A stretch of DNA of 47,862 nucleotides from Streptomyces coryli. Its GTDB lineage: Bacteria; Actinomycetota; Actinomycetes; Streptomycetales; Streptomycetaceae. The notes beneath the pieces are model-generated. The model was not told where the DNA came from, did not search any database, and saw nothing but the letters and a program-made list of their open reading frames with translations. The translations under genes were made by a program, and so were the position numbers. Below are positions 1-47,862 of the stretch, piece by piece. Position 1 is the first letter of the stretch. Every line of letters starts with the position of its first letter. The stretch spans positions 1 to 47,862 of the forward strand of contig NZ_JAAKZV010000034.1 of assembly GCF_011044975.1 (NCBI RefSeq), read 5' to 3'.

Positions 1-678
1 GCGCTGGAGGGGGTGGGCCGGGCGGCGGAGGCCGTACGGGCCGATGCGGATCCCGCGTCGGGGAAGGTGGCCTTCGGGTTTCTGCACACGCTCGGGCCGG
101 AGACGGTGCCGGAGTTGATCCGGGAGTTCCGGGTGGAGCATCCGCGGGTGCGGTTCACGCTCGTACAGAACTATGGGGAGTGGCTGATCGAGCGGCTGCG
201 GGGCGGCGAGCTCGATCTGTGTCTCGCCTCGCCGGTGCCGGATGCGCCGGATCTGGGCGTGAAGCGGCTGGCGGAGCAGCGGCTGCGGCTGGTGGTGCCG
301 GACGACCACCGGCTGGCGGCGCGCAAGCGGGTGCGGCTGGCGGAGGCGGCCGGGGAGGCGTTCGTGACGCTGGAGCCGGGTTACGGGATGCGGCGGATCA
401 CGGATGACCTGTGCGAGCAGGCGGGGTTCAAGCCGCGGATCGCCTTCGAGGGCGAGGAGGCCGAGACGCTGCGCGGGCTGGTCGCGGCGGGGCTGGGCGT
501 CGCCTTGCTGCCGCCGCCCGCGGTGCCGCGGCCGGGGGTGGTGGAGCTGACGGTGTCGGCGCCGCGGGCGGTGCGGGAGATCGGGGTGGCGTGGAAGGTG
601 GGGCATGCGGAGACGCCGCCGGTGGCGGCGTTCCGGCGGTTTCTGCTGGGGCGGCGGGGGCAGTTGCTGGCGGCGTGA
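1..678 (+). CDS. LysR-family transcriptional regulator, C-terminal part (5' truncated by window)
   Basis: The reading frame is open from the first base, so the N-terminal winged-helix DNA-binding domain lies outside the window. What remains (about 225 residues) is a LysR substrate-binding domain: a first lobe starting at GKVAFGFLHTLGPETVPELI, a crossing region near FVTLEPGYGMRRITDDLC, and the second-lobe hallmark ETLRGLVAAGLGVALLPPPA. Such proteins bind a small-molecule co-inducer and usually control a divergently transcribed neighbour, which would lie to the left. The gene converges on the thymidine phosphorylase gene with a hairpin between them. Family assignment is secure; the ligand cannot be told. 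Confidence 0.9.
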   Translation, partial: ALEGVGRAAEAVRADADPASGKVAFGFLHTLGPETVPELIREFRVEHPRVRFTLVQNYGEWLIERLRGGELDLCLASPVPDAPDLGVKRLAEQRLRLVVPDDHRLAARKRVRLAEAAGEAFVTLEPGYGMRRITDDLCEQAGFKPRIAFEGEEAETLRGLVAAGLGVALLPPPAVPRPGVVELTVSAPRAVREIGVAWKVGHAETPPVAAFRRFLLGRRGQLLAA

Positions 679-703
679 GGGCGCCCGCGCCCCGGTATGC
701 GCA

Positions 704-742
704 ACGCGGCCCGCTGTGATGCGTATCCACAGCGAGCCGCGT
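704..742. terminator. Bidirectional hairpin between convergent genes
   Basis: Arms ACGCGGC/GCCGCGT enclose a second stem GCTGTG/CACAGC, separated by a 2x2 internal loop, with a 9-nt loop on top. It sits between the LysR stop and the deoA stop and could end transcription from both sides. No T-run follows, which is common for Streptomyces terminators. Confidence 0.65.
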
Positions 743-753
743 CGGGTCGGTCG

Positions 754-773
754 GGTCAGGTCAGGTCAGGTCA
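754..773. repeat. Four tandem GGTCA pentamers ending in the deoA stop codon
   Basis: GGTCA is repeated four times without interruption, preceded by a degenerate GGTCGGGTCGG run. The last three bases of the tract (TCA on plus) are the TGA stop codon of the minus-strand thymidine phosphorylase gene. Slippage here would change only the tail of that gene or its 3' UTR. Confidence 0.8.
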
Positions 774-2057
774 GCCGATGCGGTCCAGCACCACCGGGTT
801 CGGCTCGTACGAAGTCCCTGCCGGGCCGATGTCGTACGAGTCCGTCAGGGCCTGCTGCGCATAGTCGAACTTCTCCGGGGTGTCCGTGTGCAGGGTCAGC
901 AGCGGCTGGCCCGCGGTCACCGACTCCCCCGGCTTGGCGTGGAGTTCGACGCCCGCGGCGGCCTGGACCGGGTCTTCCTTGCGGGCGCGGCCCGCGCCCA
1001 GGCGCCAGGCCGCGACGCCGACCGCGTAGGCGTCCAGGCGGGTCAGGACGCCGGAGGTCGGGGCCGTTATCACCTGTGTCTCCCGGGCCGTCGGGAGGGC
1101 GGCGTCCGGGTCGCCGCCCTGGGCCGCGATCATGCGGCGCCAGGCGTCCATCGCCGAGCCGTCCGCCAGGGCCTTTGCCGGGTCGGCGTCCTTCAGGCCT
1201 GCCGCGTCGAGCATTTCGCGGGCCAGGGCGAGGGTCAGTTCCACCACGTCGGACGGGCCGCCGCCCGCCAGGACCTCGACCGACTCGCGGACTTCGAGGG
1301 CGTTGCCCGCCGTCAGGCCGAGCGGGGTGGCCATGTCCGTAAGCAGGGCTACGGTCTTGACGCCGTGGTCCGTGCCCAAGCCCACCATCGTGCGGGCCAG
1401 TTCGCGGGCGTCGTCGATGTTCTTCATGAAGGCGCCGGAGCCGACCTTCACGTCGAGGACCAGCGAGCCGGTGCCCTCGGCGATCTTCTTCGACATGATG
1501 GACGAGGCGATCAGGGGGATGGACTCCACCGTGCCCGTCACGTCCCGCAGCGCGTAGAGCTTCTTGTCCGCGGGCGCCAGGCCGTCGCCTGCCGCGCAGA
1601 CCACCGCGCCTACGTCCCGCAGCACCGCCAGCATCTCGTCGTTGGAGAGCAGGGCGCGCCAGCCGGGGATGGACTCCAGCTTGTCGAGGGTGCCGCCGGT
1701 GTGGCCGAGGCCGCGGCCGGAGAGCTGCGGGACGGCCGCGCCGCAGGCGGCGACCAGCGGGGCGAGCGGCAACGTGATCTTGTCGCCGACGCCGCCCGTC
1801 GAGTGCTTGTCCGCCGTCGGGCGGGGCAGCGACGAGAAGTCCATCCGCTCGCCGGAGGCGATCATCGCCGCCGTCCAGCGGGCGATCTCGTCGCGCTCCA
1901 TGCCGTTGAGGAAGATGGCCATCGCCAGCGCCGACATCTGCTCGTCGGCGACCTCGCCGCGGGTGTACGCGTCGATGACCCAGTCGATCTGCTCGTCCGT
2001 CAGCCGGGCGCGGTCGCGCTTGGTGCGGATTACGGAGATCACGTCCATGGCTGCCAT
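771..2057 (-). CDS. deoA: Thymidine phosphorylase
   Basis: Cytoplasmic enzyme that splits thymidine (and deoxyuridine) with phosphate into base and 2-deoxyribose-1-phosphate. The protein has 428 residues, normal for the family. It carries the family signature SGRGLGHTGGTLDKLESIPG, the phosphate-binding stretch KHSTGGVGDK, and the C-terminal pyrimidine nucleoside phosphorylase domain. Two ATGs lie 9 nt apart (2057 and 2048); 2057 follows GGAGAGG at about 14 nt and is chosen, but 2048 (MDVISVIRTKR) is possible. It is the last gene of the nucleoside block, 2 nt after cdd, so translation is probably coupled. Substrate range within pyrimidine nucleosides is inferred. Confidence 0.95.
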   Translation of the reverse strand: MAAMDVISVIRTKRDRARLTDEQIDWVIDAYTRGEVADEQMSALAMAIFLNGMERDEIARWTAAMIASGERMDFSSLPRPTADKHSTGGVGDKITLPLAPLVAACGAAVPQLSGRGLGHTGGTLDKLESIPGWRALLSNDEMLAVLRDVGAVVCAAGDGLAPADKKLYALRDVTGTVESIPLIASSIMSKKIAEGTGSLVLDVKVGSGAFMKNIDDARELARTMVGLGTDHGVKTVALLTDMATPLGLTAGNALEVRESVEVLAGGGPSDVVELTLALAREMLDAAGLKDADPAKALADGSAMDAWRRMIAAQGGDPDAALPTARETQVITAPTSGVLTRLDAYAVGVAAWRLGAGRARKEDPVQAAAGVELHAKPGESVTAGQPLLTLHTDTPEKFDYAQQALTDSYDIGPAGTSYEPNPVVLDRIG

Positions 2058-2059
2058 GG

Positions 2060-2488
2060 TTACGGCTTCATCCTCTCCAGGTCGGCCGGGCCGAAGGCCT
2101 CCGGCAGCAACTCCCCCAGCGTGCGCACGCCATTGGGAGTGTCGATCAGCAGGTCGTCGCCGCCGTGCTCGTAGAGCAGCTGACGGCAGCGGCCGCACGG
2201 CAGGATGATGTCGCCGGCGCCGTTCACGCAGCTGAAGGCCGCCAGCCTGCCGCCGCCCGTGGCGTGCAGCTGCGACACCAGGCCGCACTCCGCGCACAGC
2301 GCCACGCCGTACGCGGAGTTCTCCACATTGCAGCCGCTGACCGTCCGGCCGTCGTCGACCAGCGCGGCCGCGCCGACCGGGTAGTTCGAGTACGGGGCGT
2401 ACGCGCGGGCCATGACGGCCCGCGCCTCTTCGCGCAGCTCGGTCCAGTTGACCGGCCGCGTCGCGTCCGGCAGGTCGGCCGCCGTCAT
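2060..2488 (-). CDS. cdd: Cytidine deaminase
   Basis: Converts cytidine and deoxycytidine to uridine and deoxyuridine plus ammonia; a zinc enzyme of the pyrimidine salvage path. The 142-residue size is that of the small homotetrameric class. Catalytic elements are visible: NVENSAYG, CAEC (zinc Cys and catalytic Glu) and PCGRCRQ (the other two zinc Cys). The ATG overlaps the stop of the upstream permease gene by 4 nt (ATGA). With the permeases before it and thymidine phosphorylase after it, imported cytidine or deoxycytidine would be deaminated and then phosphorolysed. Confidence 0.97.
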   Translation of the reverse strand: MTAADLPDATRPVNWTELREEARAVMARAYAPYSNYPVGAAALVDDGRTVSGCNVENSAYGVALCAECGLVSQLHATGGGRLAAFSCVNGAGDIILPCGRCRQLLYEHGGDDLLIDTPNGVRTLGELLPEAFGPADLERMKP

Positions 2489-3747
2489 CCGCCCTCGCCC
2501 TTGCGGTACGGGCGGCCGTTGGCCTTGGGCATCCGCAATCGCTGCGAGGACAGCGCCAGCACCAGCAGCGTGGTGATGTGGGGGGCGAACGACACGAACT
2601 GGCTGGGCACCTCGTCGACCGCCAGGTACCACCACAGCAGCAGCGCCGCGACGGCCGCGCCGACGACGGCGGGGATGTACTTCTTCCGGAGCGCCTGCCA
2701 GACGACCGCGGCGACCAGCAGCACGACGATGAAGAGCAGCAGGGCGTGCACGTTTTCGCCGCCGGAGCGGACGTTGAGGCTGTCCGTATAGCCGAAGAGG
2801 AGTGCGCCCAGCGCCAGGCCGCCCGGCATCCAGTTGCCGAAGATCATGGCGGCGAGGCCGATGTAGCCGCGGCCGCCGGTCTGGCCCTCCTGGTAGATGT
2901 TGGCCGCGACCTCGGAGAGGAAGACGCCGCCGAGGCCCGCCAGCGCGCCGGAGATGATCACGGCGATGTACTTGTACTGGTAGACGTTCACGCCGAGCGA
3001 CTCGGCCGCCACCGGGTTCTCGCCGCAGGAGCGCAGCCGCAGGCCGAAGGCCGTGCGCCAGAGGATCCACCAGGTCAGCGGGACCAGCAGGATCGCGACG
3101 ATGGTCAGCAGCGAGATGTTGGTGACGACGCCGCCGAGGAAGCCGGCGATATCGGAGATCAGGAACCAGTGTTTGTCGTTCAGGGTCTTCAGCCCGTCCG
3201 ACAGCCCTGGCACCGTGATCGATTTGATCGGGTCGATGGTCGGCGACTGCTTCGCGCTGCCGCCGGCCTCGGCGAAGGTGAACTTCGACAGGTACTTCGT
3301 CGCGCCCAGCGCGAGGATGTTGATCGCCACACCGGAGACGATGTGGTTCACCCCGAAGGTCACCGTGACGATGGCGTGCAGCAGGCCGCCGAGCGCGCCG
3401 CCGATGATGCCCATCAGCACGCCGGTCCACGGGCCCCACTGATAGCCGGCCCAGGCGCCGAACCAGGTGCCGAGGATCATCATGCCCTCGAGCCCGATGT
3501 TGATCACGCCGGCCCGCTCGGCCCACAGCCCGCCGAGCGCGGCGAGGCCGATGGGCACGGCCAGGCGCAGCGCGCCGGAGACCTGGCCGACCGATGTGAT
3601 GTCGTTCGCCCCGGTGATGAGGCGGACGGCGGAGGCGAGGGCGAGCGCGCCCGCGATGATCAGCAGGATCCAGGGCAGGGAGAGCCTGCCGCGGGACGGG
3701 CGGCCGGGTGGCTGCGCCGTCTTCGTCGCTACGGTCGTCGCACTCAC
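2485..3747 (-). CDS. Nucleoside-type ABC transporter permease (BPD_transp_2 family), second subunit
   Basis: A 420-residue integral membrane protein of the ribose/nucleoside type permease family. About ten hydrophobic segments are visible, with typical signatures GLAALGGLWAERAGVINIGL and the glycine-rich segment ALAGLGGVFLSE. It would pair with the neighbouring permease to form the channel used by the double-NBD ATPase and the BMP lipoproteins. The start is GTG, overlapping the previous stop as GTGA; the stop overlaps the cdd ATG. The orthologous arrangement in Bacillus (YufQ/NupQ) transports guanosine and other nucleosides. The C-terminal tail after the last helix is basic and cytoplasmic. 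Confidence 0.92.
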   Translation of the reverse strand: MSATTVATKTAQPPGRPSRGRLSLPWILLIIAGALALASAVRLITGANDITSVGQVSGALRLAVPIGLAALGGLWAERAGVINIGLEGMMILGTWFGAWAGYQWGPWTGVLMGIIGGALGGLLHAIVTVTFGVNHIVSGVAINILALGATKYLSKFTFAEAGGSAKQSPTIDPIKSITVPGLSDGLKTLNDKHWFLISDIAGFLGGVVTNISLLTIVAILLVPLTWWILWRTAFGLRLRSCGENPVAAESLGVNVYQYKYIAVIISGALAGLGGVFLSEVAANIYQEGQTGGRGYIGLAAMIFGNWMPGGLALGALLFGYTDSLNVRSGGENVHALLLFIVVLLVAAVVWQALRKKYIPAVVGAAVAALLLWWYLAVDEVPSQFVSFAPHITTLLVLALSSQRLRMPKANGRPYRKGEGG

Positions 3748-4859
3748 ACCGACACCTCCTCACGGTTGTTCTTGGCGGCGGCGGCGAGTTCCTCGCCGAC
3801 CCTGCTCTGCTGGCGGCGCAGCCCGTAGCGGCGGACGGTCTCGTACGAGACGACCACCGAGATCACGATCAGGCCCTGCATGATCGTGGCGATCTCCTTC
3901 GGATAGCCCTCGTAATCGAGCGCCGTGGACGCCTTGTCGAGGAAGGCGATGAGCAGCGCGGCGAGCGCGATGCCGACCGGGTTGTTGCGGCCGAGCAGGG
4001 CGATGGTGATGCCGGTGAAGCCGACGCCGACCGGGAAGGACTGGCTGTATGTGTGCGTCTCGCCGAGCAGCACCGGCATGCCGGCGAGACCCGCGACGGC
4101 GCCCGAGATGAGCATGGAGGTGAGCACCATGCGCTTGGCGTCGACGCCGCTCGCGGCGGCGGCCGACTCGGAGGCGCCGGTCGCCCGCAGGTCGAAGCCG
4201 AAGCGGGTGCGGTTGAGGACGAACCAGTAGACGATGCCGAGCCCGGCGGCCACGAAGACGAAGCCGTAGATGTCGCCGGCCAGGTCGTTGACCTTCAGGC
4301 CGGGGAACCAGCCGGACTCCGGGATCATGCCGGTGGTCAGGTTGTTGCTGCCCTCCGGCTGCACGCCGAACTGCGCGGGCAGCGTCAGCCAGGCGATCAG
4401 CCCGGTGGCGATGGAGTTGAGCATGATCGTGGAGACGACCTCGCTCACCCCGCGGGTGGTCTTCAGGATGCCCGCGATGCCGGCCCAGAAGGCGCCGACG
4501 AACATCGCCGTGATCACGATGACGAAGATGTGCAGCGGCCCGGGCAGCGCGATCTTCGCGCCGACCAGCGCGGACACCATCGCCGCGAACCGGTACTGGC
4601 CGTCGACGCCGATGTTGAACAGGTTCATCCGGAAGCCGATCGCCACCGCGAGGGCCGCCAGGTAGTACGTGCCCCACTGGTTGATGATCAGGACCTGGAT
4701 GTCGACGTTCTGCGCGTAGTCGATCATCAGGCGGAACGGCTCGATCGGGTTCTTGCCCGAGGCCAGCAGCACGACCGCGCTGAGCAGGATCGCGACCAGG
4801 AGGGCGAGGGCCGGGCCGGCGAATCCCAGCAGCAGCCGCTCTTTGTCAAAACGCTTCAT
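3744..4859 (-). CDS. Nucleoside-type ABC transporter permease (BPD_transp_2 family), first subunit
   Basis: A 371-residue membrane protein beginning MKRFDKERLLLGFAGPALAL. Several transmembrane segments follow, including the family element AIGFRMNLFNIGVDGQYRFA and the EAA-like cytoplasmic loop GFDLRATGASESAAAASGV. It corresponds to YufP/NupP of Bacillus, the partner of the 2485-3747 permease. The ATG overlaps the stop of the ATPase gene (ATGA) and its own stop overlaps the next GTG, so the genes are almost certainly co-translated in fixed stoichiometry. Substrate is inferred from context (cdd and deoA downstream, BMP lipoproteins upstream). Confidence 0.92.
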   Translation of the reverse strand: MKRFDKERLLLGFAGPALALLVAILLSAVVLLASGKNPIEPFRLMIDYAQNVDIQVLIINQWGTYYLAALAVAIGFRMNLFNIGVDGQYRFAAMVSALVGAKIALPGPLHIFVIVITAMFVGAFWAGIAGILKTTRGVSEVVSTIMLNSIATGLIAWLTLPAQFGVQPEGSNNLTTGMIPESGWFPGLKVNDLAGDIYGFVFVAAGLGIVYWFVLNRTRFGFDLRATGASESAAAASGVDAKRMVLTSMLISGAVAGLAGMPVLLGETHTYSQSFPVGVGFTGITIALLGRNNPVGIALAALLIAFLDKASTALDYEGYPKEIATIMQGLIVISVVVSYETVRRYGLRRQQSRVGEELAAAAKNNREEVSV

Positions 4860-6523
4860 CGGGTCTCGTCCTCGGGGGTCTCGTCCTCCGTGTCCGTGGC
4901 GGCGCCGCTCTCCGACTCGGCCAGGTGTCCGCTGGCGGCACCCGTCATGGCCGAGCCCAGCTCCTCCGGCGTTACGGTCGCCGGGTCGGCGTCCGCCACC
5001 AGCCGGCCGCGGTAGATCACCCGGAGGGTGTCCGACAGGCCGATCAGCTCGTCCAGGTCCGCCGAGATCAGCAGCACCGCCATGCCCTCGCGCCGGGCCT
5101 CGCGGATCTGGTCCCAGATCGCGGCCTGCGCGCCGACGTCCACGCCGCGGGTGGGGTGGGCGGCGATGAGCAGCTTCGGCGCGTGGCTCATCTCGCGGCC
5201 GATGATCAGCTTCTGCTGATTGCCGCCGGAGAGCGAGCCGGCGGTGACGTCGATGCCGGGGGTACGGACGTCGTACTCGCGCACGATCCGCTCGGTGTCC
5301 TCGCGGGCGGCCTTGATGTCGAGCAGGACGCCGCGGGAGTTGGGCTTCTCGGTGACGTGGCCGAGGATCCGGTTCTCCCACAGCGGGGCGTTGAGCAGCA
5401 TGCCGTGGCGGTGCCGGTCCTCGGGGATGTAACCGAGCCCGGCGACGCGGCGCTTGCGGACCGGCCAGCCGGAGACGTCCGTACCGTCGAGGACGACGAC
5501 GCCGGAGTCGGGCTTGCGCATGCCGATGACCGCGTCGATCAGCTCGGTCTGGCCGTTGCCCTCCACGCCGGCGATGCCGAGGACCTCGCCCTTGCGGATG
5601 GTGAAGCTGATGCCGTCCAGGAGGAGGCGCCCTGCGCCGACATGCTCCTCGACGATCGAGGTGTCGGGGGCCGGCTCGTCCACCGCCGGGACGGTCTCGG
5701 CCTGGACCGGGGCGCCGTGCTCGGCCAGGGTCAGCTCCCTGACCTCCAGCATCGGTACGTCCGTCACCGTCGACTCACGGGTCTCCGGGGTCGGCAGCTC
5801 GCTGCCCACCATCAGCTCCGCGAGCTGCTTGCGGGTGACGTCGGCGGGCTTGACGGTGTCGACCGTGGTGCCGCGGCGGATGACGGTGATGCTGTCGGCC
5901 ACGCTCAGCACCTCGCCGAGCTTGTGCGAGATGAAGATGACGGTGAGGCCCTCGGACTTCAGCTCCCGCAGGTTGTCGAAGAGCGCGTCGACCTCCTGCG
6001 GTACGAGGACCGCGGTCGGCTCGTCGAGGATCAGCGTGCGGGCGCCGCGGTAGAGGACCTTGAGGATCTCCACGCGCTGCCGGTCGGCGACGCCGAGGTC
6101 CTCGACGAGGACGTCGGGCCGGATGTTCAGGTGGTAGGCGTCCGAGAGCTCGGAGATCTTGCGGCGCGCGGCGCCGCCGATGCCGTGCAGCTTCTCGGCG
6201 CCGAGGACGGTGTTCTCGAGCACGGTGAGGTTGTCGGCGAGCATGAAGTGCTGGTGCACCATGCCGATGCCGTGCGCGATGGCGTCCGCCGGGCCGGCGA
6301 AGGTCACCTTCTCGCCGTCGACCGCGATGATGCCCTCGTCCGGCTTGTGCATGCCGTAGAGGGTCTTCATCAGCGTCGACTTGCCGGCGCCGTTCTCCCC
6401 GACGATCGCATGGACGGTGCCCTTGGCCACCGCGATGTGGATGTCGTGGTTGGCCACGACACCTGGGAAACGCTTGGTGATGCCCGTCAGCTCTACGGCT
6501 GCGGGAGGACTTGACGCGTTGAT
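4856..6523 (-). CDS. Nucleoside/sugar-type ABC transporter ATP-binding protein with two NBDs; apparent AUC start
   Basis: Energises nucleoside import at the inner face of the membrane. Two ATPase domains in tandem: the first has Walker A GENGAGKST (about residues 42-50), signature VADRQRVEIL and Walker B LILDEPT; the second has the degenerate P-loop GVEGNGQTEL, signature LSGGNQQKL and LLIAAHPTRGVD, as in RbsA/YufO-type proteins. An acidic linker lies between them and the C-terminus is acidic. No ATG, GTG or TTG lies in frame near the expected start. The only good Shine-Dalgarno (AGGAG, 6531-6535) is 7 nt from an ATC at 6521-6523, giving INASSPPAAVELTG. The next upstream in-frame GTG (6625) sits inside a hairpin with no SD. 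Confidence 0.9.
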   Translation of the reverse strand: MNASSPPAAVELTGITKRFPGVVANHDIHIAVAKGTVHAIVGENGAGKSTLMKTLYGMHKPDEGIIAVDGEKVTFAGPADAIAHGIGMVHQHFMLADNLTVLENTVLGAEKLHGIGGAARRKISELSDAYHLNIRPDVLVEDLGVADRQRVEILKVLYRGARTLILDEPTAVLVPQEVDALFDNLRELKSEGLTVIFISHKLGEVLSVADSITVIRRGTTVDTVKPADVTRKQLAELMVGSELPTPETRESTVTDVPMLEVRELTLAEHGAPVQAETVPAVDEPAPDTSIVEEHVGAGRLLLDGISFTIRKGEVLGIAGVEGNGQTELIDAVIGMRKPDSGVVVLDGTDVSGWPVRKRRVAGLGYIPEDRHRHGMLLNAPLWENRILGHVTEKPNSRGVLLDIKAAREDTERIVREYDVRTPGIDVTAGSLSGGNQQKLIIGREMSHAPKLLIAAHPTRGVDVGAQAAIWDQIREARREGMAVLLISADLDELIGLSDTLRVIYRGRLVADADPATVTPEELGSAMTGAASGHLAESESGAATDTEDETPEDETR

Positions 6524-6547
6524 GGCGACACTCCTGGGGGAAAGGAG
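6521..6547 (-). promoter_or_regulatory. SD AGGAG with ATC start, masked by an upstream CTCCT
   Basis: On the minus strand CTCCT (6543-6547) is followed after 7 nt (TTCCCCC) by its exact complement AGGAG (6531-6535), then 7 nt later by ATC (6521-6523), the inferred initiator of the ATPase. The mRNA can fold a 5-bp hairpin that hides the SD, which suggests weak or regulated initiation. That ATC is the start is an inference from spacing alone. Confidence 0.5.
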
Positions 6548-6585
6548 GTTCGGGCTGGGTGACGACGGTAGTCGCAGAGGGGTGA

Positions 6586-6601
6586 TGCTACGCGCGTAGC
6601 A
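6586..6601. promoter_or_regulatory. Perfect 16-nt palindrome, candidate operator of the nucleoside ABC genes
   Basis: TGCTACGCGCGTAGCA reads the same on both strands and lies in the leader of the ATPase gene. A TAGCAT that could serve as the -10 on the minus strand overlaps its 3' half. Closely related sequence precedes both BMP lipoprotein genes (7781-7796 and 9036-9049), each time ending in a TACNNT hexamer, so it looks like a shared repressor site. Confidence 0.55.
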
Positions 6602-6615
6602 CCCCGAGATCCACA

Positions 6616-6650
6616 GCGGGCGCACCCGGATGTATGCCGGGTACGCCCGC
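6616..6650 (-). terminator. Hairpin after the first BMP lipoprotein gene
   Basis: Arms GCGGGCG-C-ACCCGG and CCGGGT-A-CGCCCGC form 13 pairs with one mismatch around a 7-nt loop, starting 12 nt past the lipoprotein stop. It probably ends or attenuates the lipoprotein transcript, so the ABC genes downstream would be transcribed less or from their own promoter. Confidence 0.7.
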
Positions 6651-6661
6651 TGCTTCGAATG

Positions 6662-7726
6662 TTACGGCTTGTCCTTGACGGTGATCTTGCCGGAGTCGAT
6701 GGCCGCCTTGGCCTTGTCGACCGCCTTCACGACGTCCGTCATCTTCGTGTACGCGGGGTTGGTGTCGGTCAGCGCGACGCCGCCCTGCTTGAGGTCGTAG
6801 CGGATCTCGCCGGACTGCGGCTTGCCGTCCTTGACCGACTTGATCAGGTTGAAGACCGCGCCGGAGACGTTCTTGGTGGCCGAGGTGAGGATCTTGTCCT
6901 TGTACTTGGCCAGGGTCTTCTGCTGGTACTGGTCGGAGTCGACGCCGATGGCCCACTTGCCGGCCCCGGCCGCCGCCTCGATGACGCCGGTGCCCGCACC
7001 GCCGGCCGCGTGGTAGATCACGTCGGCCTTCTGGTCGAGCTGGCCGCCGGCGGCCTCCTTGCCGAGGTCCGGCTTGGCGAACCCGGAGAAGTCCGGCGGC
7101 TGGGTCAGGTACTTCTTGACGACCTTGACCTTCGGGTCGGTGTCCTTGACGCCCTGGACGTAACCGGCCTCGAACTTCTTGATCAGGGTGGTCTCGACGC
7201 CGCCGACGAAGCCGACGGTCTTGGACTTGGAGGTCGTCGCGGCGGCCACGCCCGCGAGGTACGACGCCTGCTCCTCGTGGAAGAGCATGTTGGCGACGTT
7301 CTTGCCCTTGGCCTCGGCGTCGTCGACGATCCCGAAGGTGGTCTTCGGGTACTTCTTGGACACCTCGGAGATGGCCTTGGAGTAGACGAACCCGACGCCG
7401 ATCACCGGGTTGTGGCCCGCGCGGGCCAGCTCGGACAGGCGCTGGACCTTGTCCGCGTCCGACTCGCCCTCGGTGGGCTCGAAGTACTTGCCCTTGTCCC
7501 CGAGCTCCTTCTTGGCGCGCTCCAGACCCGCGTAGGCGGCGTCGTTGAACGACTGGTCGCCCCGGCCGCCGATGTCGAAGGCGAGCGCGGCGCCCTTGCC
7601 GCCGTCCTTCCCGCCTTCGCTGCCGCCGCTGCCGGACGTGCTGGAACTGTCGCCGCAGCCGGCTGCGGTCAGTGCGAGCGTCGCGGCTGCTGTGGCCGCG
7701 ACGGCTATGTGGGTTACCCGACGCAC
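6662..7726 (-). CDS. BMP-family nucleoside-binding lipoprotein (copy 1)
   Basis: Extracytoplasmic substrate-binding protein of the PnrA/BmpA (Med) family for the ABC transporter downstream. 354 residues; signal peptide with lipid-attachment Cys near residue 24 (LTAAGC), then a Ser/Gly linker. The mature start has the family landmarks ALAFDIGGRGDQSFNDAAY, GVGFVYSKAIS, FGIVDDAEAKGKNV and VIYHAAGGAGTGV. GTG start preceded by GGGAGAAGGGAAG. It is strongly similar along its whole length to the next lipoprotein, so the pair arose by duplication. Nucleoside specificity rests on the family (Treponema PnrA binds purine nucleosides) and on the neighbours. Confidence 0.95.
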   Translation of the reverse strand: MRRVTHIAVAATAAATLALTAAGCGDSSSTSGSGGSEGGKDGGKGAALAFDIGGRGDQSFNDAAYAGLERAKKELGDKGKYFEPTEGESDADKVQRLSELARAGHNPVIGVGFVYSKAISEVSKKYPKTTFGIVDDAEAKGKNVANMLFHEEQASYLAGVAAATTSKSKTVGFVGGVETTLIKKFEAGYVQGVKDTDPKVKVVKKYLTQPPDFSGFAKPDLGKEAAGGQLDQKADVIYHAAGGAGTGVIEAAAGAGKWAIGVDSDQYQQKTLAKYKDKILTSATKNVSGAVFNLIKSVKDGKPQSGEIRYDLKQGGVALTDTNPAYTKMTDVVKAVDKAKAAIDSGKITVKDKP

Positions 7727-7780
7727 GAGAGGCTTCCCTTCTCCCTCGAAAAGCGCCCCTACCGGCGCTGGCTTCGCGGC

Positions 7781-7796
7781 ATAGTAACGCGCGTAG
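7781..7796 (-). promoter_or_regulatory. Putative promoter/operator of BMP copy 1
   Basis: On the minus strand CTACGCGCGT runs directly into TACTAT, a good -10 hexamer, about 55 nt before the GTG. The CTACGCGCGT half matches the palindrome at 6586-6601. A repressor bound here would cover the -10. Confidence 0.5.
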
Positions 7797-7827
7797 ACCC
7801 GCGTGCAGAGGGGCCGGACCTGGCGTT

Positions 7828-7857
7828 ATCGGATCGTCGCGAAAGAAGCGATCCGAT
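7828..7857. repeat. Inverted repeat upstream of BMP copy 1
   Basis: ATCGGATCG and CGATCCGAT are perfect 9-nt arms around a 12-nt loop. It lies between the terminator of copy 2 and the promoter of copy 1; it may be a second operator or part of the terminator region. Confidence 0.6.
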
Positions 7858-7869
7858 GTAACAACCCAA

Positions 7870-7912
7870 AGCGAGTCCCACCGTTCCGCGCTCCGGAACC
7901 ATGGGACTCGCT
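7870..7912 (-). terminator. Hairpin after BMP copy 2
   Basis: AGCGAGTCCCA and TGGGACTCGCT (11 bp) enclose a second complementary pair, GTTCCG/CGGAAC, around the short loop. It starts about 20 nt after the stop of the second lipoprotein gene and is a convincing intrinsic terminator, so the two lipoprotein genes are probably separate transcripts. Confidence 0.8.
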
Positions 7913-7931
7913 TGTCAGGTCTGCGACCCCG

Positions 7932-8987
7932 TTACGGGCTCGTGCGCACCTTCACCGAGCCGTCGTCGATCTTCTTGCGGGCCTCGTCCACGGCCTTCTC
8001 GAGGTCCTTCACCTTGGCGTACTCCGGGTTGGAGTCGGACAGCCCCACCCCGTCGTCCTTGAGGTCGTAGCGGACCACGCCGGACTGCGGCTTGCCGTCC
8101 TGTACGGACTTGATGACGTCGAAGACCGCGCCGGAGACGTTCTTGGTGGCGGACGTCAGGATCTGGTCCTTCCACTTGGACAGGGCCTTCTGCTCGTACT
8201 GGTCGGAGTCGACGCCGATGGCCCACTTGTCCGCCTCGGCGGTCTCCTGGATGACGCCGTTGCCCGCGCCGCCGGCCGCATGGAAGATCACGTCGGCGTT
8301 CTGGTCGAGCTGGCCCTTCGCGGCGTCCTTGCCGAGGTCCGGCTTGGCGAACCCGGACATGTCCGGCGGCTGGGTCAGATACTTCTTGACGACCTTGACC
8401 TTCGGGTTGGTGTCCTTCACGCCCTGGCTGTAGCCGGCGTCGAACTTCTTGATGAGCGGGGTCTCCACGCCGCCCACGAAGCCGACCGTGTTGCTCTTGG
8501 TGGCCTTCGCGGCCGCCACGCCCGCGAGATACGAGGCCTGCTCGTCGGCGAAGACCAGGTTGGCCACGTTCTTGGCCTTCACCGAGGCGTCGTCGACGAT
8601 CCCGAAGGTGGTCTTCGGGAACTTGGGCGCCGCTTCCTTCACCGCCGGTGCGTTGGCGAAGCCGACCGCGATGACCGGGTTGTAGCCCTGCCGGGCCAAC
8701 TCGCCCAGCCGCTGCGCCTTGTCGGCGTCGCTCTCGCCGTCGGTGGGCTCGACCTCCCGGACGTCGATGCCGAGGTCCTTCTTCGCCTTCTCCAGGCCCG
8801 CGTACGAGGCGTCGTTGAAGGACTGGTCGCCGCGCCCGCCGATGTCGTAGGCGAGCGCGGCCTTGATCTTCTTGTCGTCGTCCGAGCCCGATCCGCCGCT
8901 GCTGCTGCTACTGCCGCAGCCCGCGAGCGCGACTGCCGCTGCCGCGGCCGTGATGCCCGCGAGTGCCATGTGGGTTTGCCGCCGCAC
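7932..8987 (-). CDS. BMP-family nucleoside-binding lipoprotein (copy 2)
   Basis: Second substrate-binding lipoprotein of the PnrA/BmpA type, 351 residues, lipobox LAGC with Cys near residue 24. It has the same landmarks as copy 1 (ALAYDIGGRGDQSFNDASY, VIAVGFANAPAV, FGIVDDASVKAKNV, VIFHAAGGAGNGV). The chosen GTG at 8987 follows AAAGGGCGG; an in-frame ATG at 9017 would add ten polar residues before the signal peptide and has no SD. Differences from copy 1 cluster in the linker and in ligand-loop neighbours, so the pair may widen the substrate range or act at different expression levels. Confidence 0.94.
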   Translation of the reverse strand: MRRQTHMALAGITAAAAAVALAGCGSSSSSGGSGSDDDKKIKAALAYDIGGRGDQSFNDASYAGLEKAKKDLGIDVREVEPTDGESDADKAQRLGELARQGYNPVIAVGFANAPAVKEAAPKFPKTTFGIVDDASVKAKNVANLVFADEQASYLAGVAAAKATKSNTVGFVGGVETPLIKKFDAGYSQGVKDTNPKVKVVKKYLTQPPDMSGFAKPDLGKDAAKGQLDQNADVIFHAAGGAGNGVIQETAEADKWAIGVDSDQYEQKALSKWKDQILTSATKNVSGAVFDVIKSVQDGKPQSGVVRYDLKDDGVGLSDSNPEYAKVKDLEKAVDEARKKIDDGSVKVRTSP

Positions 8988-9009
8988 AGAGCCGCCCTTT
9001 CTGTTCGAG

Positions 9010-9030
9010 GGCGCCACCTAGGCGCCACCT
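9010..9030. repeat. Direct repeat GGCGCCACCT x2, period 11
   Basis: GGCGCCACCT occurs at 9010-9019 and 9021-9030 in the leader of BMP copy 2, one helical turn apart. It may be a protein-binding repeat or chance. Confidence 0.5.
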
Positions 9031-9035
9031 CGCGC

Positions 9036-9049
9036 AGCGTAACGCGGCA
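9036..9049 (-). promoter_or_regulatory. Putative promoter/operator of BMP copy 2
   Basis: Minus strand reads ATGCCGCGT followed by TACGCT. It aligns with CTACGCGCGT-TACTAT of copy 1 and with the palindrome in front of the ATPase. It lies about 50 nt before the GTG. Confidence 0.4.
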
Positions 9050-9073
9050 TATGTCCGTTTCGCTCGTCGAGCG

Positions 9074-10321
9074 TCAGCCCCGGCGGGCGGCATCCAGCAG
9101 CGCCGCCTGCGTGAAGAACTCCACGCCGACCTTGATGGCGCCCTCGTCCGCGTCGAAGTCGCCGGCGTGCAGGTCGCGGACCGCGCCCGTGTCACCCGGG
9201 GGGCGGACGCCCAGTCGGGCCATGGCGCCGGGGACCTGCTCCAGATACCAGGAGAAGTCCTCGCCGCCGAGGCTCTGCTCGGTGGGCTCGACCGCGGACG
9301 CGCCGCGGCGGGCGGCCATGGCGTCCTGGAGGAGGTCGGTGGTGGCCGGCTCGTTCACCACCGGCGGCACGCCCTGGATGTAGCGGATCGAGGACTTGGC
9401 GCGGTGCAGGGTGGCGACCTCGTCGATGGCGGCGTGCACCAGGTCGGGGGCGGCGCGCCAGGTGGCGAGGTCGAGGCAGCGGACGGTGCCGGACAGTTCG
9501 GCGTGCTGCGGGATGACGTTCGGGGCGTGGCCGGATTCGATCCGGCCCCAGGTGACCGCGAGCCCTGCCCGGGTGTCGACGCGGCGGGCGAGGACGGCCG
9601 GCACATCGGTGACGACCCGGGCCGCCGCCGTGACCAGGTCGGTCGTCAGGTGCGGGCGGGCGGTGTGGCCGCCGGCGCCGTCGAGGGCGACCTCGAGGCG
9701 GTCGCAGGCGGAGGTGATCGCGCCGGTGCGCAGCCCGATCCGGCCGGTCTCGACCCGCGGGTCGCAGTGCACGCCGATCATCCGGCCGACGCCGTCCAGC
9801 ACGCCCGCCTCGATCGCGTCGGTGGCGCCGCCGGGCAGCACCTCCTCGGCGGGCTGGAAGATCAGCCGGACCGGCCGCGGGAGCGTTCCTGCGCGCGCCA
9901 TCTCGGCCAGCACGAGGCCGGCGCCGAGCACCACCGTGGTGTGCACGTCATGGCCGCAGGCGTGGGCCCGGTCGGCGAAGGTCGAGCGGTACGGAACGGT
10001 CTTGGTGTCGGGGATCGGCAGCGCGTCGATGTCGGCGCGCAGCGCCAGCATCGGACGGGTGCCGTCGGCCGCGGACCAGTGGCCGGTTTGGGTGCCGATG
10101 TCGCAGATCAGCCCGGTGCCCGCCGGGAGCAGCCGGGGACGTAGACCCGCCTTCTCCAGCCGGTTCTTGAGGACTGTGGTGGTCCGGAACTCCTGGTTGC
10201 CGAGCTCCGGGTGCATGTGCATGTCCCGGCGGAACGCGATCAGTTCGGCGCGCAGCTTCTCGGGCAGCGCGCCGGGCACTGGCGCGTCGGCGGCTGCCTC
10301 CGGGGCGGTCTCGGGCGACAT
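9074..10321 (-). CDS. M20 family (M20D) amidohydrolase
   Basis: Metal-dependent amidohydrolase of the hippurate/IAA-amino acid hydrolase group, which removes acyl groups from N-acyl amino acids; cytoplasmic, 415 residues. Visible: RRDMHMHPELGNQEF near the N-terminus, metal-binding ACGHDVHTT (about residues 119-127), the catalytic Glu in FQPAEEVLPGG, and the C-terminal metal ligand region GGEDFSWYLEQVPG. The ATG at 10321 is preferred; a GTG at 10333 abuts its only GAGG and is less likely. Same strand as the nucleoside block but with its own leader. The physiological substrate is not deducible; a role in trimming acyl amino acids is family-level knowledge. Confidence 0.92.
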   Translation of the reverse strand: MSPETAPEAAADAPVPGALPEKLRAELIAFRRDMHMHPELGNQEFRTTTVLKNRLEKAGLRPRLLPAGTGLICDIGTQTGHWSAADGTRPMLALRADIDALPIPDTKTVPYRSTFADRAHACGHDVHTTVVLGAGLVLAEMARAGTLPRPVRLIFQPAEEVLPGGATDAIEAGVLDGVGRMIGVHCDPRVETGRIGLRTGAITSACDRLEVALDGAGGHTARPHLTTDLVTAAARVVTDVPAVLARRVDTRAGLAVTWGRIESGHAPNVIPQHAELSGTVRCLDLATWRAAPDLVHAAIDEVATLHRAKSSIRYIQGVPPVVNEPATTDLLQDAMAARRGASAVEPTEQSLGGEDFSWYLEQVPGAMARLGVRPPGDTGAVRDLHAGDFDADEGAIKVGVEFFTQAALLDAARRG

Positions 10322-10397
10322 CAACTGGTTCACCCTCAGAAGCGTACGGGGCTTCGAGGGGTAACTGGTGCGCGATCAACAAAGATTCAGCCTCTTG

Positions 10398-10405
10398 GGG
10401 GTTAA
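10398..10405. promoter_or_regulatory. GGGTTAAC element 1 at the edge of the glycan cluster
   Basis: GGGTTAAC followed by GCG and CACCCC. The same core followed by CACYCC-like sequence occurs twice more (15286 and 15333) in the divergent promoter region of the glycan genes. Possible binding site; no known regulator is assigned. Confidence 0.35.
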
Positions 10406-10437
10406 CGCGCACCCCGGATGGGTAAGCTGCTGCACCT

Positions 10438-11514
10438 TTATGCGGTAGCTGCAGGAATGGACAGTTGTACGGCGCTCGCCCCGCCGTTCTGCTCCGCCGT
10501 CCCCGCCACCGTGGAGAGGAAGCCGTGCGCCCGCGGCGAGGCGCCGGTGGTCAGCCACTCCTCGGCCACCTGGCACACCGCCACCTGAATTCCGGTCCCT
10601 GCCAGGGCCAGCGGCAGCGTGTGCAGCACGGTCGACGGGAAGCTGACGATCGTACGCCCTATGGGTCCGCGCCGCGCCACGATCTCGAGCGGCAGGTCCG
10701 GGCGGACGATCTCCAGTCCGGTACGGGCGGAGATCTCCCTGAGCTTGTCCTCCTTCTCCCTGCGGTGCGCGAAGTAGCGGGTGGCGCCGTGGGCGCGGGC
10801 GAGCGTGGCGACCGCCTCCAGGTAGCAGCCGGGGTCCACGACGCCCGTCTCCACCAGGGACGTTCCGACCAGATCGCTGCCCCGGGTCAGCCGCGGCGGG
10901 CCGAACCTGGCGCGGGTCCAGGCGAATTCGTTCGCCGTGCACACCACGCCGTCGGGCGGCTCGACCGGCATCGAGGTGAAGACCTCGACGCGGCGTCCCC
11001 TGCCGGGAGTCAGGCGGCGGCGCGCGGCACTCGATACGGGAGCGAAAGCGAGTGCACGCGCCCCGCCGCCGCCCCGCCCGCTGCGGTGCCAGCGGACGAA
11101 CCGTTCCCCCCGGGCCAGTTGAGCGACGAACTCCATCGTCGCCGTGCCGTCGTCGACGACCACGATGTCCCGCGCGCGGACGAGCGTCAGCAGCGTCTGC
11201 ACGTACCGGGAGAACGGGTCGCCGAGGACGACGCGGCGCGCGGCGCGCAGCGGCCTGGCGAGCGAGGAGATGGTCTGCAGCGGTCCGCCGTGGCCGCTGG
11301 GGCCCGCGCCCCTGGCGTCCATCCAGCGGACCTCGAACCCCTCGTCCCGGGCCAGCGACGCCATCCGGCGCAGCTGGCCACGGGACATGGGGTCGTGCGG
11401 CGGGAGGACGACCACCGTGAGCGGCGTCGTCTCCCCTCCCTGGTACGCCCATTCCAGGACGTTCAGGAGCTGGACGGGGCTCTCGACCAGCGCCAGGGTG
11501 TCGGCAGCGGTCAT
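10438..11514 (-). CDS. Polysialyltransferase-like glycosyltransferase
   Basis: 358 residues, resembling the bacterial alpha-2,8-polysialyltransferase family. It starts with a Rossmann-like TLALVESPVQLLNVLEWAYQ and has DIVVVDDGTATMEF, YFAHRREKEDKL in the position of the family His-Pro-type nucleotide-sugar motif, and the serine-containing SFPSTVLHTLPLAL. No membrane segment is evident, so it should act on the cytoplasmic face with CMP-activated nonulosonate as donor. Its ATG overlaps the neuB stop (ATGA), placing it as the last gene of the minus-strand arm. Exact linkage and acceptor are unknown; the family call is from recognised motifs and context. Confidence 0.75.
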   Translation of the reverse strand: MTAADTLALVESPVQLLNVLEWAYQGGETTPLTVVVLPPHDPMSRGQLRRMASLARDEGFEVRWMDARGAGPSGHGGPLQTISSLARPLRAARRVVLGDPFSRYVQTLLTLVRARDIVVVDDGTATMEFVAQLARGERFVRWHRSGRGGGGARALAFAPVSSAARRRLTPGRGRRVEVFTSMPVEPPDGVVCTANEFAWTRARFGPPRLTRGSDLVGTSLVETGVVDPGCYLEAVATLARAHGATRYFAHRREKEDKLREISARTGLEIVRPDLPLEIVARRGPIGRTIVSFPSTVLHTLPLALAGTGIQVAVCQVAEEWLTTGASPRAHGFLSTVAGTAEQNGGASAVQLSIPAATA

Positions 11515-12449
11515 ACGCCGACCGGCTCCCGCTCGGCCCCGGCCTCGTCGGCCTCGGCCACGACACCCTTGACCCGGCGCAGCTTCGCCATCGGGGCCAG
11601 CTCGGAGTCGTACACCTTCTTGATGCCGTCACCGAGGGACGCCTCGATGGTACGGATGTCGCGGACCAGGCGCTGCAGGCCCTGCGGCTCGACCGAGGCG
11701 GCCTGGTCGGAGCCCCACATGGCGCGGTCGAGGGTGATGTGCCGCTCGACGAAGACGGCGCCGAGGGCGACCGCGGCGAGGGTGGTCTGCAGACCGGTCT
11801 CGTGGCCCGAGTAGCCGATCGGGACGTTCGGGAACTCCGCCTGCAGGGTGTGGATCATGCGGAGGTTGAGCTCCTCCGCCTTCGCCGGGTAGGTCGAGGT
11901 GGCGTGGCAGAGGACGATGTTCTCGGAGCCGAGGACCTCGACCGCGTGCCGGATCTGCTTCGGGGTCGACATGCCGGTGGAGAGGATCACGGAGCGGCCG
12001 GTGGCGCGCATGGCACGCAGCAGGTCGTCGTCGGTGAGCGAGGCGGAGGCCACCTTGTAGGCCGGGACCTCGAACTTCTCCAGGAAGGCGACGGCCTCCT
12101 CGTCCCACGGGGAGGCGAACCAGGCGATGCCGGCCTTCTTGCAGTACGCGTCGATGGCGCGGTACTCGTCCTCGCCGAACTCCACGCGGTGCCGGTAGTC
12201 GATGTAGCTCATCCGGCCCCAGGGGGTGTCGCGCATGATGTCCCACTGGTCGCGCGGGGTGCAGATCTCCGGGGTGCGCTTCTGGAACTTGACCGCGTCG
12301 CAGCCGGCTTCGGCGGCGGCGTCGATCAGCTTGTAGGCGTTCTCGATGTCACCGTTGTGGTTGATGCCGATCTCACCGGTGACGTACACGGGGCGGCCGG
12401 GGCCGACTACGCGGTCGCCGAGGGCGCGGAAACGCTGGGGGGTGCTCAT
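11511..12449 (-). CDS. neuB: NeuB-family nonulosonate synthase (likely Kdn-9-phosphate synthase)
   Basis: Condenses phosphoenolpyruvate with a six-carbon sugar to a nine-carbon keto acid. The 312 residues cover the TIM-barrel domain: VYVTGEIGINHNGDIENAYK, AVKFQKRTPEI, VPAYKVASASLTDDDLL, STGMSTPKQI, CHATSTYPAKAEELNL, IGYSGHETG and VFVERHITLD. The C-terminal antifreeze-like (SAF) domain of sialic-acid synthases appears absent: only about 45 residues follow the barrel. ATG with AAAGGAAC about 9 nt upstream. No NeuC-type epimerase is nearby, while a HAD phosphatase is fused to the next enzyme, which fits use of mannose-6-phosphate to make Kdn-9-phosphate (inference). Confidence 0.9.
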   Translation of the reverse strand: MSTPQRFRALGDRVVGPGRPVYVTGEIGINHNGDIENAYKLIDAAAEAGCDAVKFQKRTPEICTPRDQWDIMRDTPWGRMSYIDYRHRVEFGEDEYRAIDAYCKKAGIAWFASPWDEEAVAFLEKFEVPAYKVASASLTDDDLLRAMRATGRSVILSTGMSTPKQIRHAVEVLGSENIVLCHATSTYPAKAEELNLRMIHTLQAEFPNVPIGYSGHETGLQTTLAAVALGAVFVERHITLDRAMWGSDQAASVEPQGLQRLVRDIRTIEASLGDGIKKVYDSELAPMAKLRRVKGVVAEADEAGAEREPVGV

Positions 12450-12466
12450 AAGTGAAGTTCCTTTGT

Positions 12467-13828
12467 TCAGTGGGTGGTGCTGTGGGGGACAGTCGCCGGA
12501 CCGGCCAGGGACGGGCCGAGCAGCCAGGACGCGATCTCGCGGATCGCGCCGCTGCCCCCCGGGGTCGTGGTGACGGCGCGGGCGGCGCCGCGGACGACGG
12601 CATGGGCGCCGGCGACCGCGACCGGCCAGCCGACGAGGCCGAAGCACGGCAGGTCGTTCACGTCGTTGCCGACGTACAGCACGCGCTCGGGTGCGATCTC
12701 GTGCTCCTCGCACCACTGCTTGAGCGCTTCGTCCTTGCGGTCGATGCCGTGCAGCACGGGGATCTGCAGCTTGCGGGCCCGTGCCGCGACGACCGGGTTC
12801 TGCTCGGTGGACAGGATCAGCAGCCGCAGCTCCGCCTTGCGCAGAGCGGCGATGCCGAGCCCGTCACCGCGGTGGACGGACACGAATTCGTGGCCGTCCT
12901 GATCGACCAGCACCCGGTCGTCGGTCTGGGTGCCGTCGAAATCGAGGACCACCGCGTCGATGTCGTCCCACCGCGGCAGCGCGGCGGAGTCGTGGCGGCG
13001 GTCGAGGAGGGGCGCCAGGGCCTGGGCGCGGGCGAGATCGTGCGGGTCGTCGATCTCCAGCACCCGGGCGGGGTCGGTGCGCACCGGGGCCGTACGGCCG
13101 AAGAAGCGGTGCTTGTGGTCGCGGAAGCCCGCGGCCCGCATCCCGTACGCCGCGCCGGTCTCCAGCAGGTCCTGCGGCCGGTCCTGGCGGCGCGGGCGGT
13201 GCGACTTGTCGTGGTTGACGCCGTAGCCGGAGGCGGGGGCCTCGGTGACGGTGGTGGTCGCGGTGCCGCCGTCCTGCGCGGCTTCCTGCGCGGCCTTGCG
13301 CACCGCCTCGGTGGTACGGGCCTGGGCCATGGGGTATCCCCGCTCGGAGAGTGGGGAAGGCTCGTCCGCCTCGTCGCGCCAGACGAAGCCGTGGAAGGGC
13401 GCCACCGTCAGCGCGGTGTCGGCGCCGTCGGCGAGGATCGCCCCGGCCACGCCGTCGACGTCCTCCGACGTCAGGAACGGGCTGGTGCACTGCGCGAAGA
13501 CCACGATGTCGGTCTCCTTGCCGGTGAGCGCCTCGAAGGCGTCCATCGCGTGCAGCACCGCCGCCTCGCTGGTGGCCGTGTCGCCCGCGATGGCCGGCGG
13601 CCGCTGCACCACCTGGGCGCCCGCGTCCCGGGCCGCCGCGGCGATGGCCGGGTCGTCGGTGGAGACCACCACGTCGGTGACCAGCTCCGCGTCCCGGCAG
13701 GCGCCCACCGCGCGGGCCACCAGCGGGACGCCGCCGACCTCGGCGAGGTTCTTGCCCGGCACGCCCTTGGAGCCGCCGCGGGCGGGGATGACGGCGAGGA
13801 CGGTCGGCGGAGCTGGTGCTGGAGTCAT
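12467..13828 (-). CDS. neuA: CMP-nonulosonate synthetase fused to a HAD (KdsC-like) phosphatase
   Basis: 453 residues with two enzymes. Residues 9-260: CTP-dependent cytidylyltransferase with VLAVIPARGGSKGVPGKN, STDDPAIA, FAQCTSPFLTSEDVDG and SHRPRRQDRPQDLLETGA. Residues about 288-435: HAD phosphatase with the nucleophile motif VVLDFDGTQTDDRV, a serine in LLILSTEQNP, the Lys in GIDRKDEAL and the acidic pair in YVGNDVNDLPC. It would dephosphorylate Kdn-9-P (or the like) and activate the sugar as CMP-Kdn. A disordered insertion rich in Ala/Thr (about residues 155-200) interrupts the first domain. The ATG at 13828 follows GAGGAGACCCCG; an earlier in-frame ATG at 13879 lacks an SD. Confidence 0.9.
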   Translation of the reverse strand: MTPAPAPPTVLAVIPARGGSKGVPGKNLAEVGGVPLVARAVGACRDAELVTDVVVSTDDPAIAAAARDAGAQVVQRPPAIAGDTATSEAAVLHAMDAFEALTGKETDIVVFAQCTSPFLTSEDVDGVAGAILADGADTALTVAPFHGFVWRDEADEPSPLSERGYPMAQARTTEAVRKAAQEAAQDGGTATTTVTEAPASGYGVNHDKSHRPRRQDRPQDLLETGAAYGMRAAGFRDHKHRFFGRTAPVRTDPARVLEIDDPHDLARAQALAPLLDRRHDSAALPRWDDIDAVVLDFDGTQTDDRVLVDQDGHEFVSVHRGDGLGIAALRKAELRLLILSTEQNPVVAARARKLQIPVLHGIDRKDEALKQWCEEHEIAPERVLYVGNDVNDLPCFGLVGWPVAVAGAHAVVRGAARAVTTTPGGSGAIREIASWLLGPSLAGPATVPHSTTH

Positions 13829-13875
13829 CGGGGTCTCCTCGTTCGGGGTGGGGGGTGGCGAAAGGTGCCTGCGGT

Positions 13876-15231
13876 TCACAGCGCCCCCATGCGGCGGATC
13901 AGCGGGGCCACCCGCTGGACGCCGCCGCGGTACGCACCGCGCGCGGCCTTGCGGACCAGGTCACGACTGGCGCGGCGGAGCGCGGACTCGCTCTCGGCGG
14001 GGGCGGCGAAGGCGCCGGGCAGCGGCGCGCCGTCGGGGCCGAAGCCGTAGCGGGCGAGCAGCTTCGGCACATAGCCGGGGGCGCTGGACGGGGTGTAGTA
14101 CGGGGCGAGCGGCGGCAGCGAGTCGCGGGCGGCGAGTTCGGCGACCCGGTCGCGGGCGGCGTCGAAGGCGCGCTCGTACTCCGCGTCCGTGGCGCCCGGG
14201 GTGACGCCCTGGCCGCGCACCCACTCCTTGTCGGGCTCGGGCACCCGGCCCGCGTCCAGGTCGTCCCAGGAAGCCAGCAGGCCGGAGCCGAGGAAGTGGT
14301 GGTTGCCGAGCACCTCGCGGACGCCCAGGTCGGTGAGGATCGCGGTCGGGATGCCGCGGTGCAGCGCCTCGAGCGCGGCCGTGGAGCTGACCGTGACCAG
14401 CAGGTCGGTCCGGTCGAGGACCTCGCCCATATGGCCGTACGCGAGGCGGCAGTTGGCGGGCAGGCCGCCGGGGAGCTTGGCGGCGAGACGCTGGTACGGC
14501 AGCTCCTCGATGTGCGTGGTGTGCTCCCCCGGGCGGGATCTGAGCTTGATGAGGACCTCGCGGTCCGGGTGTCTGCGGGCGTGCTCGGCGGCACGCCCCA
14601 GCAGGTGCAGCCGGTCGCCGCGGGTGTCGGGCACGGAAGGCTGGACGGCGAAGACGACCGTGTACGGGCGGTCCTCGGCCGGCTGGTACGGGGCGCCGCC
14701 GAGGAACGGCAGCGCGCACTCGGTGACGGCCCCTGATGCGGCGCCGAGGCCCTCGTAGACCGCGCGGAAACGTTCCGCGTCGTGGCGGCTGTTGGCCAGC
14801 ACCACATCGGCACCGTGCCGCAGCACCAGGCCGTCGGCGAGCTTCTCGTAGACGACACCGACATAGCCGGTGACGAGCGCGGGGCGGCTCTCGGCCTCCC
14901 CCCACGAGTACTTGAGGCCGTGCAGCAGCGCCTGCACGGCGCCGCCGACGCAGGCGAGGACGACGGCGTCGTAACGGTCCCGCCCGGCCTCGCGGACGAA
15001 CTCGGGCCCGGTGACCTCGCGCAGGAAGTCGGCGCGCAGGCCGACCTCGTCGAGCTGACGCACCGTCGGCGTGGCCCGGCCACGCAGCAGATACCCGCCG
15101 AGGGACCCGCCAGGAGCTATACGGCGAGCCGTCGCCGCGCCCCATTTCCAGCGGGTGTCGGAATCTGCGATCACAGCCACGCGGAGATCACGGGGATCCG
15201 CGCTGAGCTGCTGGTCCGAATCGGTGAGCAC
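13876..15231 (-). CDS. Putative glycosyltransferase (DUF6716-like)
   Basis: About 451 residues, first gene of the minus-strand glycan arm. It begins with a nucleotide-binding-like strand LRVAVIADSDTRWKWGA and contains a second Rossmann-like half with VLIKLRSRPGEHTTHIEEL and VTVSSTAALEALHRGIPTAI, where a donor sugar nucleotide would bind in GT-B enzymes. I recognise this as the family annotated as putative glycosyltransferase in streptomycetes. The start is uncertain: GTG at 15231, GTG at 15180 (directly before the conserved VAVIADSD) and a TTG at 15270 are possible, none with a strong SD. Likely role: assembling or linking the wall nonulosonate polymer. Confidence 0.75.
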   Translation of the reverse strand: MLTDSDQQLSADPRDLRVAVIADSDTRWKWGAATARRIAPGGSLGGYLLRGRATPTVRQLDEVGLRADFLREVTGPEFVREAGRDRYDAVVLACVGGAVQALLHGLKYSWGEAESRPALVTGYVGVVYEKLADGLVLRHGADVVLANSRHDAERFRAVYEGLGAASGAVTECALPFLGGAPYQPAEDRPYTVVFAVQPSVPDTRGDRLHLLGRAAEHARRHPDREVLIKLRSRPGEHTTHIEELPYQRLAAKLPGGLPANCRLAYGHMGEVLDRTDLLVTVSSTAALEALHRGIPTAILTDLGVREVLGNHHFLGSGLLASWDDLDAGRVPEPDKEWVRGQGVTPGATDAEYERAFDAARDRVAELAARDSLPPLAPYYTPSSAPGYVPKLLARYGFGPDGAPLPGAFAAPAESESALRRASRDLVRKAARGAYRGGVQRVAPLIRRMGAL

Positions 15232-15285
15232 GTGCTGAACGCTAGAAAGGCATTCCGGTGCCCGGCCCAACTCAACTACAACAAC

Positions 15286-15293
15286 GGGTTAAC
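15286..15293. promoter_or_regulatory. GGGTTAAC element 2
   Basis: GGGTTAACAACACCCC in the divergent region between the two arms of the glycan cluster. See also 15333 and 10398. Could serve as a common regulator site; the central GTTAAC is self-complementary. Confidence 0.35.
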
Positions 15294-15332
15294 AACACCC
15301 CGCCGCGAGGCGAATCGGCCCGGCCGGCAAGC

Positions 15333-15340
15333 GGGTTAAC
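15333..15340. promoter_or_regulatory. GGGTTAAC element 3
   Basis: GGGTTAACCACTCC, 47 nt from element 2, same orientation, in the divergent promoter region of the glycan cluster. Confidence 0.35.
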
Positions 15341-15362
15341 CACTCCGACGCACTCCGTTCAC

Positions 15363-15392
15363 CTTTGCTTCCGGGGAATGTCAGAAGCGAAG
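15363..15392 (+). promoter_or_regulatory. Leader hairpin before the GT2 gene
   Basis: CTTTGCTTC and GAAGCGAAG form nine pairs (one G-U) around a 12-nt loop, 27 nt before the GTG of the next gene. It could be a 5' UTR stabilising stem or a binding site; no T-run follows. Confidence 0.4.
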
Positions 15393-15418
15393 CCGCATGG
15401 CCTTCTAAAGTCGCCTCC

Positions 15419-16399
15419 GTGGTTAAGCTCTCCGTCATCGTGCCGTTCTACAACGTCCAGTCGTATGCGCCGGACACTCTTCGGAGCCTTCGCGCAAATG
15501 CTCGGGAGGACTTCGAATTCATTCTCGTCGACGACTGCTCCAGGGACGCGACACCCGAGATCCTGGAGCAGGCCACCCGCGAGCTGCCCGGGGCCGTATT
15601 CGTACGGCACGAGCGCAACGGCGGCCTGGCGACGGCCCGCAATACGGGCATCGACGCCGCAACCGGTGAATATCTCACGTTCCTCGACGGAGACGACTGG
15701 GTCGCGCCCGGGTACTACGGCCGGCTGACGGCCGCCATCGAGGGGCTGAACTGCGACTTCGTCCGTACCGACCATGTCCAGTTCACCGGGAAGAAGCGCA
15801 CGGTCGGCCGCGTTCCGCACGGCCTGCGCGACATCGTGATGAAGCCGCGCGACGCGATCCTGCCCGCCGACCGCTCCACCTCCGTGGATTACGCGTACGC
15901 CTGGGCCGGCATCTACCACCGGCGGCTCGCGGATTCCGGCGTACTGCGCTTCAAGGACGGGCTGCGTACGGCCGAGGACCGGCCGTGGATCTGGCGGCTG
16001 CACCGGGAAGCGGAATCCTTCGCGGTCAGCAGCCTGGCCGGGGTGTTCTACCGCCGCGGGGTGTCCTCTTCACTGACGCAGATCGGCGATGTGCGGCAAC
16101 TCGACTTCATCCGCGCCTTCGACCAGGTGCTCGAAGAAACCGCCAAGGACCGGGACGCGGACCGGCTGCTGCCGAAGGCAGTGCGCACATATTGCGCGGT
16201 GATGGCACATCATCTCGATTCAATCGAAAGGTTCGAACCGGCAGTGGCACGGAAATTGCGGACGCTGAGTGCGGCGGCCATGCGGCGCATGCCGCAGCGC
16301 CTCCTCGCGGAGACCCTCGACGCCCTCGGCGACAAGCGCGCGGCCCGGCTGCGCCGGGTGCGCCGCACGCACCCCGTGGCGCTGGGGGTGGCGTCGTGA
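15419..16399 (+). CDS. GT2 family glycosyltransferase
   Basis: Inverting GT-A glycosyltransferase, 326 residues, first gene of the plus-strand glycan arm. VKLSVIVPFYNVQSY, the acidic LVDDCSRDATPEIL, HERNGGLATARNTG, and the metal-binding DXD-type FLDGDDWVAP are all present, followed by the acceptor-side TAEDRPWIWRL. The C-terminal 90 residues are helical and basic. GTG at 15419 gives the family start MVKLSV; the SD is weak (AAAG at 11 nt). It overlaps the next gene as GTGA. It probably primes or extends the glycan with a neutral sugar from a nucleotide donor. Confidence 0.92.
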   Translation: MVKLSVIVPFYNVQSYAPDTLRSLRANAREDFEFILVDDCSRDATPEILEQATRELPGAVFVRHERNGGLATARNTGIDAATGEYLTFLDGDDWVAPGYYGRLTAAIEGLNCDFVRTDHVQFTGKKRTVGRVPHGLRDIVMKPRDAILPADRSTSVDYAYAWAGIYHRRLADSGVLRFKDGLRTAEDRPWIWRLHREAESFAVSSLAGVFYRRGVSSSLTQIGDVRQLDFIRAFDQVLEETAKDRDADRLLPKAVRTYCAVMAHHLDSIERFEPAVARKLRTLSAAAMRRMPQRLLAETLDALGDKRAARLRRVRRTHPVALGVAS

Positions 16400-17751
16400 C
16401 CACGCAGCTCTTCGTCGCCTCTACGCAGTACGCGCTGGCCACCGCTACTGCCGCCGTGCGGGCCGGGTTGTTCGGGCCGCGGGATCAGCACCGGCGGATC
16501 CTGGTCATCAGCAATACGACGACTACGCCGGAACTGAGCCCCTCGCTGGACCAGATGCCCGGCTTTGAGTCGATGCGCCCGGACTACGACGCGGTCCATT
16601 CGTGGAATGACTTCATTCGGCCCTTCCACCCCTCGGGCTGGACCCCGCGCGACCAGGACGCGCAGCTGTGGGAGCGGGCGCTGCGGCAGGAGTGGAACCT
16701 GGGCGACGCCGACATCGAGGTGGTCTGCGAGTCGCTGCAGGTGCCGCCGGCGGCGGCGCTGGCGACGATCTTCTCGGACCGGCCGATGCACGTGTACGCG
16801 GACGGGCTGATGAGCTACGGGCCGACCCGTAACAAGATCGACCCCATGATCGGGTCGCGGGTGCGGCGGCTGCTGTACCTGGACCTGGTGCCCGGGCTGA
16901 CGCCGATGCTGCTGTCGGAGTTCGGGGCGCAGCCGGAGGTCGTGCCCGGGGACGCGATGGCGGAGATACTGCGGGAGATCGAGGCCGCGGTGGCGCCTAC
17001 GAAGGCTACGTTCCCGGAGCCGCCGGTGCTGATCCTCGGGCAGTACCTTTCGGCGCTGGAGATCCTGACGGCCGAGGAAGAGGCCGAGATGCACGCGCGG
17101 ATGGTGCGGGGCGCCGTCGCGCTGGGACATCGGCATATCGCTTTTAAGCCGCATCCGTCGGCGCCGGCGAGCTGGGGGCACACGCTGGAGCGGGAGGCGA
17201 AGGCCGCGGGCGCGGAGCTGACGGTGCTGGCTGAGCCGGTGCTCGCCGAGGTGCTGTATCAGCGGCTGAAGCCGGCGTTGGTTGTCGGCTGCTTCTCGAC
17301 TGCTCTGATGACGGCGTCGCGGATGTACGGGCTGCCGGTGGCGCGGTACGGGACGAAGGCGCTGCTGGAGCGGATCACGCCGTATCAGAACAGCAACCGG
17401 ATTCCGGTGACGCTGGTGGACGCGATGCTGCCGAGTCTGGAGGACGCGGCGGCGGTGAAGTCGTGGACGTTCCCGTCCGAGGCGCGTACCCGCAAGGAGC
17501 TGACCGGGCTGGTCAACACGGTGGGTTTTGCGATGCAGTCGAAGATCTATCCGGAGCTGCGGCCGGTGGCGGAGCGATGGCTCGCCGGGAATCTGTCGGC
17601 GCGGACGTGGCGGTACTTCAAGCGGCGGCGGCTTACGGCGCTGGGGTTGCCGGGGGCGGTGCCGCAGCAGCTGGCGTTCCTTCCGCGGAATCCGACGGTG
17701 CGGAGGCTTGCGCGGTCGGCGCGGCGCTTGCAGCGGGCCGCCTTGGGCTGA
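16396..17751 (+). CDS. Second polysialyltransferase-family protein
   Basis: 451 residues; starts TTQLFVASTQYALATATAAV, matching the first strand of the bacterial polysialyltransferase family, and has IAFKPHPSAPASWG with the His-Pro motif and VVGCFSTALMTASRMYGLPV as the serine-bearing donor loop. A basic C-terminus (repeated Arg) could bind the membrane or polyanionic glycan. GTG start overlaps the GT2 stop (GTGA), so the two are co-translated. With the 10438-11514 protein this gives two family members in one locus; one may initiate and the other extend a Kdn or Kdn-hexose chain. Function is inferred. Confidence 0.8.
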   Translation: MTTQLFVASTQYALATATAAVRAGLFGPRDQHRRILVISNTTTTPELSPSLDQMPGFESMRPDYDAVHSWNDFIRPFHPSGWTPRDQDAQLWERALRQEWNLGDADIEVVCESLQVPPAAALATIFSDRPMHVYADGLMSYGPTRNKIDPMIGSRVRRLLYLDLVPGLTPMLLSEFGAQPEVVPGDAMAEILREIEAAVAPTKATFPEPPVLILGQYLSALEILTAEEEAEMHARMVRGAVALGHRHIAFKPHPSAPASWGHTLEREAKAAGAELTVLAEPVLAEVLYQRLKPALVVGCFSTALMTASRMYGLPVARYGTKALLERITPYQNSNRIPVTLVDAMLPSLEDAAAVKSWTFPSEARTRKELTGLVNTVGFAMQSKIYPELRPVAERWLAGNLSARTWRYFKRRRLTALGLPGAVPQQLAFLPRNPTVRRLARSARRLQRAALG

Positions 17752-17805
17752 GAGAGCCGCGCTGCGCGCGGATCGCGCCTGGCGGCGCTCGTCCTCAAGC
17801 GCCGG

Positions 17806-17848
17806 ACGGGCTTGATATGGCGTCAGCTCACGCCGATATCAAGCCCGT
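17806..17848. terminator. Bidirectional hairpin between convergent glycan and mutase genes
   Basis: ACGGGCTTGATAT and ATATCAAGCCCGT are perfect 13-nt arms, with an inner GCGT/ACGC. The left flank CAAGCGCCGGACGGGCTTGA resembles, from memory, a short palindromic sequence seen in many Streptomyces intergenic regions. It can end both the 17751 and the 17864 transcripts. Confidence 0.8.
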
Positions 17849-17863
17849 TCGTCGTTTCAGTGC

Positions 17864-19444
<1,581 letters not shown>

Positions 19445-19658
19445 GGCTCCAGGGCCTCCGCTTCGTCATCGCGTCGTTGCGTCATCGGCAGCGCTTGCAG
19501 GCAGGCTCGCACCCGACACGGACTGTAGCGGCACGGAGTGCCATGGGAGGAGGTCAGCACGCTGGGACCTTCCTCACAGCTGGTTGCGAGGTTAGGTTCG
19601 ACGCCCGGCAGGGGAGGGAAACCTGCTGACAGGAACAAGGTAAGAAAACGGGGGAACA

Positions 19659-20528
19659 GTGATACACCGGATATCGCGGGCTGCGCGTGGTGCCGCCGGG
19701 CTTGCTGCGGCGGCCGTGCTGTTGGGAGGCGCGGCCGCCGGGTGCACGGGCACGGCAGGGGCGTCGCAGGAGCCGAGCGGCAAGCAGTCGTCATCAGTGG
19801 CTCCGGAGAAGCCGGAGAGCAAGAAGCCGTCGCCATCCAAGAGCAAGGGCAAGGCCAGCGAGAAGCCCTCGGAGTCCACCAAGCCCAAGCCCAAGCCGAA
19901 GGTGCTGATGAGCACCGGATCCAAGAGCAAGCAGGTGCGCGAGCTGCAGGCCAGGCTCCGCGCCATCGGCCACTTCGACCGCTCCCCCACCGGCTATTAC
20001 GGCACCATGACCGCGTCCGCCGTCAGCTCCTTCCAGGGCAAGCGCGGCCTCGACCGGACGGGGCGTACGGACACGGTCACCTGGGCCCGGCTGACCGCCA
20101 TGACCAAGCAGCCGGACCGCGACGCGCTCTACCCGCCTACCACCAACAAGCTCGACAAGCCGGACCCGCGCTGCCTCAAGGGCCGGGTGCTGTGCATCAG
20201 CAAGACCAGCGACACCCTGCGGTGGATGGTCGACGGCAAGGTGGTCACGGCGATGGACGTCCGCTTCGGCTCGCAGTACACGCCGACCCGCGAGGGGACC
20301 TTCAGCGTCTTCCAGAAGAGCCGTCACTGGACGTCGACGATCTACCACACGCCGATGCCGTACGCGATGTTCTTCAGCGGCGGGCAGGCGGTCCACTACT
20401 CGTCCGACTTCGCCGCCCGGGGGTACGCGGGGGCGTCGCACGGCTGCGTGAACGTCCGCGACGAGGGCAAGCTCGCGTCGGTGTTTTCGCAGGTCAAGTT
20501 GGGTGACCAGGTGGTCGTGTACCGGTGA
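19659..20528 (+). CDS. L,D-transpeptidase (YkuD) lipoprotein with peptidoglycan-binding domain
   Basis: 289 residues, exported and lipid-anchored (AAGC, Cys29). Order: signal peptide; a Lys/Pro/Ser-rich linker (about 35-85); a PG_binding_1 domain with GSKSKQVRELQARLRAIGHF and YYGTMTASAVSSFQ; then a YkuD catalytic domain ending with the active-site HYSSDF...SHGCVNVRD, Cys near 263. Such enzymes make 3-3 cross-links in peptidoglycan or attach proteins to it, and confer beta-lactam tolerance. GTG start with GGGGGAAC just upstream. It stands alone, divergent from the mutase gene, and is followed by two tandem hairpins. Confidence 0.94.
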   Translation: MIHRISRAARGAAGLAAAAVLLGGAAAGCTGTAGASQEPSGKQSSSVAPEKPESKKPSPSKSKGKASEKPSESTKPKPKPKVLMSTGSKSKQVRELQARLRAIGHFDRSPTGYYGTMTASAVSSFQGKRGLDRTGRTDTVTWARLTAMTKQPDRDALYPPTTNKLDKPDPRCLKGRVLCISKTSDTLRWMVDGKVVTAMDVRFGSQYTPTREGTFSVFQKSRHWTSTIYHTPMPYAMFFSGGQAVHYSSDFAARGYAGASHGCVNVRDEGKLASVFSQVKLGDQVVVYR

Positions 20529-20610
20529 GGTGACGGGCCGCGCGACGGGGGTGTGACGTTTTTGAAGGGCGTGACGCTGTAAGAAATGTGCCGACTGGTC
20601 ATCGGCAATA

Positions 20611-20645
20611 GCGGAGCCAGGTTCCCCCCGTACCTGAGGCTCCGC
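20611..20645. terminator. First of two tandem hairpins between convergent genes
   Basis: GCGGAGCC-AGGT and ACCT-GA-GGCTCCGC pair around TCCCCCCGT. Lies between the transpeptidase and the ECF sigma gene. Confidence 0.7.
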
Positions 20646-20652
20646 GCTTGAA

Positions 20653-20691
20653 GGCGCGGGCGGAGTGCGTTCCCCCAACTCCGCCCGCGCC
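20653..20691. terminator. Second tandem hairpin, 14-bp perfect stem
   Basis: GGCGCGGGCGGAGT and ACTCCGCCCGCGCC with an 11-nt loop, ending 3 nt before the sigma-factor stop. With the preceding hairpin it insulates the two convergent genes. Confidence 0.8.
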
Positions 20692-20694
20692 GCT

Positions 20695-21273
20695 TCACTT
20701 CCTCGCCGGTTCCCCGGCTTCCCGCGGCGTCAGCTGCTCCCCCAGGCGCTTCAGCCCGCGGTACGCGGCCGTGCGCACCGCCCCCGCGCTCTTGCCCAGG
20801 ATCGCCGCCGCCGTGGCCGCGTCCAGGCCCGCGACGGCGCGCAGCAGCACCGCCTCCGCCTCCACCGGCGGCAGTTCGGCGATCAGCTCGATGGCGGTGC
20901 GGGTGCCGAGGGACTCCAGCGCCAGCTCCGCCGTATCGGCGCGGTCGGGCAGGTCGAGCAGCAGCTCCGGGTCGCCGTACGTCTCCAGCGGCCGGCGCTT
21001 GCGGCTGCGCAGCGCGTCCAGCGCGCGGCGGCGGGCGACGGTGACGGCCCAGCCGCGGAAGCCGTCGCCGTCCCCGCTGAAGACGTGCAGATCGCGGGCG
21101 ATCACCAGCCAGGCCTCGGAGGCGACGTCCTCGGCGTCCTCGCCGACCATGCCGCGCAAGTAGCCGAGCAGGACCGGGTTCAGCTCCCGGTAGAGGACGT
21201 CGAAGGCGCCGTCGTCGCCGCACTGTGCGCGCCGCACGGCAGCGGCCAGCCGGTCATCCAGGTGAGCGTCCAC
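20695..21273 (-). CDS. ECF RNA polymerase sigma factor (copy 1)
   Basis: 192 residues. Region 2: DVLYRELNPVLLGYLRGMVG with DAEDVASEAWLVIARDL, then GFRGWAVTVARRRALDALR; region 4: LPPVEAEAVLLRAVAGLDAA followed by the helix-turn-helix AAAILGKSAGAVRTAAYRGL. Directs RNA polymerase to a small envelope or stress regulon. GTG at 21273 is preceded by AGGGA about 11 nt away and matches the length of copy 2; an in-frame start at 21384 would add 37 atypical residues. It is the third gene of a same-strand set (sigma, membrane protein, sigma), 136 nt after the membrane protein gene. Target promoters cannot be read here. Confidence 0.9.
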   Translation of the reverse strand: MDAHLDDRLAAAVRRAQCGDDGAFDVLYRELNPVLLGYLRGMVGEDAEDVASEAWLVIARDLHVFSGDGDGFRGWAVTVARRRALDALRSRKRRPLETYGDPELLLDLPDRADTAELALESLGTRTAIELIAELPPVEAEAVLLRAVAGLDAATAAAILGKSAGAVRTAAYRGLKRLGEQLTPREAGEPARK

Positions 21274-21409
21274 AACCGCGGGTTCCCTATCGCCGAAAGC
21301 GGCACTGCACGCCGTGCCCGCGTGGCGCGCGAAATGCGCGCGGATTACCGCTTGGACGTGGGGGAGGGTGAAGCGCCGCGACAATGCGCGGTGTTGAGTG
21401 GAAGGGCGG

Positions 21410-22435
21410 TTACGCGCCCGAGCCCGACTCCGGCGATTCCTGGGATGTCGGCGAGGTCGACGCGGTGGGGGCGTAGCCGGAATCCGTGGGGCCGCCGGTG
21501 GAGGGTTCTGAGCTCTCTTCCGAACCCGAGGGCGGGGTCGTTACGGGCGGGCCCGACGGGTTCGTACCGCCGGTCGACCCGACCCGCTTCTCGCAGAATT
21601 CCGTGATCGCCTTTTCGCTGCCCGCGGCCTTCTTCAGGTCGCGCATCGCCCGGCGGTCCGGCTCGTCGCCCTGGCCCGCCTGGGCGTTCAGATAGGCGTG
21701 GCACAACTTGTCGAGCGCCTCGGACTGGGACGGGTCGGAGCCGTTTCCGGGACCGCCGCCGGGGCCGCCCTGGCCCGGGTCCGTAGCGCCGCCGCTCGTG
21801 CTTCCCTGCGTGGGGGCAGGGGATGAGCCGTCGTGGGAGGGCGGCGCGGAATCCTTGTCGGAGTCCTCGCCCTGCGGGGCGGCGCCGTCAGCCCGGCCGG
21901 AAGCGCCGCCGGAGGGCTGCTCGGAGCTCTGCCCGGAGCCGGAGGAGTCGGAGTGTTCGCCGGTCGGGGTGGAGCTGGCCGTCGGCGAAGGGGTGAAGGG
22001 CGAGGTCAGCGAGGCCACGCCGCCCGTGGCCACCGCGACGCCGCCCGCCGTGCACAGCGTCAGCGCCACCGCCGCGAGTGCCCGCACGGGGCGCGGCCGG
22101 AAACGCGAGGCGCCGCTCTCCGCGTGCCGGGAGCGGCCGCCGGTGCGGGAGACGGTCGCCGTCCCCGAGCGGGAGGCGCGGAACGCGGCGAGCGCCGCCT
22201 CCTCGCCGGGCAGCGAGCCGTCGCCGCCGGTGCGCTGTTCGCCGGCCCGCGACGCCGTCTGCAGGAAGGCCGCGAGGCGCTCGGCCTCGGCGCGGCCGCG
22301 GGGCGAGTCGGGGGCGTTCCAGTGGCCGGGCACGACGGGGCCACCGCGGAGCAGTTGCTCCGCGGCTTCCTCGTCGAGCCAGCCGAAACGATCGTCGTCG
22401 GCGGGCTCGGCGCCATGGTTCGGGTAGTCCGCCAT
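21410..22435 (-). CDS. Membrane-anchored protein with disordered extracytoplasmic region, putative anti-sigma partner
   Basis: 341 residues, no family I recognise. An N-terminal cytoplasmic part (1-110) with HWNAPDSPRGRAEAERLAAF; one transmembrane helix (about 115-140, VRALAAVALTLCTAGGVAVA); then a long Ser/Gly/Pro/Thr-rich outer part containing one compact helical patch LDKLCHAYLNAQ ... ITEFCEKRVG with the only two outer cysteines. It lacks the zinc-type HxxxCxxC anti-sigma motif. The ATG overlaps the sigma copy 2 stop (TGATG) with AAGGGA 5 nt upstream, so the pair is translationally coupled; this supports an anti-sigma or sensor role, which is inference. Low-complexity tail could cross the wall. 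Confidence 0.75.
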   Translation of the reverse strand: MADYPNHGAEPADDDRFGWLDEEAAEQLLRGGPVVPGHWNAPDSPRGRAEAERLAAFLQTASRAGEQRTGGDGSLPGEEAALAAFRASRSGTATVSRTGGRSRHAESGASRFRPRPVRALAAVALTLCTAGGVAVATGGVASLTSPFTPSPTASSTPTGEHSDSSGSGQSSEQPSGGASGRADGAAPQGEDSDKDSAPPSHDGSSPAPTQGSTSGGATDPGQGGPGGGPGNGSDPSQSEALDKLCHAYLNAQAGQGDEPDRRAMRDLKKAAGSEKAITEFCEKRVGSTGGTNPSGPPVTTPPSGSEESSEPSTGGPTDSGYAPTASTSPTSQESPESGSGA

Positions 22436-23088
22436 CACATTCCCTTAAGCGTCCGAGCCGCGTTTTCTGTCACACCGCCGGAAACGCCGTCCGGCATTTC
22501 GCGGGAAACACCGCGGCCTGGGCCCGCTTCTTCGGCCTCTGCCGCGGACAGCGTTTCGGCCAGCTGCTTCAGGCCCCGATGGGCGGCGGTACGGACCGCG
22601 CCGGGGCGCTTGCCCAGCAGCTCAGCGGTCCTTTTCACGTCCAGGCCCATCACCACCCGCAGCACCACCACCTCGGCCTGTTCGCGGGGCAGCTGGGAGA
22701 TGAATTCGAGGGTGCGGCGGGTGTCCTGCGCGGTCATCGCCTCGGAGGCGGTGTCCGAGGCGGCGGCCCACTCCGTGAGTTCGGTCTCATCGCCGCCGGG
22801 GGCGGGGCGGCGGGCGCGCATCCGGACATGATCGACGGCGCGATTGCGGGCGATGCGCGCGCTCCAGCCGCGGAACCGGTCGGCGTCGCCGCGGAAGCTG
22901 CCGAGGTCGCGGGTTATCTGCAGCCAGGTCTCGGAGGCTATGTCCTCGGCGTCGGCGTCGCCGACGAGAGTACGGACGTAGCCGAGCAGCCGGGGATGCA
23001 CGGCGCGGTAGACGGCGCGGAACGCCGTCTCGTCCCCGTCCTGCGCTGCGTGCACCGCGGCGGTCAGCGCTGCGTCATCTGTGTGCAC
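22435..23088 (-). CDS. ECF RNA polymerase sigma factor (copy 2)
   Basis: 217 residues. AVYRAVHPRLLGYVRTLVG, AEDIASETWLQITRDLGSF and FRGWSARIARNRAVDHVRMR form region 2; LPREQAEVVVLRVVMGLDVK and ELLGKRPGAVRTAAHRGLKQ form region 4. It is clearly paralogous to copy 1 (20695-21273). A 35-residue acidic/Gly tail follows region 4. GTG start preceded by GGAAG. First gene of its transcript; the stop overlaps the start of the membrane protein gene, the usual layout for a sigma/anti-sigma pair. Confidence 0.92.
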   Translation of the reverse strand: MHTDDAALTAAVHAAQDGDETAFRAVYRAVHPRLLGYVRTLVGDADAEDIASETWLQITRDLGSFRGDADRFRGWSARIARNRAVDHVRMRARRPAPGGDETELTEWAAASDTASEAMTAQDTRRTLEFISQLPREQAEVVVLRVVMGLDVKRTAELLGKRPGAVRTAAHRGLKQLAETLSAAEAEEAGPGRGVSREMPDGVSGGVTENAARTLKGM

Positions 23089-23206
23089 TGCGGTCAGCTT
23101 CCGTACCCCCAGGCCCGGCCCCCTGTCCGAAGCCGGTGCTGCGTGTAATGCACCGCACCGGTCGGGTGCGGCGTAGGCACGCTACGGGCATCGCAGGTGC
23201 CACGTC

Positions 23207-23230
23207 CAGGGGCCCTCTTCGAGGCCCCTG
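23207..23230. terminator. Hairpin CAGGGGCC/GGCCCCTG
   Basis: Eight perfect pairs around CTCTTCGA, followed by CTTTGC. It may be an upstream terminator or attenuator in the divergent region. Confidence 0.45.
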
Positions 23231-23332
23231 CTTTGCTCGCGCCGGGACCCGCTGTGAAGGTCTGGTGACAAATCCGGGGCCGCCGACGCTGAGAAGGATA
23301 CGGGCCCGGTTCTGCCAGGCCCGGGCGATACG

Positions 23333-23374
23333 ACGGCCGGAGTTGCTCCTGTGGGGGGTAGCGGCTCCGGCCGT
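23333..23374 (+). promoter_or_regulatory. Leader hairpin followed by T-rich tract before FG-GAP gene (possible attenuator)
   Basis: ACGGCCGGAG pairs exactly with CTCCGGCCGT around a 22-nt loop, and CCTTTGCGTTTTT follows at once, 27 nt before the SD of the propeller gene. This is the layout of an intrinsic terminator placed in a 5' leader, so readthrough control is possible. Confidence 0.45.
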
Positions 23375-23413
23375 CCTTTGCGTTTTTACGGACACCGACG
23401 GGCCGGAGGCTAC

Positions 23414-24856
23414 GTGAGAACGACGAGCTGGATAGCGATGGGCGCGCTTGTGCTGGGCAGCGGCATGGGTGTGCTGGGTCTGACGGCCGCGGCGGCCGCT
23501 CCGCCCGGGAGCGGGATACGCGCGGCGGCGGACCGTACCGACGACTTCAACGGGGACGGGCGGGCCGATCTCGTCGCCGGGACGGCGACCGCGGCGGCGA
23601 ACGGGCTCGCCAACGCCGGCACGGTGACCGTGGTGCCGGGCGCCGCGGGCGGCCCTGCGGCCGGGGCCCGTAAGACACTCACCCAGGACAGCCCCGGGGT
23701 GCCGGGAGCATCCGAGGCCAACGACCTCTTCGGCGCCGCCACCGCGTGGGGCGATGTGAACGGCGACGGCACCGCCGACCTGATCGTCGGGGCGCCCGGC
23801 GAGAACAGTGTGGTCACCGACCGCGGCGGCGTGACCGTACTCACCGGCCCCGGGCTCTCCTCCGGGACCTGGCACACCATCGGCGACAGCCACCAGGGCA
23901 CCGGCGCCCGCTTCGGCTCCGCGGTGGCCGCCGGGGACTTCAACGGCGACGGCCGCGACGACGTCTTCGCGGCGGGCGAGGGCCGCGAGGCCAACGGCCT
24001 CTGGTGGGTCCGCGACAGCGCTTCCGGCGACGAGCAGGCCGGCGACGTGGCGGCGGGCGAGATCCGGTACGCGGACGCCGCGGCCGGGGACTTCAACCGG
24101 GACGGCTACGACGACGTGGTGCTGAACTACCGCGACGAATCGACGGACGCGGCGAAGCTGGCGCTCTTCAAGGGCACGGCGGCCGGGCTCGACGGCACCT
24201 ACGCGGTGTCGGCGCAGGGCGGCCGCTCGGTGGCGTCCGGCGATGTGAACGGGGACTCGTACGCGGATCTCGTCGTCGGCCAGCCGTACACCGCCGAGTC
24301 CGGCGCGCACAGCGGCGGCCAGGTGACCGCGGTCTACGGCTCGGCGAACGGCCTCGGCAGCTCCCGTACGACGCTCAACCAGGAGTCGTCCGGGGTGCCG
24401 GGCACCGCGGAGGCGGGCGACGCGCTCGGCGCCTCGCTCGGCATCGGCGACGTCAATGCGGACGGGCGGGACGACATCCTGGCCGGCTCGCCCGGCGAGG
24501 ACCTCACCCGCGACACCGCCGACTACGCGGACGCGGGCACGGCCTTGCTGCTGCGCGGCAGCACGTCCGGGCTCACCGGCTCCGGCGGCCTCTCCGTGCA
24601 CCAGGACGCGGAGGGCGTGTCAGGCGCGGCGGAGGCCGGCGACCAGCTCGGCTCCGGCGCGACGCTGGCCGACTTCGCCGCGGACGGGCGCGCGGACCTC
24701 GCGGTCGGCGTCGGCGGCGAGGACGCGGGCAACGGCACGGTGCTGCAGCTCGACGCGACCACGGCGGGCGTCTCGCTGCCGGGGGCGGTCTATTACGGCG
24801 TGAGCCAGCTGGGCACGCCGGCCGGGGCGCGGCTCGGGGATGTGCTGGCGCCGTAG
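23414..24856 (+). CDS. Secreted FG-GAP repeat (integrin-alpha-like beta-propeller) protein
   Basis: 480 residues with a signal peptide (cleavage near residue 27, TAAAAA) and seven FG-GAP blades, each with a calcium-type loop such as DDFNGDGRADLVAG, GDVNGDGTADLIVG, GDFNGDGRDDVFAA, GDFNRDGYDDVVLN and GDVNADGRDDILAG. No catalytic domain is visible; propellers of this kind bind proteins or glycans outside the cell. GTG at 23414 has GGAGG 5 nt upstream. The same propeller, with near-identical stretches (GQPYTAESGA, GGQVTAVYGSA), forms the C-terminal half of the amidase encoded 130 nt downstream, so one copy derives from the other. Confidence 0.9.
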   Translation: MRTTSWIAMGALVLGSGMGVLGLTAAAAAPPGSGIRAAADRTDDFNGDGRADLVAGTATAAANGLANAGTVTVVPGAAGGPAAGARKTLTQDSPGVPGASEANDLFGAATAWGDVNGDGTADLIVGAPGENSVVTDRGGVTVLTGPGLSSGTWHTIGDSHQGTGARFGSAVAAGDFNGDGRDDVFAAGEGREANGLWWVRDSASGDEQAGDVAAGEIRYADAAAGDFNRDGYDDVVLNYRDESTDAAKLALFKGTAAGLDGTYAVSAQGGRSVASGDVNGDSYADLVVGQPYTAESGAHSGGQVTAVYGSANGLGSSRTTLNQESSGVPGTAEAGDALGASLGIGDVNADGRDDILAGSPGEDLTRDTADYADAGTALLLRGSTSGLTGSGGLSVHQDAEGVSGAAEAGDQLGSGATLADFAADGRADLAVGVGGEDAGNGTVLQLDATTAGVSLPGAVYYGVSQLGTPAGARLGDVLAP

Positions 24857-24985
24857 TTCTCGGGCCGGTTTCTTCGGCCGCGCCATTTTCTGACCGAGTT
24901 CGTACAACCCTGACCGCTCCTCGCTGGTCTGGATCTCTGCGCGACCCCCCGCCCCTGCGCGCGATTCCCTCAGCGAGGAGCATGT

Positions 24986-27472
24986 GTGAGCAGGACCAGG
25001 CGCAGGAGACCGGCGTCCCGAAGACTGGTGTGGCTCGCCTTGGCGGCAGCCCTGGCGAGCGGCGCCGGCGTCACGGCGTACGCGGCGGGCGACGCGGACG
25101 ACGCCGGTGCCCCGCGGGCGGAGCGGCCCGCGGACACCCAGAGCGTCGCGCTCAGCGACGCGGGCACCGTGGCCAAGCGGGACACCGCGCCGTTCAGCTC
25201 GGTCAGCCTCACCTGGCAGCGCTCGGACGCCGCACTCCCCGGCACCGCCCAGATCCGCACCCGGGACGCCGGCAGCGGCGAGTGGTCCGGGTGGCGCTCG
25301 CTGGGCGAGGAAGCGGAAGCCGGGGCCGAGGGCCGCGAGGCGGCCGAGGCCGGGCTGCGCGGCAGCACCGACCTCACCTGGACCGGCGCGTCCGACGGCG
25401 TCGAGGCCCGGTTCGTACGCGACGACGGCAGCACCGCGGATGCGCTGCCTGCGGGCATGACCCTTGAGCTCATCGACCCGGGCACCAAGGCCTCTACGGA
25501 GGCGGCCGGCGCGGCGGACTGCAACCCGCCCACCTCGCCGCTCGACCCGGCGCCCGGCTCCCCCGTGGCGGCGCCGCCGGTCATCGACCGGGCCGCCTGG
25601 GGCGCCAATCAGAACCTCGAGTGCCCGCCGTCGTACGGCACCACGGTCGACGCGGTCGTCGTGCACCACACCGCGACCACCAACAGCTACACCTGTGCCG
25701 GCGCCCCTGCGCAGCTGCGCGCCGTCCAGCAGGCGCACCTGAACCAGGGCTGGAACGACATCGGCTACAACTTCCTGGTCGACAAGTGCGGCCGGATCTA
25801 CGAGGGCCGCGGCGGCGGCATCACCCAGCCGGTGGTCGGCGCCCACGACGTCGGCTTCAACACCGGGACGGTCGGCATCGCGTACCTCGGCGACACGACG
25901 ACGGCGAAGCCGTCGCGGGCGGTGCAGGACGCGATCGCGCGGATCGCTGCCTGGAAGCTCGGGCAGTTCGGGCACGACCCGGAGTCGTCGGCGACGCTGG
26001 TCTCGGGCGCCGACCACGTCGACTCGCTGTACCAGAAGGGCCAGTCGGTCACGCTGCCGCGGATCTTCCGGCACCTGGACACCTTCAAGACGGCGTGCCC
26101 CGGCACCAACCTCAAGGGCAAGGTCGGCCTGATCCGCTCGCTGGCCGGCGCCCCGGGCGCGGGCCACGCTCTGGCCACCAGCGACTACAACCGCGACGGC
26201 CGCGGCGACCTGCTCGCGGGCGTCCCGCGGGACGGCACCGGCGCGGTGGCAGTGGTGCCGGGCGGCGCGGACGGGCCGGTGGCGGGATCCCGTAAGAAGC
26301 TGACGCAGGCTTCGTCCGGTGTCCCCGGCGCCTCTGAGGCGGGCGACGCCTGGGGCACGGCACCGACGTGGGGGGACGTCAACGGCGACGGCCGCGCCGA
26401 CCTGATCGTCGGCGCGCCGGGCGAGGACGACGGAACGCGCACGGACACGGGCGCCGTCACCCTGCTCTACGGGCCCGACTTCAACTCCGGCGCCGGCTTC
26501 ACCCAGATCCCCGAGGAGATGCTCGCCGGCGGCCGGTGGGGCACGGCCTTGACGGCCGGCGACTACAACGGCGACGGCTACGACGACTTCTTCTCCCTGG
26601 CCGCCGGCTCCGGCATGGCTGCCACCGTCATCGGCGGCCCCGATGTCGGCAACGGCATCCAAGGTCGGAGCCTGATCGACGGCGCCGTCGATCACGCGGA
26701 CGCCACCAGCGGCGATTTCAACCGCGATGGCTACGCCGACGTGGCGGTCAACTACCGCGATACGAACGGCAAGGGCCGGGTCATCTGGCTGAAGGGCACT
26801 GCTCACGGCCTCGACCACGTAGGCACGCTGACCACCCCGGGCGGCCGCTCGGTGGCGGCGGGCGACATCAACGGCGACGGCTACGCGGACCTGGCCATCG
26901 GCCAGCCGTACACGGCCGAATCCGGCGCCTACGCGGGCGGCCAGGTCACCGCGGTCTACGGCTCGGCCGCGGGCCTCGGCACCTCCCGTACCGTCCTCCA
27001 CCAGGCCAGCGCGAGCGTCCCCGGCACCGCCGAGTCCGGCGACGCCATGGGCGCCTCGGTCGCGGTCGGCGACGTGAACCTCGACGGCTACGCGGACGTC
27101 CTCACGGGCACCCCCGGCGAGGACATCACCCGCTCCGGCAACCGCTCCAACGCGGGCGCCTCGATCCTCCTCCGTGGCGCCTCCGGCGGCCTGACCGGCT
27201 CCGGCTCGCAGGCGTTCAGCCAGGACACCTCGGGCGTCCCCGGCTCCACGGAAACGGACGACCGCGTCGGCTCGGCGGCGACCCTGACGGACTTCTCCGG
27301 CTGGGCCCGCACCGACCTGGCCATCGGCGCCGAGGGCGAGAACGCGTACGACGGCACCATCCTCCAACTCGACAGCGGCAGCAGCGGCGTGTCCCCGGCG
27401 GGCGTCTACTACGGCCGCACGGAGCTGGGCACGGCGGCCGGGACCCGGGTGGGGGCGATGCTGGCCCCGTAG
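24986..27472 (+). CDS. Secreted N-acetylmuramoyl-L-alanine amidase (PGRP type) with FG-GAP propeller
   Basis: 828 residues. Signal peptide with several arginine pairs (a Tat route is possible); a 150-residue beta-rich N-terminal region; amidase_2/PGRP domain (about 195-395) with AWGANQ, zinc His in VVVHHTATTNS, GYNFLVDKCGRIYEGRGGG, and the distal ligands in FRHLDTFKTACPG; then seven FG-GAP blades (about 400-828). It cleaves the bond between muramic acid and the stem peptide. GTG with GAGGAG upstream. A similar modular amidase type is widespread in streptomycetes; the propeller probably targets the enzyme. A strong hairpin follows at 27499. Confidence 0.93.
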   Translation: MSRTRRRRPASRRLVWLALAAALASGAGVTAYAAGDADDAGAPRAERPADTQSVALSDAGTVAKRDTAPFSSVSLTWQRSDAALPGTAQIRTRDAGSGEWSGWRSLGEEAEAGAEGREAAEAGLRGSTDLTWTGASDGVEARFVRDDGSTADALPAGMTLELIDPGTKASTEAAGAADCNPPTSPLDPAPGSPVAAPPVIDRAAWGANQNLECPPSYGTTVDAVVVHHTATTNSYTCAGAPAQLRAVQQAHLNQGWNDIGYNFLVDKCGRIYEGRGGGITQPVVGAHDVGFNTGTVGIAYLGDTTTAKPSRAVQDAIARIAAWKLGQFGHDPESSATLVSGADHVDSLYQKGQSVTLPRIFRHLDTFKTACPGTNLKGKVGLIRSLAGAPGAGHALATSDYNRDGRGDLLAGVPRDGTGAVAVVPGGADGPVAGSRKKLTQASSGVPGASEAGDAWGTAPTWGDVNGDGRADLIVGAPGEDDGTRTDTGAVTLLYGPDFNSGAGFTQIPEEMLAGGRWGTALTAGDYNGDGYDDFFSLAAGSGMAATVIGGPDVGNGIQGRSLIDGAVDHADATSGDFNRDGYADVAVNYRDTNGKGRVIWLKGTAHGLDHVGTLTTPGGRSVAAGDINGDGYADLAIGQPYTAESGAYAGGQVTAVYGSAAGLGTSRTVLHQASASVPGTAESGDAMGASVAVGDVNLDGYADVLTGTPGEDITRSGNRSNAGASILLRGASGGLTGSGSQAFSQDTSGVPGSTETDDRVGSAATLTDFSGWARTDLAIGAEGENAYDGTILQLDSGSSGVSPAGVYYGRTELGTAAGTRVGAMLAP

Positions 27473-27498
27473 AACGACGGCAGAACAACGGCAGAACG

Positions 27499-27533
27499 CA
27501 GGCGCCCCGGCACTCACCGTGCCGGGGCGCCTG
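27499..27533 (+). terminator. Perfect 15-bp hairpin after the amidase gene
   Basis: CAGGCGCCCCGGCAC and GTGCCGGGGCGCCTG with the loop TCACC, followed by TGGTCTC. One of the strongest stems in the window. Confidence 0.9.
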
Positions 27534-27576
27534 TGGTCTCATGGGGCGCCTGTTACCAAGCCAACCGGGGGACCTC

Positions 27577-28296
27577 ATGCGCAAATCGGCCATCGCCGCC
27601 ATCGCCGTCACCGCCGCCGTGCTCGCCGCTGCCGGATGCGAAGGCGATGCGGTTACGGATACCGGCAAGGGCGGCGCGGAGGACAAGCCCGCCGCGAAGA
27701 AGGTCCCCGCGTCCGAGGCGGTGCTCGACAAGGGGCAGGTGAAGGCGGCGCTGCTGTCGAAGGCGGACGGGCTGAAGGGCTTCGAGTACCGGCCGATCGA
27801 CAAGATGCTGCTCAAGGACGAGTCGACGCCGCGGACCGAGCCCGCCGGGTGCCGTGCGCTGGAGGCCAGTTCGCTGTACAGCCTGCGCAAGGAGCCGCGC
27901 CCCGTGGCCTTCGCCGGCGTCAACGTGAGCGTCGAGAAGCAGGTCAACAGCGTGCGGATCGAGTCGTACCGCGGGGACGGCGCACGGCAGATGATGACCG
28001 GCCTGAAGAAGGCGGTCGCCGAGTGCGCCGGCGGTTACGGCGTCGGCCCCAAGGTGAAGATCAAGCAGGTGAAGACGCTGCCCGCCCCGCAGGCCGGCGA
28101 GGAGGCGATCGCCTTCAACCTCTCGGGCTCCGTCGAGTCATTCCGCATCGACCTGTCCAAGACCGTGGTCCGCATCGGCCACGCCGTCGTCATCTACAAC
28201 CACCCCGCCGGCAGCCAGGGCAAGTCCCCGTCACCGGGCCTGGTGGAGGCCCAGAACAAGAAACTCGAGAAGGCCCTCGCGAGCACCACCGAGTGA
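27577..28296 (+). CDS. Conserved lipoprotein of unknown function
   Basis: 239 residues; lipobox AAGC (Cys21), short charged linker, then one alpha/beta domain with two cysteines (AGCRALEAS and AVAECAGGYG) likely in a disulfide, and two beta-strands around VAFAGVNVSVEKQVNSVRIE and VVRIGHAVVIYNHP. It resembles LpqN/PknH-sensor-like lipoproteins of actinobacteria in size and strand order, but I cannot assign a family. ATG with GGGGGA upstream. It is separated from the amidase gene by a terminator and converges with the hexosaminidase gene with only 3 nt between the stop codons. Confidence 0.8.
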   Translation: MRKSAIAAIAVTAAVLAAAGCEGDAVTDTGKGGAEDKPAAKKVPASEAVLDKGQVKAALLSKADGLKGFEYRPIDKMLLKDESTPRTEPAGCRALEASSLYSLRKEPRPVAFAGVNVSVEKQVNSVRIESYRGDGARQMMTGLKKAVAECAGGYGVGPKVKIKQVKTLPAPQAGEEAIAFNLSGSVESFRIDLSKTVVRIGHAVVIYNHPAGSQGKSPSPGLVEAQNKKLEKALASTTE

Positions 28297-28299
28297 CGC

Positions 28300-29997
28300 C
28301 TACGGCCGCACCCGCTCCGCCAGCTCCTTGAAGTCCGCCCACGAGGCGGACGGCTTCCGCGGGTCCCACACCTTCTGGGACATCGCCGCCAGTGGCATCT
28401 GGATGCCCTTCGCCACCTGCGTCGTCGTCTGCGTGTCCGCGAGGTCGCACCACACCGCGAAGCGTGCGCCGAGGATCTGGTCCGAGTACCGCGCCGGGAC
28501 CGGCTTGCTGCCGCGGAGCACCGCCGGGGTCCACTCCTCATAGATGCGCTTCCCCGTCGGGTACGTGAAGTCGTTGGGCTCGCCGAGGACGTAGTAGAGG
28601 TATTCGTCGTTGAGGTTGACCACCTTGCGGCCCTCCTCCAGGTACGGGAGCGGCTCGCGGGCGTTGATCTCCTTGCCGGTCCAGTACTCGACCTCGCGGT
28701 CCTTCGGCGTGGCCACCTGGCCGCCCTCGGTGAAGCCGTCGTTCCAGGCCTTGAGCTTCTTGCCGTCCTTCTTCAGCAGGTCGGCCCGGTCGTTCAGCCA
28801 CCCGGCCGTGAGGTCCGCGACCTTCGCCTTCGGCCCGTATTCGGCCTTCGCCTTCGCCGCCAGCGCCGGGTAGGTCGCCTCCGGGTCGGTCGCCATCAGC
28901 GCGCGGTATTCGTCGCCGCCGAGATGCCAGTACGGGCCGGGGAACAGCGGCTCGAACTCCGTCAGCAGCTCGTCCACCAGCTTCGCCGACCGCGGATTCG
29001 CGATGTCGATCGCGCCGCGCACCGGCACCCCGCTCACGTTCTTCAGCTGCAGATCGGGATGCGCGTCCAGCACCGCCCCGAGATGCCCCGGCGAGTCGAT
29101 CTCCGGCACCACGGTGATGTGCAGCGACGCCGCCGTCTTCACCAGATGCCGCACCTCGTCCTTGGTGAGGTGCTCCTTCGACACGATCTCCGGGTGCTTG
29201 TCGCTCTCCACCCGGAACGCCTGGTCGTCGGAGAAGTGCAGCCCGAGCTGGTTGAGCTTGAGGTCGGCCATCTCGTGCAGCCGCGCCTCGATCCAGTCGG
29301 CGGTGAAGTGCTTGCGCGCGATGTCGAGGTTCAGGCCGCGCTGGGCGCGGTCCGGGGCGTCGTCGATGGTGCCCGGCGGCAGCGCGCCGCCGCGCAGCGC
29401 CTGGAGCAGGGTGCGGGTGCCGTAGAAGACGCCGGCGTCGTCGGGCGCGGTGATGGTGACGCGGCCGTCCTTGTTCGTGATCCGGTACGCCTCCGGGCCG
29501 CCGCCCTGGTCGGGCCGCAGCCTCAGCTCGACGTCGCCGGTACGCGCTGGGCCATCGGAGCGATGCACCTTCAGCTCGCCGGCCAGCCGCCGGGACTCGT
29601 CCGCGAGCGATCCGGCGCCCGGGGCCACCACCCTGGTACCGGGGCCGGGGCGCCAGGCGGGCCCGCCGCCGGCGTCGAAGTTACGGACCGCGGGGACGGT
29701 CCGCGGCGCCCGCACCGGCTTCGTCGCCGGCGGCGTCGAGACGCCGGCCCCCGGCGCGCCGCTGTCCGCCCCGTCCTGCGCTTCGCCGGTGCCGGTCGCG
29801 TCCGGGGCGGTGGGCACGGCCTTGGCCGGGGACTTCCGCCCCGGATCGCCCGCCTCCACCGCGTAGGCCACGGCGGCGACGGTGAGGAAGAGCGCGACGG
29901 CAAGCCAGGTCACGTACGGCCGGTGGTCGCGCAGCAGGGCAGCGCCGGGCAGGGCTCGGCCGAGCCTCGTCTGCCGCCAGTTCCTCGAATGCCGCAT
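28300..29997 (-). CDS. Membrane-anchored GH20 beta-N-acetylhexosaminidase
   Basis: 565 residues. A basic cytoplasmic N-terminus is followed by a signal-anchor helix (WLAVALFLTVAAVAYAV), a Pro/Thr/Ala-rich stalk, a GH20 N-terminal domain and the catalytic barrel. Barrel marks: RGLNLDIARKHFTADWI, LNQLGLHFSDDQAFRVES, VVPEIDSPGHLGAVLDAHPD and the catalytic Asp-Glu in HLGGDEYRALM (near residue 361). Removes terminal GlcNAc/GalNAc from chitin- or murein-derived oligosaccharides using substrate-assisted catalysis. ATG at 29997 is chosen because GGAGGTG lies about 10 nt upstream; an in-frame start at 30054 has none. Confidence 0.92.
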   Translation of the reverse strand: MRHSRNWRQTRLGRALPGAALLRDHRPYVTWLAVALFLTVAAVAYAVEAGDPGRKSPAKAVPTAPDATGTGEAQDGADSGAPGAGVSTPPATKPVRAPRTVPAVRNFDAGGGPAWRPGPGTRVVAPGAGSLADESRRLAGELKVHRSDGPARTGDVELRLRPDQGGGPEAYRITNKDGRVTITAPDDAGVFYGTRTLLQALRGGALPPGTIDDAPDRAQRGLNLDIARKHFTADWIEARLHEMADLKLNQLGLHFSDDQAFRVESDKHPEIVSKEHLTKDEVRHLVKTAASLHITVVPEIDSPGHLGAVLDAHPDLQLKNVSGVPVRGAIDIANPRSAKLVDELLTEFEPLFPGPYWHLGGDEYRALMATDPEATYPALAAKAKAEYGPKAKVADLTAGWLNDRADLLKKDGKKLKAWNDGFTEGGQVATPKDREVEYWTGKEINAREPLPYLEEGRKVVNLNDEYLYYVLGEPNDFTYPTGKRIYEEWTPAVLRGSKPVPARYSDQILGARFAVWCDLADTQTTTQVAKGIQMPLAAMSQKVWDPRKPSASWADFKELAERVRP

Positions 29998-30102
29998 ACG
30001 GTCCACACCTCCGGGGGCGAGGGTAGGGCCCCGGGAGCCTGAGCGCCCGTCCACCCCGCGCCCTTAAACCTCCACATCCGGGTGAAGTTCTTCGGCTCCG
30101 CG

Positions 30103-30123
30103 GCCGGAAGGTTCGATTCCGGC
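30103..30123. repeat. Inverted repeat GCCGGAA-GGTTCGA-TTCCGGC
   Basis: Perfect 7-nt arms around a 7-nt loop in the 214-nt divergent region between the hexosaminidase and OHCU decarboxylase genes. Possible operator; no other structure supports an RNA gene. Confidence 0.5.
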
Positions 30124-30211
30124 ACTACGGTGGCGCACCGCTGCCCGTCTCGTAACCCCTTTGTGAAACCCGTCTCGCCCAGCCCTCGCAGGACGCCTTA
30201 AGGAGCCGACC

Positions 30212-30700
30212 CTGGACGGCCTCGCCACCCTCAACACGGCCACCCCCGCAGCCGCGGAGGCCGCGCTCGCCGCCTGCTGTGCCAGCCACCGCTGGGCGCG
30301 GCGGATCATCGAGCACCGCCCGTACCCCGACGTGTCCGCGCTGCTCGCCGCCGCCGATGAGGCGAGCTACGACCTGACGCCCGGGGATCTGGCGGAGGCG
30401 CTGATCAGCGAGCCGGCGCCGCTGCCCGCGGCGGCGGCGGTGCGCCCGTCGTCGCGGACGGCGCTGCGCGCGGCCCACGCCGCGTACGAGAGCCGCTTCG
30501 GCCACGCCTTCGTGCTGTGCCTGGACGGCTTCGCGGCGGACGAGCGTCTCGACCAGGTGCTGGCGGGCATCCGCACGCGCCTGGCGAACGAGCCGGAAGA
30601 GGAGCGGGCGGTGGCGAAGGAGGAGCTGCGGCGACTGGCGCGGGCGCGGTTACGGCGCTTGGTGACGACGGATTCGGACCGCTTGATCCCCTCAAGCTGA
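30212..30700 (+). CDS. 2-oxo-4-hydroxy-4-carboxy-5-ureidoimidazoline (OHCU) decarboxylase; apparent CTG start
   Basis: Third step of urate-to-allantoin conversion: stereospecific decarboxylation of OHCU to S-allantoin. The frame from 30212 gives 162 residues, the family length, with CCASHRWARRIIEHRPYPDV holding the catalytic His region and RTALRAAHAAYESRFGHAFV as the second conserved block. No ATG, GTG or TTG is in frame before 30332; starting there would delete 40 conserved residues. AAGGAG (30200-30205) is 6 nt before CTG, so CUG is the likely initiator. No other urate genes are in the window. Divergent from the hexosaminidase gene. Confidence 0.85.
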   Translation: MDGLATLNTATPAAAEAALAACCASHRWARRIIEHRPYPDVSALLAAADEASYDLTPGDLAEALISEPAPLPAAAAVRPSSRTALRAAHAAYESRFGHAFVLCLDGFAADERLDQVLAGIRTRLANEPEEERAVAKEELRRLARARLRRLVTTDSDRLIPSS

Positions 30701-30870
30701 GACATTCCGTAGGCCAGACGTGCCTGATCAATCACACTCGGCACCCCCTGACGGGTTAGCCGACACCCCGTCGATACGATGGCCCGTGGCCGGTGGACCG
30801 TACCCGGCCGGGCTGACGACCGACACCCTCATCGCCGGCAAAGCCCCTGTCCCGTTACCGGAGGAAATCC

Positions 30871-31251
30871 GTGCCGGCTGGAACGCTGTATCGCGGCCGC
30901 GAAGGCATGTGGTCCTGGGTGGCGCATCGCGTCACCGGCGTCCTCATCTTCTTCTTCTTGTTCGTCCACGTCCTCGACACCGCCCTCGTCCGCGTCTCCC
31001 CCGAGGCGTACGACGATGTCGTGGCGACCTACAAGACGCCCATCGTGGCCCTGCTTGAGTACGGCCTCGTAGCCGCCGTCCTCTTCCACGCGCTCAACGG
31101 CCTGCGCGTCATCGCCGTCGACTTCTGGTCGAAGGGTCCGCGCCTGCAGAAGCAGATGCTGTGGACCGTCGTCGGCATCTGGGTCGTGCTGATGGCCGGG
31201 GCGCTGTACCCCGTCCTCGGGCACGCTTTCCGCGAGCTGTTCGGGAGCTGA
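30871..31251 (+). CDS. sdhC: Succinate dehydrogenase cytochrome b556 subunit
   Basis: 126 residues, three transmembrane helices. Together with SdhD it anchors the complex and binds heme and quinone; GMWSWVAHRVTGVLIFFFLF holds the quinone-site Ser/Arg region and VHVLDTALV and FHALNGLRVI hold the candidate heme histidines. GTG start with GGAGGAAATCC upstream. First gene of sdhCDAB, 8 nt before sdhD. The 170-nt leader holds a GGGTTAGC...CACCCC stretch that resembles the GGGTTAAC elements of the glycan cluster and a TACGAT that could be the -10. Confidence 0.95.
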   Translation: MPAGTLYRGREGMWSWVAHRVTGVLIFFFLFVHVLDTALVRVSPEAYDDVVATYKTPIVALLEYGLVAAVLFHALNGLRVIAVDFWSKGPRLQKQMLWTVVGIWVVLMAGALYPVLGHAFRELFGS

Positions 31252-31259
31252 GCTGAGCC

Positions 31260-31727
31260 ATGACCACCTCTGACATCAAGCTGACGGGTTCCTCCTCGGA
31301 GATCTCCCCGGAGAACCCGGCCCCGGTCATCGAGGCCCCCCGGGCCCGTACCGCGAAGACCCCGAAGGCCACCCGCGGCAACTTCGAGATGTACGGCTGG
31401 CTCTTCATGCGCCTGTCCGGCATCGTCCTGGTCGTCCTGGTCATCGGCCACCTGCTGATCCAGCTGGTCCTGGACGGCGGCGTCTCGAAGGTGTCCTTCG
31501 CCTTCGTCGCCGGCCGCTGGGCCTCCCCGTTCTGGCAGGCCTGGGACCTGATCATGCTGTGGCTGGCGATGCTGCACGGCGCCAACGGCCTGCGCACGGT
31601 CATCAACGACTACGCCGAGCGGGACAACACCCGCTTCTGGCTGAAGATGCTGCTCTACGCGGCCACGATCTTCACCGTTCTCCTGGGCACGCTGGTGATC
31701 TTCACCTTCGACCCGAACATTCGCTGA
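31260..31727 (+). CDS. sdhD: Succinate dehydrogenase hydrophobic membrane anchor subunit
   Basis: 155 residues with a 45-residue polar N-terminal extension and three helices: WLFMRLSGIVLVVLVIGHLL, FWQAWDLIMLWLAMLHGANG and LLYAATIFTVLLGTLVIFTF. His in VIGHLL and LHGANG would ligate heme. In E. coli SdhD is shorter; the N-terminal extension is usual in actinobacteria. Part of the sdhCDAB operon, 25 nt before sdhA. Confidence 0.95.
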   Translation: MTTSDIKLTGSSSEISPENPAPVIEAPRARTAKTPKATRGNFEMYGWLFMRLSGIVLVVLVIGHLLIQLVLDGGVSKVSFAFVAGRWASPFWQAWDLIMLWLAMLHGANGLRTVINDYAERDNTRFWLKMLLYAATIFTVLLGTLVIFTFDPNIR

Positions 31728-31752
31728 CCCGGGACCGAGGTTCGAGACTCCC

Positions 31753-33507
31753 ATGCAGATCCACAAGTACGACACCGTGATCGTCGGCGCCGGCGGCGCG
31801 GGCATGCGCGCGGCCATCGAGTCGACGAAGCGCAGCCGCACCGCGGTGCTCACCAAGCTCTATCCGACCCGCTCCCACACCGGCGCCGCCCAGGGCGGCA
31901 TGGCCGCCGCCCTCGCGAACGTCGAGGAGGACAACTGGGAGTGGCACACCTTCGACACGATCAAGGGCGGCGACTACCTGGTCGACCAGGACGCCGCCGA
32001 GATCCTGGCGAAGGAGGCCATCGACTCGGTCCTGGACCTCGAGAAGATGGGCCTGCCGTTCAACCGCACCCCCGAGGGCCGGATCGACCAGCGCCGCTTC
32101 GGCGGCCACTCCCGTAACCACGGCGAGGCCCCGGTGCGCCGGTCCTGCTATGCCGCGGACCGCACGGGCCACATGATCCTCCAGACCCTGTACCAGAACT
32201 GCGTGAAGGAGGGCGTGGAGTTCTTCAACGAGTTCTACGTCCTCGACCAGCTGATCACCGAGGTCGACGGGGTCAAGCGGTCGGCGGGCGTCGTCGCGTA
32301 CGAGCTGGCCACCGGCGAGATCCACGTCTTCCAGGCGAAGGCGGTCGTCTACGCGTCCGGCGGCACCGGCAAGTTCTTCAAGGTGACGTCGAACGCCCAC
32401 ACGCTGACCGGTGACGGCCAGGCGTCCTGCTTCCGGCGCGGGATTCCGCTGGAGGACATGGAGTTCTTCCAGTTCCACCCGACCGGCATCTGGCGGATGG
32501 GCATCCTGCTGACGGAGGGCGCCCGCGGTGAGGGCGGCATCCTCCGTAACAAGGACGGCGAGCGCTTCATGGAGAAGTACGCGCCGGTGATGAAGGACCT
32601 GGCCTCGCGCGACGTGGTCTCCCGGTCCATCTACACGGAGATCCGGGAGGGGCGTGGGTGTGGCCCGGAGGGCGACCACGTCTACCTGGACCTGACCCAC
32701 CTGCCGCCGGAGCAGCTGGACGCGAAGCTCCCGGACATCACCGAGTTCGCGCGTACGTACCTGGGCATCGAGCCGTACACCGACCCGATCCCGATCCAGC
32801 CGACCGCGCACTACGCGATGGGCGGCATCCCGACGAACGTCGAGGGTGAGGTGCTCGCCGACAACACCACCGTCGTGCCGGGCCTCTACGCCGCCGGCGA
32901 GGTCGCGTGTGTGTCGGTGCACGGCGCCAACCGCCTCGGCACCAACTCGCTCCTCGACATCAACGTCTTCGGCCGCCGGGCCGGCATCGCCGCCGCGGAC
33001 TACGCCTCGAAGGCCGACTTCGTCGAGCTGCCGGAGAACCCGGCCGAGTTCGTCGCCACCGAGGTGGAGCGGCTGCGCGACGCCACCGGCGACGAGCGGG
33101 TGTCGGACATCCGGCGCGAGCTGCAGGAGTGCATGGACGCCAACGTGATGGTCTTCCGTACGGAGCAGACCATCAAGACGGCCGTCGAGAAGATCGGCGA
33201 GCTGCGCGCCCGCTACAAGAACGTCTCGGTGCAGGACAAGGGCAAGCGCTTCAACACCGACCTGCTGGAGGCCATCGAGCTGGGCAACCTGCTCGACCTG
33301 GCCGAGGTCATGGCGGTCTCGGCGCTGGCCCGCAAGGAGTCCCGCGGCGGTCACTACCGCGAGGACTACCCGAACCGCGACGACGTCAACTTCATGCGCC
33401 ACACCATGGCGTACCGCGAGACCGAGTCCGACGGCAGCGAGTCGATCCGCCTGGACTACAAGCCGGTCGTCACGACCCGCTACCAGCCGATGGAGCGTAA
33501 GTACTGA
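31753..33507 (+). CDS. sdhA: Succinate dehydrogenase flavoprotein subunit
   Basis: 584 residues. Oxidises succinate to fumarate with covalent FAD. FAD fold VIVGAGGAGMRAAIEST; flavin-attachment histidine in TRSHTGAAQGGMAAAL; substrate-site FQFHPTGIW and the catalytic Arg region GARGEGGILRN; HYAMGGIPTN; C-terminal RKESRGGHYREDYPNRDD. Cytoplasmic, bound to the membrane anchor through SdhB. Ends with TGATG overlap into sdhB. Length and motifs are those of the menaquinone-linked actinobacterial enzyme. Confidence 0.98.
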   Translation: MQIHKYDTVIVGAGGAGMRAAIESTKRSRTAVLTKLYPTRSHTGAAQGGMAAALANVEEDNWEWHTFDTIKGGDYLVDQDAAEILAKEAIDSVLDLEKMGLPFNRTPEGRIDQRRFGGHSRNHGEAPVRRSCYAADRTGHMILQTLYQNCVKEGVEFFNEFYVLDQLITEVDGVKRSAGVVAYELATGEIHVFQAKAVVYASGGTGKFFKVTSNAHTLTGDGQASCFRRGIPLEDMEFFQFHPTGIWRMGILLTEGARGEGGILRNKDGERFMEKYAPVMKDLASRDVVSRSIYTEIREGRGCGPEGDHVYLDLTHLPPEQLDAKLPDITEFARTYLGIEPYTDPIPIQPTAHYAMGGIPTNVEGEVLADNTTVVPGLYAAGEVACVSVHGANRLGTNSLLDINVFGRRAGIAAADYASKADFVELPENPAEFVATEVERLRDATGDERVSDIRRELQECMDANVMVFRTEQTIKTAVEKIGELRARYKNVSVQDKGKRFNTDLLEAIELGNLLDLAEVMAVSALARKESRGGHYREDYPNRDDVNFMRHTMAYRETESDGSESIRLDYKPVVTTRYQPMERKY

Positions 33508-34265
33508 TGAGCACTCCGACGATGGACAAGGTCGAGGCGGAGTCCGCCGCCTCGCCGTACATCACGGCCACCTTCCGGATCCGCCGCTTCAACCCGGAGA
33601 TCGCGGCCGAGGCGGTCTGGGAAGACTTCACGATCGAGATCGACCCGAAGGAGCGCGTCCTCGACGCCCTCCACAAGATCAAGTGGGATGTGGACGGCAC
33701 CCTGACCTTCCGCCGCTCCTGCGCCCACGGGATCTGCGGTTCGGACGCGATGCGCATCAACGGCCGCAACCGGCTGGCGTGCAAGACGCTGATCAAGGAC
33801 CTCAGCCCGGAGAAGCCGATCTCGGTCGAGCCGATCAAGGGGCTTACGGTCCTGAAGGACCTGGTCGTCGACATGGACCCGTTCTTCCAGGCGTACCGCG
33901 ATGTGATGCCGTTCCTGATCACGAGCGGCAATGAGCCGACGCGTGAGCGGCTGCAGTCGGCGGCGGACCGGGAGCGCTTCGACGACACGACGAAGTGCAT
34001 CCTGTGCGCGGCCTGCACGTCCTCGTGCCCGGTCTTCTGGAACGACGGCCAGTACTTCGGCCCGGCGGCGATCGTCAACGCCCACCGCTTCATCTTCGAC
34101 TCGCGCGACGAGGCGGGTGAGCAGCGGCTGGAGATCCTCAACGACCGCGACGGCGTGTGGCGCTGCCGTACGACCTTCAACTGCACCGACGCCTGCCCGC
34201 GCGGCATCGAGGTCACGAAGGCGATCCAGGAGGTCAAGCGGGCGCTGATCACCCGGCGCTTCTGA
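33507..34265 (+). CDS. sdhB: Succinate dehydrogenase iron-sulfur subunit
   Basis: 252 residues. Carries electrons from FAD to quinone through three clusters: [2Fe-2S] in SCAHGICGSDAMRINGRNRL plus a downstream Cys; [4Fe-4S] and [3Fe-4S] ligands in CILCAACTSSCP, and CTDACPRGIEV. The ATG overlaps the sdhA stop (TGATG). Last gene of the operon; a strong hairpin with a T-free tail follows at 34299. Confidence 0.98.
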   Translation: MSTPTMDKVEAESAASPYITATFRIRRFNPEIAAEAVWEDFTIEIDPKERVLDALHKIKWDVDGTLTFRRSCAHGICGSDAMRINGRNRLACKTLIKDLSPEKPISVEPIKGLTVLKDLVVDMDPFFQAYRDVMPFLITSGNEPTRERLQSAADRERFDDTTKCILCAACTSSCPVFWNDGQYFGPAAIVNAHRFIFDSRDEAGEQRLEILNDRDGVWRCRTTFNCTDACPRGIEVTKAIQEVKRALITRRF

Positions 34266-34298
34266 CCTCGCGGCCGGCTCCGGCGTTTTTCCACCAGG

Positions 34299-34329
34299 GC
34301 CCCGCTTCCCCGTACTGGGGAGGCGGGGC
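34299..34329 (+). terminator. Hairpin after sdhB
   Basis: GCCCCGCTTCCCC and GGGGAGGCGGGGC pair over 13 positions (one G-U) around GTACT, 33 nt past the sdhB stop. Followed by TCTCGTGCGTTTGC. Confidence 0.85.
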
Positions 34330-34408
34330 TCTCGTGCGTTTGCGGTAGCGTTCCCGAAATCGCCCGGCCATTCGGATTGTCGGGGCGAAAAGTGGGGGGA
34401 ATCGGCAG

Positions 34409-35116
34409 ATGCTCTGTGTTTCGTGTCAGGCGCGCACGGTGTGCTGTCTGCACCGAGCCGTTGCCGAGACCGGGGGACCATCCGTTCTTCACCGGGGCGC
34501 CGGCCGCGGCGGAGGCCGGGCATCCGCCGCCACCGCCGCCGCCCGTCAGTCCGGCCTTTCGGCCGCTTCGCGGGCTCGCCATCGCGCTCACCGTGCTGCT
34601 GATCGTCGGGGCCGTGGTGGATCTGGTCTCGCTGGCCATCGGTGTGCACATGCGTGACCTGCTGGACCGGATCATGACCGCCTCGGACAGCGAGATCGAC
34701 AGGGCCGACACCCTGTACGGGCTGGCCGGCATCGTGCAGACGATCTGCTTCCTTGCCATCGCCACGGTGTTCATCGTCTGGTTCCATCGCGCCCGCAAGA
34801 ACGCCGAGTTGTTCGACGTGGGGCAGCTGCGCAGCTCTGCCGGCTGGGCCATCGGGTCCTGGTTCATCCCGATCGGCAACCTGGCGGGGGGCGCCCGGCA
34901 GGCCTGGGGCCGGTCACGGCGTGGTGGCTGACCTTCATCGTGGCTTCGTGGAGCGGATGGGTCGCGGGGACCCGGTACCAGGCCGCCGACACGGCCGACG
35001 CCGTCAGCTCCGCGACGGCCGGGTACACGGCCGCCGTGCTGGCGATCCTGTACATACGGAAGCTCAGCGGCATGCAGGAGACCAAGCAGCACGCGCTGGC
35101 CGGCCAGTACTTCTGA
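34409..35116 (+). pseudogene. DUF4328-type membrane protein gene broken by two frame changes
   Basis: An N-terminal zinc-ribbon start MLCVSCQART (ATG 34409, GGGGGGA upstream) lies in one frame. The second CxxC (RCAVCTEPLPRPGDHPFF), a Pro-rich linker and the first two to three helices (AIALTVLLIVGAVVDLVSLA; FLAIATVFIVWFHRARKNAE; GWAIGSWFIPIGNL) lie in the next. The last part (TAWWLTFIVASWSGWV ... AAVLAILYIRKLSGMQ) returns to the first frame and ends TGA at 35116. The two shifts, near 34437 and 34895, compensate, and about 15-25 residues normally found after IGNL seem lost. It is either a decayed gene or a sequence error at both points. Confidence 0.7.
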
Positions 35117-35151
35117 CGGTCACCGGCTCCGGCTTCGGCTTCGGCTCCGGC

Positions 35152-35430
35152 TCACTGGCCGAAGGTGCCGTACAGCGCGACCGCCAGCGCCAGCAGCCCC
35201 GTCAGCGCGGCGATCGAGGGCAGCGGCCAGCGGGCCTGTTCCAGGATCTCCAGCCGGTGGTCGTGGTCGTCGAGGACCTTCTCGGCCTGGTCGGCGCGCT
35301 GCAGCAGCAGCGCGAGGTCGCCGCGGGTGGTCGCGAAGCCGACGTCGACGGCGCTGCGCAGGCGCTCCAACTCCAGCGCTACGCCGTGGGCTTCGGCGAC
35401 ACCGAGGGCTTCCGGTGGTGGTTCGGTCAT
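35152..35430 (-). CDS. Small membrane protein (92 aa), apparently LexA-controlled
   Basis: No family recognised. Residues 15-65 are charged and heptad-like (LELERLRSAVDVGFATTRGD, LLLQRADQAEKVLDDHDHRL), so a coiled coil is likely; residues about 70-90 (LPSIAALTGLLALAVALYGT) form one C-terminal transmembrane helix with five polar residues outside. The ATG follows GGGAG by 9-11 nt. Just upstream lie TCGAACGAGCATTCGA, close to the actinobacterial SOS box, and a perfect TATAAT. A tail-anchored coiled-coil protein made only after DNA damage suggests a division or membrane function, by analogy with SOS-induced small membrane inhibitors; that is inference. Confidence 0.8.
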   Translation of the reverse strand: MTEPPPEALGVAEAHGVALELERLRSAVDVGFATTRGDLALLLQRADQAEKVLDDHDHRLEILEQARWPLPSIAALTGLLALAVALYGTFGQ

Positions 35431-35445
35431 GGGGCAGGACTCCCT

Positions 35446-35461
35446 TCGAACGAGCATTCGA
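35446..35461 (-). promoter_or_regulatory. LexA (SOS) box
   Basis: TCGAACGAGCATTCGA matches the actinobacterial LexA consensus TCGAAC-N4-GTTCGA at 11 of 12 fixed positions. It overlaps the expected transcription start of the small membrane protein gene, an ideal place for repression. Confidence 0.75.
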
Positions 35462-35466
35462 TTATA
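35461..35466 (-). promoter_or_regulatory. Perfect -10 box TATAAT
   Basis: TATAAT on the minus strand touches the upstream end of the SOS box and lies 30 nt before the ATG of the small membrane protein. The -35 region (AGCAGA at 17 nt) is weak. Such an AT-rich hexamer is rare in this sequence. Confidence 0.65.
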
Positions 35467-35487
35467 GCTGAGTCGAGGCCCTTTCTG

Positions 35488-35515
35488 CTGGCATATGCCG
35501 CCCCGGTGATACCGT
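35488..35515 (+). promoter_or_regulatory. Promoter of the SDR gene, probably leaderless
   Basis: CTGGCA, 16 nt, then TACCGT, with only 6 nt between the -10 and the ATG at 35522. No SD precedes that ATG, so the transcript likely starts at or near the A of ATG. Confidence 0.45.
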
Positions 35516-35521
35516 GCGCCG

Positions 35522-36286
35522 ATGTCTGACATCGCACCACCCCCGCGCCGCGGCGTCCTGGTCACCGGCGCCTCCCGCGGCATCGGCCGCGCCGTCGCCA
35601 CCGCCTTCGCCGCCGCGGGCGACCGGGTCGCGGTCCACTACGCGTCGCGGCGCGAAGACGCCGAGGCCACGCTGCAGGGGCTGGCGGGAGACGGGCACGT
35701 ACTCGTCGGCGGCGACGTGTCCGATCCGGCGGCGGCGGCCCGTATCGTCGACGAGGCGGTGGCGGGGCTGGGCGGCACGCTGCACGTGCTGGTCAACAAC
35801 GCCGCCGTGAATCTGGCGCAGCCGATCGCCGAGATCTCGTACGAGGACTGGCAGGCGGTCTGGGAGCGGACGGTCGCGGTGAATCTGACCGGCACCGCGA
35901 ATGTCTCGTACTGCGCCGCCCGCCACATGATCGACGCGGGCGTCCGGGACGGCCGGATCGTCAACGTCGGCTCCCGCGGCGCGTATCGGGGCGAGCCCGA
36001 CCACCCCGCGTACGGCGCGACCAAGGCCGGCGTCCACGCGCTCGGCCAGTCCCTCGCCGTGGCGCTCGCGCCGCACGGCATCGCGGTCGCGTCCGTCGCG
36101 CCGGGCTTCGTGGCGACCGAGCGGGTCGCGGACCGGGTGACGGAGGAGACGCTGCGGCAGAGCCCGTTCGGCCGGGTGGCACGCCCCGAGGAGATCGCCG
36201 CCGCCGTCCGGCACCTCGCGTCGCCGGAGGCGACGTGGAGCTCGGGCGCGGTGCTGGACGTCAACGGGGCGTCGTATTTGAGGTGA
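35522..36286 (+). CDS. Short-chain dehydrogenase/reductase
   Basis: 254 residues of the classical SDR type (FabG-like). Cofactor loop TGASRGIGRA; the HYASRRED segment after beta-2 suggests NADP(H); NNAAVN; Ser and catalytic Tyr-Lys in VGSRGAYRGEPDHPAYGATK; C-terminal APGFVATE and SGAVLDVNGA. It reduces a keto or oxidises a hydroxy group of an unknown substrate in the cytoplasm. It is divergent from the LexA-box gene (91 nt) and convergent with the next gene, with 9 nt between. Whether LexA also affects it is open, as its -35 lies about 30 nt from the box. Confidence 0.93.
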   Translation: MSDIAPPPRRGVLVTGASRGIGRAVATAFAAAGDRVAVHYASRREDAEATLQGLAGDGHVLVGGDVSDPAAAARIVDEAVAGLGGTLHVLVNNAAVNLAQPIAEISYEDWQAVWERTVAVNLTGTANVSYCAARHMIDAGVRDGRIVNVGSRGAYRGEPDHPAYGATKAGVHALGQSLAVALAPHGIAVASVAPGFVATERVADRVTEETLRQSPFGRVARPEEIAAAVRHLASPEATWSSGAVLDVNGASYLR

Positions 36287-36295
36287 GCACGGGTC

Positions 36296-36742
36296 CTACG
36301 GGCGGGTCTCGCCCCGCAGTTCCGCGATCGCCTGCTCGATGCGGCGGGTCCGGGTCTCGGGCTTCTTCGCGGCGTCGATGGTGAGGACGTGCTTTCGTTT
36401 ACGGCCCTGGGGCAGGCGGTCGTAGGCGGCGCGGGCGGCCTGGTCGGCGGCCAGGGCGCGGGCGAAGTCGGCGGGTTCTGTCACGGTCCGGGGCTCGGTG
36501 TCGAGGCGCAGGTCGACCTCGATCTCGTCGCCGACGGCGACGCCGGCGGCCTGGCGGTTGGCGTTGCTGAGGCCGAGGAGATTGCGGCCGCGCATGATGG
36601 CGACGCGGCTCTTCCAGGTGTGGCCGTTGATCGTGATGGTCACCGGCGGGCGCTTGCCGCCGCCGAGCGACTCGACGACCTCGGGCGGGACCTCCAGGCC
36701 GCGCATGGGCTCCGGCGGCTCGACGTGCGTACGGAACTTCAT
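36296..36742 (-). CDS. DUF1905 / YdeI-like domain protein
   Basis: 148 residues. The N-terminal half (KFRTHVEPPEPMRGLEVPPE, VTITINGHTWKSRVAIMRGR, VGDEIEVDLRLDTEPR) is a DUF1905 beta-barrel; the C-terminal helical half (DFARALAADQAARAAYDRLP, RIEQAIAELRGETRP) is the YdeI/OmpD-associated type. Molecular function unknown; cytoplasmic. ATG with GGGAG 6 nt upstream. It is on the minus strand in tandem with the transglutaminase-like gene but 109 nt away, so possibly a separate unit. Confidence 0.85.
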   Translation of the reverse strand: MKFRTHVEPPEPMRGLEVPPEVVESLGGGKRPPVTITINGHTWKSRVAIMRGRNLLGLSNANRQAAGVAVGDEIEVDLRLDTEPRTVTEPADFARALAADQAARAAYDRLPQGRKRKHVLTIDAAKKPETRTRRIEQAIAELRGETRP

Positions 36743-36851
36743 GCCGGCTCCCTGGTCGGTGAGGTGAGGGTGTGTCGTACACGCTACGACCGGCCCGGGG
36801 CCTGCGGCTTCTTTGATCCTGACCGCTTGCGGCTCTGCGCCTCTGCGGCGA

Positions 36852-37751
36852 TCAGGGCCTGAGGGTGATCTGGCGCTCGCCGGCGTACGTCGTGTGCGAG
36901 GTGATGCGGCGCGGGGCGCGCAGGCCCTCGTGTGCCGCGTAGAGCCGGCGCGCCGCGGGGAAGTCGCCCTCGGCGCCCGCGGCCGCGGCGGCGTCGAGGA
37001 CGTCGTAGTCGGCGGGTCCGAGCAGCTCGAGCTCGGCCTCGGCCAGGCCCCAGCCGTCCCAGGGCAGGACCTCGACGCCGTTCAGGGCGGCGAGGTCCCG
37101 GACCACGCTCGCCTTGACGAAGTCGAGGCCGCTCAGGCGCACGACACCGACGCCGTACGCCGCAGGGTCCGCCCGACCCGTACGACACCGCCGCCAGGCC
37201 TCCCCCGCGACGACGAAGCGGTCGCGCGGCACATCGAACGGATCGAAGCCCAGCTCCCACTGCCACGCCGCATCCGGGTCCGGCACCACCTGCGGATCGG
37301 TCAGAACCCAGCCGCGGGCGTCGTCCCACCACTCGGTGACCCAGTGGTCCTCGTACGTGCCGGGCACCAAGTAGGCCGCGAAGCCACAGCGGATACGGGC
37401 CGGCGTGCCCGTATGCCGCAGCAGCGCGCAGTGCAGGAGCGCGAAGTCCCGACAGGTGCCGGCGAAGCGCTCGACGGGCGACCGCGGAGCCTTCGCAACC
37501 GGCAGCCCACCACTGCGCCCCCGATCCAGCACCATCATCTCGTCGACATACCGCGTCTCCGCCTCCTCCGCCTTACGCCCGGCGGCGAGCTCGACCCCAT
37601 AGCGCCCGGCGGCCTCCTCGCGGTGAATGACCAGGCCGCGTACGAGCCGGGCCAGCGCCGTCGGCTCGTGCGGCAGTCCGGAGTCGTCGAACGGCCCGGG
37701 CTCCGAGGCGCCCGACTGCCGGATATAGAAGGCCCGTTGGGTGACATCCAT
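36852..37751 (-). CDS. Transglutaminase-like domain protein
   Basis: 299 residues. Catalytic triad visible in the middle: Cys in FAGTCRDFALLHCALLR, His in GTYEDHWVTEWWDD, Asp in GWVLTDPQV. The N-terminal 80 residues and the C-terminal 120 have no recognised fold. Bacterial members act as peptidases or amide hydrolases on proteins. No signal peptide, so cytoplasmic. ATG at 37751 has only a weak SD (GGGGCAGGG). Its 5' side faces the TetR operator region at 37801-37861, 50 nt away, so it may share that control. Confidence 0.88.
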   Translation of the reverse strand: MDVTQRAFYIRQSGASEPGPFDDSGLPHEPTALARLVRGLVIHREEAAGRYGVELAAGRKAEEAETRYVDEMMVLDRGRSGGLPVAKAPRSPVERFAGTCRDFALLHCALLRHTGTPARIRCGFAAYLVPGTYEDHWVTEWWDDARGWVLTDPQVVPDPDAAWQWELGFDPFDVPRDRFVVAGEAWRRCRTGRADPAAYGVGVVRLSGLDFVKASVVRDLAALNGVEVLPWDGWGLAEAELELLGPADYDVLDAAAAAGAEGDFPAARRLYAAHEGLRAPRRITSHTTYAGERQITLRP

Positions 37752-37800
37752 GCCCGGGACCGTATGCCCTGCCCCAGGGACAGGGTCCAGGCGGGGCCGA

Positions 37801-37816
37801 CTTGAACACGTTCAAG
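37801..37816. promoter_or_regulatory. TetR-type operator 1
   Basis: CTTGAACACGTTCAAG, 7-nt arms around AC. It covers TTGAAC (37802-37807), which stands 17 nt from TACAGT (37825-37830), a plausible -35/-10 pair for the three-gene operon ending in a TetR gene. Confidence 0.75.
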
Positions 37817-37824
37817 AAGAGGGC

Positions 37825-37830
37825 TACAGT
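37825..37830 (+). promoter_or_regulatory. -10 TACAGT of the TetR operon
   Basis: Spaced 17 nt from TTGAAC inside operator 1 and followed by operator 2 downstream of the start site. An inner inverted repeat (AAGAGGGCTAC/GTAGCCTCTT) flanks it. Confidence 0.6.
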
Positions 37831-37847
37831 CCTACCCGTAGCCTCTT

Positions 37848-37861
37848 TTGAACACGTTCAA
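37848..37861. promoter_or_regulatory. TetR-type operator 2
   Basis: TTGAACACGTTCAA, identical to the core of operator 1, 46 nt centre to centre, just upstream of the SD of the first gene. Two sites around a start site allow cooperative autorepression. Confidence 0.75.
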
Positions 37862-37879
37862 GAAAGGGCGTGGCAAGGC

Positions 37880-38284
37880 ATGGATCTCACCGTCACCACC
37901 TACGTCGTCTACATCGGCGTCAGCCTCGGCCTGACCGTCTGGGTCGCCCGCACCCTCAGCCGGAACGGGCAGATCTTCCTCGCCGACGTGCTGCGCGGCA
38001 GCGAGACGCTCGCGGCCGCCGTCAACCACCTGCTGGTGGTTGGCTTCTACCTGGTCAACCTCGGCTTCGTCGCCCTGTACCTGAAGACCGCCGACGCCGT
38101 CGACGACGGCCGCGGCCTCGTCGAGGCGCTCTCGGTGAAGCTCGGGGTCGTCCTGCTCGTGCTCGGCGTCATGCACCTCGGCAACGTCTACGTCCTCAGC
38201 CGCATCCGCCGCCGCGGCCTGCTCGAGCGCGAGCAGGTGCCGCCGGTGCAGCCGGACGCGTGGACCGACCCGGCGCGGGCCTGA
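37880..38284 (+). CDS. Integral membrane protein of unknown function
   Basis: 134 residues with three hydrophobic helices (VVYIGVSLGLTVWVARTL; HLLVVGFYLVNLGFVALYL; VKLGVVLLVLGVMHLGNVYV) and a basic/acidic C-terminal tail. Family not recognised by name. ATG at 37880 is preferred; an earlier in-frame start at 37802 lies within operator 1. First gene of an operon with a DCC-type protein and a TetR regulator; its stop is 2 nt before the next ATG. Confidence 0.85.
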   Translation: MDLTVTTYVVYIGVSLGLTVWVARTLSRNGQIFLADVLRGSETLAAAVNHLLVVGFYLVNLGFVALYLKTADAVDDGRGLVEALSVKLGVVLLVLGVMHLGNVYVLSRIRRRGLLEREQVPPVQPDAWTDPARA

Positions 38285-38286
38285 GC

Positions 38287-38742
38287 ATGCGGGCCCCGAC
38301 CGCCGTCCACGGGCTGACCGTCCTCTACGACGCCGACTGCAAGCTGTGCACCTTCGTGCGCAACTGGCTCTCCGGACAGGCCCAGCTCGTCCGTCTCACC
38401 CTCATCCCCTGCGGCTCGGTCACGGCCCGCCGCCGCTTCCCGGGCCTCGACCACGCTGCCACCCGTGAGGAGATCACCGTGGTCGGGGACGGCGGGCAGG
38501 TCTATCGGGGCGCCTCCGCCTGGATCGTCTGCCTGTGGGCGCTGGCCAAGTACCGCCCCCTCGCCCACCGCCTCAGCTCCGGCGCCGGCGCGCAGGCCGC
38601 CCGGGCGACGGTGCTGGCGGCGGCGCAGTGGCGGGGGGCGGCTCGACCGTGGGGCGGGGGCGCGTACGCGGACGGCTGGCGCTACGCCCCGGCGACCGGC
38701 TGGTCCCGGACCTGCCCCGACGGGTCCTGTGCCCCCGGTTAG
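38287..38742 (+). CDS. DCC family (DUF393) thiol-disulfide oxidoreductase-like protein
   Basis: 151 residues. The family motif LYDADCKLCTFVRNWLS (Asp-x-x-Cys-x-x-Cys) starts the protein after a short leader, in a thioredoxin-like fold. Later elements are EITVVGDGGQVYRGASAWIV and WALAKYRPLAHRLS; two more cysteines occur near the end (TCPDGSC), unusual for the family. Presumably transfers electrons or rearranges disulfides. Co-transcribed with the membrane protein before it and the TetR gene after it. Confidence 0.85.
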   Translation: MRAPTAVHGLTVLYDADCKLCTFVRNWLSGQAQLVRLTLIPCGSVTARRRFPGLDHAATREEITVVGDGGQVYRGASAWIVCLWALAKYRPLAHRLSSGAGAQAARATVLAAAQWRGAARPWGGGAYADGWRYAPATGWSRTCPDGSCAPG

Positions 38743-38751
38743 GCTCGACCT

Positions 38752-39513
38752 GTGGACGACGCAGTGCCGACCGAGAAGGCCTCTGGCTCGCTTGCCAAGG
38801 GGGAGCAGACTCGCACGTTGATTCTGGAGACCGCTCTGCGGCTTTTTCAGGAGCGGGGTTATGACAAGACGACGATGCGGGCTATCGCTAGTGAGGCGGG
38901 GGTGTCGGTTGGTAATGCGTACTACTACTTCAAGAGCAAAGAGCACCTGATCCAGGGCTTTTACGATCGGATCGGTGAGGCGCACGCTGCCGCCGTGCAG
39001 GACGTGCTGGCTCGTGAGACCGATCTCGCCGCCCGACTGGAGGGGGTGCTGCTCGCGTGGCTGGATATTGCGGCGCCGTATCACGAGTTCGCGGCGCAGT
39101 TCTTCAAGAACGCCGCCGATCCGAACAGTCCGCTCAGCCCCTTCTCGCCCGAGTCCGAGGAGCCGCGTGAGGCGACGGTCGAGCTGCACCGGCAGGTGCT
39201 GGCGGGGTCGAAGGCTGCGCTCGTGCCCGAGCTGCGGGAGTTGATGCCGCAGCTGATGTGGCTGCATCAGATGGGGATCGTGCTGTATTGGGTCTTCGAT
39301 CGCACCGAGGACTGCGAGCGGACGCGGCGGCTGGTGCAGCGGTCGTCGCCGATGGTGGCGCGCGCCATCGATCTGTCCCGGTATCGGCTGCTTCGGCCGC
39401 TCGCCCGCGAAGTGGCGGACATCCTGCATGACTTCATTCTTCCGGCGGCGGGCATGGCCGCGGAGAGGGCTCCGGCGACGGCCCGGCGGAAGACGCGGCG
39501 CAAGAAGGACTGA
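38752..39513 (+). CDS. TetR-family transcriptional regulator
   Basis: 253 residues. N-terminal helix-turn-helix LILETALRLFQERGYDKTTM then AIASEAGVSVGNAYYYFKSK; the larger C-terminal part is the ligand/dimer domain. A basic tail (ARRKTRRKKD) ends the protein. GTG start 9 nt after the DCC gene. Probably binds the TTGAACACGTTCAA sites at 37801-37861 and represses its own operon; ligand unknown. Confidence 0.92.
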   Translation: MDDAVPTEKASGSLAKGEQTRTLILETALRLFQERGYDKTTMRAIASEAGVSVGNAYYYFKSKEHLIQGFYDRIGEAHAAAVQDVLARETDLAARLEGVLLAWLDIAAPYHEFAAQFFKNAADPNSPLSPFSPESEEPREATVELHRQVLAGSKAALVPELRELMPQLMWLHQMGIVLYWVFDRTEDCERTRRLVQRSSPMVARAIDLSRYRLLRPLAREVADILHDFILPAAGMAAERAPATARRKTRRKKD

Positions 39514-39535
39514 GGGTTCCAACCCCAGGGGCGAA

Positions 39536-39551
39536 TGGGGGGTTTCCCCCA
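39536..39551. terminator. Short hairpin after the TetR gene
   Basis: TGGGGG-GTTT-CCCCCA, 23 nt past the stop, within a C/G-rich stretch that can form alternative stems. A modest terminator candidate. Confidence 0.45.
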
Positions 39552-39650
39552 CCGGACTGGGGGGTCACCCGGATCGTTCGGGCGCGGCCTGGTCTCTAGG
39601 TTCATGGGTGAGATCGCGGACAGCGATTCGGACCCGCCCCGGAGGCCATC

Positions 39651-40187
39651 GTGACCACGCAGCAGCAGCGCACGCAGCAGCAGTCGCCGCGCCGTGCGGC
39701 CATCGCGGCCTTCGTTCGCTTTGTCGTCTGCGGTGGCGGGGTCGGCCTGGCGTCGAGCGGTGCGCTGGTACTGCTCGACGGGCGGATGCCGCTGGTCGTC
39801 GCCAACGCCCTGATCACCGTGGTCTCCACGCTCCTCGCCACCGAACTGCACGGCCGCATCTCGTTCCGCAGCGACCGCGGCGGCTGGGGCGTACACCTCC
39901 AGTCGGCGCTCACCGTCGCGGTGAGCTACGCCTTCACGACGGGCGCGCTGCTCGCCCTGCACGCGGTCCAGTCCGCGCCGTCGGCGCTGACCGAGCAGAC
40001 CGTGTACCTGACGTCGTCCGCGCTGGCCGGACTCGGCCGCTTCGCGGTGCTGCGCGCGGTGGTCTACGCGGACCGCAGGACGCCGGCACCGGCGGCGGCG
40101 GCTCCGGTCGCGAAGCCGGCACCTGCCGCAAAGCCGGTGCTGCGCAAGGTGATTGCCGGTAACACCGCCGTGGCAATCGCCGCCTGA
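39651..40187 (+). CDS. GtrA-like membrane protein
   Basis: 178 residues with four helices (FVRFVVCGGGVGLASSGALV; PLVVANALITVVSTLLATEL; ALTVAVSYAFTTGALLAL; LTSSALAGLGRFAVLRAVV), the GtrA pattern, and HGRISFRS in the place of the usual NR-F-F loop. GtrA-family proteins help flip polyprenyl-linked sugars or act in wall polysaccharide assembly. The C-terminal tail is Ala/Pro/Lys-rich. GTG start with GGAGG 5 nt upstream. Convergent with the ThuA gene, with a hairpin between. Confidence 0.8.
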   Translation: MTTQQQRTQQQSPRRAAIAAFVRFVVCGGGVGLASSGALVLLDGRMPLVVANALITVVSTLLATELHGRISFRSDRGGWGVHLQSALTVAVSYAFTTGALLALHAVQSAPSALTEQTVYLTSSALAGLGRFAVLRAVVYADRRTPAPAAAAPVAKPAPAAKPVLRKVIAGNTAVAIAA

Positions 40188-40200
40188 GCCCCACAGGAGC

Positions 40201-40229
40201 GGGGGAGGACCGCCGCGCGGCCCTCCCCC
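40201..40229. terminator. Bidirectional hairpin between convergent genes
   Basis: GGGGGAGG and CCTCCCCC pair, with inner CCGC/GCGG complementarity. Lies 13 nt past the GtrA-like stop and 9 nt past the end of the minus-strand gene. Confidence 0.8.
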
Positions 40230-40237
40230 ACCCGAGC

Positions 40238-43200
40238 TCAGTTCACCGTGATCCGTACCGCACCAGTCGTCAGGTCACCCGTGTCGTCCGTCACCGTCAG
40301 ATGCGCCGTGTACGTCCCCTTTCTCGTGTACGTATGCGTAGCCGTCGCCCCGCCGTCAGCGGCCGAGTTGTCGCCGAAGTTCCAGTGGTGCTTGGTGGCC
40401 GTACGGCCCGGTGGCAGCGTCACCGTGCCCGCCAGGGACACCTCCAGCGGCGCCGTGCCCTCCGCCGGGGTCGACGTCAGCGACACCTTGGCGGCGGACT
40501 CCTTCTCCGCGCCCGGGCCGTTGAAGTGCAGCCAGTCGAGCCCCAGCAGGTCCGGGCCCTCCGCCGTCCACGCCGGGTTGGTGAAGACCGCGTAGATCTT
40601 CTCCACCCCGCCGGGGTCGGTCAGGTCCACCGTCGGGGAGATGACGTTCCCGTAGCCGCCCGTCGGTGGGATCGTCGCCTTGCCCAGCAGCGGCCCGTCC
40701 GGGGCGCCCGAGCGGAATTCCACGTCGCCGCCGATGCCGCCGGAGGACGCGCCGACCGTGACCGAGTCGATCCCGGTGAGGTTCCCGGGGTCGAGGGCGA
40801 TCCAGTCGCCGTGCTCGATCTCGCCGAGGCGCTTGCCGCCGGAGGCGTCGTCCCTGCTGAGGGTCTCGGCGCCGCCGTGTGCGCCGCCGGTGGCGTTGCG
40901 GTGCTCGGCCTCGCGGTACTTCTGCCGCAGGGTCAGCGCCGATGAGCCGACGAGGCTCGGCACGCCGTCGGCGCCCTTGTCCTCGTACTGGGCGCTGATG
41001 CCGTAATAGAGATTCTGGCCGGGGCCGTGGCTGTCGCCGGGGTCGGTCTTGATCTCGCCCGCGCAGCCCGTGTAGTTGTCCAGCGGATGCAGGTGGCTGT
41101 CATGGCCGAGCTGCGACTGGACGACGACCCGGGAGCAGTCGATCGTCCCGTCCTCCGCGTCCTTGACCTCGACCTTGAACGGGACCGTATCGCCGAAGTC
41201 GAACATGCCGCCGTCCGGTGGCGTCGTGATGGTCACCTCGGGTCTCGTATTACCGACCGTGATCTTCTGGCTGGCGATGCCGGTCAGCTCCGGCGGGCCC
41301 TCCACCGTCAGGCTGGCGTTGTACTGCCCCTTCGTCTCGTACGTGTGCGTCGGATTCGGCTCGGTGGAGTCGGTCGTGCCGTCGCCGTCGAAGTCCCAGG
41401 CGTATGTGATCGGTTCGCCACCGGGGGCGTTCGAGCCCTCGCTGGAGAACTTGACCGTCAGCGGCCCGGGGCCGGAGTCGGGGGATGCCGACATTTTCGC
41501 CACCGGCGGTCGCCCCTCGGCGACGTAATCGATGCGATAGATGCCCGCGCCCTCGTTGCTGCCGCCGCGCCCGGTGCCGCTGCCCTCGCCGAAGTCGATG
41601 ACGTAGAGCGAGCCGTCCGGGCCGAAGTGCGCCTCGAAGGGCTGGATCCAGTCCATGTCCTCGAAGATGCCGTTGATGGACTGCAGGTCACCGGCCTTGG
41701 CGTCGGGGAAGCGGGGGTCGGTGAACTTCTGGTCCTTCTGCTGGATCGAGAAGGTCTTGAACCACTTCCGGGTGAGCTCGTAGGTGATCCACTTGTTCTC
41801 GAAGTACTCCGGGAACTTGGTCTTGCTGTCCAGCTTCGGGTCGTAGTCGTAGACCGGGCCGCTCATCGGCCCGCCGCCGCCCGTGCCCAGCTCGGGGAAT
41901 TCCGCCGAGGCGGAGTAGGCGTACCAGACGGTGGCCGGCTGGGCGGGTGGCAGCTCGGTCTTGCCGGTGTTGTTCGGGGAGTCGTTCTTCAGCGCGCCGC
42001 AGTCGAATTTCGCGCCGGACTTCTTGGTGGCGAAGTCGTAGTCGTTGAACGGGGTGTTGTTGCCCACGCAGTACGGCCAGCCGTGGTTGCCCGGCTCGGT
42101 GAGGCGGGTGTACTCGACCGTGCCCTCAGGGCCGCGGTCCGGGTTGGCGGCGCGCGCGTCGGGGCCGTAGTCGGCGACCAGGACGGCGCCGGAATGCGGG
42201 TCGGCGGTGATACGGAACGGGTTGCGGAAGCCCATCGCGTAGATCTCCGGGCGGGTCTTGTCCTCGCCCGCCGCGAAGAGATTGCCGTCCGGGACGGAGT
42301 AGCCGCCGTCGTCCTTCGGCGTGATCCGGAGGATCTTCCCGCGCAGGTCGTTCGTGTTGCCGGAGGTCCCCTGGGCGTCCCAGGCCCGCCGCCCTTCCCG
42401 CTCGTCGATCGGGGCGAAGCCGTCGGACTCGAAGGGGTCGGTGTTGTCGCCGGTGGCGACGAGGAGGTTGCCCTTGCTGTCGAAGGTGATCGAGCCCGCC
42501 ATGTGTACGTTGGCGCGGCCCTCGCCGCGCCAGGTGGGCATGGTGAGCAGCACCTTCTGCGAGTCCGGGACCACCTTGCCGTCGTCGCCCATGGTGAAGC
42601 GGGACAGGTTGATCTGGGGTTTCTCCTTGTCGGAGTGGAGGAGATAGAGCCGGTTGTTCGTGCCGAAGTCCGGGTCGAGGGCGAGGCCGAGGAGGCCGTC
42701 GGACTGGCTGGTCATCTCCGGGGTGTAGTCGAAGTCCAGGGCGGTGGTGACGTTGAGCGTCTTCTGGTCCACCACCTTGAGCTCGCCGGTGCGCTGGGCG
42801 TAGAAGACCCGCTTGTCGGGGGCGACGGCCAGCTCGAAGGGGTCGGCGAGGTCCTCGTCGACCAGCGGGGTGCGCTGGAAGTTGCCGGTCTGGGTGGCCG
42901 AGCAGTCGCCGGGGGCGGCGCCGGCGGACCATTCGATGCCGCCGAGCAGATGCTCCAGGAAGGCCGGGTCGGCGAAGGACTCGGCGGCGTGGCCGCCGGC
43001 CGTGTACCAGGAGCGGCCGCCGTCGTATTTCTGGCACCAGGAGTACGGGTGGTCGACGCCCTCGTCGAGGCCGGTGACGCCATCCCGCACCTTGATCTGG
43101 GCGAGGGTGTGCACCTTGCCGGTCGGGTTGGTGCGGAAGTTGTACCACTCCTCCGTACGCTCCCAGAGCTCCGGCAGCCCCTTGGTGGAGGGGTGGACGC

Positions 43201-43726
43201 GGTCGAGCACCTTCACCCGGCCGGTCTGCGGCTCGGGGTGGTTGTCGAAGATCGCGCCGACCAGGCCCTCGTACCACTCCCAGTCGCGCTCGCTGGCCGC
43301 GGCGGAGTGCAGTCCGGTCCAGCCGCCGCCGGCCCGGATGAACTTCTGGAACGCGGCGCGCTGCTCTGCATTGAGCAGATCGCCCTTCTCCGGGGTGGAG
43401 TTGGTGTTGTTGAAGACGATCGTCTGGAACTCGGCGAGGTTCGCGTCGGTGAAGGCGGCCGCGTCGTCGGTGGCCACGACCTCGAAGTTGTGCTCGGCGC
43501 CGAGCTTCTTGACGGCCTCGATGCCGGCGGGGATGGAGTCGTGCTTCTCGTTGGTCACCTTGGAGAAGACCAGGACCCGGAACTCGGGCTCCTTGGCGGC
43601 CTCCGGGAAGTCGGCGGCGGTGGCGGTACCCATCCCGAGCATCCCGAGCAGCAGGGCTAAGAGGGCGATCAGGACGGTGAGGGGTGACAGGTGCGGTGAC
43701 AGGGGCGGTCTGTGCGGGCGGCTCAT
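40238..43726 (-). CDS. Secreted ThuA / glucose-sorbosone dehydrogenase multidomain protein with PKD domains
   Basis: 1162 residues. Signal peptide (cleavage near ATAAD, residue 38); ThuA domain (about 45-275: VLVFSKVTNEKHDSI, GLHSAAASERDW, DHPYSWCQKYDGGRSWYTAG); PQQ-type glucose/sorbosone dehydrogenase propeller (about 300-760: DPFELAVAPDKRVFYAQRTG, YAMGFRNPFRI, PGNHGWPYCVG, PFEAHFGPDGSLYVIDFGEG); PKD domain (YAWDFDGDGTTDSTEPNPTH); a jelly-roll carbohydrate-binding-like part (about 970-1070); and a second PKD (HHWNFGDNSAADGG). Probably oxidises or hydrolyses a sugar outside the cell. ATG with GGGAG upstream, 14 nt after the DUF1080 gene, under the same promoter. Confidence 0.92.
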   Translation of the reverse strand: MSRPHRPPLSPHLSPLTVLIALLALLLGMLGMGTATAADFPEAAKEPEFRVLVFSKVTNEKHDSIPAGIEAVKKLGAEHNFEVVATDDAAAFTDANLAEFQTIVFNNTNSTPEKGDLLNAEQRAAFQKFIRAGGGWTGLHSAAASERDWEWYEGLVGAIFDNHPEPQTGRVKVLDRVHPSTKGLPELWERTEEWYNFRTNPTGKVHTLAQIKVRDGVTGLDEGVDHPYSWCQKYDGGRSWYTAGGHAAESFADPAFLEHLLGGIEWSAGAAPGDCSATQTGNFQRTPLVDEDLADPFELAVAPDKRVFYAQRTGELKVVDQKTLNVTTALDFDYTPEMTSQSDGLLGLALDPDFGTNNRLYLLHSDKEKPQINLSRFTMGDDGKVVPDSQKVLLTMPTWRGEGRANVHMAGSITFDSKGNLLVATGDNTDPFESDGFAPIDEREGRRAWDAQGTSGNTNDLRGKILRITPKDDGGYSVPDGNLFAAGEDKTRPEIYAMGFRNPFRITADPHSGAVLVADYGPDARAANPDRGPEGTVEYTRLTEPGNHGWPYCVGNNTPFNDYDFATKKSGAKFDCGALKNDSPNNTGKTELPPAQPATVWYAYSASAEFPELGTGGGGPMSGPVYDYDPKLDSKTKFPEYFENKWITYELTRKWFKTFSIQQKDQKFTDPRFPDAKAGDLQSINGIFEDMDWIQPFEAHFGPDGSLYVIDFGEGSGTGRGGSNEGAGIYRIDYVAEGRPPVAKMSASPDSGPGPLTVKFSSEGSNAPGGEPITYAWDFDGDGTTDSTEPNPTHTYETKGQYNASLTVEGPPELTGIASQKITVGNTRPEVTITTPPDGGMFDFGDTVPFKVEVKDAEDGTIDCSRVVVQSQLGHDSHLHPLDNYTGCAGEIKTDPGDSHGPGQNLYYGISAQYEDKGADGVPSLVGSSALTLRQKYREAEHRNATGGAHGGAETLSRDDASGGKRLGEIEHGDWIALDPGNLTGIDSVTVGASSGGIGGDVEFRSGAPDGPLLGKATIPPTGGYGNVISPTVDLTDPGGVEKIYAVFTNPAWTAEGPDLLGLDWLHFNGPGAEKESAAKVSLTSTPAEGTAPLEVSLAGTVTLPPGRTATKHHWNFGDNSAADGGATATHTYTRKGTYTAHLTVTDDTGDLTTGAVRITVN

Positions 43727-43740
43727 CGATATCTCCCTGA

Positions 43741-44400
43741 TCACTGGTCGTCGCGCGGGAGTTGGGTGAGGACGATGTCGCGGAACGACACCTCGTCGCC
43801 GTCGCCGTGGTTCTGCAGCCCGATGTGCCCGGGGTTCAGCCGGCGTTCGACGACGGTGTCGGTGAAGTCGTTGATCTTGACGCCGTTGAGGTAGACGCGG
43901 AGCCGGTCTCCCGTCACGACGAGGTCGAAGGTGTTCCACTCCCCCGGCGGGTGCAGCGCCGCGTCCCGGGCGGCGATGTCGGGGGCCTGGAATCCGTAGA
44001 CGGATCCGGTGGTCTTCTCGGGCGCGTCGGTGGCGTCGATCTGCACCTCGAAGCCCTGGTTACGGATCGCGGGGTCGTCCCCGGCGGGGAAGCCGAGGTG
44101 CACGCCGGAGTTGTCGTCCCCGGACATGCGCCAGTCGAGGGTGAGGCGGTAGTCGCTGAACTCCCGGGCGGAGTAGTAGGTCAGCCCGAGCCCGCCGTAC
44201 GAGGTCATGGCCCCGTCGCCGAGGGCGAAGCCGCCGGGTCCGGCCTGGCTCCAGCCGTCGGTGTGGGTGCCGTCGAAGAGGACGAGGCGGTGCGAGGAGG
44301 GTGCGTCGGCGGCCGCGGGTGCGGCCACCGGGAGGGAGCAGAGCGCGACCGCGGCGGCCAGGAGGGCGAGCGGCCTGCGCGTTCTGAGGTGCCTGGACAA
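43741..44400 (-). CDS. Secreted DUF1080 (3-keto-disaccharide hydrolase-type) protein
   Basis: 219 residues. Signal peptide (cleavage after APAAADA, near 34) then one jelly-roll domain: VLFDGTHTDGWSQAGPGGFA, YSAREFSDYRLTLDWRMSGD, NSGVHLGFPAGDD, QGFEVQIDATDAPEKTTGSV, GEWNTFDLVVTGDRLRVYLN and GHIGLQNHGDGDEVSFRDI. The family binds or hydrolyses 3-keto glucosides. TTG at 44400 is chosen: GGAAGGA lies 8 nt upstream and the signal peptide begins cleanly; another TTG at 44427 lies inside the operator. First gene of a two-gene operon with the ThuA/dehydrogenase protein. Confidence 0.9.
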   Translation of the reverse strand: MSRHLRTRRPLALLAAAVALCSLPVAAPAAADAPSSHRLVLFDGTHTDGWSQAGPGGFALGDGAMTSYGGLGLTYYSAREFSDYRLTLDWRMSGDDNSGVHLGFPAGDDPAIRNQGFEVQIDATDAPEKTTGSVYGFQAPDIAARDAALHPPGEWNTFDLVVTGDRLRVYLNGVKINDFTDTVVERRLNPGHIGLQNHGDGDEVSFRDIVLTQLPRDDQ

Positions 44401-44422
44401 GGTGGGGTCCTTCCGTCGTTGC

Positions 44423-44436
44423 AGCAAGCGCTTACT
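44423..44436. promoter_or_regulatory. LacI-type operator
   Basis: AGCAAGCGCTTACT, a palindrome centred on CG with one mismatch per arm (core AAGCGCTT), typical of LacI-family repressors. It lies just past the predicted start site of the DUF1080 gene, so binding would block transcription. Confidence 0.65.
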
Positions 44437-44450
44437 GACGGGGCCCTGAC

Positions 44451-44479
44451 AAAGTAGGCGGATATTGCCCTGAGGTCAA
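44451..44479 (-). promoter_or_regulatory. Housekeeping-type promoter of the DUF1080/ThuA operon
   Basis: TTGACC (44474-44479) and TACTTT (44451-44456) with a 17-nt spacer on the minus strand. The upstream flank repeats TTGACCTC once more about 27 nt away. Confidence 0.7.
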
Positions 44480-44618
44480 CGGACTTCGTCCACTGAGAGG
44501 TCAAACGACCTCGCGTCGCGGGCCCACGGCCCTTTCGGGTGAACGAGGGCGTACGAGACATGCCGCGCCCGACAGCCCTACCATGATGTTCTCGACACCG
44601 GCCCCAGGGAGGCATGTG

Positions 44619-45257
44619 ATGTCCGCAGAAGCAGTTGAGCGGCTCCCTGCAGACCAGCCTCACGAGCGGTCTCTGCTTGAAGAGGCGAACCTGCTCGCGG
44701 AGCGGAACCCGGGCTACCGCGTCGAGATCATCGGAGGCGTCCTCGTCGTGACCCCACCCCCGGACGGCCCGCATGCGAACGCGCTGACCGACCTCATGAT
44801 CCCCTTCCTCGCTGCCGGTCTGCACGGCGGCGAGACAAAGGTGCTCCAGGCCATCGGCCTGTGGCTCCCCGAGGGGCCCGATGACTACGCCATCCCCGAC
44901 CTGGCAGTGGTCGACGCCGATCTCAACGAGCACCTCATCGAGAACAACTGCTATGACCCCCTGGCCTTTCGCCTCGTGGTCGAGGTCACTTCCAACAATT
45001 ACCAGAGCGATATCCGCGACAAAGTCGCCGCCTACGCGAGCGCCCAACTCCCGGTCTACGTGATCATCAACCGCAAGCACCAGCGCGTGCACGTGCTCAC
45101 CGACCCGGACTCAGGCGAGTACGCCACCCACCGCGTCCACGCCCCCGGCGAGATCGTCACCCTCCCCGAGTCCATCGGCGCCAAGGTGTCCATCGACGTG
45201 GCCGAGATCCTTGCCGCAGGCGAACCGCGGCCCCACAACTCGGCCGAGTCAGGCTGA
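44619..45257 (+). CDS. Uma2-family (DUF820) PD-(D/E)XK nuclease-fold protein
   Basis: 212 residues. Nuclease-fold residues: Glu in GYRVEIIGGVLVV, Asp in YAIPDLAVVDADL, Glu in FRLVVEVTSNNY, then DIRDKVAAYASAQLPVYVII with the Lys. The family is expanded in Streptomyces and its role is unknown; an endonuclease activity is inferred from the fold. ATG at 44619 is chosen because GGGAGG lies 7 nt before it; an in-frame ATG at 44583 lacks an SD. It converges with the WYL regulator, overlapping tail to tail by 9 nt. Confidence 0.88.
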   Translation: MSAEAVERLPADQPHERSLLEEANLLAERNPGYRVEIIGGVLVVTPPPDGPHANALTDLMIPFLAAGLHGGETKVLQAIGLWLPEGPDDYAIPDLAVVDADLNEHLIENNCYDPLAFRLVVEVTSNNYQSDIRDKVAAYASAQLPVYVIINRKHQRVHVLTDPDSGEYATHRVHAPGEIVTLPESIGAKVSIDVAEILAAGEPRPHNSAESG

Positions 45258-46232
45258 CGACGAACTCGGGCTGACTGCCCGGCTGACCCTCGTGGCCATG
45301 GCGGCCAAGTAGTCCACCAGCTCCCGCGGTTCGTGCACCTCGAAGGCGCAGCCCAGGATGGCCAGGCGGGCGGCGAGCCAGTCGACGGAGTCGGCTTCCG
45401 TGCGGTAGCGGCAGGTGGTGTCGTCGATGCGTTCCAGGTTGGCGGCCGAGTCGCCCAGGCGCGGGGCCAGTTCGCGGTACGGGGCGTGCAGCGTCACGTC
45501 CGCCGCGTAAGACGGCGGGGCCTGGCTCGACATGCGGTCGCCGATGTAGGTTGCCGCGTCCTTTGCCGGGAGGGTGCGCGGGGTGAAGCGGACCGCCGTA
45601 AGGAAGGGCTTCGTGATGCGGTCGACGCGGAAGATGCGCCAGTCGGTGCGGTCGAGGTCGAAGGCGAGGAAGTACCAGCGGCGGCCCGCCGAGACCAGGC
45701 CTTCCGGCTCGACCAGGCGCTTGGTCTCCGTGCCGTCCGCCGCCCGGTAGCCGAAGCGGAGCTTTTCGCGGGCGGCCGCGGCCGTGGCCAGCGTCGTCAG
45801 CACCGCCGGGTCGATCGACGGGCCGCCGCGCCAGCGGGTCAGCGTGGTCGTGGCCGTGCCCAGGGACTTGACCCGGCGGCGGAGGCGGGACGGGAGTACC
45901 TGCTCGAGCTTGGCCAGGGCCCGTACCGACGCCTCCTCCACCCCCTCCACCGACTGGCCGGCGGCCGCGCGCAGGCCGACCGCGATCGCCACCGCCTCGT
46001 CGTCCTCCAGGAGGAGCGGGGGGAGGGCGGCGCCGGCCACCAGGCGGTAGCCGCCGATGGCGCCCTGGGACGCCTCCACCGGATAGCCGAGGTCGCGGAG
46101 GCGGTCGATGTCGCGGCGGATCGTACGGGTCGAGACGCTGAGGCGGTCGGCGAGCTCGCTGCCGGGCCATTCGCGCGGGGTCTGGAGGAGGGAGAGCAGG
46201 TTCAGCAGGCGCTTCGGGGTGTCTGTCGTCAT
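45249..46232 (-). CDS. WYL-domain (YafY-type) transcriptional regulator
   Basis: 327 residues. N-terminal HTH of the DeoR/HTH_11 type (LNLLSLLQTPREWPGSELAD, LSVSTRTIRRDIDRLRDLGY), then a WYL domain (about 140-230: KLRFGYRAADGTETKRLVEP, RRWYFLAFDLDRTDWRIFRV) and a C-terminal WCX part. It is divergent from the MFS exporter with 61 nt between; such pairs usually consist of a local regulator and its target. ATG with GAGGGA about 10 nt upstream. Confidence 0.93.
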   Translation of the reverse strand: MTTDTPKRLLNLLSLLQTPREWPGSELADRLSVSTRTIRRDIDRLRDLGYPVEASQGAIGGYRLVAGAALPPLLLEDDEAVAIAVGLRAAAGQSVEGVEEASVRALAKLEQVLPSRLRRRVKSLGTATTTLTRWRGGPSIDPAVLTTLATAAAAREKLRFGYRAADGTETKRLVEPEGLVSAGRRWYFLAFDLDRTDWRIFRVDRITKPFLTAVRFTPRTLPAKDAATYIGDRMSSQAPPSYAADVTLHAPYRELAPRLGDSAANLERIDDTTCRYRTEADSVDWLAARLAILGCAFEVHEPRELVDYLAAMATRVSRAVSPSSSSA

Positions 46233-46253
46233 GTTTTCAGGGTCCCTCCTATC

Positions 46254-46272
46254 TAGGACATGACCTGTCCTA
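46254..46272. promoter_or_regulatory. Inverted repeat in the regulator/exporter promoter region
   Basis: TAGGACA-TGACC-TGTCCTA, perfect 7-nt arms, in an unusually AT-rich 61-nt gap. A likely site for the WYL regulator. CATGAC inside it stands 17 nt from TAGCTT (46282-46287), which ends 6 nt before the exporter ATG; the exporter has no SD, so a leaderless mRNA is likely. Confidence 0.6.
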
Positions 46273-46293
46273 TATGGCCTCTAGCTTATAAGC

Positions 46294-47799
46294 ATGACCT
46301 TTCAGAACGCCCTAGAGGCGAAGAAGGATCGGCGTCGCTGGATCGCGCTCGCCGTCGTACTGACCGCGTCCTTCATGGACCTCGTGGACGCGACGATCGT
46401 CAACATCGCCCTCCCGGCGATCCGCGGCGACCTCGGTGCCTCGGCCAGCACCCTCCAGTGGGTGACGGCCGGTTACGCGCTCGCCTTCGCCATCGGCCTG
46501 ATCACGGGCGGCCGGCTCGGCGACATCTACGGCCGCCGGAAGGTCTTCCTGCTCGGCATGGCCGGCTTCACCCTCGCGTCGCTGCTGTGCGGCATCGCCG
46601 CCGACCCGGGCATGCTGGTCGGGGCGCGGGTGCTGCAGGGCGCGACCGCGGCGCTGATGGTGCCGCAGGTGCTGAGCATCATGCACGTGACGTTCCCGGC
46701 GGAGGAGCGGGGCAAGGTCTTCGGGATGTTCGGCGCGGTCGTCGGGCTCGGGGCGGTGGCCGGGCCGCTGCTCGGCGCGCTGCTCACCGAGGCGGACATC
46801 CTCGGGCTCGGCTGGCGCCCGATCTTCCTCATCAACCTGCCCGTCGGCATCGCGGGACTGCTGCTCGGCGCGCGCTTCATCGACGAGTCGAAGGCGCCCG
46901 ATGCGCTGCGACTGGATCTGATCGGCGTGGCTCTCGCCACGACCGGGCTGATGATGCTGCTCTACCCGCTGATCAACGGCCGCGAGCACAACTGGCCGAC
47001 GTGGGGCTTCGTCTCGATGGGCGCGAGCCTGGCGGTGCTGGCCGGCTTCGTGGCGTACGAGCGGCGCAAGAAGGCCAAGGACGGGTCGCCGCTGGTGGAG
47101 CTGAGCCTCTTCAAGGACAAGCGCTTCGCGGCCGGTATCGGCGTCCAGGTCGCCTTCTCCACGACGCTCGGGATCTTCTTCCTGGTGTGGACGCTGTACA
47201 TGCAGCTGGGTCTGGGTTGGACGGCGCTGCACGCCGGTCTGACCGGGCTGCCGTTCACCATCGTGTGCTCGGTGGCGGCGGGGATGAGCGTGCAGAAGCT
47301 GGTGCCGCGGTTCGGGGCGCGGGCGGTGCTGCAGGGTGGTGCGGTGACGATGATCGCGGGCGTGCTGCTGTACTTGGCGGCTTCTTCGCGGTACGGGCTG
47401 GAGATCTCCTCGCTGCAGATGGCGGTGCCGCTGGCGCTGATGGGTGGCGGCATGGGGATGGTCTTCTCGGTGCTGACCGACACGATTCTGTCGGGGGCGC
47501 CGGGGCGGCATGCGGGGTCGGCGTCCGGGCTGATCAACACGACCAATCAGCTGGGGTTCGCCTTTGGGCTCGGGCTGACTTCGGTGGCGTTCTTCAATGT
47601 GGTCGACGAGAAGGTGGCGGTGTACGGGCGGCCGGGGCCGGCGTTTGTGGATGGTTTTCAGACGTCGATGTGGTGGGTCGCTGGGATTCTGGTGGTGGTT
47701 GCGGTGCTGATGGCGGCGCTGCCGAGGCGCGTGGCCGCGCCCAGCGAGTCCGGTGTGGCCGCGGCGGCGGAGGGCGAGCGGGAGCTCGCGGGCGTCTGA
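46294..47799 (+). CDS. MFS multidrug exporter, DHA2 (14-TMS, EmrB/QacA) family
   Basis: 501 residues, proton-driven drug efflux at the cytoplasmic membrane. First helix carries DHA2 motif FMDLVDATIVNIALPAI; motif A is GGRLGDIYGRRK between helices 2 and 3; motif C-type glycines in GAVVGLGAVAGPLLGALL; two extra central helices give 14 in total. Substrates unknown. Divergent from the WYL regulator, probably its target. No SD before the ATG. A classical terminator follows. Confidence 0.94.
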   Translation: MTFQNALEAKKDRRRWIALAVVLTASFMDLVDATIVNIALPAIRGDLGASASTLQWVTAGYALAFAIGLITGGRLGDIYGRRKVFLLGMAGFTLASLLCGIAADPGMLVGARVLQGATAALMVPQVLSIMHVTFPAEERGKVFGMFGAVVGLGAVAGPLLGALLTEADILGLGWRPIFLINLPVGIAGLLLGARFIDESKAPDALRLDLIGVALATTGLMMLLYPLINGREHNWPTWGFVSMGASLAVLAGFVAYERRKKAKDGSPLVELSLFKDKRFAAGIGVQVAFSTTLGIFFLVWTLYMQLGLGWTALHAGLTGLPFTIVCSVAAGMSVQKLVPRFGARAVLQGGAVTMIAGVLLYLAASSRYGLEISSLQMAVPLALMGGGMGMVFSVLTDTILSGAPGRHAGSASGLINTTNQLGFAFGLGLTSVAFFNVVDEKVAVYGRPGPAFVDGFQTSMWWVAGILVVVAVLMAALPRRVAAPSESGVAAAAEGERELAGV

Positions 47800-47818
47800 G
47801 GCCTGGCGCGATCGATCG

Positions 47819-47855
47819 ACCCCCGGCAGCGGCCGCCCCGTCGCCGGGGGTTTTT
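47819..47855 (+). terminator. Intrinsic terminator of the MFS gene
   Basis: CCCCCGGC and GCCGGGGG pair around a GC-rich loop, followed at once by TTTTT. The clearest rho-independent terminator in the window, 20 nt past the stop. Confidence 0.93.
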
Positions 47856-47862
47856 CTTCCCA

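Follow-up and report, generated by a model that had tools for sequence, protein, structure and literature searches.

Why should a Streptomyces chromosome carry a single small membrane-type gene behind what looks like an SOS promoter, and how did such a gene come to stand between sdhCDAB and a TetR gene? We examined this question in the window, by which we mean the whole stretch of 47,862 bases of DNA that was analysed. We consider it probable that the gene is the last member of a lysis cassette (endolysin, holin, family protein) left behind by a decayed, SOS-boxed tail-like cluster, and an unclassified SOS-boxed gene thereby becomes a testable case of weapon decay. The features of the window on which the argument draws are as follows.

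30230..34281, plus strand: sdhCDAB, the left flank, 84.6% identical at the DNA level in genome G466, where a complete tail-like cluster lies nearby (DNA alignment)
35152..35430, minus strand: gene for a phrog_5225-family lysis-cassette protein of 92 aa, tail-anchored coiled-coil type (ORF call, PHROGs match, relatives)
35158..35226, minus strand: residues 69-91, hydrophobic C-terminal helix and putative membrane anchor (model; insertion judged from composition)
35230..35415, minus strand: residues 6-67, a single long helix containing the family block VDVGFATTRGDLALLLQRADQ (AlphaFold2 model and alignments)
35440..35445, minus strand: ribosome-binding site AGGGAG, with the ATG 9 nt further (sequence reading)
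35446..35461, no strand assigned: SOS (LexA) box-like palindrome TCGAATGCTCGTTCGA in the minus-strand reading, one mismatch to the consensus (motif scan; boxes in relatives)
35461..35466, minus strand: -10-like TATAAT, one base common with the box (sequence reading; no -35 match)
37801..39403, plus strand: right flank, a gene for a 134-aa membrane-type protein and a TetR gene (Pfam), with homologues on the opposite flank of the cluster in G466 (alignment)

The gene, its protein and its promoter

The reading frame of 92 codons runs on the minus strand from an ATG at 35430 to a stop codon ending at 35152 (window protein P0001). In the AlphaFold2 model (mean pLDDT 87) a helix over residues 6-67 is followed by a second over residues 69-91, which begins straight after the RWP of a conserved RWPL, and this predicted fold agrees with a coiled coil followed by one C-terminal membrane helix. 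The first-pass annotation of this DNA had described a charged heptad-like stretch and one C-terminal helix, and the two-helix model depicts the same arrangement. It had also recognised no described family, which holds for Pfam and NCBIfam, where the protein has zero matches even at E 10, but not for PHROGs, where it matches phrog_5225 along its full length (E 2.9e-22, residues 13-91 on positions 4-90 of the 92-position profile). This phage family, annotated as being of unknown function, is matched by all 20 of the aligned members. A PADLOC search for anti-phage defence gave weak unrelated matches only, and the two weak matches of the window protein among solved structures (E 0.0026 and 0.76) were set aside. 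YneA/ChiZ-type SOS division inhibitors have a LysM domain; the window protein, which matches no Pfam family at E up to 10, was not assigned to this type.

Upstream of the gene, on its own strand, the sequence reads CTATAATCGAATGCTCGTTCGAAGGGAGTCCTGCCCCATG. The consensus used was the actinobacterial LexA box TCGAAC-N4-GTTCGA, from which the palindrome at 35446-35461 had been said to differ at one base; the motif scan confirms this, and the palindrome is the sole site with at most one mismatch across the window. Shuffled versions of the window would hold 0.12 such sites on average, and since 12 of 100 shuffles had one, chance could account for a single box of this quality at some point in the window. 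It is the position of the box, in the 91-bp gap between the 92-aa gene and the SDR gene, that makes a chance origin unlikely. The box adjoins a perfect TATAAT, with which it shares one base as read from the sequence, and the expected start site therefore lies inside it, in line with the earlier description. No -35 hexamer fits, and a consensus scan of positions 34900-35700 gave 0 promoters. There is also a perfect 10-base palindrome, GGCATATGCC, at 35490-35499, upstream of the promoter.

Relatives in phages and in chromosomal tail-like clusters

Among 50,697 phage records there are 38 relatives of the family gene, all in Streptomyces phages. Five of these phages were opened (SV1, Chymera, Ignacio, Tubberson and Alderaan), and in all five the order is endolysin, a small gene and then the family gene, which overlaps the small gene by 4 nt. 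The small gene is annotated as "holin" in Alderaan, as "membrane protein" in Tubberson and as "hypothetical" in the other three, and a relative on a Streptomyces plasmid follows a gene named holin without overlap. Because the relatives directly follow endolysin and holin-like genes in phages as well as in tail-like clusters, a role in a lysis cassette is the direct reading of their context. The family gene can thus be named as a conserved putative partner of the holin gene, one to which the libraries searched give no function.

The genome scan found at least 47 loci with the family gene, 46 in Streptomyces and one in Yinghuangia, and an endolysin match lies upstream of it in 32 of the 47 loci listed. 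The cluster at locus L099, which spans ~11 kb, begins with a gene whose product has a zinc-ribbon-like end (by eye), a MerR-like gene, a tail tube protein and two tail chaperones, continues with a short tape measure protein, two genes (272 and 800 aa) without a family match and a fibre-type gene, and ends with an endolysin of the Amidase_2 type, a holin that weakly resembles the r1t type and, last, the family gene, which overlaps the holin gene by 4 nt. When the 20 open frames of this 19.9-kb stretch were compared with PHROGs, no capsid, portal, terminase or integrase was found; a secreted-type protein encoded downstream weakly matches 'virion structural' and tail-fibre families, which we read as a repeat-domain match. 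The clusters are apparently headless and siphophage-tail-like, head genes having been checked in one of them, L099. Those at the dnaK locus adjoin the dnaK-dnaJ genes or a gene for an ABC-transporter substrate-binding protein. Nine further stretches (L134-L142) hold larger clusters that likewise terminate in endolysin, holin and an SV1 gp23-like gene. Eight of the nine have an SOS-like site with no more than one mismatch, in most cases within the cluster, and two other stretches (L143 and L144) end before the lysis genes. At L034/L086 the match to the endolysin gene falls into four separate parts, as would be expected of a broken gene. From these loci it seems that Streptomyces chromosomes can carry an SOS-boxed tail-like cluster equipped with a lysis module of its own, and no description of such a cluster turned up in the available portions of one open-licence literature library.

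Boxes in the relatives were called strict if they had at most one mismatch in 16 positions or a perfect 14-base core, a definition under which the background, taken from the 248,541 bp that lie downstream of the family gene in the 47 loci, is 2 sites. A strict box lies 8-11.5 kb upstream of the family gene in 11 of the 14 clusters examined, before the first cluster gene in eight and inside the cluster in three (L092, L094 and L098), where it is found between the tail tube and tape measure genes. Strict boxes are absent upstream in the clusters L102 and L103 (S. zagrosensis, close kin) and L107, the last of which has a 2-mismatch site, and in G470 and G486 the head of the cluster carries a perfect box. 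One-mismatch SOS-like boxes also occur just downstream of the family gene at L020, L021, L072 and L075.

At 14 loci of the dnaK type the family gene is kept and the rest of the cluster is lost or nearly lost; one of these, L041, retains a fibre fragment and is placed at the dnaK locus by its ABC gene alone, and the 14 exclude L097, which has a box about 525 bp upstream but has kept endolysin fragments. Nine of these solo copies have a strict box within 530 bp, the distance to the start codon used ranging from 4 to 527 bp (the 4-bp case is L016, whose more likely start is a later ATG that would give about 25). The box is 1.3 and 2.4 kb away at L038 and L041, and the solo copies L004, L015 and L095, which form one clade, have no strict box. 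The first-pass annotation had proposed conservation of the box in orthologous loci as a check, and the outcome is divided, in that the nine copies keep it close by and five of the 14 are without a strict box within 1 kb. Its claim of an SOS-type promoter is backed by the strict boxes of both the clusters and the solo copies, and SOS control of the window gene is likely as judged from the sequence.

The window locus and the fate of solo copies

In G466 the family gene lies about 5.5 kb beyond sdhCDAB, in the same orientation and at 77% to the window copy, and on its upstream side come the full cluster, a 2-mismatch box and, after these, homologues of the right flank of the window. Since G466 has such an arrangement, a full cluster would once have been present at the window locus, between sdhCDAB and the TetR gene. 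For 12 of the 13 cluster queries no match in the window had an E value below 0.02, so that none of the other 12 cluster genes is left there, and because adjacent endolysin and holin genes are absent, the window gene is a remnant and not a cassette. In a small tree (29 chosen rows, without L130) the window copy groups with the copies of L037 and G466 (99/99), both of which sit in full clusters. An origin as a remnant of the lysis cassette of a tail-like cluster is well supported. The window box may not be the head promoter of the G466 cluster, because the flanks of the two differ when compared by eye. In the 12 best of 297 genomes with relatives of the SDR gene (L108-L119, 1.5 kb on each side, four of them also taken as longer stretches, L126-L129), no family gene lies beside the SDR gene, and the S. 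zagrosensis cluster has no synteny with the flanks of the window. Between sdhB and the 92-aa gene there is a DUF4328-like gene (34377-35117, plus strand), apparently split across two frames near 34900.

The branch that leads to the window copy has about 18.4 nonsynonymous and 9.1 synonymous changes, a ratio near 0.8 by three-point arithmetic with L037 and G466 as the reference, and neutral drift is therefore not rejected for this copy. Two of its substitutions, D50E and R65Q, are at positions invariant in 78 relatives, and selection aimed at conserved positions was not significant on this branch (P 0.06 to 0.29). The window copy thus appears intact, yet relaxed or adapting. The branch ratio and the two altered positions, together with the loss of an otherwise conserved tryptophan in the dnaK-locus solo copy L030, are what would be expected of a decaying relic without function in the window organism, one that still has its frame and box solely because it began to decay recently. 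We regard such a relic as unlikely, however, in that roughly 27 inferred changes have left the 92 open codons, the one-mismatch box, the TATAAT and the ribosome-binding site undamaged, the ten changes counted on the branch are mostly conservative, and other solo clades are clearly constrained.

The evidence for constraint comes from the wider family. The alignment kept 81 of 89 sequences (L008, L030, L059, L060, L061, L067, L085 and L088 were left out), and removal of 16 near-duplicates gave a tree of 65 rows. On this tree the solo label requires 8 changes, at least 4 of them forced by well-supported branches, a count to which the debatable labelling of L041 (fibre fragment) and L076 (endolysin fragments) as cassettes may add. 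Solo copies seem to have arisen repeatedly. In pairs from two solo clades pN/pS is 0 to 0.13 in five of six cases and 0.26, not significant, in the sixth; the pairs have 6-17 synonymous and 0-5 nonsynonymous changes, except for one with 3 and 2. Because of these low ratios the family gene would be constrained when alone, if those clades were solo throughout.

Some relative of the family gene is present in 281 of 392 Streptomyces genomes at E 0.001, a tail tube protein in 77 at 1e-55 and some endolysin match in 336 at E 1e-60. Among the matches listed, the subfamily to which the window gene belongs (63% identity or more) occurs in 29 genomes, and these include every one of the 17 whose endolysin is of the cluster type (at least 70% identity), both identity cuts being our own choice. 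The other 12 subfamily genomes, again among the matches listed, have no endolysin or only pieces of one, mostly within 1.5 kb upstream. It looks as if the last gene of the cassette is preferentially retained. A strict asymmetry in favour of the family gene is weakened by more distantly related endolysin-type genes (61-65% identity), which were without cassette genes at all eight loci opened, and lone survival is thus not unique to the family gene. At L145-L152 Chymera-type endolysin genes stand by themselves, and the 18 kb around them hold neither tail genes nor a holin or partner gene.

A phage-type lysis-cassette gene appears to have been kept, often with a damage promoter, after loss of the cluster in several lineages. 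Several Streptomyces lineages might have lost an SOS-inducible tail-like weapon and kept its final membrane gene, in most cases together with the SOS promoter, as a self-protection factor or as a domesticated damage-induced effector, a generalisation in which we place little confidence. For the window gene itself this would mean an orphan immunity or anti-lysis factor, one that protects against the organism's own or kindred tail-like particles or restrains the holin, and that was kept after the weapon was lost because non-producers still need protection. The repeated changes to the solo label and the purifying selection within the two solo clades would fit such a factor, as would the imbalance among the matches listed in the 392 genomes, where 12 have the subfamily gene without an intact cluster-type endolysin and the converse is seen in 0 of 17, and it would account for the joint keeping of gene and box. 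But the distant-type endolysins persist alone too, the labelling of L041 and L076 may inflate the count of changes, and the weapon is itself a putative one, and we think an immunity function doubtful. We know of no immunity protein of non-contractile tailocins; an orphan immunity gene, if this were true, would encode a kind of protein not known for such particles.

The proposal of the first-pass annotation that the protein acts on cell division or septation, which we take to mean an SOS-induced inhibitor and to which a co-option from the phage protein might be added, could draw on the SOS-type box, the small membrane-type product and the statement, in the part of the S. venezuelae study available, that clear homologues of known SOS division inhibitors are missing in Streptomyces (PMC9380542), but it is highly improbable given that family and context are those of a lysis cassette and that Pfam finds no domain of a known division inhibitor in 20 family members.

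Proposed mechanism and comparison with known systems

According to the lysis-cassette remnant model that we prefer, the tail, endolysin and holin genes would have been lost from the window locus and the family gene would have stayed with its SOS-type promoter. LexA bound at 35446-35461 would cover the start site, and DNA damage would turn the gene on through RecA-triggered cleavage of LexA. The protein would then insert via its C-terminal helix, with the coiled coil in the cytoplasm, where it may oligomerise. In intact cassettes it might work alongside the translationally coupled holin, in an accessory role or as a second holin-like protein, and time or help the opening of the membrane; the gene order and the 4-nt overlap support this putative partnership. 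The lone window copy probably has a weakened membrane activity or none.

The SV1 gp23 protein and its relatives (phrog_5225; Chymera 22, Ignacio 22, Tubberson 24 and Alderaan 32) belong to the same sequence family as the window protein, and both have an N-terminal helical part, a junction of the RWPL/RWPLA type and a C-terminal hydrophobic stretch. They differ in that the chromosomal subfamily has the block VDVGFATTRGDLALLLQRADQ where SV1 has ETGFARVDGSLALLVQRGDQ, and in that the SV1 gp23 group comes last in an array of endolysin, holin-like gene and family gene, whereas the window copy is alone beside an SOS-type box. XhlA, a lysis protein of the Bacillus phage PBSX, is likewise a small coiled coil with a C-terminal membrane helix, and the window protein resembles it in this predicted architecture, as its relatives do in their lysis-cassette setting. 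Membership of the XhlA family (PF10779) was rejected, as one of 20 members matched at E 0.09 and the window protein did not match. The cluster of the relatives, a candidate tailocin, resembles the F-type (non-contractile) tailocins in its tail, fibre and lysis genes, in the SOS-type box that it usually carries and, in L099, in the absence of a head gene; the window is without any structural gene.

The LexA regulon of S. venezuelae, as defined by ChIP-seq and RNA-seq, includes a cluster, predicted to be a prophage and encoding a tail fibre, that is reported, in the available part of that study, to be 526-fold up with mitomycin C (PMC9380542). The box type is the same as that of the window, and the prophage cluster, as far as the available part describes it, is only a possible counterpart; its exact 14-base boxes had no match in the 11 clusters scanned. 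For S. ambofaciens, the available part of another study mentions that a holin gene and a phage tail gene are expressed outside a proviral context (PMC11302927). In the mycobacteriophage LysF1b system a one-helix and a two-helix holin-like protein are both needed for efficient lysis, according to the part of the report available (PMC13056207). The window protein cannot be placed in the LysF1b/DUF2746 family (PF10874), in that the membrane helix of LysF1b is N-terminal whereas the predicted one of the window protein is C-terminal, and PF10874 is not among the Pfam matches of 20 members. Both proteins nevertheless combine one membrane helix with a charged cytoplasmic part, and LysF1b has as its partner a two-helix holin-like protein (PMC13056207, available part). 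By analogy, and within what that part of the report covers, the LysF1b pair would be the closest studied functional parallel that we encountered.
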